Source of the DNA: Nocardioides ganghwensis
Lineage (GTDB): Bacteria; Actinomycetota; Actinomycetes; Propionibacteriales; Nocardioidaceae
NCBI RefSeq assembly: GCF_014779655.1
Contig: NZ_JACXYX010000001.1
Span: 1 to 64,000, forward strand
Reading direction: 5' to 3'
DNA length: 64,000 nt
Shown here in pieces: positions 1 to 64,000 of the stretch (within the stretch, counting starts at the first letter, position 1; each line of letters begins with the position of its first letter). The translations under genes and the position numbers were made by a program. The notes beneath the pieces are model-generated. The model was not told where the DNA came from and did no database searches. It was given only the letters and a program-made list of their open reading frames with translations.

Positions 1-1
1 G

Positions 2-964
2 AACGACCAGTGGGCTGCTGAGTCCGACCCGGGTCGTCACCAGTACGCCGACGAGTTCGTCTTCAAGTTCAACCAGGACCAGGCCAAGGTCGACGAGATC
101 ATGCTGTCGGACAACGCCGACAGCCAGGCGGCCCTGGCGACCTCGCTGGGGTCGGACAAGTACAACGACGCCAACTCGCAGCTGGGCGACCGCCTGGTGC
201 AGCAGACGTCGCAGTGCGTGAACACGCTGACGCCTGACTACACCAAGATCACCGAGATCGAGGTCCGCAAGGCCCTGGCCTACGCCTACCCCTACGAGGA
301 CGTCTGGATCGCCGGCGGCGAGGTGCCGGGTGTGACCCGTGTCCCCGCGAACTCGATCATGCCTCCCGGCATGGCGGGCAAGAAGGAGTTCCAGGTCGAC
401 GGTGAGCAGATCACCTACGACCCGGAGAAGGCCAAGGAGCTGCTCGCCGAGGCCGGCTACGAAGACGGCTACGAGATCACGATGGTCTACTACGAGGTCG
501 ACCCGCTGGCCAAGGCCACCCAGGACCAGATCACCAAGGGCTTCGAGGCCTCCGGCTTCAAGGTCACCGCGATCCCGGTCCAGGAGTCGCCGTACAACAT
601 CTGGCTCGACCCCGACAACAAGGTCAACAAGAAGCTGAACCTGCGTGGCGTCAACTGGTGCTCGGACTGGCCGGCCGGCTCGACGATGCTCCCGCCGCTG
701 CTCAAGGGTGGGGCCGTCTACAACACCGCGCTGTTCGACGAGCCGTCGATCAACGACGAGATGGACGCCATCAACGAGCTCCCGCTCGAGGAGCAGGCTG
801 ACGCCTGGGGCGCGCTGGACGAGAAGATCATGACGGAGTACTTCCCGATCATCCCGACCGCGTTCCGCAACGAGCTGTTCGCCTTCGGCACCAAGATCGG
901 CAACCCGACGGGCGATGGCTCGATCGGTGCGCCGAACTACAAGGACCTCTACGTCATGCAGTGA
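2..964 (+). CDS. ABC transporter substrate-binding protein, family 5 (C-terminal part)
   Basis: The reading frame is already open at the left edge, so the N-terminus and signal peptide lie outside the window; about 320 residues remain. The segments VRKALAYAYPYEDV, YDPEKAKELLAEAGY and the late NELFAFGTKIGN region are typical of the second lobe of SBP_bac_5 (OppA/DppA-type) proteins that hand peptides or similar solutes to an ABC importer outside the membrane. The conserved Asp-Pro-Glu-Lys-Ala-Lys-x-Leu-Leu motif sits around 415-450. The substrate cannot be told. Partner permease genes must lie upstream, because a strong hairpin and a convergent gene follow directly. Confidence 0.85.
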   Translation, partial: NDQWAAESDPGRHQYADEFVFKFNQDQAKVDEIMLSDNADSQAALATSLGSDKYNDANSQLGDRLVQQTSQCVNTLTPDYTKITEIEVRKALAYAYPYEDVWIAGGEVPGVTRVPANSIMPPGMAGKKEFQVDGEQITYDPEKAKELLAEAGYEDGYEITMVYYEVDPLAKATQDQITKGFEASGFKVTAIPVQESPYNIWLDPDNKVNKKLNLRGVNWCSDWPAGSTMLPPLLKGGAVYNTALFDEPSINDEMDAINELPLEEQADAWGALDEKIMTEYFPIIPTAFRNELFAFGTKIGNPTGDGSIGAPNYKDLYVMQ

Positions 965-984
965 TCCCGCCGACCTGCCGAGGG

Positions 985-1015
985 GTGGGGGCTCCCCGGA
1001 CCGGGGAGCCCCCAC
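985..1015. terminator. Bidirectional intrinsic terminator hairpin
   Basis: GTGGGGGCTCCCCGG at 985-999 is matched perfectly by CCGGGGAGCCCCCAC at 1001-1015. In practice this forms a 13-14 bp stem with a 3-5 nt loop. It lies exactly between two convergent genes, ending 21 nt after the substrate-binding protein stop and abutting the stop codon of the racemase-like gene. No T-run is present, as is usual in high-GC actinobacteria. Confidence 0.75.
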
Positions 1016-1786
1016 TCACCGCGCGTGGTGGTGCTCGTGCGACTGGGGCGTCCACGCCCCCGACTCGTGCAGGCCCCCGCGCCACAGCGGCAGGGGCGCG
1101 TCGCCCACCGCCACCGCGAGGGCGGCGTCGGCGAGCAGCGTCGTCGTGTCCAGCAGCGGCAGCGGGGAGCTCGCAGGCGTGACCAGGGAGGTCAGCTCCT
1201 GGCAGCCCAGGACGACGGCCTGGCACCCCTCGCGGCGCAGGCCCTCGAGGATCCCGAGCACCACGTCGCGTGACTGCAGGGAGTACCTGCCGTGGACGAG
1301 CTCGTCGAAGATGATCGAGTGGAGCGTCGTCTCCTCCCACAGCGGCAACGGGACCGCTGAGATGCCCATCGGCGCGAGGTGGTCGGCGTAGCGCGCCCAC
1401 CCCAGGGTCCACCTCGTGCCCAGGACGCCCACCCTGGCGAAGCCGAGGCGCTGGGCCTCGGCTGCGACGACCGGTGCGGCGTGGAGCCCCGGGATGGCCA
1501 GCTCGGCGCCGGGAGCCTCGAGGGGGACGTACGCGGTGTCGTCCGTGCACACGAAGAAGTGCGCCCCCGCCTCGCGCAGCCGTACCGAGCTCAGTGCCAG
1601 CTGGGTCCGGACGGTCTCGACGTCGCCGCGCTGCCAGGGCGTCGAGGCCGTGGCGAGCGGCGCCCAGCTCAACGTCAGCTCGGGGTGCGGCCGGGTGCCG
1701 AGCCGGGCAGCGCCGCCGGCTCGCACACGGCGCAGCAGCTCGGCGCCGCTGTCCAGGGTGGGCGCGAGAGCGCCGATGTGGAACAC
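1016..1786 (-). CDS. Aspartate/glutamate racemase family protein
   Basis: This 256-residue protein has the two-lobed Asp/Glu racemase fold pattern. One catalytic cysteine is at about 80 (FFVCTDD) and a second at about 195 (VLGCQEL, matching the GCTEL motif), consistent with cofactor-independent two-base racemisation of an acidic amino acid or a relative. The first motif departs from the usual Cys-Asn-Thr, so substrate specificity is uncertain; YgeA-like broad-specificity racemases are the nearest guess. The start is a GTG. It is transcribed towards the preceding substrate-binding gene and diverges from the small membrane protein gene at 1918. No operon partner is seen. Confidence 0.7.
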   Translation of the reverse strand: MFHIGALAPTLDSGAELLRRVRAGGAARLGTRPHPELTLSWAPLATASTPWQRGDVETVRTQLALSSVRLREAGAHFFVCTDDTAYVPLEAPGAELAIPGLHAAPVVAAEAQRLGFARVGVLGTRWTLGWARYADHLAPMGISAVPLPLWEETTLHSIIFDELVHGRYSLQSRDVVLGILEGLRREGCQAVVLGCQELTSLVTPASSPLPLLDTTTLLADAALAVAVGDAPLPLWRGGLHESGAWTPQSHEHHHAR

Positions 1787-1904
1787 GGCTCAGCCGACCG
1801 GTGCGTGGGGCTGCGGGAGGTGCGGGGGCATGACGAGAGGTTGCGACAGGACCCTTGCGGTTCGCTTGCGGCGGACCTGGCTGCTCCCCGCACGCGCCTC
1901 CCGC

Positions 1905-1910
1905 TACCTT
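1905..1910 (+). promoter_or_regulatory. Leaderless -10 element (TACCTT)
   Basis: TACCTT lies 7 nt before the GTG at 1918, the spacing expected when transcription begins at the start codon. No good -35 is visible. It supports GTG 1918 over upstream in-frame starts. Confidence 0.4.
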
Positions 1911-1917
1911 CTGGAGA

Positions 1918-2529
1918 GTGAGCGACTTCCAGCGCATCCTCGTGGTGAGCACGAACGCGGACGAGGCTGACGTCGCACGGGTGCGCAAGGGCATGGGCGT
2001 CGGCGCGATCGTGCTCACCGCACCGACCGCCGAGGGCAAGCGGATCGTGCAGGGGCTGCACCACGACGCGCACCCGGAGGTCCTGCTGGCGCCCGTACGC
2101 TTCCCGGACGTCGACCGCGGGCACCGCCTCGACGAGGTCGTACGCCGCCATGCCGTCGCCGACCGCTACCGCGACGTGGTCGTGGTGGCCGACCCGGCGA
2201 CGATCACGCTCCTGCTGCGGGTCCTGGCGCCCGACCAGCTGCCCGCGTCGGGGCCTGTCACCGAGGTCGGACTGCCGCGCGGTCCGCGCCCCGTCCCGCT
2301 CGGCCGGGCGGCCCTCGGCGGCGTCGGGCTGGCGGTGCTGATGGGCCTGCTGTCCCTGGCGGTCCCGGTCTGGGTGCTGCCGACGATGGCCGCGGCTGCC
2401 GGACTGGTGCTCCTCGCGCTGCCCGGGCGCCGCTGGCTGGGGCAGTCCGTGCTCATCGCCGTGGCGGTCTCGCTGGGAGTGGCGCTGCTGGCGATCGCCG
2501 GGTCGGCCCGGTTCCCCGGCGCCTGGTGA
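1918..2529 (+). CDS. Hypothetical protein with C-terminal membrane segments
   Basis: This 203-residue protein is not assigned to a family. The first 120 residues are soluble and alpha/beta in character: they start FQRILVVSTNADEADVARVRK and include an RYRDVVVVADPATITLLLRVL stretch. About residues 130-190 form two or three hydrophobic helices (GVGLAVLMGLLSLAVPVWVLPTMAAAAGLVLLAL and SVLIAVAVSLGVALLAIAG). The GTG start follows a leaderless -10 element. The frame stays open upstream to 1855, but that extension is low-complexity and lacks the promoter spacing. The MFS gene converges 10 bp downstream. Confidence 0.6.
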   Translation: MSDFQRILVVSTNADEADVARVRKGMGVGAIVLTAPTAEGKRIVQGLHHDAHPEVLLAPVRFPDVDRGHRLDEVVRRHAVADRYRDVVVVADPATITLLLRVLAPDQLPASGPVTEVGLPRGPRPVPLGRAALGGVGLAVLMGLLSLAVPVWVLPTMAAAAGLVLLALPGRRWLGQSVLIAVAVSLGVALLAIAGSARFPGAW

Positions 2530-2539
2530 CCGGTGCGGC

Positions 2540-3814
2540 TCAGCCGGCGGGCGGCGCCAGCGCGGGCGTACGCCGCAGCACGACGACCATCGCGCACACG
2601 GTGAGCAGCAGTGCCGAGGCCAGCGCCACCACGCCCGGCCAGCCGGCGCGGCTCCACGCGGCGCTGCCGAGCCAGCCGTTGACCGACGCGCCGACGTAGT
2701 AGGCGAACGCGTAGAACGCGGCCGCCTGGGCCGTGCCGACGCCGGCCAGGTGGGCCCGGGACGTGACCCATCCGCTGGCGATGCCGTGCACGCAGAAGAA
2801 GCCGACGGTGAGTGCCGCCATGCCGAGCACGACGACCGGCAGTGCGCTCGCGAGGGTCAGCCAGGTGCCGACGAGGGCGAGGGCGCAGCCGGCCGGGATG
2901 GTCCCGCGGCGGCCGATGCGGTCGGCGATCCGTCCGGACGCCGCCGAGCTCACCGAGCCGAGGGCGTAGACGAGGTAGACGAGGCTGATCGTGCCCACCG
3001 GCAGGTCGTAGGGAGCCGAGCTGAGGCGGAAGCCGAGCGCGTTGAAGACGGCGACCATGGTGCCGATGCCGCACGCGCCGAGGACGTAGAGCGCCACCAG
3101 GGCCCGGTCGGAGACCGCGGCCCGCGCGCCCGTGAGCACCGCGCCGGCGCCCGCGGGGCGGCGTACGAAGTGGCGCGAGGCGGGCAGCAGCCAGGCGACC
3201 AGCGCCGCGCAGGCCAGCGCGAAGAGCGCCGCGGCGGCCAGGCCCCGGCGCCACCCGGCCGCTTCGGCGATCGGGGCGGTGACCACCCGCCCGGCCATCC
3301 CGCCGAGGGCGGTGCCGGCGATGTAGAGCCCGAAGGCGCGTCCGTGCGCGGAGGGGTGCAGCTCCTCGCGGAGGTACGCCGTGGCGACCGCGGGCAGCCC
3401 TGCGAGGGTGACGCCCTGGACCATCCGCAGCCCGAGCAGCGCCTCCCACGAGGGCGCCAGCGCGCACGCGACGCCGACGACGGCCGCCGACCAGAGCGCC
3501 GCGTGGATCAGGGGGGTGCGGCCCACCCGCTCCGACACCGGTCCGACCACGAGCAGGGCCACGGCGAGTGTGGCGGTGGTGAGCGACAGGGCGAGGGTCG
3601 CGCGGGCCGGCGTGAGGTCGTACGCCTCCACCAGCTCGGGCAGCAGCGCCTGCACGTCGTAGAGCAGCACGAAGGTCGCCATCCCGGCCGCGAACACCGC
3701 CACCATCACGCGGCGGTAGCCCGCGCTGCCCGGACGGTACGGCGAGGCGCCGGCGTCCGTGCGGGGCAGGTCGGTGGTGGTCACCCGGTCGATGGTGCGC
3801 CTCGGGACGTCCAT
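2540..3814 (-). CDS. MFS transporter
   Basis: This 424-residue polytopic protein has about 12 predicted membrane helices. It has the MFS loop 2-3 signature GPVSERVGRTPL (residues about 90-101) and the second-half equivalent SGRIADRIGRRGTIP. The overall pattern resembles YnfM/arabinose-efflux-type exporters. It probably exports a small molecule across the inner membrane by proton antiport; the substrate is unknown. It is divergent from the LysR-type regulator whose operator lies in the 50-bp shared region, so that regulator is the likely controller. The ATG at 3814 is used; a second start a few codons in (VTTTDLPR) is possible. Confidence 0.85.
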   Translation of the reverse strand: MDVPRRTIDRVTTTDLPRTDAGASPYRPGSAGYRRVMVAVFAAGMATFVLLYDVQALLPELVEAYDLTPARATLALSLTTATLAVALLVVGPVSERVGRTPLIHAALWSAAVVGVACALAPSWEALLGLRMVQGVTLAGLPAVATAYLREELHPSAHGRAFGLYIAGTALGGMAGRVVTAPIAEAAGWRRGLAAAALFALACAALVAWLLPASRHFVRRPAGAGAVLTGARAAVSDRALVALYVLGACGIGTMVAVFNALGFRLSSAPYDLPVGTISLVYLVYALGSVSSAASGRIADRIGRRGTIPAGCALALVGTWLTLASALPVVVLGMAALTVGFFCVHGIASGWVTSRAHLAGVGTAQAAAFYAFAYYVGASVNGWLGSAAWSRAGWPGVVALASALLLTVCAMVVVLRRTPALAPPAG

Positions 3815-3842
3815 GCGTCCAATGTCATCGAGGTGTTCATGC

Positions 3843-3861
3843 CATGCATCGTGCGTATGAT
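3843..3861 (+). promoter_or_regulatory. LysR-type operator overlapping a leaderless promoter
   Basis: CAT at 3843-3845, 11 nt, then ATG at 3857-3859 gives the T-N11-A dyad typical of LysR-type sites. The -10-like TATGAT at 3856-3861 overlaps its right half and sits 6 nt before the GTG at 3868. This geometry suggests autoregulation plus control of the divergent MFS gene. Confidence 0.45.
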
Positions 3862-3867
3862 CGTGCC

Positions 3868-4740
3868 GTGCAGATCCGGGACCTGGCGTGGCTGGTGCAG
3901 CTCGGCGAGACCGGGCACGTCACCGCGGCCGCCGCCGCGCTCGGCACCAGCCAGCCGACGCTGTCGCGGACGCTGGCGCGCCTCGAGGACGAGCTCGGCG
4001 TACGGGTCTTCGAGCGCACGGCGACCGGGATCGATGTCACTCCCGACGGCAGTCTCGTGCTCGACGCGGCACGCGACCTCGTCGCCCGTCACGACCAGCT
4101 GCGGGCTGACCTGGCCAACCGTCTCGATCCCGACGCGGGCCTGGTGCGGCTGGCCTTCCTCGACTCGATGGCCACCACGCTGGTGCCGCGGCTGCTGCGC
4201 GCCTTCCACGCGGAGGCGCCCGGCGTGAAGGTCGTGCTGAGCCAGGAGCCCGCCCACCACATCCGCCGGGACCTCGACCGCGGCGTCGTCGAGCTCGGGC
4301 TCACGATGGACCGGGCCCCCGACCTCGGCTGGCTGCCGGTGCAGCGCGAGCGGCTCGTCGTCGTGGTCCCGCCGACGCACCGGCTCCGCCGCCGGACCCG
4401 GGTCGACCTGACGGAGCTCGGCGACGACGAGCTCGTGACCACGCCGCCGGGATTCGGGCACAGCGCGCTCGTGCGGGCCCTGCTGGACGAGGCCGGGGTC
4501 AGCCCGCCGGTCTCCTTCGAGAGCGCCGACCTGGCCACGATCGAGGGGCTGGTGGCCGCCGGCCTCGGCGTCGCGATCGTGCCGGAGGCGTTCGCCGGGC
4601 TGTCGGGCTCGGTCGGTCTCCAGCTCGCCTCGCCGTCGGCGACGCGCACGATCGGGCTCACGTGGCGCACCGAGCGACCGCTCGCGCCACCGGCGGAGCG
4701 GTTCGTGGAGTTCGTACGCAGCCGGGCCTGGGCCGACTGA
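3868..4740 (+). CDS. LysR family transcriptional regulator
   Basis: The protein has 290 residues from the GTG at 3868. A winged helix-turn-helix occupies about residues 1-60 (LAWLVQLGETGHVTAAAAALGTSQPTLSRTLARLEDELGVRVFER), and a LysR substrate-binding domain spans about 85-285. It is oriented back to back with the MFS exporter and presumably activates or represses it in response to an unknown ligand. The GTG was chosen over the ATG at 3844 because the TATGAT element lies 6 nt upstream of it, and because LysR proteins usually begin a few residues before the helix-turn-helix. Confidence 0.88.
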   Translation: MQIRDLAWLVQLGETGHVTAAAAALGTSQPTLSRTLARLEDELGVRVFERTATGIDVTPDGSLVLDAARDLVARHDQLRADLANRLDPDAGLVRLAFLDSMATTLVPRLLRAFHAEAPGVKVVLSQEPAHHIRRDLDRGVVELGLTMDRAPDLGWLPVQRERLVVVVPPTHRLRRRTRVDLTELGDDELVTTPPGFGHSALVRALLDEAGVSPPVSFESADLATIEGLVAAGLGVAIVPEAFAGLSGSVGLQLASPSATRTIGLTWRTERPLAPPAERFVEFVRSRAWAD

Positions 4741-4760
4741 GGGGCCCGGCCTGCGGGGGA

Positions 4761-4997
4761 TCAGCCCTTGCGGGGCCCGAACAGCAGGCGGCGTCCCTTG
4801 GCGTTGCGCGGCTCCGGGACCGCGGGCGGGGCCGGAGCGGGCCACCATTCGAGGCTCGGGTAGCCGGCGCGGTTGAAACCCTCGCGGTAGACGAAGTTGT
4901 CGCCGCACGAGCACACCCAGCGCTCGCCGATCTCGTGCCCTTCGGGGGTGGGTGCACCCTCGGTCTGCAGGCACACATGGATCATCGTGTTGTCCAT
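4761..4997 (-). CDS. Small conserved-type hypothetical protein
   Basis: This 78-residue soluble protein has no family I recognise. It begins MDNTMIHVCLQTEGAP and contains WVCSCGDNFVYREGFNRAGYPSLEWWP. The CSC pair and the earlier single Cys could bind metal, but there is no full zinc-ribbon pattern. The start at 4997 was preferred to the upstream ATG at 5048 because GGGAGGGAG lies 7-8 nt ahead of it. The gene stands alone between the LysR gene and the mannosyltransferase. Confidence 0.6.
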   Translation of the reverse strand: MDNTMIHVCLQTEGAPTPEGHEIGERWVCSCGDNFVYREGFNRAGYPSLEWWPAPAPPAVPEPRNAKGRRLLFGPRKG

Positions 4998-5166
4998 CTC
5001 AACGCTCCCTCCCGTGGCGTCGACCCCGGGACGCCGGGGTTGATCCATCGTCCTCGGGCGCCGTGGGAAAGAAAATGAGCGACTGGCGAATCCGCTCGAT
5101 CTTGAGCGAACCTCCGCTGAACCTGCGGATTCGCCCGCCTGTGGACCGGACCGCTGGGCGCGGCCG

Positions 5167-6750
5167 TCAGATCCAGCGCTGGAACCAGATGCGGGCGTCC
5201 CACTCCGACTTCGTCAGCAGCTCGTCGGTCCAGATCGGCCAGAACCAGGCGAACGCGACCAGGGCGAGCACGGTGTAGCTGCCGGCCACCACCACCCCGA
5301 ACGTACGCCGGGGTGTGGGCACGTCGGAGGAGCCGACCAGGTGACCCATCGCCAGCACGACCGACAGGACGAGGAAGGGCAGGCAGGTGATGGCGTAGAA
5401 GAAGAAGATCGGCCGCTCGTCGAAGGCGAACCACGGCAGCCAGGTGCTCGCCAGGCCCACGACCGCCACCCCGTGGCGCCAGTCCCGGGCGCCGATCCAC
5501 AGCAGCAGCGAGGCCACCATCGCCAGGCACCCGCCCCACCAGATGACGGGGTTGCCGATGAGCAGGACCTGGCGGATGCAGCTCGACCCCGACGGCGCCT
5601 CGCAGCCCTGCGAGCCGGGCTGGATGTCGGTCTGGGCGTCCACCCCGACGGGTCGTCCCATCACCAGCCACGTCGACGGCCTCGACTGGTAGACGTGGGT
5701 CGAGTCGTCGAGGAAGTGGCTGTGGAAGGTGTAGACGTCCTGGTGGTAGGACCACAGCGACCGCAGGGACTGGGTGACCTCGCCGAGTCCCTCGGCGTCG
5801 GGCTCGCTCGCCGTCGGCCACGGGTCGTCGCCGCCGTAGGAGGTGTACTGCGTGTTGCTGAACGCCTCCTCGTAGGCCTCGGCGTTCATCAGCCAGCCGG
5901 TCCACGACGCGACGTACGTCGCCAGGGCCACGCCGACGAGGGCGACGAAGGCGGGGATCCCGTCGAGGAACACCGAGCGCAGCAGCGGCCGGCGCTCGCC
6001 GAAGGCGCGACGGGCGCCGGCGCTCCACAACCAGGCCAGCAGCCCGAAGGCGGCGAGGGTGTAGGCGCCCGACCACTTGGTGCCGCACGCGAGGCCGAAC
6101 GCCACGCCCCCGACCAGCAGCCACGGCCGCCACCAGAAGAGCCAGCGGCTGCGGGCCCGCTCCGATGCCAGCCGGTCGCGCAGCCACTGCCGGTCGGCGA
6201 CCACGCAGTGCACGCCGCAGAGCAGGAAGAACGCGAGGAAGATGTCGAGCAGCGCGAGCCGCGACAGCACGAGCTGCAGGCCGTCGACCGACAGCAGCAG
6301 GCCGGCGACGAGTCCGAGGACGGTCGAACCGGTGACCCGCCGCACGAAGCGGCACATCACCAGCACCATCAGTGCGCCGACGACGGCCGAGGCGGTGCGC
6401 CAGCCGGCAGGATCCATGCCGAAGACCTCGATGCCGCCGGCGATCACCCACTTGCCCACCTCGGGGTGCACGACCATCGACGGGGTGTCCTGGAACAGCC
6501 CCGTCAGGTCGCCGTTGAGGATGGTCTTGTCGGCCTCCTCGACGTAGGTGCGGACGTAGCCGAAGGTGAGCAGCGACCAGGCGTCCTTGGCGTAGTAGGT
6601 CTCGTCGAAGGAGAACTGGTGCGGGGTGCCGAGGTGCCACCGGCGCAGGAAGAAGGCCAGGCCCGCCAGGCAGATCGCCCCGAGCCAGCCGGCCAGCGGG
6701 TCCTCCGACCGCCAGCGCGGGCGATTCCGCTCGGCGGCAGTCGGGTTCAC
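5167..6750 (-). CDS. pmt: Dolichyl-phosphate-mannose-protein mannosyltransferase
   Basis: This 527-residue polytopic GT39/GT-C enzyme has the acidic first-loop motif FSFDETYYAKDAW (residues about 42-54), which carries the catalytic Asp-Glu. A PMT C-terminal four-helix domain follows, with the HSHFLDDSTHVYQSRPSTWLVMGRPV segment near the middle. It transfers mannose from polyprenyl-phosphate-mannose to Ser/Thr of exported proteins at the outer face of the membrane, probably alongside Sec export. Mycobacterial pmt (Rv1002c) likewise lies next to rsmI. The GTG start is supported by the leaderless -10 at 6757-6762. Confidence 0.9.
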   Translation of the reverse strand: MNPTAAERNRPRWRSEDPLAGWLGAICLAGLAFFLRRWHLGTPHQFSFDETYYAKDAWSLLTFGYVRTYVEEADKTILNGDLTGLFQDTPSMVVHPEVGKWVIAGGIEVFGMDPAGWRTASAVVGALMVLVMCRFVRRVTGSTVLGLVAGLLLSVDGLQLVLSRLALLDIFLAFFLLCGVHCVVADRQWLRDRLASERARSRWLFWWRPWLLVGGVAFGLACGTKWSGAYTLAAFGLLAWLWSAGARRAFGERRPLLRSVFLDGIPAFVALVGVALATYVASWTGWLMNAEAYEEAFSNTQYTSYGGDDPWPTASEPDAEGLGEVTQSLRSLWSYHQDVYTFHSHFLDDSTHVYQSRPSTWLVMGRPVGVDAQTDIQPGSQGCEAPSGSSCIRQVLLIGNPVIWWGGCLAMVASLLLWIGARDWRHGVAVVGLASTWLPWFAFDERPIFFFYAITCLPFLVLSVVLAMGHLVGSSDVPTPRRTFGVVVAGSYTVLALVAFAWFWPIWTDELLTKSEWDARIWFQRWI

Positions 6751-6756
6751 GCCGGA

Positions 6757-6762
6757 ACTCTA
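6757..6762 (-). promoter_or_regulatory. Leaderless -10 element of the mannosyltransferase gene
   Basis: Read on the minus strand this is TAGAGT, 6 nt before the GTG at 6750. Confidence 0.4.
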
Positions 6763-6806
6763 ACCAGAGGGCCCCGGCGTACGGGTCCGGCGGCGAGCGA
6801 CCGGTG

Positions 6807-8252
6807 TCAGACCCCGATCGAGGCCCAGTCGCCCCAGATCGCGAAGGTCAGGCCGCGGCTGGCCTGGATGTTCACGAACAGGGTGTGGCCGTCCGGGCTG
6901 AACGCGGACCCCGCGAACTCGTCACCCTCGCGCCCCGCCATCGCGTTGCGGGCGATGGAGAAGAGGTCGCCCTCGGTGGTCAGTCCGCGCAGGTAGTTGC
7001 CCTGGTCGTGGTCCTCGCACAGCACCAGCGTGCCCCGCGGGCTGGTGGTGACGTTGTCGGGGAAGTCGAGCACGTCGCGGCTCTCGGACTGGTAGACGCA
7101 GCGCAGGGTCTGGGTGCGGGTGTCGTAACCCCACACCTGCCCCCAGCCGCGTCCGTAGCCGTTGACGTTGTCCGGACCGGTCATGGCCGGACCCCCGCCC
7201 TGGGTCGCGGTGAAGTAGACGACGCCGTCGTGGAAGACCTGGCCCTCGCAGCGCGAGAAGCCCGCGGCGCCGCGGGCCCGCCCCTGGTCGCCCACGAAGT
7301 TGATCGCGGTGTCGTTGCTCGTCGGTGCCGGCTCGCCGGGGGTGTAGGGGAACTCGACGTCGGGCTCGTCGATGTCGACCCACTCGACGTCGTGGACGGT
7401 CGTGGTGTCCTGGTGCGCCTCGAGGTGGGCCAGGGGACGGCCCTTGACCGCCAGCATCTGCAGCTGGCCGTTGTGGTCGAGGTTGCGGTGCCGGTCGCGC
7501 CGCGCGCGCGGGACGTAGCGGTAGAAGCCCGACGGGAAGGCGAAGTTGTCCTCGGTGAGGTAGAGGATGCCCTCGTCCGGGTCGTACGACACCGCCTCGT
7601 GCGCGAACCGGCCTGCCTTGCGGATCGGTCGCGGCTCGGCGAGGCCGCCCGCGGGCACCTCGAAGACGTAGCCGTGCCGCTTCTGCAGCGGCACGTTGGA
7701 CGCGCCGGTGAAGTCGGGACCGACGTCGGGACCGTTGACGGTCTCCTCGCACGTCACCCACGCACCCCACGGCATCTCGCCGCCGCTGCAGTTCATCATC
7801 GTGCCGCTGAGGCTCGTGTAGGCGTCCTGCACCTCGCCGAACCTCGTCACCTGGATCGTGGTGGTGCCGGCGCCGCCGCGCTTGTCGTAGGGCTTGGTGG
7901 GACCGAACGCCGGCTGCGGGTTGTTGACCTCGTGGTTGCGCACCAGCAGCACCGACCCGCCGGGGCCCGCGAACGCGCCCATGCCGTCGTGCCGCCCGGG
8001 GAGCCGGGTGCCGTCGCGCAGCGTCACCGGCGTGCTCGTGTCGTGGAAGGAGCGGTAGGAGAATCCTGCCGGGAGGTCGAGGCGTACGACGCCGTCGCGG
8101 GCGTCCGGGACCGGCACGAGCGTGCCGACGGCTGCGCCTGCGAGGGCGCCGGTGCGCGAGAGCGCGGCGGCGTTGGCGAAGCCCGCGAAGGGGCCGGCGA
8201 CGAGGGCGCCTCCCAGGGCTCCCTTGATGGCGGTGCGGCGGTTCAGCTGCAT
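6807..8252 (-). CDS. PhoX family phosphatase (Tat-exported)
   Basis: This 481-residue protein starts with the twin-arginine signal NRRTAIKGALGGALVAGPFAGFANAA. DUF839/PhoX-type sequence follows: LVRNHEVNN near 120, TTTIQVTRFG, MNCSGGEMPWGAWVTCEETVNGPD (residues about 155-178), YDPDEGILYLTEDN and LVLCEDHDQGNYLRGLT. PhoX enzymes are calcium/iron alkaline phosphatases acting outside the cytoplasm to release phosphate from organic esters. The start ATG has GGAGG about 10 nt upstream. The same frame is open far upstream across rsmI and tatD, but that is only the GC-rich antisense effect. It is divergent from rsmI. No Pho box was found by eye. Confidence 0.85.
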   Translation of the reverse strand: MQLNRRTAIKGALGGALVAGPFAGFANAAALSRTGALAGAAVGTLVPVPDARDGVVRLDLPAGFSYRSFHDTSTPVTLRDGTRLPGRHDGMGAFAGPGGSVLLVRNHEVNNPQPAFGPTKPYDKRGGAGTTTIQVTRFGEVQDAYTSLSGTMMNCSGGEMPWGAWVTCEETVNGPDVGPDFTGASNVPLQKRHGYVFEVPAGGLAEPRPIRKAGRFAHEAVSYDPDEGILYLTEDNFAFPSGFYRYVPRARRDRHRNLDHNGQLQMLAVKGRPLAHLEAHQDTTTVHDVEWVDIDEPDVEFPYTPGEPAPTSNDTAINFVGDQGRARGAAGFSRCEGQVFHDGVVYFTATQGGGPAMTGPDNVNGYGRGWGQVWGYDTRTQTLRCVYQSESRDVLDFPDNVTTSPRGTLVLCEDHDQGNYLRGLTTEGDLFSIARNAMAGREGDEFAGSAFSPDGHTLFVNIQASRGLTFAIWGDWASIGV

Positions 8253-8338
8253 GGTGACGGGACCTCCGGCGGGAAGAGGAATGGATCTCGTCACGCTAGG
8301 CCCGCGGGCGCGGTGGCGGAACCCCGCTGGGCAGCATC

Positions 8339-8344
8339 TACGGT
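8339..8344 (+). promoter_or_regulatory. Leaderless -10 element of rsmI (TACGGT)
   Basis: TACGGT lies 7 nt before the ATG at 8352, supporting a leaderless rsmI transcript. Confidence 0.35.
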
Positions 8345-8351
8345 GAACCTC

Positions 8352-9182
8352 ATGGAAGGCGTCCTGGTCCTCGCGGGCACTCCGATCGGGCAGTCCGGCG
8401 ACGCGCCGCCCCGGCTCGCAGCCGAGCTCGCCGGAGCCGACGTGGTCGCCGCCGAGGACACCCGTCGGCTCAAGCGGCTGTGCGCCGACCTCGACATCAC
8501 GCTGTCCGGGCGCGTCGTCTCCTACTTCGAGGGCAACGAGCAGGCCCGGACCCCCGCCCTGCTCGAGGCGCTGCTCGCCGGGGAGCGCGTCGTCCTGGTG
8601 ACCGACGCCGGGATGCCGAGCGTGTCCGACCCGGGCTACCGGCTCGTGGCCGCCGCCGTCGAGCACGACGTACGCGTCACCGCCGTCCCCGGACCCAGCG
8701 CCGTGCTCACCGCGCTCGCCGTCAGCGGCCTGCCGGTCGACCGCTTCTGCTTCGAGGGCTTCCTGCCCCGCAAGGCGGGGGAGCGCGGCCGCCGCCTCGC
8801 CGCCCTGGCCGCCGAGGAGCGGACGATGGTGTTCTTCGAGGCGCCGCACCGCACCGAGGCCGCCCTCGCGGCGATGGCCGAGGCCCTCGGTGACGACCGC
8901 CGCGCGGCCGTCTGCCGCGAGCTGACCAAGACCCACGAGGAGGTGCGCCGCGGCCCGCTGGCCGAGCTCGTCGCGTGGGCCGCGGACGGCGTGCGCGGCG
9001 AGGTGACGATCGTGGTCGAGGGATCCAGCGGCGGCCCCGCCGTGGACAGCGACCCCGGCTCCCTGCGTACGGCCGTCGCCGAGCTCGAGGCCTCCGGCTC
9101 GACCCGCAAGGAGGCGATCGCCGAGGTCGCCCGGCGCGCCGGCCTGCCCAAGAGAGAGGTGTACGACGTTGTCCACCGCTGA
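8352..9182 (+). CDS. rsmI: 16S rRNA (cytidine1402-2'-O)-methyltransferase
   Basis: This 276-residue SAM-dependent tetrapyrrole-methylase-fold protein has LVLAGTPIGQSGD at the N-terminus (family ATPIGN motif), VVAAEDTRRLKRL, and the TDAGMPSVSDPGY SAM-site loop near residue 85. It then has VPGPSAVLTALAVSGLP, FEGFLPRK, and the C-terminal ELTKTHEEVRRG/GEVTIVVEG segment. It 2'-O-methylates C1402 in the ribosomal P site together with RsmH. GTG 8343 is an alternative start. It overlaps the start of tatD by 14 nt and lies next to pmt, as in mycobacteria. Confidence 0.92.
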   Translation: MEGVLVLAGTPIGQSGDAPPRLAAELAGADVVAAEDTRRLKRLCADLDITLSGRVVSYFEGNEQARTPALLEALLAGERVVLVTDAGMPSVSDPGYRLVAAAVEHDVRVTAVPGPSAVLTALAVSGLPVDRFCFEGFLPRKAGERGRRLAALAAEERTMVFFEAPHRTEAALAAMAEALGDDRRAAVCRELTKTHEEVRRGPLAELVAWAADGVRGEVTIVVEGSSGGPAVDSDPGSLRTAVAELEASGSTRKEAIAEVARRAGLPKREVYDVVHR

Positions 9183-10083
9183 CCAGGGTCCGACCCGCAG
9201 CCGCGCCGCGACCGAGGAGACGTCCGGCGCCCGCCGCGACCGCGAGCGCCCGCCGTCGCCCGAGCCCCTCCCGCACCCGGTCGTCGACAACCACTGCCAC
9301 CTCGACATCGCCGACGGCGACTGGGTCTCCACCGAGGACGCGATCGCGGCCGCCGCCGCCGTCGGGGTGCCCCGCATCGTGCAGATCGGCTGCGACCTGC
9401 CCGGCGCCAGGTGGGCCGTCGCCGCGGCCGCCGAGCACGACGCCCTCGTCGCCGGGGTCGCGCTGCACCCCAACGAGGCGCCGCGGCTCGCGGAGGCCGG
9501 ACGCCTGGAGGAGGCGCTCGCCGAGATCGAGCAGCTCGCCGGGACCCACGACAAGGTGCGCGCCGTCGGCGAGACCGGCCTCGATCGCTTCCGACATGCG
9601 CAGAGTCGTACGGGCGACGCCGGCTGGGCCGCGCAGGAGGAGAGCTTCCGGCGCCACGTCGACATCGCCAAGCGCCTCGGCAAGACGCTCGTCATCCACG
9701 ACCGCGAGGCCCACGACGACGTGCTGCGGATCATCGACGAGGAGGGGGCGCCCGAGCGCTGGGTGATGCACTGCTTCTCCGGTGACGAGGCCTTCGCCCG
9801 GCAGTGCCTCGACCGCGGCGCCCACCTCAGCTTCGCCGGGACCGTCACCTTCAAGAACGCCGCGCCCCTGCGCAACGCGCTCGCCGTCACGCCGCGCGAC
9901 CGCGTGCTCGTGGAGACCGACGCGCCCTTCCTGACCCCGACGCCCTACCGCGGCCGGCCCAACGCGTCCTACCTCGTGCCCCTCATCGTGCGGGCCATGG
10001 CCGAGGTGCTGCACACCGACCTCGAGGAGCTGTGCCGCGCGATCGACGCCAACACCGAGGCCGCCTTCGGGGGCTCCTGGTAG
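9169..10083 (+). CDS. tatD: TatD family metal-dependent hydrolase
   Basis: The protein has 304 residues with a 36-residue low-complexity N-terminal extension before the conserved VDNHCHLD (His42, His44). Further metal ligands follow: Glu in VGETGLDRF, His in LVIHDREAHDD, His in MHCFSGDE, and Asp in LVETDAPFLTPTPYRGRPN. It is a TIM-barrel hydrolase of the amidohydrolase superfamily; TatD enzymes act as 3'-5' DNases and in nucleic-acid quality control. The start is a TTG preceded by a GAGAGAGG ribosome site and overlaps rsmI, so the two are translationally coupled. The neighbours rpfB, ksgA and ispE match the mycobacterial order. Confidence 0.9.
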   Translation: MSTADQGPTRSRAATEETSGARRDRERPPSPEPLPHPVVDNHCHLDIADGDWVSTEDAIAAAAAVGVPRIVQIGCDLPGARWAVAAAAEHDALVAGVALHPNEAPRLAEAGRLEEALAEIEQLAGTHDKVRAVGETGLDRFRHAQSRTGDAGWAAQEESFRRHVDIAKRLGKTLVIHDREAHDDVLRIIDEEGAPERWVMHCFSGDEAFARQCLDRGAHLSFAGTVTFKNAAPLRNALAVTPRDRVLVETDAPFLTPTPYRGRPNASYLVPLIVRAMAEVLHTDLEELCRAIDANTEAAFGGSW

Positions 10084-10090
10084 GTCGTCT

Positions 10091-10145
10091 CGGCAGGCGT
10101 TCGACAGGCGTCCGGCAGGCGTCCGGCAGGCGTCCGGCAGGCGTC
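10091..10145. repeat. Tandem 11-bp repeat, five units
   Basis: Five units of CGGCAGGCGTC (first two units with one change each) follow the tatD stop directly. The period is one helical turn. Nothing else recognisable lies between it and the rpfB promoter region. Confidence 0.85.
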
Positions 10146-10184
10146 TCCGTGAGCGGGGACACGTACTTCTTCTCGCCTTCGAGT

Positions 10185-10212
10185 TTGCGTCAGGGGTCTT
10201 CGTCGTTATCGT
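10185..10212 (+). promoter_or_regulatory. Candidate sigma-A promoter of rpfB
   Basis: TTGCGT at 10185-10190 and TATCGT at 10207-10212 are separated by 16 bp. Transcription from about 10219 would give a leader of roughly 180 nt before the GTG at 10397. The leader contains a 7-bp hairpin (GGACCGG/CCGGTCC, 10258-10277). I could not match the leader to the ydaO (c-di-AMP) riboswitch that precedes some actinobacterial rpf genes. Confidence 0.4.
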
Positions 10213-10396
10213 CTTGTGATTGTTGGCCGGGATCGGGAGTGATTTCCGGCAGCACGTGGACCGGATCGGGCCGGTCCAGCGAGACCCCCGCTCGCACGTC
10301 GTACGGCTCCACGCACGCTCGAAGCATGGCTGCCGCGCACGCTCGGCCGGGGGGTGCTGCCGCCCGAGGCCCGGGGAGTACGACGTTCGGAGAATC

Positions 10397-11548
10397 GTGC
10401 GCTCTCGTCTCGCGCAGCTCAGCAGGTCCAGGCTCAACTCACGGGCAGTCCTCGCGACCCTCGTCGCGGTCATCGTGGCAGCCGTCGTCGGCACGACGGT
10501 CGGCTACGCCGCCCTCAGCAAGGACGTGACCCTCACCCTCGACGGGAAGACCCGCCAGGTCAGCGCCATCGGCGACACCGTCGCCGACGTGCTCGAGTCC
10601 GAGGGCATCGAGGTCACCGACAAGGACCTGGTCGCCCCGGCGGTCGACGAGACCGTCACCGACGGCACGGCCATCGCGGTCCAGTTCGGCCGCCCCCTCG
10701 AGCTGTCCGTCGACGGCGACACCCAGACCTACTGGGTGAACTCCACCGACGTCGCGAGCGCCCTGGGCGAGATCGGCCGCCGCTTCGACGGCGCCGACCT
10801 GTCCACCAGCCGCGGCTCCTCGATCGGTCGCGGCGGCCTGACGCTCGAGGTCGTCACGCCCAAGGTCGTCCACCTCAAGCTCGGCGCGAAGGACCTCCGC
10901 AAGCGGACGGTCACCGCGCTCACCGTCGCCGACGTCCTGAAGTCGATGGACTTCGAGGTCGACAAGCACGACAAGGTCACCCCCTCGCTCTCCACCGAGA
11001 TCGCCGACGGCGACAAGGTCGTGGTCAAGGACATCCGGATCGCGACCAAGCGCGTCGCGCGCGAGGTCGTCGACGCCCCCGTCATCGAGCGCGAGGACGA
11101 CAGCATGTTCGAGGGCGAGGAGGAGGTCGTGCAGTCCGGCAGGGACGGCGTCCGCAACGTCACCTACCGGCTGCGCTTCGTCAACGGCGAGCTCGTCGCC
11201 CGCAAGGTGGTCAAGGCCGACCTCCGCGTGAAGGCCGTCCCGACGATCGTCAAGGTCGGCACCAAGGAGGAGCCGGAGCCCACCACCAGCAACTTCGCCG
11301 GCGGCAGCACCGTGTGGGACTCCCTCGCCCAGTGCGAGTCGGGTGGCAACTGGGCCATCAACACCGGCAACGGCTACTACGGCGGCCTCCAGTTCAGCCT
11401 CAGCACCTGGCGCGCCTACGGCGGCCCGGGCTACCCCCACCAGCAGTCCCGAGAGACGCAGATCGCCATCGCCGAGAAGCTCCGCGCGGCGACCGGCGGC
11501 TACGGCTCGTGGCCGGGCTGCGCCGCCAAGCTGGGCCTGCCGACCTGA
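10397..11548 (+). CDS. rpfB: Resuscitation-promoting factor RpfB-type
   Basis: The protein has 383 residues in the RpfB layout. A membrane anchor (about residues 18-40, [19 protein letters not shown]) is followed by three DUF348 repeats (about 43-210), a G5 domain (about 213-290), a short linker and a lysozyme-like transglycosylase domain (305-383). The catalytic Glu is Glu314 in [26 protein letters not shown]. It cleaves peptidoglycan at the cell surface and promotes outgrowth from dormancy. The GTG was chosen because GGAG precedes it and the anchor follows at the usual distance; an ATG-like extension back to 10220 looks non-coding. The first gene of rpfB-ksgA-ispE. Confidence 0.92.
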
Positions 11549-11562
11549 TCGAGGCCCACCAC

Positions 11563-11568
11563 TAGGCT
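11563..11568 (+). promoter_or_regulatory. Leaderless -10 element of rsmA (TAGGCT)
   Basis: TAGGCT lies 8 nt before the ATG at 11577, in the 28-bp gap after rpfB. It would give ksgA-ispE their own transcript besides read-through from rpfB. Confidence 0.4.
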
Positions 11569-11576
11569 TGCCCACC

Positions 11577-12446
11577 ATGACCACGAACCCGGCCGGCCCG
11601 AGGCTCCTCGGGCCGGCCGAGGTGCGTCGGCTGGCCGCCGAGCTCGACCTGCGACCGACCAAGCAGCGCGGGCAGAACTTCGTCATCGACGCCAACACGG
11701 TGCGCCGCATCGTGCGCGAGTCCGCGATCACCGGCGACGACGTCGTCGTCGAGGTCGGCCCCGGGCTCGGCTCGCTCACCCTCGCGCTGCTCGAGGTCGC
11801 CCGCCGCGTCATCGCGATCGAGGTCGACCCGCTCCTCGCCGAGCGGCTGCCCGCCACCATCGCGGCGTACGCCCCCGAGCAGGTCGACCGGTTCGAGGTC
11901 GTGCTCGCCGACGCGATGCGCATCGAGGAGGTGCCCGGACCTCCGCCGACGGCGCTCGTGGCCAACCTCCCCTACAACGTCTCGGTCCCCGTCCTCATCC
12001 ACCTCCTCACCCTGCTGCCCTCGCTCGAGCGCGGCCTGGTGATGGTGCAGGCGGAGGTCGCCGACCGGCTGGCCGCCCGCCCCGGCTCGAAGACCTACGG
12101 CGTGCCCAGCGTGAAGGCGGCCTGGTTCGCCGACGTACGCCGTGCCGGCGCGATCGGGCGCAACGTCTTCTGGCCGGCGCCCAACGTCGACTCCGGGCTC
12201 GTCGCCTGGACGCGGCGCGAGCCCCCGCGCACCACCGCCACCCGCGAGCAGGTCTTCGCGGTCGTGGACGCCGCGTTCGCCCAGCGCCGCAAGCAGGTCC
12301 GCGCCGCGCTGCGCGGGCTGGCCGGGTCGGCGGAGGCCGCGACCGCGGCGCTCGACGCCGCGGGCATCGACCCCACGGCGCGCGGCGAGGTGCTCGACGT
12401 CGGGGACTTCGCCCGGATCGCCGAGGGCCTGGCGGCCACCCGATGA
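11577..12446 (+). CDS. rsmA: 16S rRNA dimethyladenosine transferase
   Basis: This 289-residue RsmA/KsgA dimethylates A1518 and A1519 of 16S rRNA. It shows [10 protein letters not shown] near residue 29, the SAM motif [11 protein letters not shown] (about 62-72), [11 protein letters not shown], the catalytic [12 protein letters not shown] (NLPY), and the C-terminal [22 protein letters not shown]. The ATG at 11577 was chosen over the open frame from 11343, which overlaps rpfB. It ends in an ATGA overlap with ispE, indicating translational coupling. Confidence 0.94.
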
Positions 12447-13333
12447 CGATCACCGTGCGCGCCGCGGCCAAGATCAACCTGCACCTCGCCGTCGGCGCGC
12501 CCCGCGAGGACGGCTTCCACCCACTCGACACCGTCTACCAGGCCATCGACCTCTACGACGACCTGTCGCTGTCCGCGGCCGACGAGGACTCCCTCGCCGT
12601 GGACGGCCCGCCCTACGTCGACCTCGACGGCATCCCCACCGACGCCTCCAACATCGCGGTGCGCGCCCTGGCCGAGGTGGCCTGCGCGGGCGGGCACGCG
12701 ATGCGGATCAGCAAGCAGATCCCGGTCGCCGGGGGCATGGCGGGCGGCTCCGCCGACGGAGCGGCCGCCCTCCTCGCCCACGACCGTCTGCACGGTCTCG
12801 ACCAGTCCGACGACGTCCTCCTCGCGCAGGCCGCACGACTCGGCAGCGACGTGCCGTTCTCCCTCGTCGGCGGTACGGCCCGCGGCCGTGGCCGCGGCGA
12901 GGTCGTCGAGCCTGTGGAGGACGCCGGCACCTGGTGGTGGGTCGTCGTCCCCTCCGGGACGGGCCTGTCCACCCCGGCCGTCTACCGGCACTTCGACGTC
13001 CTCCACCCCGACGCGCCGTCGCAGCCCGCCGAGCCCACCGAGCTCCTCGCCGCCCTGGCCACCCGGGAGCCCGTACGCCTCGCGCGCACCCTCCGCAACG
13101 ACCTGGAGGAGCCCGCCATCGACCTGCGTCCCGAGCTCGGCGCCCTGATCGAGCGGGGCGAGCGCGAGGGCGCGCTGCGCGGCATGGTGAGCGGCTCGGG
13201 CCCGACCTGCGTGTTCCTCTGCGAGGGCCGCGACGAGGCCATGACCGTGGCGGCCGCGCTGTCGGCGACGTACGACGTGGTCCTGCCCGCGATGGGACCC
13301 GTCGCGGGCGCGCACGTCGTCACCACCGGCTGA
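12443..13333 (+). CDS. ispE: 4-diphosphocytidyl-2-C-methyl-D-erythritol kinase
   Basis: This 296-residue GHMP kinase of the MEP isoprenoid pathway phosphorylates CDP-methylerythritol on its 2-hydroxyl. It has [34 protein letters not shown] at the N-terminus, the ATP loop [17 protein letters not shown] near residue 95-111, [21 protein letters not shown], and the C-terminal [13 protein letters not shown] motif. It starts within the ksgA stop codon (ATGA) and is followed by a run of short tandem repeats, so it is probably the last gene of the rpfB-ksgA-ispE unit. Confidence 0.94.
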
Positions 13334-13347
13334 CCGCTGGCCTGGCC

Positions 13348-13400
13348 GCATCGGGGCCGGATCGGGGCCGGATCGGGGCCGGATCGGGGCCGGATCGGAG
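13348..13400. repeat. Tandem 11-bp repeat after ispE
   Basis: Nearly five units of GGATCGGGGCC run from 13348 to 13400, the first and last being imperfect. Like the repeat at 10091 the period is 11 bp, although the unit differs. Confidence 0.85.
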
Positions 13401-13461
13401 ACGGGTCCCGACCGGGAGGCTTGAACCGCGGCGGACGGGGAAGCATCCCGCTATGTTGTGC

Positions 13462-13483
13462 GCGACGTCGACGACGACGTCGC
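13462..13483. promoter_or_regulatory. Palindrome in the nfeD/flotillin leader
   Basis: GCGACGTCG (13462-13470) and CGACGTCGC (13475-13483) form a perfect 9-bp inverted repeat with a 4-nt spacer, 24 bp before the GTG of the NfeD-like gene. It could be an operator or a hairpin in the leader; no regulator was recognised. Confidence 0.5.
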
Positions 13484-13506
13484 ACGGATGACCTGGGGGA
13501 GGCATC

Positions 13507-14004
13507 GTGACCGTGTTCCTGCTGGTGGGAGCCGTCGGCGTCGTGCTGCTCCTCGTCGCCCTGGTCGTCGGCGACGTCCTCGACGGGGCGCTCGAGGGGC
13601 TCAGTGCAGGCTTCTTCTCGACCGAGGCGCTTGCGGGCTTCCTCGGCGCGCTCGGCTTCGGCGGCGCGATCGCCCTGGAGACGACCGGGTCGACGTCGCT
13701 GGCGGTGGTCATCGGTCTCGTCCTCGGCGTCCTGCTGGGCGCCCTGGCGGCCCGGGCGTCTCGGTTCCTGCACGGCGACGGTGAGGGCGACACCGTCCGC
13801 ACCTCCGACATGGTCGAGAAGATCGGGTCGGTCGTCAGCGCGATCCCCGAAGGCGGCTTCGGTGTCGTGTCGATCAGCGTCGGCGGCCACCTCACCCGGC
13901 TCAACGCCCGCTCGAGCACCGCCGTGCCCGCCGGCACCCAAGTGAGCGTCACCCAGGTCATCTCGCCCACGGCCGTCCAGGTCGAGCCGCTCTTCCTCCC
14001 CTGA
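13507..14004 (+). CDS. NfeD/YuaF-like membrane protein
   Basis: This 165-residue protein has two or three membrane helices (about residues 2-22 and 45-80), then a soluble OB-fold-like domain (about 95-165: VEKIGSVVSAIPEGGFGVVSISVGGHLTRLNARSSTAVPAGTQVSVTQVISPTAVQVEPL). This matches the NfeD C-terminal domain of YuaF/YqiJ proteins that partner with flotillins in membrane microdomains. The GTG start has GGGGGAGG 4-11 nt upstream. The flotillin gene follows after a 124-bp repeat-rich gap, the usual gene pair. Confidence 0.8.
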   Translation: MTVFLLVGAVGVVLLLVALVVGDVLDGALEGLSAGFFSTEALAGFLGALGFGGAIALETTGSTSLAVVIGLVLGVLLGALAARASRFLHGDGEGDTVRTSDMVEKIGSVVSAIPEGGFGVVSISVGGHLTRLNARSSTAVPAGTQVSVTQVISPTAVQVEPLFLP

Positions 14005-14025
14005 ACCCTCCTGATCCCGTCCTGA

Positions 14026-14110
14026 TCTCCTCCTGTCATCTCCTCCTGTCATCTCCTCCTGTCATCTCCTCCTGTCATCTCCTCCTGTCATCTCGTCTCG
14101 TCTCGTCTCG
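14026..14110. repeat. Tandem repeats in the flotillin leader: 5 x 13 bp plus 4 x 5 bp
   Basis: Five exact units of TCTCCTCCTGTCA occupy 14026-14090, followed by four TCTCG units (14091-14110). Each 13-bp unit contains CTCCTCC, complementary to the flotillin ribosome-binding site TAGGAG at 14115-14120 and similar to the 3' end of 16S rRNA. Confidence 0.9.
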
Positions 14111-14128
14111 TCGCTAGGAGCACCGCCC

Positions 14129-15667
14129 ATGTTCGGTCTGTCCCCGGTCGTCACCTCCGTGATCGGCCTCCTCGTCCTCCTGGTGCTTCTCGCGCTGCTG
14201 GTCACCACCCGCTACAAGGTGGCCGGGCCCAACGAGTCGTTCATCGTCACCGGGCGCAAGGGCAAGGGCGAGGTGCGCAACCCGGAGACCGGTGAGATCT
14301 CCACCGACCTGTCCGGCCAGAAGGTCGTCATGGGCGGCGGCGTGTTCGTCATCCCGTTCATCCAGCGCCTCGCCACCCTCGACCTGTCCTCGCGGCGGAT
14401 CTCGGTGCAGATCCGCGGCGCCGTCTCCGGGCAGGGCATCAAGCTCAACCTCGACGGCGTCGCGCTCGTCAAGGTCGGCGGCAACGAGGACTCCATCCGC
14501 GCGGCCGGCCAGCGGTTCCTGAGCCAGCAGGCCGAGATCGAGACCTTCACCCAGGAGGTCCTCGCCGGTGCGCTCCGCTCGATCGTCGGATCGATGTCGG
14601 TCGAGCAGATCATCCGCGACCGCGCGGCCTTCGCCCAGCGCGTCGCCGAGGAGTCCGAGTCGTCCCTCACCGGCCAGGGCCTGGTGCTCGACACCTTCCA
14701 GATCCAGGACATCACCGACGACGGCTCCTACCTCGCCGACCTCGGCCGCCCGGAGGCCGCCAAGCTCAACCAGCTCGCCTCCATCGCGGAGGCCAACGCC
14801 CGCCAGGCCGCCGAGCAGGCGCGGATCGCCGCCGAGCAGGAGATCGCCATCACGCAGCGGGCGCTGGCGCTGAAGAACGCCGAGATCAAGGCCGAGACCG
14901 ACGCCGCCAACGCACAGGCCGCGGCCGCCGGCCCGCTCGCCCAGGCCGACCGCGACCAGGCCGTCCTGCTCGAGCAGGAGAAGGTCGCCGTACGGCAGGC
15001 CGCCCTCAAGGAGCGCCAGCTCGACACCGAGGTCCGCAAGCCCGCCGACGCCGAGCGCTACCGCGTCGAGACCGAGGCCCAGGGTCGGCGCAGCTCGGAG
15101 ATCCTCGAGGCCGAGGCCCGCAAGGCGTCCTCCATCGCCAACGCCGAGGCCGAGGCCGAGAAGGCCCGCCTGACCGGTGAGGGCGAGAAGTCCCGCCGCT
15201 CGGCGCTCGCCGAGGCCGAGGCCATCGAGGGTGCCAAGCGCGGTGAGGCCGAGAAGGCCCGCCGTGTCGCCGAGGCCGACGCCCTCCGCGCCGAGGGCGA
15301 GGCGCAGGCCGCCGCCATCCTCGCCGCGGGCCAGGCCGAGGCCGAGGCGATGGACAAGAAGGCCGCGGCCTTCGCCGGCTACAACGAGGCAGCCGTGCTC
15401 CAGATGCTCATCGAGGTGATGCCCAAGGTGGCCGCAGAGCTGGCCCGCCCGATGGCCGGCATCGACAAGCTGACCGTCATCTCCGCCGACGGCGCCGGCG
15501 AGCTGCCCAAGCAGGTGACCACCAACTTCGTGCAGACCATGGAGCTGCTCAAGACGACCACCGGTCTCGACGTGGAGCAGCTGATCCAGAAGTACGCCCG
15601 CACCGACGGGTCGCACGCCCAGCTCGACGAGGCGTCGCCGGCGGTGGACGGCCAGCCGGTCCGCTGA
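14129..15667 (+). CDS. Flotillin-like SPFH protein
   Basis: The protein has 512 residues. An N-terminal hydrophobic hairpin anchor (residues about 6-27) leads into an SPFH/band-7 domain (about 30-200, including GVFVIPFIQRLATLDLSSRRISVQ and LDTFQIQDITDD). A long Ala/Glu-rich coiled coil follows (about 205-425, with repeated EAEA/EKAR units), then a C-terminal oligomerisation region. Flotillins (YuaG/FloT) scaffold ordered membrane domains and associate with secretion and signalling complexes. It is paired with the upstream NfeD-like gene. The ATG has TAGGAG 8 nt upstream. Confidence 0.93.
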   Translation: MFGLSPVVTSVIGLLVLLVLLALLVTTRYKVAGPNESFIVTGRKGKGEVRNPETGEISTDLSGQKVVMGGGVFVIPFIQRLATLDLSSRRISVQIRGAVSGQGIKLNLDGVALVKVGGNEDSIRAAGQRFLSQQAEIETFTQEVLAGALRSIVGSMSVEQIIRDRAAFAQRVAEESESSLTGQGLVLDTFQIQDITDDGSYLADLGRPEAAKLNQLASIAEANARQAAEQARIAAEQEIAITQRALALKNAEIKAETDAANAQAAAAGPLAQADRDQAVLLEQEKVAVRQAALKERQLDTEVRKPADAERYRVETEAQGRRSSEILEAEARKASSIANAEAEAEKARLTGEGEKSRRSALAEAEAIEGAKRGEAEKARRVAEADALRAEGEAQAAAILAAGQAEAEAMDKKAAAFAGYNEAAVLQMLIEVMPKVAAELARPMAGIDKLTVISADGAGELPKQVTTNFVQTMELLKTTTGLDVEQLIQKYARTDGSHAQLDEASPAVDGQPVR

Positions 15668-15675
15668 GGTCCTCG

Positions 15676-15802
15676 TGAGCGGTGCGTGAGACACGTTCTG
15701 GAGCCTCGGAAGCTGTCCTGCCCACCGCCACCTCGGTGGCGCCGGGCTGAGCGGTGGGTGACGCAGGTCCTGCGGCCTCCGAAGCTGTCTCACTCACCGC
15801 TC
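15676..15802. repeat. Imperfect 43-bp direct repeat with inverted ends and an internal hairpin
   Basis: Two related 43-bp copies (15676-15718 and 15748-15790), both starting TGAGCGGTG and ending GAAGCTGTC, lie 72 bp apart. The start motif GAGCGGTGnGTGA also recurs inverted at 15790-15802. Between the copies is a CGCCACC/GGTGGCG stem (about 15726-15741). The element fills the gap between flotillin and the ABC-F gene and could terminate transcription. Confidence 0.7.
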
Positions 15803-15861
15803 GCGGCAGGGCGTACGCCGATCTGCGGGCGCTGGGCCGCACCTGAGAGGATCGCCCGGAC

Positions 15862-17682
<1,821 letters not shown>

Positions 17683-17783
17683 ACACGCGGACACAACTCC
17701 CTCCGGCGCTGTGCGTCGAGCGTGGCGGTCGGCTCACCGTCGGACTTCTGTCCGCGCGTCTACACTCCGTCAGCTGAGCGGCG

Positions 17784-18269
17784 TCAGCTGAAGGGTGCCA
17801 GCAGCGAGCGCAGCAGTCCGGCGAGCCGGGTGCGCTCGGTGGCGGAGAGGTCGGCGAGCAGGTCGGCCTCCGCCGCCAGCAGCGCCTCGAAGGCCCCGTC
17901 GACGGCCGCCTTGCCCTCGGCGGTCAGCCGGACGAGCACCCCGCGACGGTCGTGGGGGTCGGGCAGCCGCTCGACGAGGCCGCGCCCCGTCAGGCGGTCG
18001 ACCCGGTTGGTCATGGTGCCGCTGGTCACGAGCGTCTCGCGGAGCAGTCGGCCGGGGGAGAGCTCGTACGGGCTCCCGGCGCGGCGGAGCGCGGCCAGCA
18101 CGTCGAACTCCCACGACTCGATGCCGTGCGCGGTGAACGCGTCGCGGCGGGCGAGGTCGAGGTGGCGGGCCAGGCGGCTGATGCGGGAGAAGACCTCGAC
18201 GGGCGCGAGGTCGAGGTCGCCGCGCTCGCGGCCCCAGGCCTCGACCAGGTCGTCCACCTCGTCACGCAT
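17784..18269 (-). CDS. MarR family transcriptional regulator
   Basis: This 161-residue protein has the MarR winged helix around residues 55-115 (GIESWEFDVLAALRRAGSPYELSPGRLLRETLVTSGTMTNRVDRLTGRGLVERLPDPHDRRGVLVRLTAEG). The DxRG wing motif appears as DRRG. It is oriented away from the tam-like gene, and two MarR-type operator boxes lie in the shared upstream region, so it probably represses itself and the methyltransferase/VOC pair. The ATG at 18269 was chosen because the frame upstream of it runs through those operators. Confidence 0.88.
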   Translation of the reverse strand: MRDEVDDLVEAWGRERGDLDLAPVEVFSRISRLARHLDLARRDAFTAHGIESWEFDVLAALRRAGSPYELSPGRLLRETLVTSGTMTNRVDRLTGRGLVERLPDPHDRRGVLVRLTAEGKAAVDGAFEALLAAEADLLADLSATERTRLAGLLRSLLAPFS

Positions 18270-18297
18270 GGCGGCATTGTGCCAGATCGATCGAGAA

Positions 18298-18313
18298 TCT
18301 TGACATCGAGACA
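18298..18313. promoter_or_regulatory. MarR-type operator box 1
   Basis: TCTTGACATCGAGACA is a near-palindrome of the TCTTGA-N2-TCAAGA type used by MarR proteins. It lies 29 bp before the MarR start codon. Confidence 0.6.
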
Positions 18314-18333
18314 GTTCTGGCAGAGGCTGGAGA

Positions 18334-18349
18334 TGTCTCGACATCAAGA
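18334..18349. promoter_or_regulatory. MarR-type operator box 2
   Basis: TGTCTCGACATCAAGA matches the reverse complement of box 1 at 14 of 16 positions. The two boxes are 20 bp apart and face each other between the divergent genes. Confidence 0.6.
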
Positions 18350-18478
18350 CATCCGGCGTCCATCGCCCTGGTGCTCCGTTGCGAAAGGCCGCTCGTCGAC
18401 GCCGCTTCACCGGCTGAACGCAGCGGACTACCGTCCGGGGGTGTGGACCGACATGGACCGACATGGAGGAGGACGCAC

Positions 18479-19282
18479 ATGAGCCACACCTGGGACCCCG
18501 ACCGCTACCTCGCGTACGCCGACGAGCGCGGGCGGCCGTTCGTCGACCTGCTCGCCCGGGTGCCGGCCGAGCGTCCGCGGGTCGTCGTGGACCTCGGCTG
18601 CGGCCCCGGGAACCTCACGTCCCTCCTGGCCGAGCGGTGGCGGGGGGCGCAGGTCACCGGCATCGACAGCAGTCCCGAGATGATCGCGACCGCGCGCGAG
18701 ATCGAGGGCATCGCGTGGGAGGTCGGCGACCTGCGCGACTGGGCCGCGCCGGACCCGCTCGCGCTGCGCGCACCGGCCGACGTGCTGGTGTCCAACGCGA
18801 CCCTGCAGTGGGTGCCCGAGCACCTCGACCTGCTCCCCGGCCTGCTGGACCGCGTCGCGCCCGGCGGGTGGCTCGCGTTCCAGGTGCCGGGCAACTTCGA
18901 CGAGCCGAGCCACACCGCGCGGACCGACCTCGCCGCGCAGGAGCCGTACGCCGCGCACGTGCGCGACGCCCGGGTGCCCGTCAGCCACGACCCCGCGACG
19001 TACGCCCGCGTCCTGCTCGACCTCGGCTGCGAGGTCGACGCGTGGGAGACGACCTACCTGCACGTCCTCACCGGGGAGGACCCCGTCTTCGAGTGGGTCT
19101 CCGGGACCGGCGCGCGGCCCACGCTCCAGGCGCTGCCCGACGACCTGCGCCCGCTCTTCGAGGACGAGTTCAAGGCACTGCTGCGCGAGGCCTACCCGGC
19201 CGATGCCGCCGGCCGCGTGGTCCTGCCGTTCCGCCGGATCTTCGTCGTCGCGCGCAAGCCGCACGGGGTGCTGGTCCCGTGA
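18479..19282 (+). CDS. tam: Trans-aconitate 2-methyltransferase-like SAM methyltransferase
   Basis: This 267-residue class I methyltransferase has SAM motif VVDLGCGPGNLTSLLAERW near residue 38 and GIDSSPEMIATAREI. It also has the Tam-type ALQWV-like segment (SNATLQWVPEH), GWLAFQVPGNFDEPSH, and CEVDAWETTYLHVLTGEDPVFEWVSGTGARP, which are characteristic of trans-aconitate methyltransferases. Those enzymes esterify trans-aconitate, a by-product that inhibits aconitase. The ATG has a GGAGGA ribosome site. Its stop overlaps the GTG of the following VOC gene. The upstream region holds MarR operators. Confidence 0.82.
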   Translation: MSHTWDPDRYLAYADERGRPFVDLLARVPAERPRVVVDLGCGPGNLTSLLAERWRGAQVTGIDSSPEMIATAREIEGIAWEVGDLRDWAAPDPLALRAPADVLVSNATLQWVPEHLDLLPGLLDRVAPGGWLAFQVPGNFDEPSHTARTDLAAQEPYAAHVRDARVPVSHDPATYARVLLDLGCEVDAWETTYLHVLTGEDPVFEWVSGTGARPTLQALPDDLRPLFEDEFKALLREAYPADAAGRVVLPFRRIFVVARKPHGVLVP

Positions 19283-19680
19283 GGCTCCACCACGTGCAGG
19301 TCGTTTGTCCGCCCGGTGGCGAGGACGCCGCCCGGCGCTTCTACGCCGACGCACTCGGCATGACGGAGGTCGACAAGCCGGCCGACCTCGTCGCGCGCGG
19401 CGGCTGCTGGTTCCGGGCGTACGACGACTCCGGCAGCGTCACGGCCGAGCTGCACGTCGGCGTCGAGGACCCGTACGCCCCGGCGCGCAAGGCGCACCCC
19501 GCCTTCGTCGTCGACGGCTCTTCGGCAGGCTCCGGGCGCCGCCTCGACGAGGTGGCGGCCCGCCTGCGCGAGCTCGGCTTCGAGGTCGACGAGAGCCAGC
19601 GCACGACCTTCCCCGGTCACCTGCGCCTGCACACCTTCGACGCCCACGGCAACCGGGTGGAGGTCCTCCAGGCCGTCTGA
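19279..19680 (+). CDS. VOC (glyoxalase/bleomycin resistance) family protein
   Basis: This 133-residue single-domain VOC protein begins VRLHHVQVVCPPGGEDAARRFYADALGM and ends HLRLHTFDAHGNRVEVLQ. Probable metal ligands are the early His and the late Glu. It starts with a GTG inside the tam stop codon, so the two are translationally coupled and controlled together. Its substrate is unknown; VOC proteins include lyases, dioxygenases and antibiotic-binding proteins. A ribosome site is not needed given the overlap. Only 71 bp separate it from the importer operon, but that operon has its own promoter. Confidence 0.78.
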   Translation: MRLHHVQVVCPPGGEDAARRFYADALGMTEVDKPADLVARGGCWFRAYDDSGSVTAELHVGVEDPYAPARKAHPAFVVDGSSAGSGRRLDEVAARLRELGFEVDESQRTTFPGHLRLHTFDAHGNRVEVLQAV

Positions 19681-19691
19681 CGGCATCCATT

Positions 19692-19721
19692 TTGACAATG
19701 ATTCTCATTAACATCTAGCGT
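19692..19721 (+). promoter_or_regulatory. Sigma-A promoter of the importer operon
   Basis: TTGACA at 19692-19697 and TAGCGT at 19716-19721 are separated by 18 bp, predicting a start near 19728, 24 nt before the ATG. A GAGAGAGG ribosome site follows. This is the best sigma-A match in the window. Confidence 0.65.
19693..19713. promoter_or_regulatory. Fur-superfamily (Zur-like) operator
   Basis: A 21-bp dyad of the form TG-N2-AATGA-N3-TCATT-N2-CA overlaps the -35 and spacer of the operon promoter. It resembles the Zur box of actinobacteria and, less closely, classical Fur boxes. The position implies repression by a metal-loaded regulator. Confidence 0.65.
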
Positions 19722-19751
19722 CCGTGCCTCCACGAGAGAGAGGCACGGGCC

Positions 19752-21308
19752 ATGAGGTCGTTCAGGATGCTGGCGGTCGCGGTCGCCACGGTGATCGCCG
19801 GATCCGGGTGCACCGCACCCGCCGCCGAAGGGGGGAGCGCCGGTCACCCGCACGACCGGGACGCGCTCCGGGTCGTCGGACCGTTCGAGGTGCACAGCGT
19901 GGCGCCCGTCGAGAGCAGCGGGCTGTTCACCCGGCTCGAGGTCGCCGAGACGCTGGTGAGCAGCGACCTCGAGGGCGAGCTCCAGCCCGGCCTGTCGCCC
20001 TCGTGGACCGACTCCGCCGACGGCCGGGAGTGGACCTTCGACCTGCCCGCCGACGCGACCTTCCACGACGGCACCCCGGTGACCGCCGACGCCGTCGCCG
20101 CCTCGCTGCAGGCGGCGTACGAGGAGTCGGCCAGCCCCCTCGCGGCGGCGCCGGTCGAGCGCATCGCCGCCGCCGGCGACGCCGTGCGCATCGAGCTCGA
20201 CCAGCAGTACCCGTCGCTGCCCGCGACGCTGACGCACTACAGCACCGCGGTGCTCGCGCCGGCGTCGTGGGACGGCGGCCGGGTGACCGAGGTGATCGGC
20301 ACCGGTCCGTACGAGATCGAGGACGTCGAGCTGCCGGCCCGCGTCGAGGTGACGCGCTTCGAGGACTTCCGCGGCGAGGCGCCCGCCATCGAGCAGGTCA
20401 GCTTCCAGACCGTCGCCCGCGCGGAGTCGCGGGCGCTGATGGCCGTCAGCGACCAGGCCGACGTCGTCTTCGGCCTCGAGCCCGCCGGGCGCGAGCGGGT
20501 CGACGGCAGCGACACCGCCGAGATGGTCTCCAGCCTCCAGCCGCGCAGCCTGATGATGAAGGTCAACGTCGAGGATCCGGTCCTCGAGGACGTCCGCGTG
20601 CGGCAGGCGCTCAGCCTCGCCCTCGACCGTGAGTCGATGGCCGACGCCGTGCTCCGCGAGCCCGACCTCGCCGCCACCCAGCTCTTCCCGCCGTCCCTCA
20701 CCGCCTGGAACCAGCCCGACCTCGAGCCGCTCGAGCACGACACCGAGGCGGCGGCGGCCCTGCTCGACGAGGCGGGGTGGACCGCCGGGCCCGACGGCGT
20801 ACGGACCAAGGGCGGGCAGCCGCTGGAGCTCACGCTGACGACCTACCCCGACCGTCCGGAGCTCCCGGCCCTCGCCACCGCGATCCAGGCCTCGCTCGAG
20901 GACGTCGGCGTGGCCGTCCGGGTCGACGTCACCAACTCCAGCGAGATCCCGGCCCGCCACGCCGACGGCAGCCTCCAGCTCGGGCTGCTGGCCAAGCACC
21001 TCGCCCTCGTGACCGACCCGCTGCCCACCGTCGCCGAGACCTTCGCCGAGGAGGGCTCCGAGTGGGGCGTCATGGAGTGGCGCAACGACGACGTCGCCCG
21101 GGCGATCGCGGACCTCGAGGCCGGCGCCGACGAGGACGAGGCCGAGCAGGACCGGGCCACCATCGCCACCGCCGCGCAGGAGGAGCTGCCGCTCATCCCG
21201 GTCGCGTGGTACCGGATGAACGCCGCCGTCTCCGGCCACGTCGACGGCTTCGTCATGGACCCGCTCGAGCGGACCTGGCACCTCTCGCAGGCGACGTGGG
21301 CCTCGTGA
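19752..21308 (+). CDS. ABC transporter substrate-binding lipoprotein, family 5
   Basis: This 518-residue lipoprotein has a short signal peptide ending in VIAGSGC (acylated Cys near 21). SBP_bac_5 sequence follows: TRLEVAETLVSSDLEGELQPGLSPSWTDSADGREWTFDLPADATFHDGTPVTADAV (residues about 57-112), VRVRQALSLALDRESMADAV and YDTEAAAALLDEAGW-like sequence. It captures a peptide-like, nickel-chelate or metallophore-like solute outside the membrane for the two permeases and the ATPase that follow with overlapping codons. The Fur/Zur-type operator favours a metal-linked substrate, as in CntA/NikA-type binding proteins; this is inference. Confidence 0.85.
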   Translation: MRSFRMLAVAVATVIAGSGCTAPAAEGGSAGHPHDRDALRVVGPFEVHSVAPVESSGLFTRLEVAETLVSSDLEGELQPGLSPSWTDSADGREWTFDLPADATFHDGTPVTADAVAASLQAAYEESASPLAAAPVERIAAAGDAVRIELDQQYPSLPATLTHYSTAVLAPASWDGGRVTEVIGTGPYEIEDVELPARVEVTRFEDFRGEAPAIEQVSFQTVARAESRALMAVSDQADVVFGLEPAGRERVDGSDTAEMVSSLQPRSLMMKVNVEDPVLEDVRVRQALSLALDRESMADAVLREPDLAATQLFPPSLTAWNQPDLEPLEHDTEAAAALLDEAGWTAGPDGVRTKGGQPLELTLTTYPDRPELPALATAIQASLEDVGVAVRVDVTNSSEIPARHADGSLQLGLLAKHLALVTDPLPTVAETFAEEGSEWGVMEWRNDDVARAIADLEAGADEDEAEQDRATIATAAQEELPLIPVAWYRMNAAVSGHVDGFVMDPLERTWHLSQATWAS

Positions 21309-22276
21309 GCGGGGCGTCCACGTCCCGCCTCGGCGCCGTGCTGCTGCGACGCGGCGCGCAGGGCATCGGTGTCGCGGTGCTCGTGGCGACCCTGTGCTTC
21401 CTCGTCGTGCGCCAGCTCCCCGGCGACGCGGCGCTGCGGATCGCCGCGGGGCGCTACGGCTACGACCTCGTCGACGCGGAGGCCGCGGCCGCCGTGCGCA
21501 GCGAGCTCGGCCTCGACCGCCCGGCCTGGCAGCAGCTCGCCGACTGGCTGGCCGCGCTCGTCCGCGGCGACCTCGGCACGTCGCTCGTGACGTCCGCTCC
21601 CGTGCGCGAGGAGGTCGGCTACTACCTCCTCGGGACGCTCCAGCTCGCCGGCCTCGCGCTCCTGCTGGCCGTGGCCCTCGGCGGTGTGCTCGGCACGCTT
21701 GCGGCACGACGCCCGGACGGGCTGGTCGACCGTGCGGTCGACACGTGGGTGGCCGGCGTACGCGCCCTGCCTCCGTTCCTGCTCGGGCTCGCGCTGGTGC
21801 TGCTCTTCTCCGTGCACTTGGGCTGGCTGCCCACGGTCGGCCACGGCTCCTCCACCACCATCGTCCTGCCGGCCGCGACGATCGCCATCGGGCTCTCCGG
21901 GCTCTTCGCCCGCGTCACCCGCGACGCCGTCGTGGAGGTGCAGCGCTCCGAGCACGTGCGCTTCGCCCGCACCAAGGGTCTCTCGGACCGGGTGGTCCTG
22001 GTCCGCCACGTGCTCCGCAACGCCGGCGTCGTGCTCGTGCCGTACGTCGGGGTGCAGGCGGTCGTCCTCGTCGAGGGGGTCGTGGTGGTCGAGAGCCTCT
22101 TCGGCTGGCAGGGCCTGGGCCACGCGCTGGTGCACGCGGTCTTCTGGCGCGACGTGCCGGTGCTCCAGGCCGCGGCGCTCGTCCTGGCCCTCCTGGTCGT
22201 GGCGGTCAACACGCTGGTCGACCTCGTGGTGCTGTGGCTCGACCCGCGCCCCCGCGGAGTGGCGGTGGGCGCATGA
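21305..22276 (+). CDS. ABC transporter permease, DppB/NikB type
   Basis: This 323-residue permease has about six helices and the BPD_transp_1 core. VLVATLCFLVVRQLPGDAALRIAAGRYGYD at the N-terminus is the DppB/NikB type (RxxPGDP-like). The ATPase-contact loop is EVQRSEHVRFARTKGLSDRVVLVRHVLRNAGVVLVP. It forms one half of the membrane channel. The GTG start overlaps the stop of the binding-protein gene, and its stop overlaps the ATG of the next permease, so the operon is tightly coupled. Confidence 0.88.
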   Translation: MSGASTSRLGAVLLRRGAQGIGVAVLVATLCFLVVRQLPGDAALRIAAGRYGYDLVDAEAAAAVRSELGLDRPAWQQLADWLAALVRGDLGTSLVTSAPVREEVGYYLLGTLQLAGLALLLAVALGGVLGTLAARRPDGLVDRAVDTWVAGVRALPPFLLGLALVLLFSVHLGWLPTVGHGSSTTIVLPAATIAIGLSGLFARVTRDAVVEVQRSEHVRFARTKGLSDRVVLVRHVLRNAGVVLVPYVGVQAVVLVEGVVVVESLFGWQGLGHALVHAVFWRDVPVLQAAALVLALLVVAVNTLVDLVVLWLDPRPRGVAVGA

Positions 22277-23115
22277 GCGCGACGCCGACCCCCGCCGTCC
22301 TCCCGGACGTCACCGTCGCCGACTCCCGGCGCGGGGGACCGGGCCGGATCCTCGCGATCGTCGTCCTCGGTGCGCTCGCGGCCTTCGCGCTGGTCGGCCC
22401 GCTGGTGCTGGCCGACCCCGGCGCGCAGGACCTCGGCCGCTACCTCGAGGCCCCCTCGCTGGCGGAGCCGCTGGGCCGCGACGAGTACGGCCGCAGCGTG
22501 CTCGCGCGGCTGGCCCACGCCACCCGACTCTCCCTGCTCCTCGGCCTGGTCTGCGTCGCCACGGCGCTGGTCCTCGGCACCGCGAGCGGCGTCCTCGCCG
22601 CGTGGCGCGGCAGCTGGATCGACGCCGTGCTCCGCGCGGTCTCCGAGGCCTTCGTCGCCATCCCGGCGCTCCTGGTCGTGCTGCTGTTCTCCGCGCTGTC
22701 GGAGAGCGGGTCCCTGCTGACGCTGTACGTCGGGCTCGCGCTGGTGCAGTGGGTGGAGTACTTCCGGGTCGTCCGTGCCCGCGCGGCGCTGGTCCTGGGC
22801 AGCCCCGCGGTCGAGGCCGCCCGGCTCCTCGGCCTCGGTTGGGTGCACGTGGTCGCGCGCCACCTGTGGCCGGCCGTACGCCCGCTCCTGCTGACCCTCG
22901 CCTCCCTCGGCATGGTGACCTCGATCCTGGCCATGTCGACGCTCGGCTTCGTCAAGGTCGGGCTCCAGCCGCCGCGCGCCGAGCTGGGCCTGATGGTCAC
23001 CGAGGCGTTCCCGTTCCACGACGTGGCGCCGTGGCTCTCGCTCGCCCCGGTCGCCGTGCTGTTCCTGCTCACCGCGGGCTTCCTCGGCCTGCGCCACAAG
23101 GAGGTCACGCCATGA
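22273..23115 (+). CDS. ABC transporter permease, DppC/NikC type
   Basis: This 280-residue second permease has the N-terminal GRDEYGRSVLARLAHATRLSLLLG segment (DppC: GTDxxGRDxxSRxxxGxRxSL). The EAA loop is ARAALVLGSPAVEAARLLGLGWVHVVARHLWPAVRPLLL, followed by STLGFVKVGLQPPRAELGLMV. It pairs with the preceding permease. Start and stop codons overlap those of both neighbours by 4 nt. Confidence 0.88.
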   Translation: MSATPTPAVLPDVTVADSRRGGPGRILAIVVLGALAAFALVGPLVLADPGAQDLGRYLEAPSLAEPLGRDEYGRSVLARLAHATRLSLLLGLVCVATALVLGTASGVLAAWRGSWIDAVLRAVSEAFVAIPALLVVLLFSALSESGSLLTLYVGLALVQWVEYFRVVRARAALVLGSPAVEAARLLGLGWVHVVARHLWPAVRPLLLTLASLGMVTSILAMSTLGFVKVGLQPPRAELGLMVTEAFPFHDVAPWLSLAPVAVLFLLTAGFLGLRHKEVTP

Positions 23116-24521
23116 CGGCGCTCGAGATGCACGACGTGGTCGTCACGCACGCCGGACGGAGGCTCGTCGACGTCCCCCACCTGCGGGTCGGGCCCGACCG
23201 ACCGGTCACGATCGTCGGCGAGAGCGGGTCGGGCAAGTCGCTGCTGGCGCACGCCCTGATGGGCACGCTCGCGTCCACGCTCGAGGTCGACGGCAAGGTC
23301 GACATCGGCGGACGCCTGCTGCCGCTCGCCGAGCGCGGCAACCGGCGCGCACTGTGGGGGAGCGAGGTCGCCATGCTCCCGCAGGAGCCGGCGCTCGCGC
23401 TCGACCCGACGATGCGGGTCGGGCGCCAGGTCGCGGAGGGGGTGCTCGGCGCGACGCGGGAGACCGCCCGGACCCGGGCGGCCGCCGCCCTCGCGAGCGT
23501 CGGGCTCCCCGGGGCCTCGCGCACCTTCCCGCACACGCTCTCGGGCGGCATGGCCCAGCGCGTGGCGTACGCCGCGGCGACCGTCGGCGGTGCGCGGGTG
23601 CTCGTCGTCGACGAGCCCTCCAAGGGTCTGGACCCGGCATCCGTCGACCGGCTCGCCGAGCTGCTGCTGCGCCACGTCGTCGACGGCGGCCTGCTGCTCA
23701 CCATCACCCACGACCTGCGCCTTGCCGCCGCCCTGGGCGGGGAGGTCGCGGTCATGCGCGACGCCGAGGTGCTCGAGTCGGGCGAGGCGGCGCAGGTGCT
23801 GGAGCGGCCGCGGCACGACTACACGCGTCGCCTCGTCGCCGCCGCGCCGGAGCGGTGGCGGCACCCTTGGCAACGGACGGGGTGGGAGACCACCGCGGAG
23901 CCGCTGGTGGAGGCGACCGGCCTGGCCAAGGCGTACGGCTCGCAGCAGCTCTTCGCCGACCTCGACGTGCGCGTACGCCCCGGCGAGCGGGTCGCGCTGA
24001 GCGGTCCGAGCGGCGTCGGCAAGACCACGCTCGGCGGTGCCCTCCTGCGGATCGTCGCGCCGGACGCCGGGCGGGTCGTCCACCACGACTCCCTGCGCGG
24101 GCGGGTGCAGAAGCTCTACCAGGACCCGGCGCTGTCGTTCCCCACGCTGGTGCCGATCGAGGTCGGCCTGCGCGACGTGGTCAAGCGGCACGGGGCCGAC
24201 CCACGCAGGCTCGACCAGCTGGTCGCGGACCTGCGGCTGGCCCCCGAGCTGCTCACCCGGCGTCCGGCGGAGGTCTCCGGCGGGGAGCTCCAGCGCGTCG
24301 CGATCGCGCGGATGCTGCTCGCCCGGCCCCGGCTGGTGCTGGCCGACGAGGCGACCTCGCGGCTCGACCTGCTCACCCAGGAGACGACCATCGACGCGCT
24401 CGTACGCGGGCTGGACGACGACGCGGCGCTGCTGGTGGTGACCCACGACAGCGCCCTCGCGGACGCGGTGGCCGACACCCACCTGCACCTGTCCGGCGGC
24501 GACGGCCAGGACGCGACCTGA
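23112..24521 (+). CDS. ABC transporter ATP-binding protein, fused double ATPase (DppD-DppF type)
   Basis: The protein has 469 residues with two ABC domains in one chain. Domain 1 has Walker A VGESGSGKS (about 36-44), TLSGGMAQRVAYAAATVGGARVLVVDEPSKGLD. Domain 2 has LSGPSGVGKTT (near 297), VSGGELQRVAIARMLLARPRLVLADEATSRLD. In most Opp/Dpp/Nik/Cnt systems the two ATPases are separate genes. The C-terminal solute-linked CxxxC extension common in Opp/Dpp ATPases is missing. Its start overlaps the previous stop. It powers import by the two permeases. Confidence 0.88.
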   Translation: MTALEMHDVVVTHAGRRLVDVPHLRVGPDRPVTIVGESGSGKSLLAHALMGTLASTLEVDGKVDIGGRLLPLAERGNRRALWGSEVAMLPQEPALALDPTMRVGRQVAEGVLGATRETARTRAAAALASVGLPGASRTFPHTLSGGMAQRVAYAAATVGGARVLVVDEPSKGLDPASVDRLAELLLRHVVDGGLLLTITHDLRLAAALGGEVAVMRDAEVLESGEAAQVLERPRHDYTRRLVAAAPERWRHPWQRTGWETTAEPLVEATGLAKAYGSQQLFADLDVRVRPGERVALSGPSGVGKTTLGGALLRIVAPDAGRVVHHDSLRGRVQKLYQDPALSFPTLVPIEVGLRDVVKRHGADPRRLDQLVADLRLAPELLTRRPAEVSGGELQRVAIARMLLARPRLVLADEATSRLDLLTQETTIDALVRGLDDDAALLVVTHDSALADAVADTHLHLSGGDGQDAT

Positions 24522-24565
24522 CAATCGGGGTGCGGGACGCAGGGGGTTGCGGCACGATCGGCCCG

Positions 24566-25141
24566 GTGCGACTGCTGCTGATCATCGGACCTCCGGCCGT
24601 GGGCAAGATGACGGTCGGTCGGGCGGTCGCGGACCGCTCGACCTTCCGGCTCTTCCACAACCACCACACGATCGAGCTGCTGCTGGACGTCTTCGACTAC
24701 GGCACGCCGCCGTTCAGGACGCTCAACAGCGAGTTCCGCCGCCGCATCATCGAGGAGGCGGCCGAGGCGGGCACCGACCTCGTGTTCACGTTCGTCTGGG
24801 ACCTCGACCTCGCCGAGGAGACCGAGTGGCTCGCGGACCTCGTGGCGCCGTACGGCGACCGGGTCGCGGTCGTCGAGCTGGTGGCGGGCCTCGACACCCG
24901 GCTGGAGCGGAACCGCACCGAGCACCGCCTGGCCGAGAAGAAGTCGAAGCGCGACCTGGAGTGGTCCGACGCCAACGTCCGCGGGATGGAGGCCGACTAC
25001 CGGATGAGCTCCGTCCCGGGTCGGGACGCACCGGGCGAGCGCCTGCTCGCGCGGTGGCCGCACCTGGTCGTCGACAACACCGACCTCCCGGCGGGCGAGA
25101 CGGCCGACCGGATTCTGGCGTGGCTGGTTACTCAGCAGTAA
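24566..25141 (+). CDS. P-loop kinase-like protein
   Basis: This 191-residue AAA_33/shikimate-kinase-like P-loop protein starts VRLLLIIGPPAVGKMTVGRAVADRS (Walker A GPPAVGKMT). FRLFHNHHTIELLLDVFDYGTPPFRTLNSEFRRRIIEEAAEAGTDLVFTF follows, with a late lid-like segment RNRTEHRLAEKKSKRDLEWSD. This family of small putative kinases is common in actinobacteria and has no proven substrate. The GTG start is preceded by CACGAT 7 nt upstream, a weak leaderless promoter. Its TAA stop doubles as part of the -10 of the next gene. Confidence 0.6.
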   Translation: MRLLLIIGPPAVGKMTVGRAVADRSTFRLFHNHHTIELLLDVFDYGTPPFRTLNSEFRRRIIEEAAEAGTDLVFTFVWDLDLAEETEWLADLVAPYGDRVAVVELVAGLDTRLERNRTEHRLAEKKSKRDLEWSDANVRGMEADYRMSSVPGRDAPGERLLARWPHLVVDNTDLPAGETADRILAWLVTQQ

Positions 25142-25144
25142 TAT
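25139..25144 (+). promoter_or_regulatory. Leaderless -10 element (TAATAT)
   Basis: TAATAT overlaps the stop codon of the kinase-like gene and sits 6 nt before the ATG at 25151. Confidence 0.45.
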
Positions 25145-25150
25145 CGCCGC

Positions 25151-25624
25151 ATGCCTGCCGTCCTCGACCTCTGGAGGAAGACCTCCGCGCTGCCCCTGGG
25201 CAACCGGGTCTTCTCGCTCGCCTTCAGCCAGAAGGCGCCCTACTTCGCCACGATCCGGCCGCGTTTCACCGTGATCGAGCCCGACCACGCCGAGCTGGTG
25301 ATCCCCAAGCGGCGCCGCGTGCACAACCACATCGGCACGGTGCACGCCATCGCGCTCTGCAACGGGCTCGAGGCGGCGATGGGTGCGCTCGCCGAGTCGA
25401 CGATCCCGCGCGACCGGCGCTGGATCCCCAAGGGGATGGAGGTCGCCTACACCGCCAAGGCCAGCTCCGACATCACCTGCATCGCCGAGACCGCCCCGGA
25501 GCAGTGGACCGCCGAGGTCGGTGACGGCTACGACCTGCCAGTGCGCGTGCGAGGCGTACGCACCGACGGCACCGTCGTGGTCGAGGGCGAGATCCGGCTC
25601 TGGGTGAGCCCGAAGAGGCCCTGA
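25151..25624 (+). CDS. DUF4442 hotdog-fold protein
   Basis: The protein has 157 residues. The sequence RVHNHIGTVHAIALCNGLEAAMGALAEST near the middle corresponds to the substrate-binding helix of PaaI-type thioesterase/DUF4442 hotdog proteins, and WIPKGMEVAYTAKASSDITCIAE to the beta sheet. It may hydrolyse an acyl-CoA or bind an acyl group, but DUF4442 members are not characterised well enough to name a substrate. A clear leaderless -10 precedes the ATG. No neighbour suggests a pathway. Confidence 0.7.
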   Translation: MPAVLDLWRKTSALPLGNRVFSLAFSQKAPYFATIRPRFTVIEPDHAELVIPKRRRVHNHIGTVHAIALCNGLEAAMGALAESTIPRDRRWIPKGMEVAYTAKASSDITCIAETAPEQWTAEVGDGYDLPVRVRGVRTDGTVVVEGEIRLWVSPKRP

Positions 25625-25726
25625 CGGACGTCGGCGGACAGGCGTGCCACGAGGTGCCGAGATCCGGTCCGCCGCGTTCCGAGCGACGGTAGCCTGAGCG
25701 TCCGTCACACAGCGCAGAGGGAGAAC

Positions 25727-26704
25727 ATGGGTATCGACATTCGCCCGGCAACGTTGGAGGACGTCGATGCGATCGTCGATCTGGCTGCTTCGCGATCACT
25801 GGCTGCGATCGAGGCGGCTGAGGGCGCAGCGGGCGGCTTCCTGGTGTCGGACCTCGAACGCAGTGAGTACGAGCACCGGATCGTCGAGAGCCGCTTCTTC
25901 TACGTCGCGACCGACGACGGCACCATCGTCGGCTTCCTGATGGCCTACACGTCCGAGCAGCTGCGGGGCGACGAGTGGTTGAATCGCAGGGTGTTGGCCA
26001 CGCTGGGCGCCTTCACCGTGATCAAGCAGGTTTGCGTGGCACGGTCACATGCCCGCCAGGGTGTGGGGTCCCGGCTCTACCACGAGCTGCTGGTCGATCG
26101 ACCTCGCGAACCAGTGGTCGCGGCCGTGGTGAACGAGCCCCGCAACGAAGCGTCCAACAGCTTCCATCGCAAGCTGGGGTTCGAGGAGCTCACCTCGCTG
26201 ACCCCGCCTGACGGGAGGCCACGGTTGGTCTTCGTGCTGCGGGAAGCACGGCTCGACGTCCTGATGGGTCAGTACGGCACGGCGATCGACCTTTACAAGC
26301 ACGAGGACCTGCTCAACTGGCAGAAGCTCAACAACTTCTTCTACATCACCACGGGCCTCGCTGCGGCGTTCGCCTTCATGCTCGGTGACGTGGTGAAGGA
26401 CGCCGCCGCCCGTCGAGCGCTGACGCTGGGTGTGAGCACGCTCGGTGCGACGTCGTCACTGGCGTTCTTGATCACGCTGTACTTCGGCCGGAAGTACCTT
26501 CAGGCTCGCAAGGCCACGGTGGTCCGATTCGAGGAGCACATCGCGTGGCACGGCGGGCAGCGCATCGTGGGCTCTGCCGGCGGAGATCCCCAGAACAAGT
26601 GGCTGAGCTTCTCGCCGACCGGCCTGGTGATGATGGCCGTGCCAACGGTTGGCCTCATCATCTGGGGCGTTGCCATCACGCTGCTGCTGGTCCGACTCTT
26701 CTGA
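25727..26704 (+). CDS. GNAT acetyltransferase fused to a three-helix membrane domain
   Basis: The protein has 325 residues. Residues 1-172 form a GNAT domain: IDIRPATLEDVDAIVDLA, FYVATDDGTIVGFLMA, the acetyl-CoA loop VCVARSHARQGVGSRLY at 102-118, and NEASNSFHRKLGFEEL. Residues 185-325 carry YKHEDLLNWQKLNNFFYITTG, then helices at about 204-222, 232-254 and 299-324, with a charged stretch GRKYLQARKATVVRFEEHIAWHGG between helices two and three. The membrane part is not a family I can name; helix-charged loop-helix units like this occur in small effector-type membrane proteins, but that link is speculative. Third-position GC looks lower than in neighbouring genes. It converges on gluD with 13 bp between stops. 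Confidence 0.75.
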   Translation: MGIDIRPATLEDVDAIVDLAASRSLAAIEAAEGAAGGFLVSDLERSEYEHRIVESRFFYVATDDGTIVGFLMAYTSEQLRGDEWLNRRVLATLGAFTVIKQVCVARSHARQGVGSRLYHELLVDRPREPVVAAVVNEPRNEASNSFHRKLGFEELTSLTPPDGRPRLVFVLREARLDVLMGQYGTAIDLYKHEDLLNWQKLNNFFYITTGLAAAFAFMLGDVVKDAAARRALTLGVSTLGATSSLAFLITLYFGRKYLQARKATVVRFEEHIAWHGGQRIVGSAGGDPQNKWLSFSPTGLVMMAVPTVGLIIWGVAITLLLVRLF

Positions 26705-26717
26705 ATGAGTTTGGATG

Positions 26718-27596
26718 TCAGGCCGCTGCGGCGCCCGCATTGAGCCGTACGCCGGTCGACTGGCCGCGGGTGGACAGCCTGCGCTCGACGTACTCGGCGA
26801 GCTTCGACAGCGCATAGTTGATGACGATGAAGATCAGGCCGACCACGAAGAGCACCTGGATGGGGTTGTCGAGGTTGAGCGAGATCAGATTGCCGCGACG
26901 GAGCAGCTCGGTGTAGAGCCCCAGCACGGCCACCAGCGAGGTGTCCTTGAGGATCACGACCAGCTGGCTGATCAGCGCCGGGAGCATGGTCCGGAAGGCC
27001 TGCGGCAGCTCGACGTTCTTCATCGACTTCCACCGGGTCATGCCGACGGCCAGCGCGGCCTCGCTCTGGCCGCGGGGGAGCGAGTTGACCCCGGCGCGCA
27101 CGATCTCGGCGATGATCACCGAGTTGTAGAGCGTCAGGCCGATCACGAGGAACCAGAGGCCGTCGCTGCCGGGCAGGAACGAGATGTCGATCCCCGTCGA
27201 CCGGACCAGGATGTAGACGTAGAAGATCGAGATGATCACGGGCAGTCCCCGGAAGAGCTCGATCACGGCGACGACAGGGATGCGGCCGGCCCTGCCCAGC
27301 ATCATCCGGGCCACTCCGAGGAGGGTCCCGATGACGAGGGAGAGGGAGATCGCCAGCACGGCCGCCGTGAGGGTCGCCTGCAGTCCCTTGGCCAGCAGGC
27401 GCCAGACGAGCACGAAGTTGTCGTCGCTGGGGTTGATCAGCGGTGACCAGAGCTCGGAGTCGAACTGACCACGGTCGGCCAGTCGCCACACGGCCAGGCC
27501 GGTGAGCCCGAGGAGGATGACGGCGGCGACGACCGTGCCGATGGCGGCGCGGCGGCGCGCCTTGGGCCCGGGCTCGTCGTAGAGGACGTTGCTCAT
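26718..27596 (-). CDS. gluD: Glutamate/polar amino acid ABC transporter permease
   Basis: This 292-residue HisM/GluD-type permease has an N-terminal helix (about residues 18-36), LLAKGLQATLTAAVLAISLSLVIGTLLGVARM, and IELFRGLPVIISIFYVYIL. The EAA loop is RAGVNSLPRGQSEAALAVGMTRWKSMKNVELPQAFRTMLPALISQLVVILKDTSLV. It forms the channel with GluC for import of glutamate or related acidic amino acids. It is the last gene of gluABCD and overlaps gluC by 4 nt (ATGA). The same gluABCD-miaB neighbourhood is known in corynebacteria. Confidence 0.88.
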   Translation of the reverse strand: MSNVLYDEPGPKARRRAAIGTVVAAVILLGLTGLAVWRLADRGQFDSELWSPLINPSDDNFVLVWRLLAKGLQATLTAAVLAISLSLVIGTLLGVARMMLGRAGRIPVVAVIELFRGLPVIISIFYVYILVRSTGIDISFLPGSDGLWFLVIGLTLYNSVIIAEIVRAGVNSLPRGQSEAALAVGMTRWKSMKNVELPQAFRTMLPALISQLVVILKDTSLVAVLGLYTELLRRGNLISLNLDNPIQVLFVVGLIFIVINYALSKLAEYVERRLSTRGQSTGVRLNAGAAAA

Positions 27597-28243
27597 CGCG
27601 CGATCGCCACCTTTCGCTCGGTGTAGGCAAGGAAGGCCGCGGCCGGGAGGGTGATGCACAGATATCCGACGGCCACCCCGGTGATGACCGGCAGGCCGTC
27701 GTAGCCCTGCGCACTCGTGAGGTTCTTGTAGACCGACCAGAGGTCGCCGCCGACGCCGAACGCGCCCACGACTGCGGAGTTCTTGAACATCGCAATGATG
27801 ACGCTGCCCAGCGGCGGGACGATGCTGCGGAACGCCTGGGGCATGACGACCTGGGTGAGCGACTGGCTGAAGGTCAGGCCGATCGAGCGGGCGGCCTCGG
27901 CCTGACCGGCCGAGACGGAGTTGATGCCCGAGCGGATCGCCTCGCAGACGAACGCGCTCGTGTAGATCACCAGCGCCGAGACACCGAAGACGTAGTAGGA
28001 CTGGTTGATGCCGATCTCCGGCAGGCCGAAGGCCATGAAGAAGAGCACCACGGTGAGCGGGCAGTTGCGGACCAGGGTGACCCACGAGGTGCCGAACCAG
28101 CGCAGCGAGGGGATCGGGGAGACCCGGCAGGCCGCGATGAACGTCCCGAGGATCAGCGATCCCACCATGCCCCACAGGCAGATCCCGAGCGACCTCAGGA
28201 ACCCGGACCAGAAGAGGTCCATGTTGTTGAAGACGGCGTCCAC
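27593..28243 (-). CDS. gluC: Glutamate/polar amino acid ABC transporter permease
   Basis: This 216-residue HisQ/GluC-type permease has FWSGFLRSLGICLWGMVGSLILGTFIAACRV, WVTLVRNCPLTVVLFFMAFGLPE, and the EAA loop RSGINSVSAGQAEAARSIGLTFSQSLTQVVMPQAFRSIVPPLGSVIIAMFKNSAVV. The GTG at 28243 was chosen because AAGGA lies 6-10 nt upstream on the minus strand; an ATG eight codons in is an alternative. It is separated from gluB by a strong hairpin and overlaps gluD. Confidence 0.88.
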   Translation of the reverse strand: MDAVFNNMDLFWSGFLRSLGICLWGMVGSLILGTFIAACRVSPIPSLRWFGTSWVTLVRNCPLTVVLFFMAFGLPEIGINQSYYVFGVSALVIYTSAFVCEAIRSGINSVSAGQAEAARSIGLTFSQSLTQVVMPQAFRSIVPPLGSVIIAMFKNSAVVGAFGVGGDLWSVYKNLTSAQGYDGLPVITGVAVGYLCITLPAAAFLAYTERKVAIAR

Positions 28244-28267
28244 GTCAGGTCCTTCTACGTCGAACGG

Positions 28268-28297
28268 GTGCCGGGGCGGAGACCTCCGCCCCGGCAC
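28268..28297 (-). terminator. gluB-gluC intercistronic hairpin
   Basis: A perfect 13-bp stem (GTGCCGGGGCGGA/TCCGCCCCGGCAC) with a GACC loop lies 12 nt after the gluB stop. Such hairpins commonly protect the binding-protein mRNA and reduce read-through into the permeases, giving excess binding protein. Confidence 0.8.
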
Positions 28298-28309
28298 ACC
28301 GTGGATGGG

Positions 28310-29191
28310 TCACGCGCAGGCGTCGGGCTCGGGCAGCTCGGGCGTCTCGGTGCCCTCGACCTGACCTGCCGTGGCCTCCCAGGCCTCGAGGTAGGCGTCC
28401 TCGTTCTCGGCGAGCGTCTCGTTGATGAACTCGCAGAACTCGACGTCACCCTTCTCGATGCCGATGCCGTAGGGCTCCTCGGTGAACTGCTCACCCACGA
28501 GCTTGAACGCACCCTCGGACTCGTCGACGAAGCCGAGGAGGATGACGTTGTCGGTGGTGACGACGTCGACCTGGCCGTTGTCGAGGGCGTCGGCGCACTT
28601 GTCGTAGACGTCGAACAACACGAGCTGGTCCTCGCTGGCGAGATACTCCTTGATGTTCTCCGACGGCGTGGACCCGGTGACCGAGCAGACCTTGGCGTCG
28701 GGGTTGTCCGCGAGGTCCTCGGGACCCTCGATGGAGTCGTTGTCCTCGGCGACCATCAGCATCTGGCCGGCCTCGTAGTAGGGACCGGCGAAGGTGATCC
28801 GCTCCTTGCGCTCGTCGTTGATCGTGTAGGTGGCGACGACGAAGTCGACCTCCCCGTCCTCGATCACCTGCTCGCGAATGTCGGAGGTGCTCTCCTTCCA
28901 CTCGATGTCCTCGGGAGCGATGCCCATGGCGCCGGCGATGATCTTCGCGACCTCCACGTCGAAGCCCTCGGGCTCGCCCTCGAGGTTCTGCAGGCCGAAG
29001 CCCGGCTGGTCGAACTTGGTGCCGACGGTGACGGTGCCGGCCTCCGCGATCTCGGCCATTGTCGTGCCGGCCTCGAAGTCGGTGTCGCTCGCCACCTCGA
29101 CCTCAGGCGTCTCGTCGTCGCCGCCGCAGGCTGCCAGCGACAGGGCCAAACCCGTGGCGGCGATGATCGCCTTGGTCCTGGTGAATCGCAT
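28310..29191 (-). CDS. gluB: Glutamate/polar amino acid ABC transporter binding lipoprotein
   Basis: This 293-residue lipoprotein has signal peptide and lipobox IIAATGLALSLAACGGDD (acylated Cys near 22). An SBP_bac_3 domain follows: VTVGTKFDQPGFGLQNLEGEPEGFDVEVAKIIAGAMG, VDFVVATYTINDERKERITFAGPYYEAGQMLMV and DALDNGQVDVVTTDNVILLG. The TINxxRxxxxxFxxPY motif is diagnostic of polar amino acid binding proteins. It delivers glutamate or a similar amino acid to GluCD. It lies between the ATPase gene and the hairpin. Confidence 0.9.
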   Translation of the reverse strand: MRFTRTKAIIAATGLALSLAACGGDDETPEVEVASDTDFEAGTTMAEIAEAGTVTVGTKFDQPGFGLQNLEGEPEGFDVEVAKIIAGAMGIAPEDIEWKESTSDIREQVIEDGEVDFVVATYTINDERKERITFAGPYYEAGQMLMVAEDNDSIEGPEDLADNPDAKVCSVTGSTPSENIKEYLASEDQLVLFDVYDKCADALDNGQVDVVTTDNVILLGFVDESEGAFKLVGEQFTEEPYGIGIEKGDVEFCEFINETLAENEDAYLEAWEATAGQVEGTETPELPEPDACA

Positions 29192-29254
29192 TGCGTCTCC
29201 TTCTGTCCTGAGCCGAAGAGGTTCCGGCCCCCGTTGGGTGGATGGATCAGTGCG

Positions 29255-30031
<777 letters not shown>

Positions 30032-30037
30032 GGCCGC

Positions 30038-30043
30038 AACCTA
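30038..30043 (-). promoter_or_regulatory. Leaderless -10 element of gluABCD
   Basis: On the minus strand this reads TAGGTT, 6 nt before the gluA ATG at 30031. Short GGCCC/GGGCC dyads lie just upstream (30050-30082). Confidence 0.4.
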
Positions 30044-30090
30044 TCGGCACGTGGCCCTGTCGGGCCATCGTCCACGGCCCGTCGGGGCCA

Positions 30091-30588
30091 TCACAAAGTG
30101 GTGACGATTCCCGCCTCGGGGTCCCAGCGGCGCAGCTCGGTGAGGGTCAGCACCGCGTCCTCGTGCCCGACGGCGTCCAGCGCGGCGGCCACGTCGGCGC
30201 GCGGCACGCGCCGCGCGAGGGTGACGTGGGGCAGCCATCCTGCGTGCTGCACCCCTGGCACGTGGGAGCGCAGCTCGAGAACCGCGCGCACGATTTCGTC
30301 GGGCACGTCGACGAGGCGTACGAGCGTGACGCGGCTGCCGCCGAGCAGTGCGACGCCCGAGGGACGTACGGCGACCGGCAGCAGCGGGGCGACGAGCTCG
30401 CGGGCGCGGTGCTCGTCCTCGGGCCCGATCGAGGGAGCGGCGAGGACCGTGACGTGCGGGCTGTTGGTGACGCCGCGGTGGTCGAGCTGGGAGGGCAGCC
30501 CGGCGTCGCGCAGGGCCTGCCACTGCCGGCGTACGAGCTCGCACCCGGCCTCGTCGGGCAGCAGCTCGAGGGCGTGCAGGCGAGGCAT
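30091..30588 (-). CDS. 2'-5' RNA ligase/2H phosphoesterase family protein
   Basis: The protein has 165 residues with the two HxT/S motifs that define 2H phosphoesterases: SPHVTVLA (His near 44) and LPHVTLARR (His near 119). Members hydrolyse cyclic phosphodiesters or ligate RNA ends (ThpR/LigT-type). The actual RNA or nucleotide substrate is unknown. A TAGGCT element 7 nt before the ATG suggests leaderless expression. It stands between gluA and the GH16 gene. Confidence 0.8.
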   Translation of the reverse strand: MPRLHALELLPDEAGCELVRRQWQALRDAGLPSQLDHRGVTNSPHVTVLAAPSIGPEDEHRARELVAPLLPVAVRPSGVALLGGSRVTLVRLVDVPDEIVRAVLELRSHVPGVQHAGWLPHVTLARRVPRADVAAALDAVGHEDAVLTLTELRRWDPEAGIVTTL

Positions 30589-30595
30589 GGCGGCG

Positions 30596-30601
30596 AGCCT
30601 A
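30596..30601 (-). promoter_or_regulatory. Leaderless -10 element of the 2H phosphoesterase gene
   Basis: On the minus strand this reads TAGGCT, 7 nt before the ATG at 30588. Confidence 0.4.
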
Positions 30602-30624
30602 GGCCGGGGGCCGGGGGGACGGCG

Positions 30625-31896
30625 TCAGGACGCCTTGCGACCGCTGGTGACGCGCGAGGTCTGGTGGGACGTGGCGTCGAAGACCCGCACCCAGTCGACC
30701 TGCGCGGTGTCGCCGAGCTCGTCCGCGGTCAGCTCGCCGAGCTCGTAGTCGGAGGTGAGGTTGGACAGCACGAGGTACTGCGGGGCCTGCGAGACGGCCT
30801 TGGCCTCGCGGTAGTACTCGCGGCCGTCGATGCGGAAGATGTACTCGCGCGGCGTCCACTCGACGGAGAACACGTGGAACTCCTCCCACCAGGACCGCTT
30901 CGCCCCCAGCGAGCGCCGCAGGGTGGGGAACATGTCGCCGAGGCTGACCTTGTTCCAGCCGGCCTCGTAGTAGTGGATGTGGGACCCGACGGTCTCGGTG
31001 CCGCGGCCGTTCTCGCCGAAGAACTCCATCACGTCGATCTCGGTGCCGCCGGCGGGGACGCCGTCGACGTACTTCGTGCCCTGCGGGAGCAGCCAGAAGC
31101 CCGAGTGCATCCCCTTCGCGCGCTGCGGCTTGATGCGGGCGGCCACGATGCCGTGGCGGAACGCGCGGGTGTGCTCGGTCGCCACCTGGCTGTTGAGCAG
31201 GTAGGGGCTGGTGCCGGAGGCGCGGGGGTGCGTGTAGGAGCACGGCAGGCCGGAGCGGGCGGGGTCGAGGGCGACGCCGAGGTGCAGCACGCCACCGTCG
31301 ACGCGGCGGGCCGAGGGGTCGACGCGGGCGCAGGTGCGCGGGGCGTACACGCTCTCGTGCTCGCGCTTCTGGTCGTTCCACACCGAGAGGTCGAGGTCGG
31401 TGCCGGAGAAGGTGTCCTCGAAGGCGGGCGTCCAGCGCGACGTGGTCACCGTACGGGTGGCCCAGGTGCGACCGCGGGAGGTGGTGGTCGCACGGTAGGT
31501 GCCGGCGCGGGGGGCGAAGGCGGCGGCGCCCCACGCGTCCTCACGGGCGGTGGCGACGACCTTCCAGCCCTGGCGGGTGCGGCGCTCGAGCGTGACGGTC
31601 TGGCCGGGCGAGGCCGGGCTGAACGTGGCCACCAGGCTGCCGGTGTCCTGCGGGCCGGCCGGTGACGTCCCGGGCTGCACGATCGGGGGGAGCGAGGTCA
31701 GCGTGGCGCGGACCGAGCCGGTGCGGGTCGTCTGCTTGCCGCCCTTCTTGCCGGCGGCGTGGACGTCGGAGGGGAGCAGCGCGAGCAACAGGACGGTAAC
31801 GAGCAGGCCGATCACCAGTGCCGTGCGCACGGACTTGGATCGATCGACCTGCTGCTCGAGCTGCACTGGGGGCTCCCCGGGGCCGGTGGGTGACAC
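30625..31896 (-). CDS. Secreted glycoside hydrolase family 16 protein
   Basis: The protein has 423 residues. A signal anchor at about 24-47 (TALVIGLLVTVLLLALLPSDVHAA) is followed by a basic linker and an Ig-like/bacterial surface domain (about 62-150). The GH16 beta-jellyroll comes last (about 155-410). The active site is GTEIDVMEFFGE near residue 290, with nucleophile and acid/base Glu in the ExDxxE motif; HVFSVEWTPREYIFRIDG follows. It hydrolyses a beta-glucan or other polysaccharide outside the cell; the exact glycan cannot be told. GTG 31866 (after GGGGAG) is an alternative, shorter start. Confidence 0.85.
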   Translation of the reverse strand: MSPTGPGEPPVQLEQQVDRSKSVRTALVIGLLVTVLLLALLPSDVHAAGKKGGKQTTRTGSVRATLTSLPPIVQPGTSPAGPQDTGSLVATFSPASPGQTVTLERRTRQGWKVVATAREDAWGAAAFAPRAGTYRATTTSRGRTWATRTVTTSRWTPAFEDTFSGTDLDLSVWNDQKREHESVYAPRTCARVDPSARRVDGGVLHLGVALDPARSGLPCSYTHPRASGTSPYLLNSQVATEHTRAFRHGIVAARIKPQRAKGMHSGFWLLPQGTKYVDGVPAGGTEIDVMEFFGENGRGTETVGSHIHYYEAGWNKVSLGDMFPTLRRSLGAKRSWWEEFHVFSVEWTPREYIFRIDGREYYREAKAVSQAPQYLVLSNLTSDYELGELTADELGDTAQVDWVRVFDATSHQTSRVTSGRKAS

Positions 31897-31981
31897 CGCG
31901 CTCCTGTGGGGGAGGAACGCTCGGTGTTACCGCACTGTGTATCTGACGTAAGGATCTTGAGCAACATTCGGCAAAGAATGT

Positions 31982-32002
31982 GGCCATTCCGGAGAAATGG
32001 CC
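31982..32002. other. Small hairpin upstream of miaB and GH16
   Basis: GGCCATT and AATGGCC pair over a 7-nt loop in the divergent 190-bp region between the GH16 gene and miaB. It could be an operator for the GH16 gene; no further evidence. Confidence 0.35.
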
Positions 32003-32072
32003 CATCCGGACTACGTGCAATGGTCTAGACGTGTGCTCCGGGCGCGATGCGGTCGAGCGCCTCGCGCCGCCG

Positions 32073-32078
32073 TACGCT
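32073..32078 (+). promoter_or_regulatory. Leaderless -10 element of miaB (TACGCT)
   Basis: TACGCT lies 9 nt before the ATG at 32088. Confidence 0.35.
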
Positions 32079-32087
32079 GGACCCGCT

Positions 32088-33641
32088 ATGAGCACTGCAC
32101 CGGTTGCCACCCCAGACGTCGCCACGGACGCCGCCCCAGAGGCCGCGCGCACCTACGAGGTCAAGACCCACGGGTGCCAGATGAACGTCCACGACTCCGA
32201 GCGGCTCAGCGGCCTGCTGGAGGACGCCGGCTACGTCCGCTTCGACGGGGACGGTGCCGACGAGCAGGCCGGCCATCCTGATGTCGTCGTCTTCAACACC
32301 TGCGCCGTGCGGGAGAACGCCGACAACAAGCTCTACGGCAACCTCGGCCACCTCGCGCCGGTGAAGGCGCAGAAGCCGGGCATGCAGATCGCCGTCGGCG
32401 GCTGCCTGGCGCAGAAGGACCGCGACACCATCACGAAGCGAGCGCCGTGGGTCGACGTCGTCTTCGGCACCCACAACATCGGCTCGCTCCCGGTGCTGCT
32501 CGAGCGGGCCCGCGTCCAGGAGGAGGCCCAGGTCGAGATCCTGGAGTCGCTCTCGGTCTTCCCCTCGACCCTGCCCACCAAGCGCGAGTCGGCGTACGCC
32601 GCGTGGGTCTCCATCTCGGTCGGGTGCAACAACACGTGCACCTTCTGCATCGTCCCGGCGCTGCGGGGCAAGGAGAAGGACCGCCGTCCCGGCGAGATCC
32701 TCGCCGAGGTCGAGGCGCTGGTCGCCGAGGGCGTCACGGAGATCACCCTGCTCGGCCAGAACGTCAACGCCTACGGCGTGGAGTTCGGCGACCGCCAGGC
32801 CTTCTCCAAGCTGCTGCGCGCCTGCGGCGGGATCGAGGGCCTCGAGCGGGTGCGCTTCACCTCGCCGCACCCGGCCGAGTTCACCGACGACGTCATCGAG
32901 GCGATGGCCGAGACGCCCAACGTGATGCCGTCGCTCCACATGCCGCTGCAGTCCGGCTCCGACAAGGTGCTGCGCGACATGCGCCGGTCCTACCGCCAGT
33001 CCAAGTACCTCGGGATCATCGAGCGCGTGCGCGCCGCGATCCCCGACGCCGCGATCACCACCGACATCATCGTCGGCTTCCCCGGCGAGACCGAGGAGGA
33101 CTTCCAGGCCACCCTCGACGTCGTGCGCGCCGCGCGCTTCTCGGCGGCCTTCACCTTCCAGTACTCCAAGCGCCCCGGCACCCCCGCCGCGGTGCTCGAG
33201 GACCAGGTGCCGGCCGACGTCGTCAAGGACCGCTACCAGCGCCTCGTCGAGGTCGTCGAGGACGTCGCCTGGTCGGAGAACAAGGCGCTCGTCGGGCGCA
33301 CCGTCGAGCTGATGGTCGCCGAGGGCGAGGGCCGCAAGGACACCGCGACCAAGCGCCTGTCGGGCCGCGCGCGCGACAACCGGCTCGTGCACTTCGCCGC
33401 CGACTTCTCCGCGGTCGACGCCGACTCCGTGCGCCCCGGTGACATGGTCACCGTCGAGATCACCTACGCCGCCCCCCACCACCTCGTGGCCGACGGCGCG
33501 ATCCGGTCCGTACGCCGCACCCGCGCCGGCGACGCCTGGGAGCGGCGTACGTCCGCCCCGCCCGCGGCCGCCTCGGTCGGGCTCGGCATGCCCGCGGTCG
33601 GCGTACCGGCTCCGCTGCCCCCGGCCCCCGCCTGCGGGTGA
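32088..33641 (+). CDS. miaB: tRNA-2-methylthio-N6-dimethylallyladenosine synthase
   Basis: This 517-residue radical-SAM methylthiotransferase has an N-terminal UPF0004 domain with cluster cysteines in [17 protein letters not shown] and VGGCLAQKD. The radical-SAM CNNTCTFC (three cysteines) lies near residue 180, and a TRAM domain is near 430-490 ([31 protein letters not shown]). It adds the 2-methylthio group to i6A37 made by MiaA, whose gene lies 2.4 kb downstream. The last 40 residues are a low-complexity tail. The ATG at 32088 follows a leaderless -10. Confidence 0.94.
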
Positions 33642-33689
33642 CGCCTGGCGCTTGCGCGGGAGTCACCGGTTGACCGGCGACTCCAGGAA

Positions 33690-33736
33690 GATCATGGAAG
33701 GTCCGAGCCACCAGGTGACTCGGATCCTCCACGATC
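33690..33736. repeat. 47-bp palindromic repeat, copy A
   Basis: 23-bp arms flank a single A. The left arm starts GATCATGGAAGGTCC and the right arm ends ATCCTCCACGATC. The arms differ at four positions, all transitions compatible with G-U pairing. It lies 48 bp after miaB. Its right end extends into a further 12-bp inverted repeat (33729-33740 with 33784-33795) that brackets a DnaA-box-like TTGTCCACA at 33740-33748 and reaches the start region of the AbiEi-like gene. Confidence 0.85.
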
Positions 33737-33800
33737 GCGTTGTCCACAGATCGTCCCGAGGGGATCGTGCAACGGCGTGCACCACGCGATCGTGGATCGG

Positions 33801-34778
33801 GTGACCGATCTCGATCGCCTGCTCCTCGCGCAGGACGGTGTCGTCTCCCGGGCCCAGGCCCTGCACGCCGGCCTGCACCCCCACGACCTGCGTCGGCTGG
33901 TACGCCGTCGTGACCTCGCTCCGCTCCTTCCCGGCGTGTACGTCTCCCACACGGGCGAGCCGTCCTGGGTGCAGCGAGCATGGGGTGCGGTGCTGGCCTG
34001 CGCGAGTCCGCGCGGTGTCGCCGGCGCCTCCCTGGGCGCGGCCCTCGCCGGTGCCTCCGCGATGCGAGCCGCCGACGGCCCAGGGCGCCCCGGCGCGGAC
34101 AACGGACCGATCCAGGTGGTCGTGCCCCGCAGTCGGCGCGTGGTGGCGCCGCCGGGCATCGCGGTGACCCGCACGTTCCTGCTGCACGACCGCGTCCAGT
34201 GGAACCTCGGCCCGCCGCGGCTGCGCTACGACGAGGCCGCGCTCGACGTGGCTCTCGGGAGCGATGGCGACCTCGCGGCGGTGGGGGCGATCGCGCGCGC
34301 GGTGCAGGGCCGACACACGACTGCCGTCCGCATGCAGCGCTCGCTGGCGTCACGCAAGCGGGCGCCCCGTCGCGACTTCCTCGACGCCGTCCTGCGCGAC
34401 GTGGCCGACGGGACGTGCTCGGTCCTGGAGCACGCCTACGTCGACCGGGTGGAGCGCCCTCACGATCTCCCTCGTGCTGATCGCCAGCGACGAGCCGGGA
34501 CGGCGACCGGCATCGTCTACCGCGACGCGGTCATCGGCGAGCGCGTCATCGAGCTCGACGGCCGGCTGTGGCACGACACCGCGGAGCAGCGGGACAAGGA
34601 CTTCGAGCGGGACCTCGACGCGGCGATCGTGGGGCTGGACGCCGTACGCCTCACCTGGGGCCAGGTCGTCGGACGACCGTGCTCGACCGCGGCGAAGCTG
34701 TCGTTGCTGCTCGAACGCGACGGCTGGCCCGCTGCCACGCCCTGCGGGAGCGGCTGCGTGCTGGCCGTCGCCGCGTGA
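33801..34778 (+). CDS. AbiEi-antitoxin-like N-domain with C-terminal DUF559 (Vsr-like) domain
   Basis: The protein has 325 residues. Residues 1-55 (TDLDRLLLAQDGVVSRAQALHAGLHPHDLRRLVRRRDLAPLLPGVYVSHTGEPS) match the winged-helix N-domain of type IV AbiEi antitoxins. The C-terminus has VIELDGRLWHDTAEQRDKDFERDLDAAIVGLDAVRLTWGQV, the DUF559/Vsr-like endonuclease-fold motif. No AbiEii toxin gene is adjacent, so this is an orphan. Function is unknown; DNA binding is likely and nuclease activity possible. GTG 33777 and 33792 are alternative starts. The gene interrupts the miaB-miaA neighbourhood, lies between palindromes A and B, and its TGA stop is shared with copy B. Confidence 0.7.
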   Translation: MTDLDRLLLAQDGVVSRAQALHAGLHPHDLRRLVRRRDLAPLLPGVYVSHTGEPSWVQRAWGAVLACASPRGVAGASLGAALAGASAMRAADGPGRPGADNGPIQVVVPRSRRVVAPPGIAVTRTFLLHDRVQWNLGPPRLRYDEAALDVALGSDGDLAAVGAIARAVQGRHTTAVRMQRSLASRKRAPRRDFLDAVLRDVADGTCSVLEHAYVDRVERPHDLPRADRQRRAGTATGIVYRDAVIGERVIELDGRLWHDTAEQRDKDFERDLDAAIVGLDAVRLTWGQVVGRPCSTAAKLSLLLERDGWPAATPCGSGCVLAVAA

Positions 34779-34823
34779 TCGTGGAGGATCTGGGCCAGCA
34801 TGTGGCTCGGATCTTCCACGATC
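34777..34823. repeat. 47-bp palindromic repeat, copy B
   Basis: The arms start GATCGTGGAGGATC and end GATCTTCCACGATC around a central A, with five arm mismatches. It begins inside the TGA stop of the AbiEi-like gene. Judged by the GGAAG versus GGAGG arm asymmetry it is inverted relative to copy A. Confidence 0.85.
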
Positions 34824-34862
34824 GCCGGGAGTCGCCGGGTCCCGCGACTCCCGACGAACGTC

Positions 34863-35165
34863 TCAGGCCGGCGGCTCCGGCGACCCGTCCTCGGCCTCCT
34901 GGCCCGCGGAGGGCCCGTCGCCGGACTCGTCGGTCGTGCCGGACTCCTGGTCGTCGGCCTCGCCCTCCGGCGCCTGCGACTTGTCGTCCGGCTCGGAGAC
35001 CGCGTCGGGGAGGACGTCGTCGACGGCGGGGTTGTCATCGGGGTCGAGGTCGCGGGCCAGGCCGTTGTCGGCCGGGTCGTCGTGGATCGCGTCCACCCCG
35101 CCGGGCACCAGCTGGGGCTCCTCGGCGTAGGGCTCGGGCATCGGGCTCAGCTCGTGGTCGGTCAT
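34863..35165 (-). CDS. Small acidic, probably disordered protein
   Basis: This 100-residue protein is dominated by Asp, Glu, Pro and Gly (for example DAIHDDPADNGLARDLDPDDNPAVDDVLPDAV). It has no hydrophobic core, membrane segment or cysteine. The ATG at 35165 has GAGGGG about 6 nt upstream. I recognise no family. It lies 16 bp downstream of the NUDIX gene on the same strand and may be co-transcribed with it. Confidence 0.55.
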   Translation of the reverse strand: MTDHELSPMPEPYAEEPQLVPGGVDAIHDDPADNGLARDLDPDDNPAVDDVLPDAVSEPDDKSQAPEGEADDQESGTTDESGDGPSAGQEAEDGSPEPPA

Positions 35166-35181
35166 CGTTCCCCTCCCTGGG

Positions 35182-35691
35182 TCATGCGGGTGATCCTGCC
35201 CCGGCCGTCCGGCCCGGGCCACCCCCGCTCGGGCGGTCGTCCCAGCCGAAGGCCAGGTAGCCGACGCCGGAGGACAGGTTCGCGAGGGCGTACGCCTCGT
35301 GCGGCACCATCGGCTCCGGCAGCGCGTCGAGGCGGAACCAGCCCAGCGACGTCGCCTTCTCCGCCTCGACGATGCGCGGCTCGCCGCTCCACGACCGCGC
35401 GGTGAAGAAGAAGTCCGCGCGCTCCTCGACCGCCGGGCCGAACCGGCTTCGCTGCATGGTGAACACGAACTCCAGCGACAGGTCGGTGACGCCGAGCTCC
35501 TCGAGCGCCTCCCGGCGCGCGGCGTCGTACGCCGTCTCGCCCGGCTCGACGTGGCCGGCGGCGGCCGCGGCCCAGTGGCCCGGCATGTAGGGCACGGGCC
35601 CGCGCTGCTGGAGGAGCACCTCGGTGCCGTCGTCGCCCGCCCGGAGCAAGTAGACGTACGAGGCCGGGACGAGGGCGAAGCGGTCGGTCAC
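35182..35691 (-). CDS. NUDIX hydrolase
   Basis: This 169-residue protein has a complete NUDIX box GHVEPGETAYDAARREALEELGV near residues 50-72 (Gx5Ex7REUxEExGU). It hydrolyses a nucleoside-diphosphate-linked substrate; the exact one is unknown. The sequence LLRAGDDGTEVLLQQRGPVPYMPGHWAAAA precedes the box. The GTG at 35691 was chosen over TTG 35700 because a TAGGTT element lies 7 nt upstream. Confidence 0.85.
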   Translation of the reverse strand: MTDRFALVPASYVYLLRAGDDGTEVLLQQRGPVPYMPGHWAAAAAGHVEPGETAYDAARREALEELGVTDLSLEFVFTMQRSRFGPAVEERADFFFTARSWSGEPRIVEAEKATSLGWFRLDALPEPMVPHEAYALANLSSGVGYLAFGWDDRPSGGGPGRTAGAGSPA

Positions 35692-35698
35692 TCGACCC

Positions 35699-35704
35699 AA
35701 CCTA
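35699..35704 (-). promoter_or_regulatory. Leaderless -10 element of the NUDIX gene
   Basis: On the minus strand this reads TAGGTT, 7 nt before the GTG at 35691. Confidence 0.4.
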
Positions 35705-35712
35705 GGGCGCCG

Positions 35713-35931
35713 TCAGCGGGCGGTGCCGGGCGGGATGTCGTCGTCCTTGCCGTCGAGCTGGTCGAGCGCGTCGCGCGCCTTGCCGGTCGCCTTGTCGATC
35801 TTGTCGGCGTGCTTGCCGCCGGTCTTCTCGTTGGCGAGGGCGCCGGCCTTGTCGATGCCCTGGGCGATCTTGTCGCCGTGCTGGTCGACGGCCTCGGTGA
35901 GCTTGGCCTTGGCCTTGTCCAGGAAACTCAT
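35713..35931 (-). CDS. MT0933-like antitoxin family small protein
   Basis: The protein has 72 residues beginning MSFLDKAKAKLTEAVDQHGDKIAQGIDKAG, followed by a second lysine-rich helical repeat EKTGGKHADKIDKATGKARDALDQLDGKDDD. This is the family annotated as MT0933-type antitoxin. The usual SRPBCC-fold toxin partner is not adjacent here, so it is an orphan and its role as an antitoxin is unproven. The amphipathic helices resemble stress-type CsbD-like small proteins. It precedes the NUDIX gene by 22 bp on the same strand. Confidence 0.7.
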   Translation of the reverse strand: MSFLDKAKAKLTEAVDQHGDKIAQGIDKAGALANEKTGGKHADKIDKATGKARDALDQLDGKDDDIPPGTAR

Positions 35932-36004
35932 GGGTCCTCCTCGCGATCAGCCGCCCACCCCGACGGGTGGTGACTCCGGCACGCTTCGAGACTAGCCACG
36001 CTGC

Positions 36005-36010
36005 GACAAT
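36005..36010 (+). promoter_or_regulatory. Leaderless -10 element of miaA (GACAAT)
   Basis: GACAAT lies 6 nt before the ATG at 36017. A similar CACAAT lies 6 nt before dapF. Confidence 0.35.
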
Positions 36011-36016
36011 CGGGGC

Positions 36017-36943
36017 ATGTCCCGCCCCAGGCCCCGACCGGTCGTCGCCCTCGTCGGAGCCACCGCGTCGGGCAAGACCGGCCTCAGCCTCGACCTCGCC
36101 GAGCGGCTCGGGGGAGAGGTGGTCAACACCGACGCGATGCAGGTCTACCGCGGCATGGACGTCGGCACCGCCAAGCTCCCCGAGGCCGGGCGGCGCGGCA
36201 TCCGGCACCACCTGCTCGACCTGTTCGAGGTCACCGAGCCGGCCACGGTGGCGCTGTTCCAGGGGTGGGCTCGCGAGGCGATCGCCGACATCCGCGACCG
36301 CGACGCCACCCCGGTGCTGGTGGGCGGCTCGGCGCTCTACACCCGGGCGATCCTCGACCGGTTCGAGTTCCCCGGCACCGACGACTCGCTGCGCCGCGAG
36401 CTCGAGGTCGAGCTCGAGCGCATCGGCAGCCACGCCCTCCACGAGCGGCTCGCGGGCGTCGACCCCGAGGCCGCGGCGCAGATCCTGCCCGACAACGGCC
36501 GCCGCGTCGTACGCGCGCTCGAGGTCGTCGCGCTCACCGGCAGGCCGTTCAGCGCCAGCCTGCCGAGGCTGGAGTACGCCGACCCGCTGACCGTGCAGAT
36601 CGGCGTGGACATCGACCGGCCGACGCTCGACGAGAGGATCGCGCGCCGGGTGGAGGAGATGTTCGCCAGTGGGTTCGTCGAGGAGGTCGAGGCCCTGCTC
36701 ACCCGCGGCCTGGCCGAGGGCCGCACCGCGTCCCGGGCGATCGGCTACCGCGAGGTGATGGGCTACCTCGCGGGCGACCGCAGCCTCGCCGAGGCGATCG
36801 AGCAGACGACGGTCGCGACCCGGCGGTTCGCCCGCCGCCAGGACTCCTGGTTCCGCAAGGACCCCCGCATCGTGTGGATCGCGCACGACGACCCCGACCG
36901 GGTGGACAAGGCGGTCGGGGCGGTCGAGCGGCTCGGTGACTGA
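36017..36943 (+). CDS. miaA: tRNA dimethylallyltransferase
   Basis: This 308-residue enzyme transfers dimethylallyl from DMAPP to A37 of tRNAs reading UNN codons. It has P-loop LVGATASGKTGLSLDLAERL (residues about 11-30), VNTDAMQVYRGMDVGTAKL, VGGSALYTRAILD, NGRRVVRALEVVALTGRPFS and TRRFARRQDSWFRKDPRIVW. Its product is the substrate of MiaB upstream. It follows the usual order miaA-dapF-hflX in actinobacteria, here with two extra genes before dapF. Confidence 0.94.
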   Translation: MSRPRPRPVVALVGATASGKTGLSLDLAERLGGEVVNTDAMQVYRGMDVGTAKLPEAGRRGIRHHLLDLFEVTEPATVALFQGWAREAIADIRDRDATPVLVGGSALYTRAILDRFEFPGTDDSLRRELEVELERIGSHALHERLAGVDPEAAAQILPDNGRRVVRALEVVALTGRPFSASLPRLEYADPLTVQIGVDIDRPTLDERIARRVEEMFASGFVEEVEALLTRGLAEGRTASRAIGYREVMGYLAGDRSLAEAIEQTTVATRRFARRQDSWFRKDPRIVWIAHDDPDRVDKAVGAVERLGD

Positions 36944-37004
36944 GGCGCCCAGGAGCGCAATCCCGGTCAAGCACGCCGCCGCCGGGCGGTGACACGCTGG
37001 CGCC

Positions 37005-37523
37005 ATGGCGACGATCTACTACACCGGCTGCACCCTCGACGGCTTCATCGCGACCGATGACCACTCCCTCGACTGGCTGACCTCGCGCGACATCGACATG
37101 GACGGGCCGATGGCCTACCCCCGCTTTCGCGAGCAGGTCGGCGCCTGCGTCATGGGCGCCACGACGTGGCAGTGGATCCTCGACCACGACGAGGAGCCGT
37201 GGGGGTCGCTCCCGACCTGGGTGATGACGCACCGCACCTTCCCGGACGCCCCGCCCAGCGTGCGGTTCGACCGCGACGACGTACGCCGGGTGCACGCCGA
37301 GATGACCGAGGTGGCCGACGGCAAGGACGTCTGGGTCGTGGGCGGAGGCGAGCTCGCCGGGCAGCTCCACGACGCCGGCCTCCTCGACGAGGTGTGGCTG
37401 CAGTACGCCCCCGTCACGATCGGCGGCGGCGCCCCCGTGCTGCCGCGCCACGTCGAGCTGCGCCTCGAGGAGGTCGACCGCAACCGCGACTTCATGTGCG
37501 GGCGCTACTCCGTGGTCCGCTGA
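37005..37523 (+). CDS. Dihydrofolate reductase/RibD C-terminal family protein
   Basis: This 172-residue protein begins IYYTGCTLDGFIATDDHSLDWLTSRD, the typical start of the RibD_C/DHFR-like reductase family, with an NADPH-type VWVVGGGELAGQLHDAGLLDEVWLQYAPVTIGGGAPVLP segment near 105-145. It probably reduces a pteridine-, flavin-precursor- or nitro-type compound; actinobacteria hold many paralogues of unknown substrate. The last codons are tandemly repeated: the 15-bp unit containing its stop occurs three times (37511-37555). Confidence 0.8.
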   Translation: MATIYYTGCTLDGFIATDDHSLDWLTSRDIDMDGPMAYPRFREQVGACVMGATTWQWILDHDEEPWGSLPTWVMTHRTFPDAPPSVRFDRDDVRRVHAEMTEVADGKDVWVVGGGELAGQLHDAGLLDEVWLQYAPVTIGGGAPVLPRHVELRLEEVDRNRDFMCGRYSVVR

Positions 37524-37555
37524 TCCGTGGTCCGCTGATCCGTGGTCCGCTGACT
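37511..37555. repeat. Triplicated 15-bp unit covering a stop codon
   Basis: CGTGGTCCGCTGATC occurs at 37511-37525 and 37526-37540, with a variant at 37541-37555. The TGA inside the first unit is the stop codon of the reductase-like gene, so the gene end was preserved while the segment duplicated. Confidence 0.9.
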
Positions 37556-37626
37556 CCTCCCGGAGGGCGTGGACAAGGCCCGCGGCGGCGGGCAGGGTGG
37601 ATGCAACGACTCTCGGGAGGAACCCC

Positions 37627-39495
37627 ATGCCCCACCTCGCCCGCCGCGTCAGCGCCACCCTCTCGGCCAGCGGCCTCGCCGTCGCCGCCGTCCTCGTCGG
37701 GTCCCCGGCACCCGCTGAGCCGTCGGCCCGGCCGTCGGCGCAGCCGGTCGCGCCGGCGGTGTCCGAGCGCCCCACGGTCAAGGACCCGACCGCGGTCGGC
37801 AAGGGCGGTGCGATCAGCACCGTCGACCCGGAGGCCAGCGCGGCCGGGCTCAAGGTGCTGAAGGCCGGCGGCAACGCGGTCGACGCCGCCGTCGCGGCCG
37901 CCGCGACCCTCGGCGTCACCGAGCCCTACAGCGCGGGCATCGGCGGTGGCGGCTACTTCGTGTTCTACAACGCCAAGTCCGGCAAGGTCCGCACGATCGA
38001 CGGCCGCGAGACCGCACCGCGCAAGATGCCGCAGGACGCGTTCATCGACCCGGCCACCGGCAAGCCCTACCCCTTCACTCCCGAGCTCGTGACCAGCGGG
38101 GTCGGCGTCGGCACGCCCGGCACCCTGGCGACCTGGGACAAGGCGCTGGGCAACTGGGGCACGTGGTCGCTCGCCGAGGCGCTCGCCCCGGCGACGAAGG
38201 TCGCACGTCGCGGCTTCAAGGTCGACGAGACCTTCCGGCAGCAGACCCTCGACAACGAGGAGCGGTTCGCGGCCTTCAGGGACACCAAGAGGTTGTTCCT
38301 TCCGAAGGGAGACGCCCCCAGGGTCGGCTCGATCTTCCGCAACCCCGACCTGGCCTCGACCTACGACATGATCGCCCGGCGCGGGACGCGGGCGTTCTAC
38401 CGCGGCAAGCTGGCGCGCATCATGTCCGACGTGGTGCGCAACCCACGCACGACCAGGAACACCGACCTCCCGGTGCCGCCGGGCCACCTCACCCCGCGCG
38501 ACCTGCGCGACTACGAGGTGCGCTCGCAGCGGGCCACGAAGAGCACCTACCGCGGCCACGACGTCTACGGCATGGCGCCGTCGTCGTCCGGTGGCACCAC
38601 CGTCGGGGAGGCGCTCAACATCCTCGAGCGCTACGACCTGTCGGCGATGACGCCCGAGCAGGCCCTGCACCACTACCTCGAGGCCAGCGCCCTCGCGTTC
38701 GCCGACCGCGGCAAGTACGTCGGCGACCCGGCCTACGTCGACGTGCCGACCCGGCGGCTGCTCGACGACCGGTTCGCCGCCGAGCGCGCCTGCGCGCTCA
38801 ACCCGGCCAAGGCCGCGACCAAGCCCGTCGCCGCCGGCGACGTGACGTCGTACGACGGGGTGTGCTCGCCGACGTCGGCGAAGGGCGCCACCGACGCCGA
38901 CACCGAGAACATCTCCACCACCAACCTCACCGTGGCCGACCGGTGGGGCAACGTCGTCGAGTACACGCTCACCATCGAGCAGACCGGCGGCTCGGGCATG
39001 GTCGTCCCCGGCCACGGCTTCCTGCTCAACAACGAGCTCACCGACTTCTCGACCGTCTACGACGCGGCCGACCCCAACCGCATCCAGCCCGGCAAGCGTC
39101 CGCGCAGCTCGATGTCGCCCACGATCGTGCTCAAGGACGGCAAGCCGTTCCTCGCGCTCGGCTCGCCGGGCGGCTCCACGATCATCACGACGGTCATCCA
39201 GATGCTGGTCAACCGCATCGACCTCGGCATGACGATCGAGGAGGCCATCGCAGCGCCCCGCGCGACCCAGCGCAACACGGTCAACGTGACGGCCGAGCCG
39301 GCCTTCATCGCGGCGTACGGTCCCGCGCTGACGGCCCTCGGGCACACGCTGGTGCCGTCGGGTGACGCGTTCACCAGCGCCGCCGAGATCGGGGCGGCGA
39401 CGGCGATCGAGTTCGGACCGCGCAAGCGGCTGACCGCCGTGGCCGAGCCGAGCCGTCGGGGCAAGGGGTCCGCCAAGGTGGTCGACCCCCGCTGA
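37627..39495 (+). CDS. ggt: Gamma-glutamyltransferase
   Basis: This 622-residue secreted enzyme has a signal peptide (LARRVSATLSASGLAVAAVLVGSPAPAEP). The large-subunit segment GKGGAISTVDPEASAAGLKVLKAGGNAVDAAVAAAATLGVTEPYSAGIGGGGYFVFYNA follows. The autocleavage/nucleophile Thr is in NISTTNLTVADRWGNVV, followed by GSGMVVPGHGFLLNNELTDF, PRSSMSPTIVLKDG and LGSPGGSTIITTV. It cleaves gamma-glutamyl bonds such as in glutathione or related thiols outside the cytoplasm. The usual TTH is TTN here. The ATG was chosen because GGGAGG lies 6 nt upstream and the signal peptide follows. Confidence 0.9.
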   Translation: MPHLARRVSATLSASGLAVAAVLVGSPAPAEPSARPSAQPVAPAVSERPTVKDPTAVGKGGAISTVDPEASAAGLKVLKAGGNAVDAAVAAAATLGVTEPYSAGIGGGGYFVFYNAKSGKVRTIDGRETAPRKMPQDAFIDPATGKPYPFTPELVTSGVGVGTPGTLATWDKALGNWGTWSLAEALAPATKVARRGFKVDETFRQQTLDNEERFAAFRDTKRLFLPKGDAPRVGSIFRNPDLASTYDMIARRGTRAFYRGKLARIMSDVVRNPRTTRNTDLPVPPGHLTPRDLRDYEVRSQRATKSTYRGHDVYGMAPSSSGGTTVGEALNILERYDLSAMTPEQALHHYLEASALAFADRGKYVGDPAYVDVPTRRLLDDRFAAERACALNPAKAATKPVAAGDVTSYDGVCSPTSAKGATDADTENISTTNLTVADRWGNVVEYTLTIEQTGGSGMVVPGHGFLLNNELTDFSTVYDAADPNRIQPGKRPRSSMSPTIVLKDGKPFLALGSPGGSTIITTVIQMLVNRIDLGMTIEEAIAAPRATQRNTVNVTAEPAFIAAYGPALTALGHTLVPSGDAFTSAAEIGAATAIEFGPRKRLTAVAEPSRRGKGSAKVVDPR

Positions 39496-39511
39496 CGCTG
39501 GCGCGGCCTGC

Positions 39512-39517
39512 CACAAT
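39512..39517 (+). promoter_or_regulatory. Leaderless -10 element of dapF (CACAAT)
   Basis: CACAAT lies 6 nt before the GTG at 39524. Confidence 0.35.
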
Positions 39518-39523
39518 CGACGG

Positions 39524-40321
39524 GTGAGCTACCCCTTCCTGAAGGGCCACGGGACCGAGAACGACTTCGTGGTCCTGCCCGACGCGGACGGCACGGTGCA
39601 CGGAGACGCCGACGGCGAGATGTCCGCCGACCGGGTGCGGGCGCTGTGCGACCGCCGCGCCGGAATCGGCGGCGACGGCGTGCTCCGCGCCGTACGCCGC
39701 GGTGACGGCTGGTTCATGGACTACCGCAACGCCGACGGCTCGGTCAGCGAGATGTGCGGCAACGGGGTCCGGGTCTTCGCGCGCTACCTCCACGAGCGCG
39801 AGGGCGAGGCGTTCCCGATGCCGATCCAGACCCGCGCCGGGGTCAAGGTCGTCGACCGCTCCGGCGACGAGCTGACCGCCGACATGGGCACGCCCGAGGT
39901 GCTGGGCGAGACCTCGGTGTCGGTGATGGGGCGGACCTGGCCTGCGCAGCACGTGTCGATGGGCAACCCGCACGCGGTCGCGTTCGTCGACGACCTCGCC
40001 GAGGCGGGCCCGCTCCTGGAGGCTCCCGAGCACGACGACGCGGTGTTCCCGGACGGCGTCAACGTCGAGTTCGTCGTACGCCGCGGCGCGCGCCACGTCT
40101 CGATGCGCGTCCACGAGCGCGGGTCGGGGGAGACGCGGTCGTGCGGCACCGGCGCGTGCGCCGTCGCGGTGGCCACGGCGCTCGCCGACGACGCCCCCCG
40201 CGGGACGACCTACCGCGTCGACGTGCCCGGCGGCACGCTCCACGTCGAGTGGACCGAGGACGACCGGATCCTGATGACCGGTCCGGCGGTGCTGGTCGCC
40301 GAGGGGACGACCGACCTGTAG
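39524..40321 (+). CDS. dapF: Diaminopimelate epimerase
   Basis: This 265-residue epimerase converts LL- to meso-diaminopimelate for peptidoglycan and lysine. Catalytic cysteines are Cys78 (SEMCGNGVRVFARYL) and Cys207 (ETRSCGTGACAVAVA). The N-terminal FLKGHGTENDFVVLPD is the family start, although the usual GxGNDF reads GTENDF. Both symmetric halves are complete. The GTG start follows a leaderless -10. Confidence 0.94.
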   Translation: MSYPFLKGHGTENDFVVLPDADGTVHGDADGEMSADRVRALCDRRAGIGGDGVLRAVRRGDGWFMDYRNADGSVSEMCGNGVRVFARYLHEREGEAFPMPIQTRAGVKVVDRSGDELTADMGTPEVLGETSVSVMGRTWPAQHVSMGNPHAVAFVDDLAEAGPLLEAPEHDDAVFPDGVNVEFVVRRGARHVSMRVHERGSGETRSCGTGACAVAVATALADDAPRGTTYRVDVPGGTLHVEWTEDDRILMTGPAVLVAEGTTDL

Positions 40322-40431
40322 CCGCGGGTCTCGATACAGCCGCACGCGGCTTTGTCCCCCAGCCGCTCGGCCACTCGACCTGGCCGGCCCCACGCGGCGA
40401 CCTCCTGCGTCGGTCGCCGCTGCCCGGCTCA
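40322..40431. other. Intergenic segment with a degenerate Nocardioides-type repeat
   Basis: The segment contains GTCTCGATACAGCCG and later GGCCACTCGACC. It looks like a decayed copy of the intergenic element whose better copies (GGTTGAGCAGG...GTCGAAACC) are at 54506-54700. No gene seen. Confidence 0.35.
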
Positions 40432-40437
40432 TAGGAT
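40432..40437 (+). promoter_or_regulatory. Leaderless -10 element of the SDR gene (TAGGAT)
   Basis: TAGGAT lies 7 nt before the ATG at 40445. Confidence 0.45.
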
Positions 40438-40444
40438 CCGGGCC

Positions 40445-41221
40445 ATGGACATCACCGGATCCACCGCCATCGTCACCGGCGGCGCGAGCGGCATCGGTGC
40501 CGCCGTCGCCCGAGCCCTCGCCGCCCGCGGTGCGACCGTCGTCGTCGCCGACCTCAACGCCGAGAAGGGCGAGGCGCTCGCCGCGGAGATCAACGGTGTC
40601 TTCGCCCCCGTCGACGTCACGAGGACCGAGCAGGTCACCGCCGCCGTCGAGGCAGCCGCCGAGATCGCGCCGCTCCGCGCCTGCGTCAACTCCGCCGGCA
40701 TCGGCTGGGCGCAGCGCACGATCGGCCGCGACGGGCTGCTGGAGCAGGCCCACGACCTCGACGCGTTCCGCAAGGTCGTCGAGATCAACCTCATCGGCAC
40801 CTTCGACGTGACCCGCCAGGCCGCGACCGTGATGAGCCGCAACGAGCCCGACGAGGACGGCCAGCGCGGCGCGATCGTCAACCTCGCCTCGGTCGCGGCG
40901 TTCGACGGCCAGATCGGCCAGGCCTCCTACTCCGCCTCGAAGGGCGGCGTCGTCGGCATGACCCTGCCCGTCGCGCGCGACCTGTCCGCGGCCGGCATCC
41001 GGCTCAACACCGCGGCGCCGGGCCTGATCGACACCCCGATCTACGACGCGTTCCCCGACCCCGAGGAGTTCAAGGCCAACCTCGGCCGGAACGTGCTCTT
41101 CCCCAAGCGCCTCGGCCGCGCCGACGAGCTCGCCAGCATGGTCGTGGAGTGCCTCACCAACTCCTACATGAACGGCGAGACGATCCGCGTCGACGGCGGC
41201 ATCCGGATGCCTCCCAAGTGA
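40445..41221 (+). CDS. SDR oxidoreductase, 3-hydroxyacyl-CoA dehydrogenase type II-like
   Basis: This 258-residue classical SDR has cofactor motif TGGASGIGAAVARAL (residues about 11-25), NSAGIG, and the catalytic Ser-Tyr-Lys in NLASVAAFDGQIGQASYSASKGG. C-terminal sequence LFPKRLGRADELASMVVECLTNSYMNGETIRVDGGIRM follows. The RTIGRDG insertion after NSAGIG and PAFDGQIGQ resemble human HSD17B10-type enzymes, which oxidise 3-hydroxyacyl-CoAs or steroids with NAD. Exact substrate is not known. Single-gene transcript from a leaderless promoter. Confidence 0.85.
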   Translation: MDITGSTAIVTGGASGIGAAVARALAARGATVVVADLNAEKGEALAAEINGVFAPVDVTRTEQVTAAVEAAAEIAPLRACVNSAGIGWAQRTIGRDGLLEQAHDLDAFRKVVEINLIGTFDVTRQAATVMSRNEPDEDGQRGAIVNLASVAAFDGQIGQASYSASKGGVVGMTLPVARDLSAAGIRLNTAAPGLIDTPIYDAFPDPEEFKANLGRNVLFPKRLGRADELASMVVECLTNSYMNGETIRVDGGIRMPPK

Positions 41222-41416
41222 GCTGACGGCCCGGGGCGGACCGAACCTGCGCCACCTCGCGGAGCGGCACCGCCTGCGCCGCCGCCGAGCCGCTGGGAGG
41301 CCCCCGCTGGTCCAGACCGACGTCCAGCATCTGGGCGTTTCGATGCCTGCGACCGGGCCGAAGGTGGATGGTGCGAGGGCACGTCTCATCTGCATCCGGC
41401 CTGTGGGGGGCACTCG

Positions 41417-42205
41417 ATGGCACATCTGGCGGAGCCGCACGACGCGGCCCCCGGCGCCGCCGACGACCGCGCGCCCGGCGAGGGCGAGCTCGCCTCGCTC
41501 GTCCGCCGCTGGGTGGGCGTACGCCGGTCCGGCGCCGCCGTACGGGTCGCGCAGGCGCCCGCGACCGCGCCCGTCCGCAGCGAGTCCGAGCCCGTCCCCG
41601 AGCCCGTTCCCGAGCCCGCTCCCGAGTCGGACCCTGCCACGGAGGCACCCCTCGCGATGCGGTCGGTCGCGCGCGCTGAGGCCAGCGGGGAGCGCGCGCC
41701 GCGGATCCCGGCGCTGCCGAGCCGCCCGACCGCGGAGGACACCGAGCACGCGACCCGGCTCGCGGTCCTCATCGACGCCCGCCGCGTCTCCGAGGACGTC
41801 GCCGCGGGACTCCTCACGCGACTCGGTGACCGCGGGTCGGTCAACGTCTGCCGCGCGTACGCCGACTGGCGCCGCTCCGACCTCGGCACGTGGGTCGAGC
41901 GCCTGCGCCGGCAGGGACTGCACTCCTTCCACCAGTTCGGCGACGGCGACGACCAGGCCCTGGTGGCGCTGGCCATCGACGCGGTCGACATCGCCCGCGA
42001 GGCCTCGGTCGACGAGGTCGTCCTCGCCGGCGACATGACCTCGATGCTGCCGCTCGTGCACCGGCTGCACGGCGCGGGCGTCCGGGTGGTCGTGGTCGGT
42101 CCGGCGCACACTCCCCACGACGTACGGGCCGCGTGCGACGAGTTCCTCGACGAGGACTCCCTCCTCGGCGAGCCCGCGGCCCCGGCCGGCCGCCACCGCG
42201 CCTGA
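41417..42205 (+). CDS. NYN-domain-like protein with altered acidic residues
   Basis: The protein has 262 residues. A disordered N-terminus with a PEPVPEPVPEPAPESDP run (about 58-75) leads to a PIN/NYN-like domain (about 113-230): RLAVLIDARRVSEDVAAGLL, VNVCRAYADWRRSDLGTWVERLRRQGLHSFHQFGDGDDQALVALAIDAVDIA, VLAGDMTSMLPLVHRLHGAGVRVVVVG. In active NYN RNases the first motif is IDxxN and the late motif SGDxDFxPL. Here Asn is replaced by Arg and the second Asp by Thr/Ser, so nuclease activity is doubtful. The 195 bp before it (41222-41416) hold no gene, only a GGGGGG ribosome-site-like run next to the ATG. Confidence 0.65.
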   Translation: MAHLAEPHDAAPGAADDRAPGEGELASLVRRWVGVRRSGAAVRVAQAPATAPVRSESEPVPEPVPEPAPESDPATEAPLAMRSVARAEASGERAPRIPALPSRPTAEDTEHATRLAVLIDARRVSEDVAAGLLTRLGDRGSVNVCRAYADWRRSDLGTWVERLRRQGLHSFHQFGDGDDQALVALAIDAVDIAREASVDEVVLAGDMTSMLPLVHRLHGAGVRVVVVGPAHTPHDVRAACDEFLDEDSLLGEPAAPAGRHRA

Positions 42206-42262
42206 GCTGGCCGCACCCGGCGCTGTCGCCCTGCGGGTGTTGGCCGTCGCCCCGGTCAGGCC

Positions 42263-42268
42263 TAGCCT
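42263..42268 (+). promoter_or_regulatory. Leaderless -10 element (TAGCCT)
   Basis: TAGCCT lies 6 nt before the ATG at 42275. Confidence 0.45.
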
Positions 42269-42274
42269 GACGCG

Positions 42275-43267
42275 ATGCGTCTCCAGGTGGCTCGGCTCGC
42301 CCTGACCGGTCTCGTCGCCGGCTTCGTCTCCGTCGTGACCCCGGCGTCGACGGCGGTGGCCGTCCCGGTGCCGTGCGTGGTGACGACGACCGGCACGGGC
42401 GGGGTGGTCGCCGCTGCCGGTGACACCTTCGCCACGACCGCCTTCGAGCTGGTCGCGCCGTCGTCCGCCGCCAACGTCGAGGACGTCGACGTGGAGGTGT
42501 CGCTGGTCCACGACAACGCCTCCCAGGTCAGGGTGCGGCTCGCCCACGCCACGACCAGCATCTTGCAGCGCCGCTTCGTCGACAGCGGTCCGCAGGTGCG
42601 TCCGCTGACGTGGGACGACGAGGCGGCCTCCGCCTACGGTCCGACGTCCCTCGCCGGGACGTACCGCCCCGACGAGCCCCTCACGGAGCACGACGGCACC
42701 GCCGCCCAGGGCCAGTGGCGCCTCCTGGTCGACAACTGGGCCGGATCCCGGGGCCGGGTGGAGTCGTGGTCGGTGCGCATCAGCTACTCCGCCTGCGACG
42801 CCGACGACGACGGGGCCGAGGACCACACGGACAACTGCACCGGCGTGGCCAACCCGGACCAGTCCGACCGGGACGCCGACGGCATCGGCGACGCCTGCGA
42901 CGGCGACACGGACGGGGACGGCCTCGTCGACACCGTCGACGGCTGCCGCCTCGTCGCCGCGGCCACCGCCAGCGGGTGCCCGAGGGTGGGAACCCGGACG
43001 CGGCTCGGCAAGGACGAGGGTCGCCTGGTCGGACGCGTACGCTCCGACGTCCGCGCCTGCCGGTCCGGCGTCGAGGTCACGCTCAAGCGCGCGAAGCCCG
43101 GGCGCGACCTCAGGCTGGTCGTCCTCCGTGCGCGCTCCTCGGGCCGGTTCTCCACGCGGATGCCGCGCTCGGCGGGCCGCTACTACGTCGTCGTCCGCTC
43201 GCAGTACGCGCCGGGAGCCGCCGAGTGCGCCTCGAGCCGCTCGAAGAAGGTGCGCGTCCGCCGCTGA
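42275..43267 (+). CDS. Secreted P-domain and thrombospondin type 3 repeat protein
   Basis: The protein has 330 residues. The signal peptide ends near residue 30 (TAVAVPVP). A proprotein-convertase P-domain-like beta sandwich (about 45-172) contains QGQWRLLVDNWAGSRGRVESWSVRISY. Calcium-binding type 3 repeats follow (about 173-225: DADDDGAEDHTDNCTGVANPDQSDRDADGIGDACDGDTDGDGLVD). A C-terminal beta domain (about 235-330) has CRSGVEVTLKR...GRFSTRMPRSAGRYYVVV. No protease domain is present, so the P-domain is not attached to a subtilisin here. Adhesion or surface binding is likely. The next gene is a partial paralogue. Confidence 0.8.
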   Translation: MRLQVARLALTGLVAGFVSVVTPASTAVAVPVPCVVTTTGTGGVVAAAGDTFATTAFELVAPSSAANVEDVDVEVSLVHDNASQVRVRLAHATTSILQRRFVDSGPQVRPLTWDDEAASAYGPTSLAGTYRPDEPLTEHDGTAAQGQWRLLVDNWAGSRGRVESWSVRISYSACDADDDGAEDHTDNCTGVANPDQSDRDADGIGDACDGDTDGDGLVDTVDGCRLVAAATASGCPRVGTRTRLGKDEGRLVGRVRSDVRACRSGVEVTLKRAKPGRDLRLVVLRARSSGRFSTRMPRSAGRYYVVVRSQYAPGAAECASSRSKKVRVRR

Positions 43268-43302
43268 GGTTTCGCCGCCCGATCGCGGGGAACAGGCTCG
43301 CC

Positions 43303-44067
43303 ATGGGACATCGCGGCAGGGTCGGCAGCAGGTTCGCCAGCAGGGTCGGCAGCGGCAGCAGGGTCGTCGTCGGGGCGGCGCTGGCGGTGGTGGCCGCGCT
43401 CGCGACCACCCAGCCGGGGACGACCGCCGGACCGGCGTCGGCGGCGGAGCCGTGCCCGGTGATCCCGATGACCGGTGCGGACGGCACCGCGGTCCCGATC
43501 GACGGCCAGTGCGACATGGACGGCGACGGCCACCCGGACGCGTGGGACAACTGCCCGGCCGAGTGGAACCCGGGCCAGGAGGACAGCGACGGCGACGGCC
43601 GGGGCGACGCCTGCGACTGGGACGACCCGCCGCCGACCTCCCCGCCGACCACCCCGCCGACCACGAGTCCCACCGCCAGTCCCACCACCAGTCCCACCGC
43701 GACTCCCACCTCGTCGCCGACCTCCCCGAGCCCGACCACCGCCCCCACGCCGCCTGCCACCTCGCTCCCGGGCTGCCAGGCCGGCTGCGCGTACGCACGC
43801 ACCGTCGGCCTGCGGGCCGCGGGCGCGAGGCTGCGCGGGACCGTGTCGTCGCCGGCCACGGGCTGCCGCTCCGGTGCGGAGGTCACGCTGTGGCGCACCA
43901 AGAAGCGCGCCGACCAGCGCCTGGTGGTGCTGACGAGCCGCGCGTCGGGGGCCTTCTCGACCCGGCGCCCGGCGCGACCCGGCCGCTACTACGTCACCGT
44001 CGCCTCGCCCGACCAGCCCCTGTGCGCCTCGGCGAGGTCGCGCGCGATCCGCGTCGGCCGGCGCTGA
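43303..44067 (+). CDS. Secreted thrombospondin type 3 repeat protein
   Basis: The protein has 254 residues. A signal peptide (VVVGAALAVVAALATTQPGTTAGPASAAEP) is followed by one or two type 3 calcium repeats (DMDGDGHPDAWDNCPAEWNPGQEDSDGDGRGDACDWDD). A Pro/Thr/Ser-rich linker of about 50 residues (possible mannosylation target of the window's PMT) precedes a C-terminal beta domain. That domain is clearly homologous to the end of the previous protein (CRSGAEVTLWR...GAFSTRRPARPGRYYVTV). It lies 35 bp after the previous gene, so this is a tandem pair made by duplication and domain shuffling. Function unknown. Confidence 0.78.
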   Translation: MGHRGRVGSRFASRVGSGSRVVVGAALAVVAALATTQPGTTAGPASAAEPCPVIPMTGADGTAVPIDGQCDMDGDGHPDAWDNCPAEWNPGQEDSDGDGRGDACDWDDPPPTSPPTTPPTTSPTASPTTSPTATPTSSPTSPSPTTAPTPPATSLPGCQAGCAYARTVGLRAAGARLRGTVSSPATGCRSGAEVTLWRTKKRADQRLVVLTSRASGAFSTRRPARPGRYYVTVASPDQPLCASARSRAIRVGRR

Positions 44068-44115
44068 GCCGACACCGCTGCGGAGAACTCGTTAGCGCAG
44101 GTCGTCGTGCCGACC

Positions 44116-44121
44116 TACCCT
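44116..44121 (+). promoter_or_regulatory. Leaderless -10 element of hflX (TACCCT)
   Basis: TACCCT lies 9 nt before the ATG at 44131. Confidence 0.35.
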
Positions 44122-44130
44122 TGTCGGTAT

Positions 44131-45720
44131 ATGACGAACGCACCTGCCCACCCACCCACTGACGGCCCGGCCGCCGACTTCACGCTGCGCGACGCCCTCG
44201 ACGCGACCCGCGGCTGGGACGACGAGACCATCCAGCTCGACGACGAGCTCCTCGAGGACGGCCTCGACACCGACCTCGAGGACGACCTCGACGGCGGCGA
44301 GGACTTCGAGTCCGGCTACGCCGACGAGGACTACGACGAGACCGACCCCGAGGAGCTGACGGTCGGCGCGCAGGAGCTCGCCGAGCGCCACGCCCTGCGT
44401 CGCGTCGCGAGCCTGCGCACCGAGCTCGAGGACATCACCGAGGTCGAGTACCGCCAGCTCCGCCTGGAGAAGGTCGTGCTCGTCGGCGTGTGGACCGAGG
44501 GGTCCGTCACCGACGCCGAGAACTCCATGGCCGAGCTCGCCCTGCTCGCCGAGACCGCCGGCTCCGAGGTGCTCGAGGCGGTCTTCCAGCGCCGGCAGAA
44601 GCCCGACCCGGCGACCTACATCGGTCGCGGCAAGGTCGAGGCGATCCGCGAGATCGTGCAGGCCACGGGTGCCGACACCGTGATCTGCGACGGCGAGCTC
44701 GCCCCCAGCCAGCTGCGCAACCTCGAGGACAAGATCAAGGTCAAGGTCGTCGACCGCACCGCGCTGATCCTCGACATCTTCGCCCAGCACGCCAAGAGCA
44801 AGGAAGGCCAGGCGCAGGTCGAGCTGGCCCAGCTTCAGTACATGAAGCAGCGCCTCCGCGGCTGGGGCGGCAGCCTGTCCCGCCAGGCCGGCGGCCGGGC
44901 GGCCGGCGGTGAGGGCATCGGTGGCCGCGGCCCCGGTGAGACCAAGATCGAGACCGACCGCCGGCGCATCAACACCAAGATCGCCAAGCTGCGCCGCGAG
45001 CTCAAGGAGATGCGCGGCACCCGCGACGTCAAGCGGCAGTCGCGCCGGCGCAACCACATCCCCAGCGTCGCGATCGCCGGCTACACCAACGCCGGCAAGT
45101 CCTCGCTGCTCAACCGGCTCACGGACGCCGGCGTGCTGGTGGAGGACTCGCTCTTCGCGACCCTCGACCCCACCACCCGGCGTACGACGACGAGCGACGG
45201 CCGCATCTACACGATGTCCGACACCGTCGGGTTCGTCCGCCACCTCCCGCACGGCCTGGTCGAGGCGTTCCGCTCGACGCTGGAGGAGGTCGCCGACTCC
45301 GACCTGCTGCTCCACGTCGTCGACGGGTCGCACCCCGACCCCGAGGGCCAGATCGCCGCGGTGCGCGTGGTGCTCGCCGAGATCGGCGCGACCAAGGTCC
45401 CCGAGATCATCGTGATCAACAAGGCCGACGCGGCCGACCCGATGGTGATCAGCCGGCTGAGGGCGCGCGAGCCGCACAGCGTGGTCGTCAGCGCGAAGAC
45501 CGGCGAGGGCATCGAGGAGGCGCTGCGGACCATCGAGTCCGAGCTGCCGCGACCCCAGGTCGAGTTCGACGTGCTGCTGCCCTACGAGCGCGGCGACCTG
45601 GTCAACCGCATCCACCAGGAGGCCGAGATCGGCTCCATGGAGCACACCGGCGACGGCACGCTGGTCGTCGGCCGGGCCAATGCCGACCTCGCCGGCGAGC
45701 TGGCGGCGTACGCCCGCTGA
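44131..45720 (+). CDS. hflX: GTPase HflX
   Basis: This 529-residue ribosome-splitting GTPase has a long acidic N-terminal extension (about residues 25-75). The HflX N-domain (KPDPATYIGRGKVEAIREIVQATGADTVICDGELAPSQLRNLE) and the Gly-rich RGWGGSLSRQAGGRAAGGEGIGGRGPGETKIETDRR linker follow. The G domain has G1 AGYTNAGKSSLLNRLT, G2 TTRRTTT, G3 DTVGFV and G4 NKADAADP. It rescues stalled or stressed ribosomes. The acidic extension is longer than in E. coli. It sits downstream of dapF in the usual order, with four genes inserted. A hairpin follows its stop. Confidence 0.93.
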   Translation: MTNAPAHPPTDGPAADFTLRDALDATRGWDDETIQLDDELLEDGLDTDLEDDLDGGEDFESGYADEDYDETDPEELTVGAQELAERHALRRVASLRTELEDITEVEYRQLRLEKVVLVGVWTEGSVTDAENSMAELALLAETAGSEVLEAVFQRRQKPDPATYIGRGKVEAIREIVQATGADTVICDGELAPSQLRNLEDKIKVKVVDRTALILDIFAQHAKSKEGQAQVELAQLQYMKQRLRGWGGSLSRQAGGRAAGGEGIGGRGPGETKIETDRRRINTKIAKLRRELKEMRGTRDVKRQSRRRNHIPSVAIAGYTNAGKSSLLNRLTDAGVLVEDSLFATLDPTTRRTTTSDGRIYTMSDTVGFVRHLPHGLVEAFRSTLEEVADSDLLLHVVDGSHPDPEGQIAAVRVVLAEIGATKVPEIIVINKADAADPMVISRLRAREPHSVVVSAKTGEGIEEALRTIESELPRPQVEFDVLLPYERGDLVNRIHQEAEIGSMEHTGDGTLVVGRANADLAGELAAYAR

Positions 45721-45733
45721 TCGGTCCGAGGGC

Positions 45734-45775
45734 GTTCAGCGGGGCGGAACCTTCACCGGTGCTGCCCCGTTGAAC
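45734..45775 (+). terminator. Hairpin after hflX
   Basis: GTTCAGCGGGGC (45734-45745) pairs with GCCCCGTTGAAC (45764-45775) with one mismatch over an 18-nt loop, starting 14 nt after the hflX stop. Confidence 0.55.
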
Positions 45776-45780
45776 ACTTC

Positions 45781-45820
45781 CGTGCCCTGATTGGGGCGTT
45801 CGTGCCCTGATTGGGGCGTT
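45781..45820. repeat. Exact 20-bp tandem duplication upstream of secDF
   Basis: CGTGCCCTGATTGGGGCGTT occurs twice head to tail at 45781-45800 and 45801-45820, just before the secDF ribosome site. No promoter was recognised inside it. Confidence 0.95.
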
Positions 45821-45848
45821 CCAAGTCTCGTGGTGGAGGATGTCGCGC

Positions 45849-48140
45849 ATGTCACGTGGTGTCTGGGTTCGCTTCATCCTCGTGCTCGGCCTGCTGGCCG
45901 GGTGCGCTGCGCTCGCCGTCAACGTCAAGCCCAACCTGGGCCTCGACCTGCGGGGCGGCGCGCAGTTCGTCTTCGAGGCAGAGGGCACCGAGCAGACCCC
46001 GGCCACCGCCGAGAACGTCGACAAGACCCTCGAGGTCCTCCGTGGCCGCGTGGACGCCCTCGGCGTCGCCGAGTCCGTTCTGGTCCGCCAGGGCGAGAAC
46101 CGCATCCTCGTCGAGCTCCCGGGCGTCACCAGCGACGAGGAGGCGCAGGAGGCCGAGGAGCGGATCGGCAGCACCGCCAAGCTCACCATCCACGAGGTCC
46201 TCGCCACGGCGCAGCCCGAGGCCGAGCCGAGCGAGGAGGGCAACCTCGTCCTGCCCTCCGACCAGGGCGACACCCTCGAGGTCGGGCCGACGGTCATCGA
46301 GGGCGAGGAGATCACCGGCGCCAGCGCGGTCCAGCGCGAGCAGAGCGTCGAGTGGGTCGTCGCGATCGACTTCAACGGTCCGGGCGGACGCACCTGGGCC
46401 GACATCACCGGCGAGGCAGCCTGCAACCCCTCCGGCGACCCCAAGCGCCGCATCGCGATCGTCCTCGACGGCGAGGTGATCTCCTCGCCCGAGGTCAACG
46501 AGACCGTCGGCTGCGACGTCGGCATCCGCGGCGGCTCCACCGACATCACCGGCAACTTCACCTCCGAGGAGGCCAAGGACCTCTCCGCCCTGATCGAGGG
46601 CGGCGCCCTGCCCCTCGAGCTGCGCGCGATCTCCGACCGGCTCGTCGGCCCCTCGCTGGGTGCCGCGGCGATCGACGCCTCCATCGAGGCCGGCATCATC
46701 GGTCTGCTGCTGACCGGCCTCTTCATCGTGGTCGTCTACCGGCTGGTCGGCCTGATGGCGACCATCGCGCTGGCGTCGTACGCGCTCCTGGCCTACGCCA
46801 TGCTCGTCGGGCTCGGCTCGACGCTGACGCTGCCCGGCCTCGCCGGCTTCGTGCTCGCCATCGGCATGGCGATCGACGCCAACGTGCTCGTCTTCGAACG
46901 AGCGCGGGAGGAGTACGCCGCCTATCCGTCCGCAGGCCTGCGCCGCGCCCTCCAGGTGGGCTTCAACAAGGCCTGGACCGCGATCATCGACTCCAACGTC
47001 ACGACGCTGCTCGCCGCCGGGCTGCTGTTCTTCCTCGGCTCCGGTCCGATCAAGGGCTTCGGTGTCACCCTGTCCATCGGTGTCATCGCGTCCATGGTGT
47101 CCGCGCTGATCATCGCCCGCGTGCTGTGCGACCTCGCGGTCTCCAACAAGGGAGTCAACCGCAAGCCGGCGATCAGCGGTCTCGGCGACGTCGGCAAGGT
47201 GCGCGCGTGGCTGGACCGCAAGGACCCCGACATCATGAAGAACCGGGGCCGCTGGCTCGCGGTCTCGGGCGCGGCGACGGTGTTCGCCATCGCCGGCATC
47301 GTGACCCAGGGCCTCAACCTCGGCGTCGAGTTCACCGGCGGGCGCCAGCTCGACTACTCGGTGACCAACCAGGACATGGACGTCGAGCAGGCGCGGGCCG
47401 CCGTGAGCGACGCCGGCTTCTCCGAGGCCGTCGTCCAGACCGCCGACGACCCCTCCGACTTCACCGTCCGCACCGGCGAGATCTCCAACGAGGACGAGCA
47501 GCGGATCGAGGACGAGCTGGGCAAGATCGGTGGCGACGTCTCGAAGATCGACGACCAGCTGATCGGTGCCTCCCTCGGCGAGGAGCTGCGCAACAACGCC
47601 CTCATCGCCTTCGGCGTGGCGTTCCTCGCCCAGCTGCTCTACCTCGCCTTCCGGTTCAAGTGGACCTTCGGCGTCTCGGCCGTCATCGCGATGGCGCACG
47701 ACGTGCTGATCGTCGTCGGCATCTTCGCGTGGCTGGAGAAGCCGATCGACGGCATCTTCCTGGCCGCCGCGATGACCATCATCGGTCTGTCCGTCAACGA
47801 CACGGTCGTCGTCTTCGACCGCGTCCGCGAGCGCTGGTTCGCCTCGAAGCCCGAGGACGACTTCAACGTCCTGGCCAACAAGGCCGCGGTCGAGACCGTG
47901 CCGCGCACCGTCAACACGGGTCTCGGCACGATGTTCATCCTCGGCGCGCTCGCGATCCTCGGCGGCGACTCGCTGCGCGACTTCTCGATCGCGCTGCTCA
48001 TCGGTCTCATCGTCGGCACCTACTCCTCGGTCTTCACCGCCACCCCGCTGGTCACCTACTTCCACGAGAAGTGGCCGATGAGCCGGGTCAAGAAGGAGAA
48101 GGTCGAGCGGGCGCCGGAGGACTCCGGCGCGGTCGTCTGA
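45849..48140 (+). CDS. secDF: Fused SecDF protein-export membrane protein
   Basis: This 763-residue single-chain SecD-SecF has an N-terminal helix followed by the SecD D1 motif LGLDLRGGAQFVFEAEG (residues about 30-46), a periplasmic P1 domain (about 45-250), helices with GLGSTLTLPGLAGFVLAIGMAIDANVLVFERAREE (D4 motif) and a linker near 445. SecF follows, with GLNLGVEFTGGRQLDYSV and SVNDTVVVFDRVRER. The complex uses proton motive force to pull exported chains. Most actinobacteria have separate secD and secF near ruvB-yajC; here the fusion lies between hflX and dinG, suggesting an extra copy. The ATG at 45849 was chosen because GGAGGA lies 8 nt upstream. Confidence 0.92.
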   Translation: MSRGVWVRFILVLGLLAGCAALAVNVKPNLGLDLRGGAQFVFEAEGTEQTPATAENVDKTLEVLRGRVDALGVAESVLVRQGENRILVELPGVTSDEEAQEAEERIGSTAKLTIHEVLATAQPEAEPSEEGNLVLPSDQGDTLEVGPTVIEGEEITGASAVQREQSVEWVVAIDFNGPGGRTWADITGEAACNPSGDPKRRIAIVLDGEVISSPEVNETVGCDVGIRGGSTDITGNFTSEEAKDLSALIEGGALPLELRAISDRLVGPSLGAAAIDASIEAGIIGLLLTGLFIVVVYRLVGLMATIALASYALLAYAMLVGLGSTLTLPGLAGFVLAIGMAIDANVLVFERAREEYAAYPSAGLRRALQVGFNKAWTAIIDSNVTTLLAAGLLFFLGSGPIKGFGVTLSIGVIASMVSALIIARVLCDLAVSNKGVNRKPAISGLGDVGKVRAWLDRKDPDIMKNRGRWLAVSGAATVFAIAGIVTQGLNLGVEFTGGRQLDYSVTNQDMDVEQARAAVSDAGFSEAVVQTADDPSDFTVRTGEISNEDEQRIEDELGKIGGDVSKIDDQLIGASLGEELRNNALIAFGVAFLAQLLYLAFRFKWTFGVSAVIAMAHDVLIVVGIFAWLEKPIDGIFLAAAMTIIGLSVNDTVVVFDRVRERWFASKPEDDFNVLANKAAVETVPRTVNTGLGTMFILGALAILGGDSLRDFSIALLIGLIVGTYSSVFTATPLVTYFHEKWPMSRVKKEKVERAPEDSGAVV

Positions 48141-48172
48141 CCGCCTCCTTCGTCGGCGCCCGCGCCTCTCTC

Positions 48173-48202
48173 GCAGAGTCCCCGCCCAGGCGGGGACTCT
48201 GC
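48173..48202 (+). terminator. Terminator hairpin after secDF
   Basis: A perfect 13-bp stem GCAGAGTCCCCGC/GCGGGGACTCTGC with a CCAG loop lies 33 nt after the secDF stop. A second inverted repeat (CTGGGAGGGG 48205-48214 with CCCCTCCCAG 48243-48252) follows at once. Confidence 0.85.
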
Positions 48203-48311
48203 CACTGGGAGGGGCGTACAACCGCCTCCAGGTGTCGGACTTCCCCTCCCAGTCCCCTCCCGGCGGCGCTTCCGGCCCCGGTTCCACCCCGACCGGCTGG
48301 GCCGCCGGGCG

Positions 48312-48317
48312 TACGAT
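48312..48317 (+). promoter_or_regulatory. Leaderless -10 element of the 43-residue gene (TACGAT)
   Basis: TACGAT lies 6 nt before the ATG at 48324, ideal spacing for a leaderless transcript. Confidence 0.5.
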
Positions 48318-48323
48318 CGGCGC

Positions 48324-48455
48324 ATGCTGTGGATCCTGCTGATCGTCGTCCTGGGCGTGGTCGCCTACCGCTACCGGGTCAAGCTCCTCGCGCGCATCCT
48401 CGGCCAGCCCGAGCGCCGCATCGAGCGCCAGCTCGGTCGCAAGAAGAACCACTGA
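48324..48455 (+). CDS. Small membrane protein (43 residues)
   Basis: The sequence starts MLWILLIVVLGVVAYRYRVK, one membrane helix (residues about 2-15) followed by a basic tail (LLARILGQPERRIERQLGRKKNH). Support for coding is the TACGAT -10 at leaderless spacing, the clean start and stop, the high third-position GC, and the classic membrane-then-basic layout. Terminator-like hairpins isolate it from secDF. I do not recognise a family; it may be a small regulator or stabiliser of a membrane complex, perhaps SecDF, but only proximity suggests that. Confidence 0.6.
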   Translation: MLWILLIVVLGVVAYRYRVKLLARILGQPERRIERQLGRKKNH

Positions 48456-48513
48456 GCCTGACTCTCCCGGCCTGACTGTGGACGGCGTCCGACGTCGTGT
48501 CGGCGCCGCCCCG

Positions 48514-48519
48514 TAGGGT
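48514..48519 (+). promoter_or_regulatory. Leaderless -10 element of the helicase gene (TAGGGT)
   Basis: TAGGGT lies 6 nt before the GTG at 48526. Confidence 0.45.
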
Positions 48520-48525
48520 TCTCTG

Positions 48526-50535
48526 GTGCCCGAGACCGACACCGCCACCGCGCCCGTCCAGGAGGTGCTGGCCACCGCGGTCGGCGCCCTCGGAGGCCAG
48601 CAGCGCGACGGCCAGGTCCAGATGGCGACCGAGGTCGCCGAGGCGATGGAGGAGGGCCGCCACCTCCTCGTCCAGGCCGGCACCGGCACCGGCAAGTCGC
48701 TGGGCTACCTCGTCCCGGCGATGCTCCACGACAAGCGCGTCGTCGTCGCCACCGCGACCCTCGCCCTGCAGCACCAGCTCGTCGAGCGCGACCTGCCGCG
48801 GCTGGTCGAGGCGGTCAGTCAGATCAAGAAGGACGTCCCCGGCCTCGACACGTCGTACGCCGTGCTCAAGGGCCGCTCCAACTACGCCTGCCTGCACCGC
48901 ATCCGCGCCGGCGTCCCCGACGACCAGGGCACCCTCGTCGACGTGCCGATGGGCTCCATGGCCGAGAAGGTCCTCGAGCTGCGCGAGTGGGCGGAGGAGG
49001 AGTCCGAGGCCGGCGGCAGCGGCGAGCGTGACAACGCCCCGCGCCACACCGACCGCGAGTGGCGGCAGGTCTCGGTCAACCACCGCGAGTGCCTGGGTGC
49101 GAGCAAGTGCCCGTTCGGGGCGGAGTGCTTCGCCGAGCTCGCCCGCGAGAAGGCCCACCGCAGCCACCTCATCGTCACCAACCACTCCCTCCTCGCGATC
49201 GACGCGATCGAGGACGTGCCGATGATCCCCGACTACGACACGGTCGTCATCGACGAGGCCCACGAGCTGACCGCGCGCGTCACCCAGGCCGCGACCGACG
49301 AGCTCGGCGTGTCCGACATCGAGCGCGCCGCCCGCCGCGCGAGCCGGTGGACCGCCGACGCCGCGGGCGACCCCGCCGGCGACCTCGAGGACGCCGCGCA
49401 GCAGCTCGCCGAGGCGTTCGAGGCGACCGCGCCGGGACGGATCGACCAGGTGTCGACCCAGCTCTCCGACGCCCTGGTGCTGGTCCGCGACGCCGCGCGC
49501 GCCTGCCTCTCGGCCTTCCCGCGCGAGTCCGGCGGCGAGGGGGAGGGTGACGCCGGGCGCACCCAGGCCAAGGGCATGGTGCAGGAGGTCTTCGTCAACG
49601 CCGAGCGGATGGCGGCTGGCTCGCAGGCCGACGTGCTGTGGCTGGGCGAGGCGCGCGACCGCTTCCCGGCCCGGCTCCACGTCGCGCCGCTCCAGGTGTG
49701 GGGCCCGATGCGCGACAAGCTCCTCACCGACAAGACGGCGGTCTTCACCAGCGCGACGCTCATGCTCGGCGGCGAGTTCGGCGCGGTCGCCACCTCGCTC
49801 GGCCTCAAGCCCACCGAGCGGATCGGCCACCAGGTCGCCACCACCGAGGCCGACGACGCGCTGCCGTGGAAGGGCATCGACGTCGGCTCGCCCTTCGACT
49901 ACGGCCAGCAGTCCATCCTCTACGTCGCCCGCCACCTGCCGCAGCCCGGCCGCGACGGCCTCGGCCCCGCCCAGCTCGACGAGATCTGCGACCTCGTCGA
50001 CGCCCTCGACGGTCGCACGCTCGGCCTGTTCTCCTCGCGCCGCGCCGCCGAGACCGCCGCGGAGGCCGTACGCACCCGGTTGCCGCACCTGACCACGCTC
50101 GCGCAGGGCGACGCGCAGCTGCCCGAGCTGGCCAAGCAGTTCGTCGAGGACCCGCACACCTGCCTGTTCGGCACGCTGTCGCTGTGGCAGGGCCTCGACG
50201 TCCCCGGCGACACCTGCCAGCTCGTGATCATCGACCGCATCCCGTTCCCCCGGCCCGACGACCCGCTCATGTCGGCGCGCCAGCGCGCCGCCGACCAGGC
50301 CGGCGGCAACGGCTTCATGCAGGTCGCGGCCACCCACGCGGCGCTGCTCCTCGCGCAGGGGGCCGGCCGCCTGATCCGTACGACCTCCGACCGCGGCATC
50401 GTCGCGGTGCTCGACCCGCGGCTCGAGACCGCTCGCTACGGCCGCTTCCTCAAGGCGTCGCTGCCGCCGATGTGGTCGACGACCGACCCGGCGCTCGTGC
50501 GCCAGGCGCTCAAGCGGCTCGGCCAGTCGGCCTGA
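48526..50535 (+). CDS. dinG: DinG-family ATP-dependent DNA helicase
   Basis: This 669-residue XPD/DinG-type superfamily 2 helicase has Walker A QAGTGTGKSLGYLVPA (residues about 50-65) and candidate iron-sulphur cysteines in NYACLHR and CLGASKCPFGAECF (four cysteines in total near 125-205). It also has the DEAH box VIDEAHEL (near 243), and the late motifs LFGTLSLWQGLDVPGDTCQLVIIDRIPFPRPDDP and QGAGRLIRTTSDRGIVAVLDPR. It unwinds 5'-3' and resolves R-loops or damage structures; no LexA box was seen in front of it. The start is a GTG with leaderless spacing. Confidence 0.92.
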   Translation: MPETDTATAPVQEVLATAVGALGGQQRDGQVQMATEVAEAMEEGRHLLVQAGTGTGKSLGYLVPAMLHDKRVVVATATLALQHQLVERDLPRLVEAVSQIKKDVPGLDTSYAVLKGRSNYACLHRIRAGVPDDQGTLVDVPMGSMAEKVLELREWAEEESEAGGSGERDNAPRHTDREWRQVSVNHRECLGASKCPFGAECFAELAREKAHRSHLIVTNHSLLAIDAIEDVPMIPDYDTVVIDEAHELTARVTQAATDELGVSDIERAARRASRWTADAAGDPAGDLEDAAQQLAEAFEATAPGRIDQVSTQLSDALVLVRDAARACLSAFPRESGGEGEGDAGRTQAKGMVQEVFVNAERMAAGSQADVLWLGEARDRFPARLHVAPLQVWGPMRDKLLTDKTAVFTSATLMLGGEFGAVATSLGLKPTERIGHQVATTEADDALPWKGIDVGSPFDYGQQSILYVARHLPQPGRDGLGPAQLDEICDLVDALDGRTLGLFSSRRAAETAAEAVRTRLPHLTTLAQGDAQLPELAKQFVEDPHTCLFGTLSLWQGLDVPGDTCQLVIIDRIPFPRPDDPLMSARQRAADQAGGNGFMQVAATHAALLLAQGAGRLIRTTSDRGIVAVLDPRLETARYGRFLKASLPPMWSTTDPALVRQALKRLGQSA

Positions 50536-50552
50536 CGTACGCCGACGTCAGG
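50531..50552 (+). terminator. Hairpin at the end of dinG
   Basis: CCTGACGT and ACGTCAGG pair over a 6-nt loop and include the dinG stop codon. Confidence 0.55.
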
Positions 50553-50695
50553 CGGGCGGCCGCACCACCAGCGCGCGACGTCATGGCGCGCGGTCGCCGG
50601 GCAAGCCGACGGCCATGACGTACGAACCTGACGTCATGGCGCGCGGTCGCCCGGGCAGCCGGCGGCCATGACGTACGCCGGCGTCAGGCGGGCGG
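50533..50695. repeat. Nested repeats between dinG and the sulfotransferase gene
   Basis: Two 48-bp copies starting GACGTCATGGCGCGCGGTCG and ending GCCATGACGTACG lie at 50577-50624 and 50630-50677. Each is a loose palindrome through GTCATGGC/GCCATGAC. A 27-bp motif starting TGACGTACGCC flanks them as direct repeats (50533-50559 and 50669-50695, one difference). The right flank runs into the 3' end of the sulfotransferase gene. Confidence 0.85.
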
Positions 50696-51430
50696 CGGGT
50701 AGCCGAAGAGCTGGTAGTCGCGGGCGTACATCCGCGCGACGAGCTCGCGCAGCTCCTGGGAGACCTGGCGGTCGCGGCCGCCGGGCGCGGTCTGGTTCTT
50801 CGGCGCGGTCGGCACGGCAGGTGCCCCGATCCGTTCGCACACCTCGCCGAAGTCACGGTCGAACGTCTCGAGCCGGCCGACGAAGTCCACGCGGTTGAGG
50901 TCGATCATCCGGCTCTGCAGAGTCAGGTGCTGGTCGGTGCCGGGGACCGCCGACAGGTCCTGCCCGGCGGCCCACCGGGCGAACTCCTCGACCCGCTGCA
51001 TCCGCTCGTGGGTGGCGGTGTCGAAGTCGTAGTAGTTGTGGTCGACGACCTTGTCGTGCCACGCCGAGACGAACCGGTCGAGCGGGTCGCGGACGAACGC
51101 GAACGTGAAGTAGTCGGCGAAGCTCGCCAGCGGGTAGCGGATCCGCATCGCGTGGTCGACGTCCATGCTCACGCCGTGGGTCTCGCAGTGGTGGCGGATG
51201 GTGCGGGTCGCGACCTTGGCCACGCGGTACCAGACGAACCGGTGGCTGTGGCTGATCGTGAGGTTGTACGCCAGGGGGCTGAGCCAGGCGGACTGCTCTC
51301 CCGCCGCGGCCAGCCGGTCGACCTCGGCCTGCGCCGCCGGGGTCAGCCGGCGGCGGTTGCCCGGGCGCGTCCGGAAGAGCAGCGGGTCGGGGTGGGCGTC
51401 GGGGTGGGCGTCGGGGCCGGCGGGTGACAT
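50684..51430 (-). CDS. Sulfotransferase family 2 protein
   Basis: The protein has 248 residues. The PAPS 5'-phosphosulfate site is RFVWYRVAKVATRTIRHH near 64-81, with the usual P-loop-like KxGTT replaced by KVATRT. The 3'-phosphate site is FTFAFVRDPLDRFVSAWHDKV near 108-128. This is the Sulfotransfer_2 (carbohydrate sulfotransferase-like) family, and it would transfer sulfate from PAPS to a glycan or similar acceptor. No sulfate activation genes are nearby. Its last residues lie in the nested repeat region. A low-complexity PDAHPDAHPDP run marks the N-terminus. Confidence 0.82.
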   Translation of the reverse strand: MSPAGPDAHPDAHPDPLLFRTRPGNRRRLTPAAQAEVDRLAAAGEQSAWLSPLAYNLTISHSHRFVWYRVAKVATRTIRHHCETHGVSMDVDHAMRIRYPLASFADYFTFAFVRDPLDRFVSAWHDKVVDHNYYDFDTATHERMQRVEEFARWAAGQDLSAVPGTDQHLTLQSRMIDLNRVDFVGRLETFDRDFGEVCERIGAPAVPTAPKNQTAPGGRDRQVSQELRELVARMYARDYQLFGYPPPA

Positions 51431-51443
51431 CGGCGCGAGGCTA

Positions 51444-52763
51444 CTACGGCAGCCGCGACCGGCCGTCGTACCCGCCTCGAGGCGCCCCCACGCCGAAGAA
51501 GTCCGCCAGGGTGGGCGCCACGTCGATCGTCGCGGCGCGCCTCGACGACGTCACGCCGCGCGGCACCCGGCGGTGGCCGCCGGCGAGGAAGAACGGGATC
51601 GGCATCGTCGCGGGATGGCCGTGGTTGCCGGGGATCGGGTTCGACCACTGGTCGGGGTCGCTGAACCGCCAGCCTGCCCTCGCGTAGACGATGACGTCGC
51701 CGCCCAGCGGGCCGGTGCGCAGCGCGGGCGTGACCCGCGGGTCGTGCGCGGCGAGCACGCCCGGCACCGCCGACGTCAGCGCGCGCATCCGGGTGACCGC
51801 GGCGTCGAGCAGGGCAGGGTCGCCAGTCCAGTAGAGGAGGTCGGCTCCGCCGTTGTCCGCGATCGTGACGTGGCCGGCGAGCAGCGGGTCGGCCTCGAGC
51901 ACCGGCGTCAGGTGGATCAGCTGGTGGGGGAGCGACCAGTCCATGGAGTGGTCGGCGAGCACCACGAGCAGCGACGTCTGCCAGCGTCCGGACGACTTCA
52001 GCAGGTCGACGAACCGGCCGACCTGGAGGTCGGTCGCGGCGAGCGCCGCCTGCCGCGCGGCCCTCACGCCGAGCGGACCGGTGAGGTCGGAGTGACCCAT
52101 CCGGTCGATGTCGCCGAGGTTGACGAAGACCAGGTGGGGGTCGTGCTCCTCCACCATCGCCAGGGTCGCCTCCATCGTGGAGGCGTCGGGCGCGTGCCCG
52201 GACACCGGCACGATGGGCGCGGGCTCCCAGCGGTGCGTGGCCCGGCCGCCGAAGATGCCGTAGAGGTACTCCTTGCTGAGCACCGTGCCCGTCGTGAGGC
52301 CGTTGCGGTTCAGTCGCTCGATGATCGTGCGGACGCGGATGTCCTCGGGGCGGTCCATGTCGCGCACCTCGCCGGTCGTCCGGTCGAGGATCGAGTTGGC
52401 CGGTACGCCCGACCGGTCCGGCCGGACGCCGCTCATCATCATCACGTGGCTGGGGATGGTCTCCATCACCGGCAGCGACGTCGCCCGCGGGTGGTGGAGA
52501 CCGCCGTCGCGCAGCGCGCTGGTGCGCGGCATGAGCGTCGGGCTGATCTCGTCGGGCCGGCACCCGTCGAGGACGAGGACGTACGCCCTCCTCCGGGTGC
52601 CGGCCGACGCCGCCGCTGCAGCTCGCGGCAGGCCCGAGGTCGCGGTCGAGATGGCGATGCCGGCGGCGCCGGCGGTGAGCAGCGTCCGGCGACCGGTGCG
52701 GATCTCGTGACGTCCGCGCTCGAAGGCGCCGCTGGCCCTCGAGTCCCTGGGCGAGTCACACAT
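51444..52763 (-). CDS. Tat-exported type I phosphodiesterase/alkaline-phosphatase superfamily protein
   Basis: This 439-residue protein has a twin-arginine signal TGRRTLLTAGAAGIAISTATSGLPRAAAA (residues about 23-51). Alkaline-phosphatase-superfamily motifs follow: AYVLVLDGCRPDEISPTLMP (first metal Asp), ATSLPVMETIPSHVMMMSGVRPDRSGV (expected nucleophile region), VFVNLGDIDRMGH and VVLADHSMDW (late Asp-His). It probably hydrolyses nucleotide or lipid phosphodiesters outside the membrane. The start ATG shares a base with the PhoD stop (TGATG), so the two phosphatase genes are coupled. Confidence 0.8.
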   Translation of the reverse strand: MCDSPRDSRASGAFERGRHEIRTGRRTLLTAGAAGIAISTATSGLPRAAAAASAGTRRRAYVLVLDGCRPDEISPTLMPRTSALRDGGLHHPRATSLPVMETIPSHVMMMSGVRPDRSGVPANSILDRTTGEVRDMDRPEDIRVRTIIERLNRNGLTTGTVLSKEYLYGIFGGRATHRWEPAPIVPVSGHAPDASTMEATLAMVEEHDPHLVFVNLGDIDRMGHSDLTGPLGVRAARQAALAATDLQVGRFVDLLKSSGRWQTSLLVVLADHSMDWSLPHQLIHLTPVLEADPLLAGHVTIADNGGADLLYWTGDPALLDAAVTRMRALTSAVPGVLAAHDPRVTPALRTGPLGGDVIVYARAGWRFSDPDQWSNPIPGNHGHPATMPIPFFLAGGHRRVPRGVTSSRRAATIDVAPTLADFFGVGAPRGGYDGRSRLP

Positions 52764-54433
52764 CAGGCACCACCCACCGGCGTGCTGACGGCGTGGACCT
52801 TGTTGGTCCCCGACCGGGTGGCCCAGGAGGCGGTCCACGACGAGCCGGCTCGGCGGTCTGCGCGGTCGCCGATGACGTACCAGTCCATCTGCACCCGCTC
52901 CGGCGTGACGTCGAGGACGGAGTAGCCGTGGCTGTCGAAGTCGAGGTACTTCACGTGGCGGTTGTTGGTCTGGATCACCGCCTCGACGGCGAGCGACGAG
53001 GTGCGCGGCGGGGTGCCGGTGATGTCCTTGAGGTTGTTGGACGTGACCGACGTGCAGACCAGCTCGACGCCGGCCGAGTCGCCGAGCGGGTAGGTCGAGG
53101 CGTCGTACGGCAGGTCGCACGCCCAGCCGGAGTGGATGTCCCCGGTCAGGAACACCACGTCGTGCAGGCCCTGGTCGCGGATGTGGTCGAAGAGCTCGCG
53201 GCGGTCGGCGGTGTAGCCGTCCCATTGGTCGACGTTGTAGGGCGCGCCGTCGCGGGGGAGCAGGCCGGTGACGTCGTTGACGGGGTCGACGAGGTCGTGG
53301 GGGAGCTGGGCGAAGGTGACCGGCGCGATCATCACCGGGTTCCCGACGAGCTTCCACTGCGGCCCGCCGCGGCGGAGCCTCCGCTTGAGCCAGTCGAGCT
53401 GCGCGCGGCCGGTGATGGTGCCGTCGGTGCCGCCGGTCGGGCTGGGCACCGGGCTCGGCGCGGGCGTGCCGGCCTGCTGGTCACGGTACGTCCGCAGGTC
53501 GAGCATGCTGAGCTCGGCGAGCGCGCCGAACCGCAGCGTACGGAACAGCCGGGTGCCGTCGCCGGTCGCAGCCGTGCCGGACATCCGCACCGGCATCCAC
53601 TCGTCGTACGCGCGGTGCGCGGCCGCGCGGCGTGCGGCGTAGTCGCCCTCGGCGGGCTGGTGGTTCTCGGCGCCGTCGCGCCAGGCGTCGTTGGTGACCT
53701 CGTGGTCGTCCCAGGTCACGATGAACGGGTGTCGCGCGTGCAGGGCACGCAGGTCGGGGTCGGACTTGTACTGCGCGTGCCGCTGCCGGTAGTCGGCGAG
53801 GCTCACCATCTCGCGCGCGGGCACGTGCGGCCGGATGTCGGTGTTGGCGCGGCCGTAGCCGTACTCGCCGGGCGCGTACTCGTAGAGGTAGTCGCCGAGG
53901 TGGATGACCGCGTGGAGGTCGTCGCGCCTGGCCAGGTGCCGGTAGGCGCTGAACCAGCCCGCCTGGAGGTTGGCGCACGACACGACACCGAACCGAAGGC
54001 CCGTGGGCGTCGCGGTGCGGGCCGGCGCGGTCCGCGTACGCCCCACCGGGCTGGTCTCCCCGCGGCACGTGAAGCGGTAGAAGTACGCCGTGTCGGGCCG
54101 CAGCCGGGTCGCGTCGACCTTCACGGTGTGGTCGCCGGCCGGGCCGGTGCGGACCGAGCCCCTGCGGACGACGTCGCGGAAGCGGCGGTCGGTGGCGACC
54201 TCCCAGGCGACCGTCACGCGTGGCCCGACGCCCGAGCCGGGGGTGGCGGCGGCGGTCGGGGTGACGCGGGTCCAGAGGACGACCGCGCGCGGGAGCGGGT
54301 CGCCCGAGGCGACGCCGTGCTGGAAGGTCTCGTGCCCGGGCCGTGCAGCTGCGGCAGTGGCGCCGGCCAGTGCGGCAGCGCCGGCGCCGCCGGCGATCAC
54401 GGCCCGTCGGGTGAGGTGCGGTGCGGGGGTCAC
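52763..54433 (-). CDS. phoD: Alkaline phosphatase PhoD
   Basis: This 556-residue PhoD-type enzyme has a Tat signal LTRRAVIAGGAGAAALAGATAAAA and the N-terminal PhoD domain FQHGVASGDPLPRAVVLWTRVTP. The metallophosphatase core includes RFGVVSCANLQAGWFSAYRHLARRDDLHAVIHLGDYLYEY, FIVTWDDHEVTNDAWRDGAENH and VFLTGDIHSGWACDL. It releases phosphate from mono- and diesters outside the cell using iron and calcium. It is translationally coupled to the downstream phosphodiesterase-like gene. No Pho box could be identified by eye. Confidence 0.92.
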   Translation of the reverse strand: MTPAPHLTRRAVIAGGAGAAALAGATAAAARPGHETFQHGVASGDPLPRAVVLWTRVTPTAAATPGSGVGPRVTVAWEVATDRRFRDVVRRGSVRTGPAGDHTVKVDATRLRPDTAYFYRFTCRGETSPVGRTRTAPARTATPTGLRFGVVSCANLQAGWFSAYRHLARRDDLHAVIHLGDYLYEYAPGEYGYGRANTDIRPHVPAREMVSLADYRQRHAQYKSDPDLRALHARHPFIVTWDDHEVTNDAWRDGAENHQPAEGDYAARRAAAHRAYDEWMPVRMSGTAATGDGTRLFRTLRFGALAELSMLDLRTYRDQQAGTPAPSPVPSPTGGTDGTITGRAQLDWLKRRLRRGGPQWKLVGNPVMIAPVTFAQLPHDLVDPVNDVTGLLPRDGAPYNVDQWDGYTADRRELFDHIRDQGLHDVVFLTGDIHSGWACDLPYDASTYPLGDSAGVELVCTSVTSNNLKDITGTPPRTSSLAVEAVIQTNNRHVKYLDFDSHGYSVLDVTPERVQMDWYVIGDRADRRAGSSWTASWATRSGTNKVHAVSTPVGGA

Positions 54434-54505
54434 GGGTGGTTCAACGACGCACCCGCGCGAAGATCACGCCCCGCTGTGAGAGTTCACCCGCCGTTCAGGT
54501 TCTCC

Positions 54506-54700
54506 CCGCTGGTTGAGCAGGGCGCGCAGCGCCCGTGTCGAAACCGAGGCTGAACGGACCCTTGGTTTCGACACGCTCGTGCCTCGCTGCTCAACCGGCG
54601 GGGCCGTCCTGCCGCTGGTTGAGCAGGGCGCGCAGCGTCAGCCTGCCGCTGGTTGAGCAGGGCGCGCAGCGCCCGTGTCGAAACCGAGGCTGACCGGCGG
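54506..54700. repeat. Nocardioides-type intergenic repeat cluster
   Basis: Three direct copies starting CCGCTGGTTGAGCAGGGCGC lie at 54506-54557, 54612-54637 (truncated) and 54646-54700. One inverted partner (GGTTTCGACACG to CTGCTCAACC, 54564-54601) pairs with the first copy as a long hairpin. The cluster fills the gap between phoD and the oxidoreductase gene (54434-54706); no gene is present. Confidence 0.9.
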
Positions 54701-54706
54701 GAGCCC

Positions 54707-55924
54707 TCACCCGAACGGGATGCGCCCCCGCAGCGACTCCGGGTCGGACACCGGCTGCTCGGCGGTCTCCCTGATGACCTCGCGGGCCTTGTCGACGCTG
54801 TCCCAGACGTTCCAGAGGACGACCCCGCGGACCTGCCCGGACTTGAGGTAGTAGACGACACCGGTGCCGATCTCGCTGTCCTTCCAGTCCTCGACCAGGT
54901 CGAGCCGGCTGCTGGTCTCGCCGACCGCCTCGTAGCCGTGGTCGAGGATGTCGGACCAGAAGAACGGCGTGTAGTCGTAGGCCGCGTCGGCGCCGGCCAT
55001 CACCTTGCCGGCGTGTTCGCCGGACTTTTCGGCGTGGTCGACGTGCTCGACGCGGCGGCGGCCGAGCAGGGCGTCGGGGTAGGACGCGACGTCGCCCGCG
55101 GCGTACACGTCGGGGTCGCTGGTGCGGAGGTGGTCGTCGACCACGACGCCGTTGTCGACCTCGAGGCCGGCGGCCTCGGCGAGGCCGGTGCGCGGCAGCA
55201 CGCCGACGCCGATCACCGCGGCGTCGGCGACGATGTGGGAGTCGTCGTCGAGGCGGATGCGTACGCCGCCGTCGTCCTCCTCGCCACCCGAGACCGAGCC
55301 GTGCACGATCGTCACGCCACGGTCGGCGAGCTCCTTGGTGAGGTGGGCGGCGAGGGCGCGGGGGAACATCTGCTCCTGCACGTCCTCGAGGTCGAGCACG
55401 AGCGTGACGTCGATGCCGTTCTGGACCAGCGCCGAGGTGATCTCGGAGCCGATGTAGCCGCCGCCGACGACCGCGACGTGGCTGCCCTTCGCGGCGACCG
55501 CGCGCAGCCGCTCGTAGTCGGCGGCCGTGCGGTAGTAGAGGACCCGGGGGCCGGGGGCGACGCCGAGCACGCGGGGCTCGGCGCCGGTGGCCAGGAGGAG
55601 CTTGCCGTAGCCGACACTGCTGCCGTCGGCGAGGCGTACGGCGTGGGCGCCGCGGTCGATCGCGGTCACGGTCGTGTCGGTGAGCAGGTCGACAGCGTCG
55701 TCGTCGTCGAGGTCGCCGGCGAGCGAGTTGCCCTCGAGGGTCTGGTCGTCCTTGAGCCAGAGGTCCTTGGAGAGCGCGGGCCGGTAGACCGGCTTGTCGG
55801 GCTCGGAGCCGAGGACGCCGATCGAGCCGCCGGCGTCCTCGGCGCGGATGCCCTTCACGGCGCTGGCCGCGGCCACCCCCGCTCCGACGATGACGTAGTC
55901 GTAGGTCTTCTCGACGTCGCTCAT
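54707..55924 (-). CDS. FAD-dependent pyridine nucleotide-disulphide/AIF-like oxidoreductase
   Basis: The protein has 405 residues. The FAD-binding GxGxxA site is DYVIVGAGVAAASAVKGIRAED near residue 9-30. YRPALSKDLW, LLLATGAEPRVL, the NAD site VAVVGGGYIGSEITSALVQNG (near 150) and DVYAAGDVASYPD follow, with a C-terminal reductase dimerisation domain. The layout fits rhodocoxin/ferredoxin reductase or AIF-like enzymes that pass electrons from NAD(P)H. There is no adjacent ferredoxin or P450 gene. It is encoded on the same strand as lexA but 57 bp downstream of it. Confidence 0.85.
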   Translation of the reverse strand: MSDVEKTYDYVIVGAGVAAASAVKGIRAEDAGGSIGVLGSEPDKPVYRPALSKDLWLKDDQTLEGNSLAGDLDDDDAVDLLTDTTVTAIDRGAHAVRLADGSSVGYGKLLLATGAEPRVLGVAPGPRVLYYRTAADYERLRAVAAKGSHVAVVGGGYIGSEITSALVQNGIDVTLVLDLEDVQEQMFPRALAAHLTKELADRGVTIVHGSVSGGEEDDGGVRIRLDDDSHIVADAAVIGVGVLPRTGLAEAAGLEVDNGVVVDDHLRTSDPDVYAAGDVASYPDALLGRRRVEHVDHAEKSGEHAGKVMAGADAAYDYTPFFWSDILDHGYEAVGETSSRLDLVEDWKDSEIGTGVVYYLKSGQVRGVVLWNVWDSVDKAREVIRETAEQPVSDPESLRGRIPFG

Positions 55925-55981
55925 CTGGCCATCGTGTCCCGCGGGTGGGCGCCTTTCAACGGCGTCCCACCCCTACGGTGC

Positions 55982-56704
55982 TCAGAGGCTGCGGAGCACC
56001 GCCGTCACGACGCCGAGGATCGTGGCGTTGTCGCCCGGGATCGGGTCGTAGGCGTCGTTGTGGGGGAGCAGCCACACGTGGCCGTCCTTGCGCTGGAAGG
56101 TCTTGACCGTGGCCTCGCCGTCGATCATCGCGGCGACGATCTGACCGTTGGTGGCGGTCTGCTCCTGGCGGATCACGACGTAGTCGCCGTTGCAGATGGC
56201 CGCGTCGACCATCGAGTCGCCGGAGACCTCGAGCAGGAAGAGCGTGCCGTCGCCGACGAGCTGCTTGGGCAGCGGGAACACGTCGGTGACCTGCTCCTCG
56301 GCGAGGATCGGGCCACCGGCGGCGATGCGGCCGACGACCGGGATGTTGACCGCGGTCGGGGCGAGGTCGCCGATGCCGGTCTCGTCGACGCTGGACTCCT
56401 CGCCGCTCGAGATCGAGCGTCGGGCGGCCATCACCTCGGGCAGGAACACCTCGAGGGCGCGGGGCCGGTTGGGGTCGCGCTTGAGGAAGCCCTTGCCCTC
56501 GAGCACGCGGAGCTGGTGGGCCACGCTGGAGGACGACGTGAGGCCGACGGCCTGGCCGATCTCACGCATCGACGGCGGGTAGCCCTTGGACTCGATCGAG
56601 TCCTTGATCGTGGCGAGCACGCGCTGCTGGCGCGGTGTCAGCCCGGTGGCGTCCGGGGGGCCGTCGGGCATCTCGATGACGTTCTTGTCGTCCTGCTTGG
56701 CCAT
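55982..56704 (-). CDS. lexA: LexA repressor
   Basis: This 240-residue SOS repressor has a winged helix-turn-helix at about 22-85 ([65 protein letters not shown]). The cleavage site is Ala129-Gly130 in [11 protein letters not shown], with catalytic Ser164 (VSGDSMVDA) and Lys201 (ATVKTFQ). It binds TCGAAC-N4-GTTCGA-type boxes and is inactivated by RecA-stimulated self-cleavage. A LexA box lies 84 bp upstream of its ATG in the region shared with the divergent SDR gene. Confidence 0.96.
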
Positions 56705-56787
56705 GGCGTCCTCCACTGCGGGGTGCCCCCACCGTCCGCGCCGGGCGGGAGCCGTGCGCTCACCGTAGCCCTCCGGGAGCCGTGGGA

Positions 56788-56803
56788 TCAAACACCTGTT
56801 CGA
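56788..56803. promoter_or_regulatory. LexA (SOS) box of lexA
   Basis: TCAAACACCTGTTCGA matches the TCGAAC-N4-GTTCGA consensus at 11 of 12 defined positions. It lies between lexA and the divergent SDR gene and should mediate lexA autoregulation. Confidence 0.8.
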
Positions 56804-56826
56804 AGTCGCGTGTCGCTGGTTGTCGC

Positions 56827-56832
56827 TAGTGT
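56827..56832 (+). promoter_or_regulatory. Leaderless -10 element of the SDR gene (TAGTGT)
   Basis: TAGTGT lies 7 nt before the ATG at 56840 and 23 bp after the LexA box, so LexA may also repress the SDR gene. Confidence 0.4.
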
Positions 56833-56839
56833 CGGTGCG

Positions 56840-57631
56840 ATGCAGACCTCGTGCGTCGTCACCGGTGGAGCCCGCGGGATCGGGCGTGGGATCGCGGAGC
56901 TGATGGTCGCGCGCGGCCACGCCGTCGTCATCGGCGACCTCGACGGGTGGGCGGCCGCTGCGACGGCGGCGGAGATCGGCGCGGTCGCGGGCCTCGCCCA
57001 GGACGTACGCGATCCCGCCTCCCACGTCCTGGTCGCGGAGGAGGCGGCGCGCCACGGGGCGCTGACGTCGTGGTTCAACAACGCCGGCGTCGGCGACGAC
57101 GGCACCCTGGCCTCGCTGTCGGAGCAGCAGGTGCGCCGCCTCGTGGAGGTCAACCTGCTCGGTACGACGTGGGGCACCCGCGCCGCGCTGGCGGCCTTCG
57201 GGCCGGCCGGTGGCGACGTCGTCAACGTCGCCTCGCTGTCCGGGCTCGGTCCGGTGCCGGGCTACAGCATGTACGCCGCGACGAAGGCCGCGGTCGTCTC
57301 GCTGTCGGCGTCGGTCAACGCCGAGGCGCCACGCGGGGTGCGGGTCCACGCCCTGTGCCCCGATGGGGTGGACACCGCGATGCTGGCCGCCCAGGACCCC
57401 GACGGCCTGGGCTCACAGCTGACCCACTCCGGTGGCCCGATCCTCGGCGTGGCCGAGGTCGCCGAGGCGGCCGTCGCGCTCGTGGGCTCGCGCCGCGTGG
57501 TGCGGACCGTGCCCGGCTGGCGCGGGGCAGTGGTGCGCGGCGCGGCTCTCGCCCCGGGCGTCACGCAGCACGCCGCGTCGCTGTTCGCGGCGCAGGGGCG
57601 CCGCGCGATGCGGCGCCGCTCCGCCTCCTGA
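56840..57631 (+). CDS. SDR family oxidoreductase
   Basis: This 263-residue SDR has cofactor site [15 protein letters not shown] (residues about 8-22), NNAGVGDDG, and catalytic Ser and Tyr-x3-Lys in [23 protein letters not shown]. Substrate unknown. It is divergent from lexA and its leaderless promoter is close to the LexA box, so DNA-damage control is possible. It converges on the sulfide:quinone-reductase-like gene 19 bp downstream. Confidence 0.82.
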
Positions 57632-57650
57632 CCTGACTCCTCGACGAGGG

Positions 57651-58859
57651 TCAGGGCAGTCGCACCTGGCCGTGCTTCATCTTCCAGAGGAAGTACTTCT
57701 CGAAGCCGAGCTTCATCGCGTGCGCCTGCGGGCCGGGGATCAGCACGCCGTGCTTGCGCGGCGGCAGCATCTTGTCGGCGAGGATGATGACGCCGTTGTT
57801 GCCGGCGTCCATCACGCACACCGCGGGGATGTCCCCGAACGCCTTGTGCGCGTCGGGTGCCTCGCCCTTGATCTGCGCGGCGATGTTGACGGCCGCGACG
57901 TGCGCCTGCTGCTCGGTGGGGAAGCCGGTCTTCGGGATGCCGACCGGCGTGGGGGTCTGCCACGGGACGTCGACCGCGGCGGCCACGCCCACGGCGTACA
58001 CGTCGTCGTAGGCCTCGCTCTGGTAGGTGTCGCGCACCTTCACGAACCCGTTGTCGTCGGCGAGCTTGGGCGTGCGGAGGATGACCTCCTGGCCGGAGAA
58101 CGGCGGGATGATCATCGCGTAGCCGAAGTCGAGCGCGCGGCCGTCGGCGAGCACCAGCCGGCCCTCGTCGACGTGGTCCATGGCGGTGTCGAGGACGACG
58201 TCGATGCGCTCCTTCTTGAGGAACATCCCGAGCAGCGCCTCGCCGTGGGGGAGGCCGCCGATGCCGAAGTGGCCGAGGAACGGCTCGGCGCTGACGTAGG
58301 TGAGCTTCACGCGGTCCTTGAGACCGGCCTTCTTCAGCTGGTAGCTGGTGTTGAAGAGGAACTCGTACGCCGCGCCGAAGCAGCCGGCGCCCTGGGTCGC
58401 GCCGATGACGACGTCGCCCGGCTTCTCGCGGAAGCGGCGCCAGCCCTCACCGGCGTGGATCGCGTCGTCCAGCGTGGTGATCGTGAACGCGTTGCCGCCC
58501 TCGCCGAGGCCGGGGATCACGTCGAAGCGGTTGCGGTAGCCGGTGGCGATGACGAGGTAGTCGTAGTCCTGCGGGCCCGCGGTGGTCTCGACGCGTCGCG
58601 CCTCCGGGTCGATGGCGGTGGCCTCGGCGTGGACGAACTCGACCTCGTGGTCCTCGAACGTCGGGCCGAGCTTGAACGTGATGTCCGCGCGCGTGCGCTT
58701 GCCGAACGGCACCCAGATCAGCGACGGGGTGAAGAGGAACTCGTCGGAGGAGGACACGACGGTCACGTCGACGTCCCCGTGCAGCTGGTGCTTGACCGTG
58801 ATGGCGGCGGTGAGACCGCCGAAGTTGCCCCCCAGGACCAGGACCTTCTTGCGCGACAT
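57651..58859 (-). CDS. Sulfide:quinone oxidoreductase-like flavoprotein
   Basis: The protein has 402 residues. FAD site KVLVLGGNFGGLTAAITVKHQL is at the start, FTPSLIWVPFGKR near residue 42, YDYLVIATGYRNRFDVIPG and GATQGAGCFGAAYEFLFN. The C-terminal region has VGIPKTGFPTEQQAHVAAVNIAAQIKG and FEKYFLWKMKHGQVRLP. The pattern fits the SQR/FCSD/NDH-2-like family that passes electrons to quinone at the membrane, but only one of the SQR catalytic cysteines is evident, so sulfide is not certain. AAGGAGAG precedes the ATG. Its upstream region holds the LexA-box cluster of the LysM gene. Confidence 0.78.
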   Translation of the reverse strand: MSRKKVLVLGGNFGGLTAAITVKHQLHGDVDVTVVSSSDEFLFTPSLIWVPFGKRTRADITFKLGPTFEDHEVEFVHAEATAIDPEARRVETTAGPQDYDYLVIATGYRNRFDVIPGLGEGGNAFTITTLDDAIHAGEGWRRFREKPGDVVIGATQGAGCFGAAYEFLFNTSYQLKKAGLKDRVKLTYVSAEPFLGHFGIGGLPHGEALLGMFLKKERIDVVLDTAMDHVDEGRLVLADGRALDFGYAMIIPPFSGQEVILRTPKLADDNGFVKVRDTYQSEAYDDVYAVGVAAAVDVPWQTPTPVGIPKTGFPTEQQAHVAAVNIAAQIKGEAPDAHKAFGDIPAVCVMDAGNNGVIILADKMLPPRKHGVLIPGPQAHAMKLGFEKYFLWKMKHGQVRLP

Positions 58860-58977
58860 GGCTCGCTCTCCTTGTGTCGTCGTGCGTCGTCGACGTGTCG
58901 TCGTGCCTCCACGCTCGTCGCTCGTCGGTGCGGCGGGTAGGTCCGTTGGTCCCCTCCGGGCCGGGCCTTCTGGGGCT

Positions 58978-59061
58978 TCGAACATTCGTTCGTCGAGGTG
59001 CTTGACCTGTTCGAACACGTGCTCTAACGTCGTACACATGTTCGATCGAACGTCTGATCGA
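58978..59061. promoter_or_regulatory. Cluster of four LexA-box-like sites
   Basis: Four 16-bp sites match TCGAAC-N4-GTTCGA: 58978-58993 (11/12 defined bases), 59011-59026 (10/12), 59030-59045 (11/12) and 59046-59061 (11/12). The last two abut. They surround the promoter of the LysM gene and lie upstream of the divergent flavoprotein gene. Confidence 0.75.
59002..59030 (+). promoter_or_regulatory. Sigma-A promoter of the LysM gene
   Basis: TTGACC at 59002-59007 and TAACGT at 59025-59030 are 17 bp apart, predicting a start near 59037. LexA-like box 2 fills the spacer and box 3 covers the start site, an arrangement for tight SOS repression. The leader would be about 113 nt. Confidence 0.6.
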
Positions 59062-59149
59062 CACCCGGTGGCGCAGGCCACTGTCGGTGGGTCCGACTAG
59101 ACATTCGCTCGACAGAGACATCCGGCTGAATCTTCCCCAGGAGGCCACC

Positions 59150-59503
59150 ATGAGCACCCTCAGCCTTGCCCCCGCCTTTGCCCCCGTTCCCGTCCGCCGC
59201 GGCTCGACCGTGCGGCTGACCCGGCGCGGGCGGCTCGTGGTCTTCCTGACCTCGCTGTTCCTCGTGCTCGCCGTGGCCTTCATGCTCGCCGGCGGTGCCG
59301 TAGGCACGGGCTCGTCCGGTGAGCCGGCGCCCACCGAGATCGTCCAGGTGGCGCCCGGCGACACCCTGTGGGGCATCGCCAGCGAGATCGCGACCGACGG
59401 CGACGTCCGCTCCATGATGAACGAGATCGAGCGGCTCAACGCCCTCGAGTCCGCCGGCCTCTCCGCCGGCCAGAAGCTCCGCGTCCCTGTCGTCTCCGAC
59501 TGA
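59150..59503 (+). CDS. LysM-domain SOS protein (ChiZ/DivS-type division suppressor)
   Basis: The protein has 117 residues. A basic N-terminus is followed by one membrane helix (about 32-53, LVVFLTSLFLVLAVAFMLAGGAV) and a LysM domain (about 66-114: EIVQVAPGDTLWGIASEIATDGDVRSMMNEIERLNALESAGLSAGQKLRVP). The position near lexA and nrdR and the LexA-box cluster upstream match mycobacterial Rv2719c (ChiZ) and corynebacterial DivS, which halt division during DNA damage. The ATG has GGAGG 5-9 nt upstream. A strong terminator follows. Confidence 0.85.
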   Translation: MSTLSLAPAFAPVPVRRGSTVRLTRRGRLVVFLTSLFLVLAVAFMLAGGAVGTGSSGEPAPTEIVQVAPGDTLWGIASEIATDGDVRSMMNEIERLNALESAGLSAGQKLRVPVVSD

Positions 59504-59558
59504 CGCGCGAGGCCTCCATCAGCCGCTTCGACCCCGGCTGGTGGAACCAAGGGGAAGA

Positions 59559-59590
59559 CCGAGGGGCGGGCCTGTGGGCCCGCCCCTCGG
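59559..59590 (+). terminator. Terminator after the LysM gene
   Basis: A perfect 14-bp stem CCGAGGGGCGGGCC/GGCCCGCCCCTCGG with a TGTG loop, 55 nt after the stop codon. Confidence 0.88.
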
Positions 59591-59836
59591 CGCATTTGCT
59601 GCTTCGGTGGTCGAGTGGCTGCGAGGCGGCGTCCTGAGTGCCGGTGAGGGACGAGCCGGCGTATCGAAGGGGACGAGCGGGCGACAACGTGGAAGTTCTG
59701 AGTCACCTGGTGACCCAAGAGCTCCACGATCTTTTCGAGCGCCGGTTGTCCACAGGCTTTGCCTCCGGTCTGGTTCAGACCACGCCCGAATGGGTAGTTT
59801 CACCCGTGCTGACGTTGTTCTCGGGAAGGCACCTTC
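59591..59836. other. Intergenic region with decayed repeat, palindrome C and a DnaA-box-like site
   Basis: After the terminator come a decayed Nocardioides-type repeat (GGTGGTCGAGTGG to GTATCGAAGGG, about 59608-59671), palindrome C, and TTGTCCACA at 59746-59754. No gene was recognised; the frame GTG 59691 onwards shows no coding character. Confidence 0.5.
59685..59731. repeat. 47-bp palindromic repeat, copy C
   Basis: The arms begin CAACGTGGAAGTTC and end GAGCTCCACGATC around a central T, with the core GAGTCACC/GGTGACCC. It has the same orientation as copy A by the GGAAG arm. Like copy A it is followed at close range by TTGTCCACA. Confidence 0.8.
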
Positions 59837-60349
59837 ATGCACGTACGCCGCGCACTCGCGCTCACCCTCGCGGTCCCCGCCCTACTGGCCGGGTGCTCCG
59901 ACGACCCGGAGCCCACGCCGAAGATCCCGGAGCCGACGAGTTCGTCGCCGACGCCGAGCCCGACGGAGTCGGAGGAGCCGGAGGCGGAGAGTCCGGAGGA
60001 GTTCATCCGGCGCTGGGTTGAGGCCGGCGACGAGATGCAGGTAACGGGAGAGACCGCTGAGTACGACCGGATGACTCCGGAGTGCAGGCCATGTCAGGAC
60101 TTCGTCGCCAACGTTGAGCAGGTGTACGAGAACGGTGGTAGCGCGGAGTTCGCGGGCTCCACAATTGTCGACCTCGAGCGAATGGCAGGTAATCCGCCGA
60201 CCTACAACCTGACGAAGGACATCCCCGAGACGGTCATTCTGCGTCCTAGCGGGGAGACTCAGACGCTGCCAGAAGGCCGATCGACCATCCGCGTGACGCT
60301 GGGGAAGGTGGAAGGCGAGTGGGTCGTGACCCACTTCGCGATCGTGTGA
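59837..60349 (+). CDS. DUF6318-type lipoprotein
   Basis: This 170-residue lipoprotein has signal peptide and lipobox ALALTLAVPALLAGCSDDPEP (acylated Cys near 20). A Pro/Ser/Thr/Glu linker (about 26-52) leads to a small alpha/beta domain SPEEFIRRWVEAGDEMQVTGETAEYDRMTPECRPCQDFVANVEQVYENGG, with the paired CRPC cysteines typical of DUF6318. Function unknown. It shares a base with the next start codon (TGATG). Base composition is slightly less GC-biased than the core genes around it, consistent with an accessory insert. Confidence 0.78.
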   Translation: MHVRRALALTLAVPALLAGCSDDPEPTPKIPEPTSSSPTPSPTESEEPEAESPEEFIRRWVEAGDEMQVTGETAEYDRMTPECRPCQDFVANVEQVYENGGSAEFAGSTIVDLERMAGNPPTYNLTKDIPETVILRPSGETQTLPEGRSTIRVTLGKVEGEWVVTHFAIV

Positions 60350-61128
60350 TGCGACAGCGTTTGTGGATTCCTTTCCTCGCCTGGGCACCGCTGGGCGGCA
60401 TGACGCTGACGGCCTCGCCCGCAGTTGCTGATCCGTCGTCATGTATCGCGGTGGGCTGGGAGCAGGCTGATGCTGAATGCAGCTGGACCTTCGCTGAGTA
60501 CCAAGAATCGTCCGGTTCAGGTGACGGCCACACTTGGGTCGTCACCATCCAATGCGGCAACGGCGGCATCTGCGCTGAGCACGTCGAATGCGTCGAGAAC
60601 GGAGAAGAGGGCTTCATGCATGACGTCTTCAGGGACGGCGTGGATGTGGGCGACGTGTGCGTGCCAGAAGACGCGGTGCAAGAAGTCGACCTCGTCAAGC
60701 TGATCATCCGGGAGTTCAAGCGCATGGAGTGGCCAGCGTCGACGTTGGTCGTGCAGCCGAGGGGCGGCAAGACCCTGGTCAACTTCAAGACCAACTTCTA
60801 CACGCCGGACCACCGGCTCATCGAACGTGAGGTCACCTTGGCGGGCCAGCCGGTCACCATCCGCGCGGTCCCGGTGTCGTACAAGTGGCACTTCGGCGAC
60901 GGCACCAGCACCACCACGACAAGCCCGGGCAGCCCGCACCCTGACCTCGAGATCACGCACGAGTATGCCAACGTCGACGAGGTCGCAGTACGCGTCGACA
61001 CGACCTACGCCGGCGAGTTCCGCATCGGCAACGGCGACTGGGCCTCGATCCCGGAGACCCTCACCGTCGCTGGTGCGGCCCAGGACCTCCAGATCGTCGA
61101 GGCCCTCCCACAACTGGTCCTCAGATAG
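60349..61128 (+). CDS. Secreted protein with PKD-like domain
   Basis: The protein has 259 residues. The signal peptide ends near residue 27 (TLTASPAVADP). A cysteine-containing N-domain (about 30-110) is followed by a conserved middle segment ASTLVVQPRGGKTLVNFKTNFYT. The PKD-like beta domain spans about 165-245: VPVSYKWHFGDGTSTTTTSPGSPHPDLEITHEYANVDEVAVRV. This pairing of a small lipoprotein with a PKD-like secreted protein is frequent in Nocardioides; function is unknown. It is coupled to the lipoprotein gene by TGATG. Codon use is less GC-biased than in nrdR or lexA. A hairpin follows its stop. Confidence 0.75.
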   Translation: MRQRLWIPFLAWAPLGGMTLTASPAVADPSSCIAVGWEQADAECSWTFAEYQESSGSGDGHTWVVTIQCGNGGICAEHVECVENGEEGFMHDVFRDGVDVGDVCVPEDAVQEVDLVKLIIREFKRMEWPASTLVVQPRGGKTLVNFKTNFYTPDHRLIEREVTLAGQPVTIRAVPVSYKWHFGDGTSTTTTSPGSPHPDLEITHEYANVDEVAVRVDTTYAGEFRIGNGDWASIPETLTVAGAAQDLQIVEALPQLVLR

Positions 61129-61134
61129 CGAAGG

Positions 61135-61171
61135 TCGAAGTTCACTCGTACCACGCACGAGCGAACTTCGA
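61135..61171 (+). terminator. Terminator after the PKD-protein gene
   Basis: TCGAAGTTCACTCGT and ACGAGCGAACTTCGA pair with one mismatch over a 7-nt loop, 7 nt after the stop codon. Confidence 0.85.
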
Positions 61172-61264
61172 GTCCGACCCCGCCCAAGCTCCTGGGCGCG
61201 AAGAGTGCGGTGCGTGTGGTTCACCAGGCGCACCACGGCCACCGCACAGACGATCAGCGAGCAA

Positions 61265-61311
61265 GATCGTGGCAGTTCCGAGCCACCGGGTGACTCAGGT
61301 CCTCCACGATC
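61265..61311. repeat. 47-bp palindromic repeat, copy D
   Basis: The arms start GATCGTGGCAGTTCC and end GTCCTCCACGATC around a central G, with the core GAGCCACC/GGTGACTC. On the minus strand its outer bases form the TGA stop of the small membrane protein gene, in the same arrangement as copy B (TGATCGTGGAGGA). Confidence 0.85.
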
Positions 61312-61651
61312 ACCGCGCGGCGCGCTTCCCGCCGACGGGGCGCGGGGGAGCGTCGGGCGACGGGGGCGGTGAGGTGATCCCCATGACCCGCATCATCCGC
61401 GCGACCAGGAGCAGGCCGACGAAGAGGCAGGCGATGGCGCCGGCGCAGGCAAGGGCCATGAAGGTCCACGCCGACGAGTTGCCCCCGCGCGCGGCCGTAC
61501 CGAAGTCGATCGCGGCGTACACGAGGTAGCCCCAGGCCACCACCAAGAGGGTGGTCGCGGCGCCCAGGAGCAGCGCCGCCTTGTTCAAGGGACGGGGCTG
61601 GCGGGCGCCTCTGCGCGACCCTGCTCTCTTCCCCGTGGACACGGGCTCCAT
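61310..61651 (-). CDS. Small two-helix membrane protein
   Basis: The protein has 113 residues. The basic N-terminus STGKRAGSRRGARQPRPLNK is followed by helix 1 (about 25-45, LLLGAATTLLVVAWGYLVYAA), a short exposed loop, helix 2 (about 59-85, AWTFMALACAGAIACLFVGLLLVARMM) and a proline-rich tail. It fits small DUF-type actinobacterial membrane proteins of unknown role. The ATG at 61651 was chosen; the frame upstream is low-complexity. It is divergent from nrdR and ends inside palindrome D. Confidence 0.6.
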   Translation of the reverse strand: MEPVSTGKRAGSRRGARQPRPLNKAALLLGAATTLLVVAWGYLVYAAIDFGTAARGGNSSAWTFMALACAGAIACLFVGLLLVARMMRVMGITSPPPSPDAPPRPVGGKRAAR

Positions 61652-61824
61652 TGTGGCGGATGTGACCTGAGTGGGGCAGCCGAACGACCCAGAAGGAGGG
61701 GCCCGACACGCCGCCGCTGGACCACGTCGCAGAGCCCTGACCTGCGGTTTTGTCGAGGGCTCGAAATTGATCCGACGAGCTTCGGCATTCGCTTGCCATG
61801 CGTTGTGGTCGGGGCGTACGGTTA

Positions 61825-61871
61825 CCACTACATCTAGTAGTTACACCGCTGTAGTTATCCACATCTGGTGC
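61825..61871 (+). promoter_or_regulatory. Tandem NrdR boxes of nrdRJ
   Basis: Box 1 (61825-61840) has the core ACTACATCTAGT. Box 2 (61856-61871) has CCACATCTGGTG. The ACATCT-A/G-GT cores are exactly 31 bp apart, the three-turn spacing typical of paired NrdR sites. They should repress nrdR and nrdJ when dATP-bound NrdR tetramers form. Confidence 0.7.
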
Positions 61872-61928
61872 ACAGGCTGAGGGCGTGAACCCACAGGCGC
61901 AGGCTAGATGTCCACAGGAAGATCCACA
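61855..61928 (+). promoter_or_regulatory. DnaA-box-like cluster before nrdR
   Basis: A perfect TTATCCACA (61855-61863) overlaps NrdR box 2. ATGTCCACA (61908-61916) has one or two changes from the DnaA consensus, and AGATCCACA (61920-61928) is weaker. Two further CACAGG motifs lie between. No AT-rich unwinding element is present, so regulation and not an origin is indicated. Confidence 0.5.
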
Positions 61929-61991
61929 GGCGCCACCCCGTTATGAGGGTGTACGAACCGCGCCCTGAACGTACCCGGGAGGAGGGCCGCC

Positions 61992-62477
61992 ATGCACTGT
62001 CCCTACTGCAAGAACGAGGACACCAAGGTCCTCGACTCCCGCGTCGCCGACGACGGTGGCTCGATCCGCCGCCGGCGTACGTGTGCGGCCTGCGACCGTC
62101 GCTTCACGACGGTCGAGAAGATGCAGCTCACCGTGCTCAAGCGCTCGGGCGCGACCGAGCCGTTCAACCGCGACAAGGCGATCGCCGGCGTCCGCAAGGC
62201 CTGCAAGGGCCGCCCGGTCACCGACGCCCAGCTCGCCTGCCTCGGCCAGGAGGTCGAGGACGCACTCCGTCTGAGCGGGCAGGCCGAGTTCGACGCCAAC
62301 GACGTCGGCCTCGCGATCCTCGCCCCGTTGCGGGCGCTCGACGAGGTGGCGTACCTCCGGTTCGCCTCCGTCTACCGCGCGTTCGAGTCGGCCGACGACT
62401 TCGACGCGGAGATCAAGATGCTGCGGCTCGAGCGAGCCGCGGACGACCAGCCAGCGCATCCGGCGCATTCGGGCTGA
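61992..62477 (+). CDS. nrdR: Transcriptional repressor NrdR
   Basis: This 161-residue protein has a zinc ribbon formed by MHCPYC (Cys3, Cys6) and [10 protein letters not shown] (Cys31, Cys34). An ATP-cone follows (about 48-138: [63 protein letters not shown]). It senses dATP/ATP and represses ribonucleotide reductase genes. Paired NrdR boxes lie 120-167 bp upstream. The ATG has GGGAGGAGG at the right distance. nrdJ follows 105 bp later. Confidence 0.96.
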
Positions 62478-62488
62478 CCCACATTCGG

Positions 62489-62520
62489 CCCGGCAGGTAG
62501 TGGGGAAGCTGCCTGCCGGG
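62489..62520 (+). terminator. Hairpin between nrdR and nrdJ
   Basis: CCCGGCAGGTAG (62489-62500) pairs with CTGCCTGCCGGG (62509-62520) over an 8-nt loop, 12 bp with one G-U pair. It may attenuate read-through into nrdJ. It does not contain the conserved B12-box or GGGAA/GGTG core of a cobalamin riboswitch. Confidence 0.65.
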
Positions 62521-62582
62521 CTTACCAAGCAGCCGCGAGAAGACTCGCGAAGTTGAAGCAGAACCAGGGAAGAGGAGAACCC

Positions 62583-64000
62583 ATGACCGAGACGGTGAGC
62601 ACCCGCGCGAAGGCGAGGGGCAAGGGCCTGAAGATGGAGCGCGTCTTCAGCACCGAGGGCACCCACCCCTACGACGCCATCACGTGGGAGCGTCGCGACG
62701 TCGTCCAGCAGAACTGGAAGACCGGCGAGACCGTCTTCGAGCAGCGCGGCGTGGAGTTCCCCGACTTCTGGTCGGTCAACGCCTCGACGATCGTCACCAC
62801 CAAGTACTTCCGCGGCGCCGTCGGCACCGACGCCCGCGAGTGGAGCCTCAAGCAGCTCATCGACCGGGTCGTGAAGACCTACACCAAGGCCGGCATCGAC
62901 CACGACTACTTCGCCACCGACGCCGACGCCGAGATCTTCGAGCACGAGCTGACCTGGCTGCTGGTCAACCAGTACTTCTCCTTCAACTCTCCCGTCTGGT
63001 TCAACGTCGGCACCCCGTCGCCGCAGCAGGTCTCGGCCTGCTTCATCCTCTCGGTCGACGACTCGATGGACTCGATCCTCAACTGGTACAAGGAGGAGGG
63101 CTTCATCTTCAAGGGCGGCTCCGGCGCCGGCCTCAACCTCTCCCGCATCCGCTCCTCCAAGGAGCTCCTCTCCTCCGGCGGTACGGCCTCCGGCCCCGTC
63201 TCCTTCATGCGCGGCGCCGACGCGTCCGCCGGCACCATCAAGTCGGGCGGCGCGACGCGTCGTGCGGCCAAGATGGTCGTCCTCGACGTCGACCACCCCG
63301 ACATCGAGGAGTTCGTGATGACGAAGGCCAAGGAGGAGGACAAGATCCGCGCCCTCCGCGACGCCGGGTTCGACATGGACCTCGGCGGCGCCGACATCAC
63401 CTCCGTCCAGTACCAGAACGCCAACAACTCGGTCCGTGTCAGCGACGAGTTCATGCGCGCGGTCGAGGACGGCACCGAGTTCGGCCTGCGCTCGCGCGGC
63501 ACCGGTGAGGTCATCGAGACCGTCGACGCCCGCGACCTCTTCCGCAAGATCAGCGAGGCCGCCTGGGCCTGCGCCGACCCGGGCCTGCAGTACGACGACA
63601 CGATCAACGACTGGCACACCAACCCCGAGACCGGCCGCATCACCGCGTCCAACCCGTGCTCGGAGTACATGTCGCTCGACAACTCCTCGTGCAACCTGGC
63701 GTCGCTCAACCTGCTGAAGTTCCTCAAGGACGACGACACCTTCGACGCCGCCCTCTTCGCCAAGGCCGTCGAGTTCATCATCACTGCGATGGACATCTCG
63801 ATCTGCTTCGCGGACTTCCCGACCGAGGCGATCGGCAAGACCACCGTCGACTACCGCCAGCTCGGCATCGGGTACGCCAACCTCGGCGCGCTGCTGATGG
63901 CGATGGGCCTCGGGTACGACTCCGAGGGTGGCCGCTCGATGGCTGCCGCGATCACCTCGCTCATGACCGGCACCTCCTACAAGCGCAGCGCCGAGCTCGC
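62583..64000 (+). CDS. nrdJ: Vitamin B12-dependent ribonucleotide reductase, class II (partial, 5' part)
   Basis: The gene runs off the right edge; about 472 residues are present. NrdJ motifs visible are HPYDAITWERRD, NQYFSFNSPVWFNVGTPSPQQVSACFILSVDDSMDSI (near 120-160), GGSGAGLNLSRIRSSKE, and the active site NPCSEYMSLDNSSCNLASLNLLK (near 357), whose Cys and Glu take part in radical-based reduction. It makes deoxyribonucleotides using adenosylcobalamin without needing oxygen. It is co-oriented with nrdR behind a hairpin. A GGGAAGAGG ribosome site precedes the ATG. Confidence 0.95.
   Translation, partial: MTETVSTRAKARGKGLKMERVFSTEGTHPYDAITWERRDVVQQNWKTGETVFEQRGVEFPDFWSVNASTIVTTKYFRGAVGTDAREWSLKQLIDRVVKTYTKAGIDHDYFATDADAEIFEHELTWLLVNQYFSFNSPVWFNVGTPSPQQVSACFILSVDDSMDSILNWYKEEGFIFKGGSGAGLNLSRIRSSKELLSSGGTASGPVSFMRGADASAGTIKSGGATRRAAKMVVLDVDHPDIEEFVMTKAKEEDKIRALRDAGFDMDLGGADITSVQYQNANNSVRVSDEFMRAVEDGTEFGLRSRGTGEVIETVDARDLFRKISEAAWACADPGLQYDDTINDWHTNPETGRITASNPCSEYMSLDNSSCNLASLNLLKFLKDDDTFDAALFAKAVEFIITAMDISICFADFPTEAIGKTTVDYRQLGIGYANLGALLMAMGLGYDSEGGRSMAAAITSLMTGTSYKRSAEL

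Follow-up and report, generated by a model that had tools for sequence, protein, structure and literature searches.

Insertion sequences of the IS200/IS605 family consist of a small gene with imperfect palindromes near both ends, lying in the same orientation, and they make no target duplication. The Vsr endonuclease nicks DNA at T:G mismatches in CCWGG. In REPtrons, palindromes of one family stand on both sides of a single gene, each enzyme lineage having a family of its own, and the REP palindromes dispersed elsewhere are found chiefly downstream of genes and between convergent ones (PMC6006769, PMC3733652); in the part of the literature consulted, a REPtron reportedly does not move as one block (PMC6006769). 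For the EDxHD homing endonuclease I-Bth0305I, a target of nearly 60 bp is described, which the enzyme binds as a dimer (PMC3943268). Among DNA-binding antitoxins, the AbiEi protein of S. agalactiae binds two 23-bp inverted repeats that are 3 bp apart, the M. tuberculosis protein Rv2827c binds pairs of 23-bp repeats, and both autoregulate via paired 23-bp inverted repeats in their own promoters (PMC7319586). In the open-access literature, as far as its partial coverage extends, no description of an element like the present one was found, no published link between AbiEi, DUF559 or Vsr-like proteins and palindromes of this kind, nor anything on AbiEi together with DUF559.

The window (the whole stretch of 64,000 nucleotides that was analysed) contains, at 33690-34823, a unit of 1,134 bp in the order palindrome A, open reading frame, palindrome B, whose limits are exactly the outer ends of the two palindromes (Table 1). 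A and B are 47-bp imperfect palindromes of one family, built as 23 + 1 + 23 bp. They enclose only one gene-like ORF, with miaB and a conserved ORF of 100 residues outside, so that the single bracketed gene described in an earlier note is indeed there; the opposite orientation of which that note speaks, if A and B are meant, is left undecided by the pair itself, since the two agree at 38/47 positions as direct and at 39/47 as inverted copies. No AbiEii (nucleotidyltransferase) toxin gene lies inside the unit. The product has 325 residues from the GTG at 33801, a start inferred by alignment with relatives, and 333 from the start of the longest ORF at 33777. The reading frame ends in a stop codon that overlaps palindrome B. 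The unit is probably (at about 0.7, judged from sequence comparison) a member of a family of self-mobile actinobacterial elements of some 1.1 kb, each with one gene and with palindromes for ends.

The palindromes have further copies. A half-site pattern allowing up to three mismatches was matched 18 times in the 4.5-Mb genome and its reversed control not once, and the model R1, which was built from this genome's own ten copies, gives 20 per-strand matches, corresponding to those ten palindromes; the family is therefore not due to chance. Two of the copies, C and D, lie elsewhere in the window, and the six outside it are intergenic, with convergent genes around four of them and codirectional genes around two, these neighbourhoods being approximate because the genes were called by a home-made codon-score script. 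Folded as RNA, A to D are each stabler than the average of their shuffles (z -4.1, -8.9, -2.7 and -2.6), and no Rfam family reaches its gathering score within the window.

Table 1. Palindromes, motifs and reading frame of the unit and of the C/D region (window coordinates)
Feature	Coordinates	Strand	Evidence or remark
Palindrome of a second type, 'E' (GGGAGTC...GACTCCA), directly outside A	33658..33685		Could be either a terminator for miaB or a repeat of its own
Palindrome A (47 bp), forming the unit's left end	33690..33736		R1 match, 73 bits
TTGTCCACAG, a DnaA-box-like motif 3 bp inward of palindrome A	33740..33749	+	
ORF, AbiEi-like N-terminal half and Vsr/EDxHD-like nuclease C-terminal half (predicted)	33801..34778	+	Alignment, predicted structure
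Palindrome B (47 bp), forming the unit's right end	34777..34823		R1 match, 68.7 bits
Palindrome of type 'E', directly outside B	34827..34852		
Palindrome C, same family as A and B	59685..59731		DnaA-box-like motif adjoining
TTGTCCACAG adjoining palindrome C	59746..59755	+	
Third-family palindrome (TCGAAGTTCACTCG...)	61135..61171		Resembles, by eye, the palindrome at homolog locus L091
Lone palindrome, second family	61205..61247		One of R2's sequences
Palindrome D, same family as A and B, lone copy in a convergent gene gap	61265..61311		

The encoded protein has its closest named relatives in Nocardioides. In Pfam, AbiEi_4 passes the cut-off at residues 12-56, MTES_1575 reaches only E = 0.22 and DUF559 is not matched; among 47 aligned relatives the same three families are found in 39, 2 and 1, respectively. 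Searches of NCBIfam, PHROGs and PDB sequences with the protein returned no match, and PADLOC returned AbiEi models only. An AlphaFold2 model from the 47-row alignment has a mean pLDDT of 89.4, and in Foldseek against the PDB it has just two matches with E < 0.001, Rv2827c (1zel, 1.3e-4) and the S. agalactiae AbiEi antitoxin (6y8q, 1.6e-4), the score for I-Bth0305I being weak (E 0.61). With VIA, residues 7-210 align on AbiEi 6y8q (Z 8.7, rmsd 4.2 over 185) and residues 215-317 on I-Bth0305I (3r3p; Z 10.9, rmsd 2.5 over 95), followed for this second part by NGO0050 (Z 10.3) and Vsr (1cw0, Z 9.5; 1vsr, Z 8.4), although unrelated ribosomal chains also score Z 8.7 with it; a family missing from the VIA list was not counted as evidence. 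The protein is thus predicted to join an AbiEi-antitoxin-like DNA-binding half to a nuclease half of the Vsr/I-Bth0305I type, and that the modelled nuclease half is akin to the Vsr fold is not in doubt. Hence, of the label AbiEi/DUF559 proposed earlier, the first part stands and the second is not borne out by Pfam, the C-terminal part being nonetheless Vsr-like in its predicted fold. Residues E218, D250, E259, D261, H266 and D275, invariant in both protein alignments, would form a candidate active site. CCWGG stands at the centre of 58/180 palindromes, which is only suggestive of a link with Vsr-type nicking.

Is the bracketing by palindromes peculiar to this locus? A protein search of 98 genus genomes gave matches in 85, and 200 homolog loci were collected from three partly overlapping sets, namely 90 from the genus (30 returned with the search and 60 fetched from further listed matches), the best 80 of 278 from named GTDB genomes, and 30 from a class-wide search in which 128/197 genomes matched; the genus and class genomes are samples of larger groups, and several of the searches gave the best loci only. 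Palindromes on both sides of the gene, identical at 32 or more of the 47 positions, were found at 115/200 loci against 2/765 mock 1-kb genes placed in the same DNA. The finder takes odd-centred, ungapped palindromes of 47 bp and therefore misses copies with indels. By set, 49/90 genus loci passed, as did 66/93 of the loci L178-L270 and 0/17 of L271-L287; the last have 38-44% protein identity, except L273, which is a partial match from the same genus. The 115 loci amount to 90 distinct pairs, found in Nocardioides, Marmoricola, Mumia and mycobacteria, and the other 85/200 have no qualifying pair. From the 17 distant loci, it follows that relatives of the gene exist without palindromes. The idea that palindromes accompany every AbiEi_4 gene was rejected on these loci and on those of the own genome, where, of three PF13338 genes, the other two (L025, L027) have no R1 palindrome at E up to 1.

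In a simpler test, 51 of the 90 genus loci had a strong palindrome on the left, 67 on the right and 41 on both sides, compared with 2.2% and 1.5% per side in shuffled flanks and with 5, 14 and 2 (left, right, both) among 59 control genes. At these 41 loci, the mean identity is 0.81 within a pair and 0.46 between loci (largest of 2,000 permutations, 0.53), and the own right end is the best match for 33/41 left ends; the palindromes thus diverge strongly between loci yet agree within a pair. Of the 90 distinct pairs, 63 are more alike as direct repeats, 18 as inverted repeats and 9 equally so, and where the two orientations differ by at least four positions (46 pairs) the count is 41 direct to 5 inverted.

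The palindromes also vary with the protein. Over 90 proteins, the distances between proteins and those between palindromes are correlated (Mantel r 0.47; largest of 2,000 permutations, 0.18), a correlation which also follows from joint descent; for pairs below 60% protein identity it falls to r 0.17, which is not significant, permutations reaching 0.19. The two halves of the protein behave differently: the partial r is 0.34 for the N-terminal half after controlling for the C-terminal half (1,000 permutations reach at most 0.15) and 0.02 for the reverse (permutations up to 0.17). That the palindrome tracks the N-terminal and not the nuclease half points to the AbiEi-like half as its putative reader.

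The mobility of the unit is suggested by comparisons between sites. In two loci from Mycobacterium (L192) and M. aquaticum (L197), the elements are 91-92% identical in flanks without homology, and the aligned stretch begins and ends no more than 5 bp from the outer palindrome ends. Over 40 such different-site pairs, all of them from mycobacterial records plus one actinomycete MAG (L222), and 5 of which are duplicates because L225 and L264 are one locus, the median breakpoints lie at -4 bp on the left and -2 bp on the right, with 70% of the left and 52% of the right ends within 15 bp. The site is the same in 81/121 similar pairs, which shows that elements are also inherited vertically for long. 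No target-site duplication, which the earlier note had proposed to look for, and no insertion motif were found, nor is there a conserved base directly outside the 90 palindrome pairs, apart from a mild A/T depletion at some positions.

The gap downstream of miaB gives a second line of evidence. Among 30 loci, the gene lies on the miaB strand in the own genome and six others and on the opposite strand in nine. One of these nine (G022) has a MiaB about 96% identical to that of the own genome together with an element protein that is only 50% identical, reversed and bracketed by other palindromes. In a tree of 87 proteins, the strand of 20 miaB-gap elements changes at least three times on well supported branches, and two of these elements have their nearest relatives at other sites (L038-L089, in the same genome, and L035-L088). 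This suggests that elements moved to or from the miaB gap, although inversion in place could account for part of the changes of strand. As for gene-free sites, in G030 about 30 bp separate the miaB stop from the next conserved gene, with no palindrome, and in G077 there is one lone palindrome followed by a different downstream gene. At a further site, the mshD gap, the gene was matched in 6/19 genomes (G074, G022, G012 and G061, and in part only G084 and G053) and was unmatched in 13 within the fetched 1.5 kb. By eye, G074 and G007 differ here by the whole palindrome-gene-palindrome block, and the G007 gap has no palindrome.

These results bear on the simplest alternative, in which a resident regulatory gene has palindromes that serve as AbiEi-type operators and as bidirectional terminators, with nothing mobile. 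It would fit the autoregulation of AbiEi and Rv2827c through paired 23-bp repeats, the position of the palindromes between genes and near gene ends, their stable folds and the long vertical inheritance at miaB. However, the homology of unlinked copies stops at the outer palindrome ends, gene-free sites exist, and one gap holds both orientations, with nearest relatives at other sites; the different-site pairs have already largely refuted this explanation, which we find barely credible. To judge from sequence, the block from A to B behaves as a mobile unit, being found at different sites, in either orientation at miaB, and set against sites that are gene-free or have a lone palindrome.

What a site looks like without the gene was followed in the mycobacteria, at a gap where M. 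brisbanense (L211, identical to G491/L336) has a unit between two convergent genes, its ends 46/47 identical. The upstream flank matches 198/297 genus genomes, and among the best 30 of the 198 loci, one has a full unit and three (G406, G397, G551) have lone palindromes that belong to two families and agree at 38-42/47 positions with known ends. By eye, another (G575) has a lone palindrome with small indels, and G509 has a shorter hairpin. A further 18 gaps are of 41 bp or less without such a palindrome (in G342 the downstream match is only short), five have other, longer contents (G387, G431, G311, G483, G377), and G390 has no downstream match. A palindrome is thus present in 3/28 of the gene-free loci with both flanks, or in a fourth if judged by eye.

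This count weighs on a second alternative, that the gene encodes a free-standing homing endonuclease which cuts lone palindromes and is copied into them, leaving a palindrome on each side. The predicted catalytic-domain fold of I-Bth0305I (Z 10.9), the long and dimer-bound target of that enzyme, the lone palindromes of known families in the same mycobacterial gap and the mostly direct repetition of the ends would all be compatible with homing. Nevertheless, palindromes are rare among the gene-free loci of this gap (allowing for a possible ancestral loss, since gene-free sites may have lost their palindrome), they are absent from the miaB gap of G030 and the mshD gap of G007, and the 91-92% identical unit has both palindromes at each of two unrelated sites. 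We regard homing as unlikely, and the same sites speak against the preferred insertion into palindromes that had been suggested from the window alone.

Lone palindromes are informative about which enzyme might be responsible. Those matching R1 occur in 64/85 genus genomes with a protein match and in 2/13 without (in G042 and G080, two of these 13 'gene-free' genomes, a profile found a distant relative), and in G022, G030 and G077 they are present without an R1-type gene. The last case is consistent with a loss or replacement of the gene or with an enzyme acting in trans. A second family (GTGCGGTGGCTG) was described by a model, R2, made from 11 sequences of G000 (the own genome), G007, G012, G017, G084 and G096; since both models were built partly from genomes that were then counted, the R2 counts are partly circular, and a count by short pattern, for which background equalled the control, was uninformative and was replaced by R2. 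R2 matches 18/98 genus genomes. It is found in seven of the nine genomes with the opposite-strand gene at miaB (per strand, 31 in G075, 16 in G096, 14 in G046, 11 in G022, 10 in G007, 8 in G084 and 1 in G045; none in G061 and G076) and in none of three further opposite-strand genomes taken from the tree (G003, G005, G093). In the same-strand genomes, it is found in 6/7, mostly in few copies (12 in G074, 4 each in G000 and G017, 3 in G019, 2 each in G012 and G089, none in G053), and G062 has 17 per strand. The families of lone palindromes thus track the elements loosely.

A third alternative would have another enzyme move the palindromes in trans, the nuclease gene being a passenger or an unrelated regulator. 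It would fit that G022, G030 and G077 have R1 palindromes but no gene of R1 type, and that other palindrome families occur in the same gaps. But the palindrome sequence tracks the N-terminal half of the AbiEi-nuclease protein, R1 palindromes are far scarcer where the gene is unmatched (2/13 against 64/85), and no Y1 transposase was found in the 98 genomes, this last search covering the Y1 family only. Such an enzyme appears to us quite improbable. A RAYT or an IS200 enzyme as the mover is ruled out for the 98 genus genomes, PF01797 (Y1_Tnp) being absent from all of them and present in 5/14 control genomes. Since the enclosed gene encodes a predicted nuclease, and its N-terminal half tracks the palindrome, it is probably the element's own enzyme, and the unit would not be the non-autonomous cassette first proposed.

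The palindromes C and D had been taken to bracket a second cassette, with the lipoprotein and PKD genes as its cargo. Both genes are present in 15/18 fetched relatives. In three of the 15 (G074, G022, G012) the left gap lies beyond the fetched stretch; of the other 12, three (G007, G045, G053) have AbiEi-type palindromes on both sides, eight on the right only and one (G071) on neither, so that the left palindrome is absent in 9/12, and the low matches of 32-34/47 (G089, G030, G019) may be due to chance. The pair is kept without the left palindrome and consists therefore of ordinary conserved neighbours, not cargo; the earlier note had itself named such a result as decisive against a cassette. 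The gap downstream of PKD collects lone palindromes of several families. The DnaA-box-like motif beside C suggests that C is perhaps the left-end remnant of a lost unit.

This motif recurs across the family. In 82/90 distinct units, the 80 bp just inward of the left palindrome contain the sequence TCCACAG, mostly as T[TC]NTCCACAG, compared with 0, 1 and 1 of 90 in three control flanks and with 0 of 61 control genes within 200 bp upstream; T[CT]NTCCACAG occurs three times in the window, two of these beside A and C. The form TTNTCCACA fits the actinobacterial DnaA box TTGTCCACA. Its fit with the DnaA-box consensus TT[AT]TNCACA (PMC6006769) is partial. The motif also precedes the gene in 14/17 distant loci without pairs and thus belongs to the gene rather than to mobility. 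At the left end, it may tie the expression or the movement of the element to replication.

How might the element move? In the mechanism that we favour for a self-mobile element, each copy has one gene and, as its ends, two copies of its own 47-bp imperfect palindrome. On each palindrome, the AbiEi-type domains of the protein would act in pairs, with one domain to a 23-bp arm; the nuclease, of the Vsr/I-Bth0305I type, would nick or cut at the ends and so start excision and reinsertion. Ends in the same orientation and the lack of a target duplication, as in IS200/IS605, suggest a strand-specific recognition of the ends, perhaps as hairpins. Lone palindromes would then be non-autonomous copies or scars left after loss of the gene between two direct palindromes. 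More tentatively, and at less than even odds, the protein could represent a new class of mobility enzyme, in which an antitoxin-derived reader of palindrome arms and a Vsr-type nicking nuclease move their own gene and spread lone palindromes, possibly via hairpins at the replication fork under the control of DnaA.

If this is true, a widespread actinobacterial gene that Pfam describes at best as an AbiEi-type regulator drives a mobile element that resembles the RAYT/REP and IS200 systems and is related by descent to neither; a set of extragenic palindromes gains its enzyme; a Vsr-fold nuclease acts in transposition; and the DNA-binding domain of an antitoxin has been recruited as a marker of element ends. 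This reading is directly testable, because enzyme and ends come together in every element.

The comparison with known systems gives a mixed picture. Like REP/RAYT systems, the element has a single gene between palindromes of its own family, of which further copies are dispersed; the placing of these copies and the link of one family to one enzyme lineage are also shared. Unlike TnpA-REP, it has no Y1/HUH transposase, its enzyme being predicted to be AbiEi-like and Vsr-like; its palindromes are of 47 bp without a conserved tetranucleotide of the GTAG or CGTC type outside them; its own family numbers ten copies in this genome; and, unlike REPtrons, unit and gene appear to move as a whole. The resemblance to IS200/IS605 lies in the one small gene, the mostly direct end palindromes (41 against 5) and the missing target duplication; the differences are an enzyme of an unrelated superfamily, without Y1, and palindromes that are themselves the outermost sequence. 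With I-Bth0305I, the nuclease half shares the predicted catalytic-domain fold, and the long, dimeric target of that enzyme may be set beside the palindromes, but the fusion to an AbiEi-like half and the two bracketing palindromes are foreign to EDxHD homing endonucleases, whose gene-free sites are intact targets, whereas most gene-free sites examined here have no palindrome (if the palindrome is what the nuclease recognises). Vsr (1cw0, 1vsr) also shares the fold predicted for this half. The predicted N-terminal fold is that of AbiEi antitoxins and Rv2827c, which recognise paired 23-bp inverted repeats, although, unlike AbiE, the unit has no toxin gene, has its candidate sites at both ends and dispersed, and has a nuclease fused to the DNA-binding half. 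None of the mobile-element or toxin-antitoxin families considered agrees with it in every defining feature: the element works like an IS or a REPtron and descends from neither.

In four fetched loci (L289, L295, L296 and L297) that lack the AbiEi element, the palindrome-ended unit of about 1.1 kb, the gap upstream of mshD is filled by other long palindromes. These take the form of TAGGGACGA... in the element-free gap of the relatives G096 and G089, and of TGAGGACG... in that of G017 and G030. Downstream of mshD (L290, L297 and L301) lies a palindrome family, GCGTCATACGAAGC...GTATGACGC, of which several copies were found in G077.

Palindromes A and B, which end the element in the miaB-miaA gap, are each adjoined by a palindrome of a second type (GGAGTCACCGGATATCCGGTGACTCC and variants), as is a lone copy on contig C24; in relatives, several miaB-site elements also have a GGAGTCACCGGATATCCGGTGACTCC-type palindrome nearby. 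Upstream of nrdR, near-tandem GTGGCGGCAGATCGCATCTCGG... palindromes occur in G084, and one palindrome resembling them occurs in G053.

In G047, where a protein search of the genus genomes returned no match to the element protein, the 18-base word GTGAGGGGGCTGCGGTCC has eight exact occurrences among the matches listed (e.g., C1:982353-982370). The window itself contains other repeats, both direct and in short tandem arrays.

Palindromes and repeats in the window and in fetched loci
Feature	Location	Remark
GGAGTCACCGGATATCCGGTGACTCC-type palindrome	window 33658-33685	directly beside A
GGAGTCACCGGATATCCGGTGACTCC-type palindrome	window 34827-34852	directly beside B
GGAGTCACCGGATATCCGGTGACTCC-type palindrome	L021, immediately left of position 5999	
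GTGGCGGCAGATCGCATCTCGG... palindromes	L319 at 899 and 972; L333 at 1238	coordinates in the orientation of the C/D-region comparison
Direct repeat family CCGCTGGTTGAGCAGGGCGCGCAGCG...	window 54506-54697	three copies in <200 bp
Short tandem arrays, 13-bp and 11-bp units	window 14012-14115 and 13344-13409
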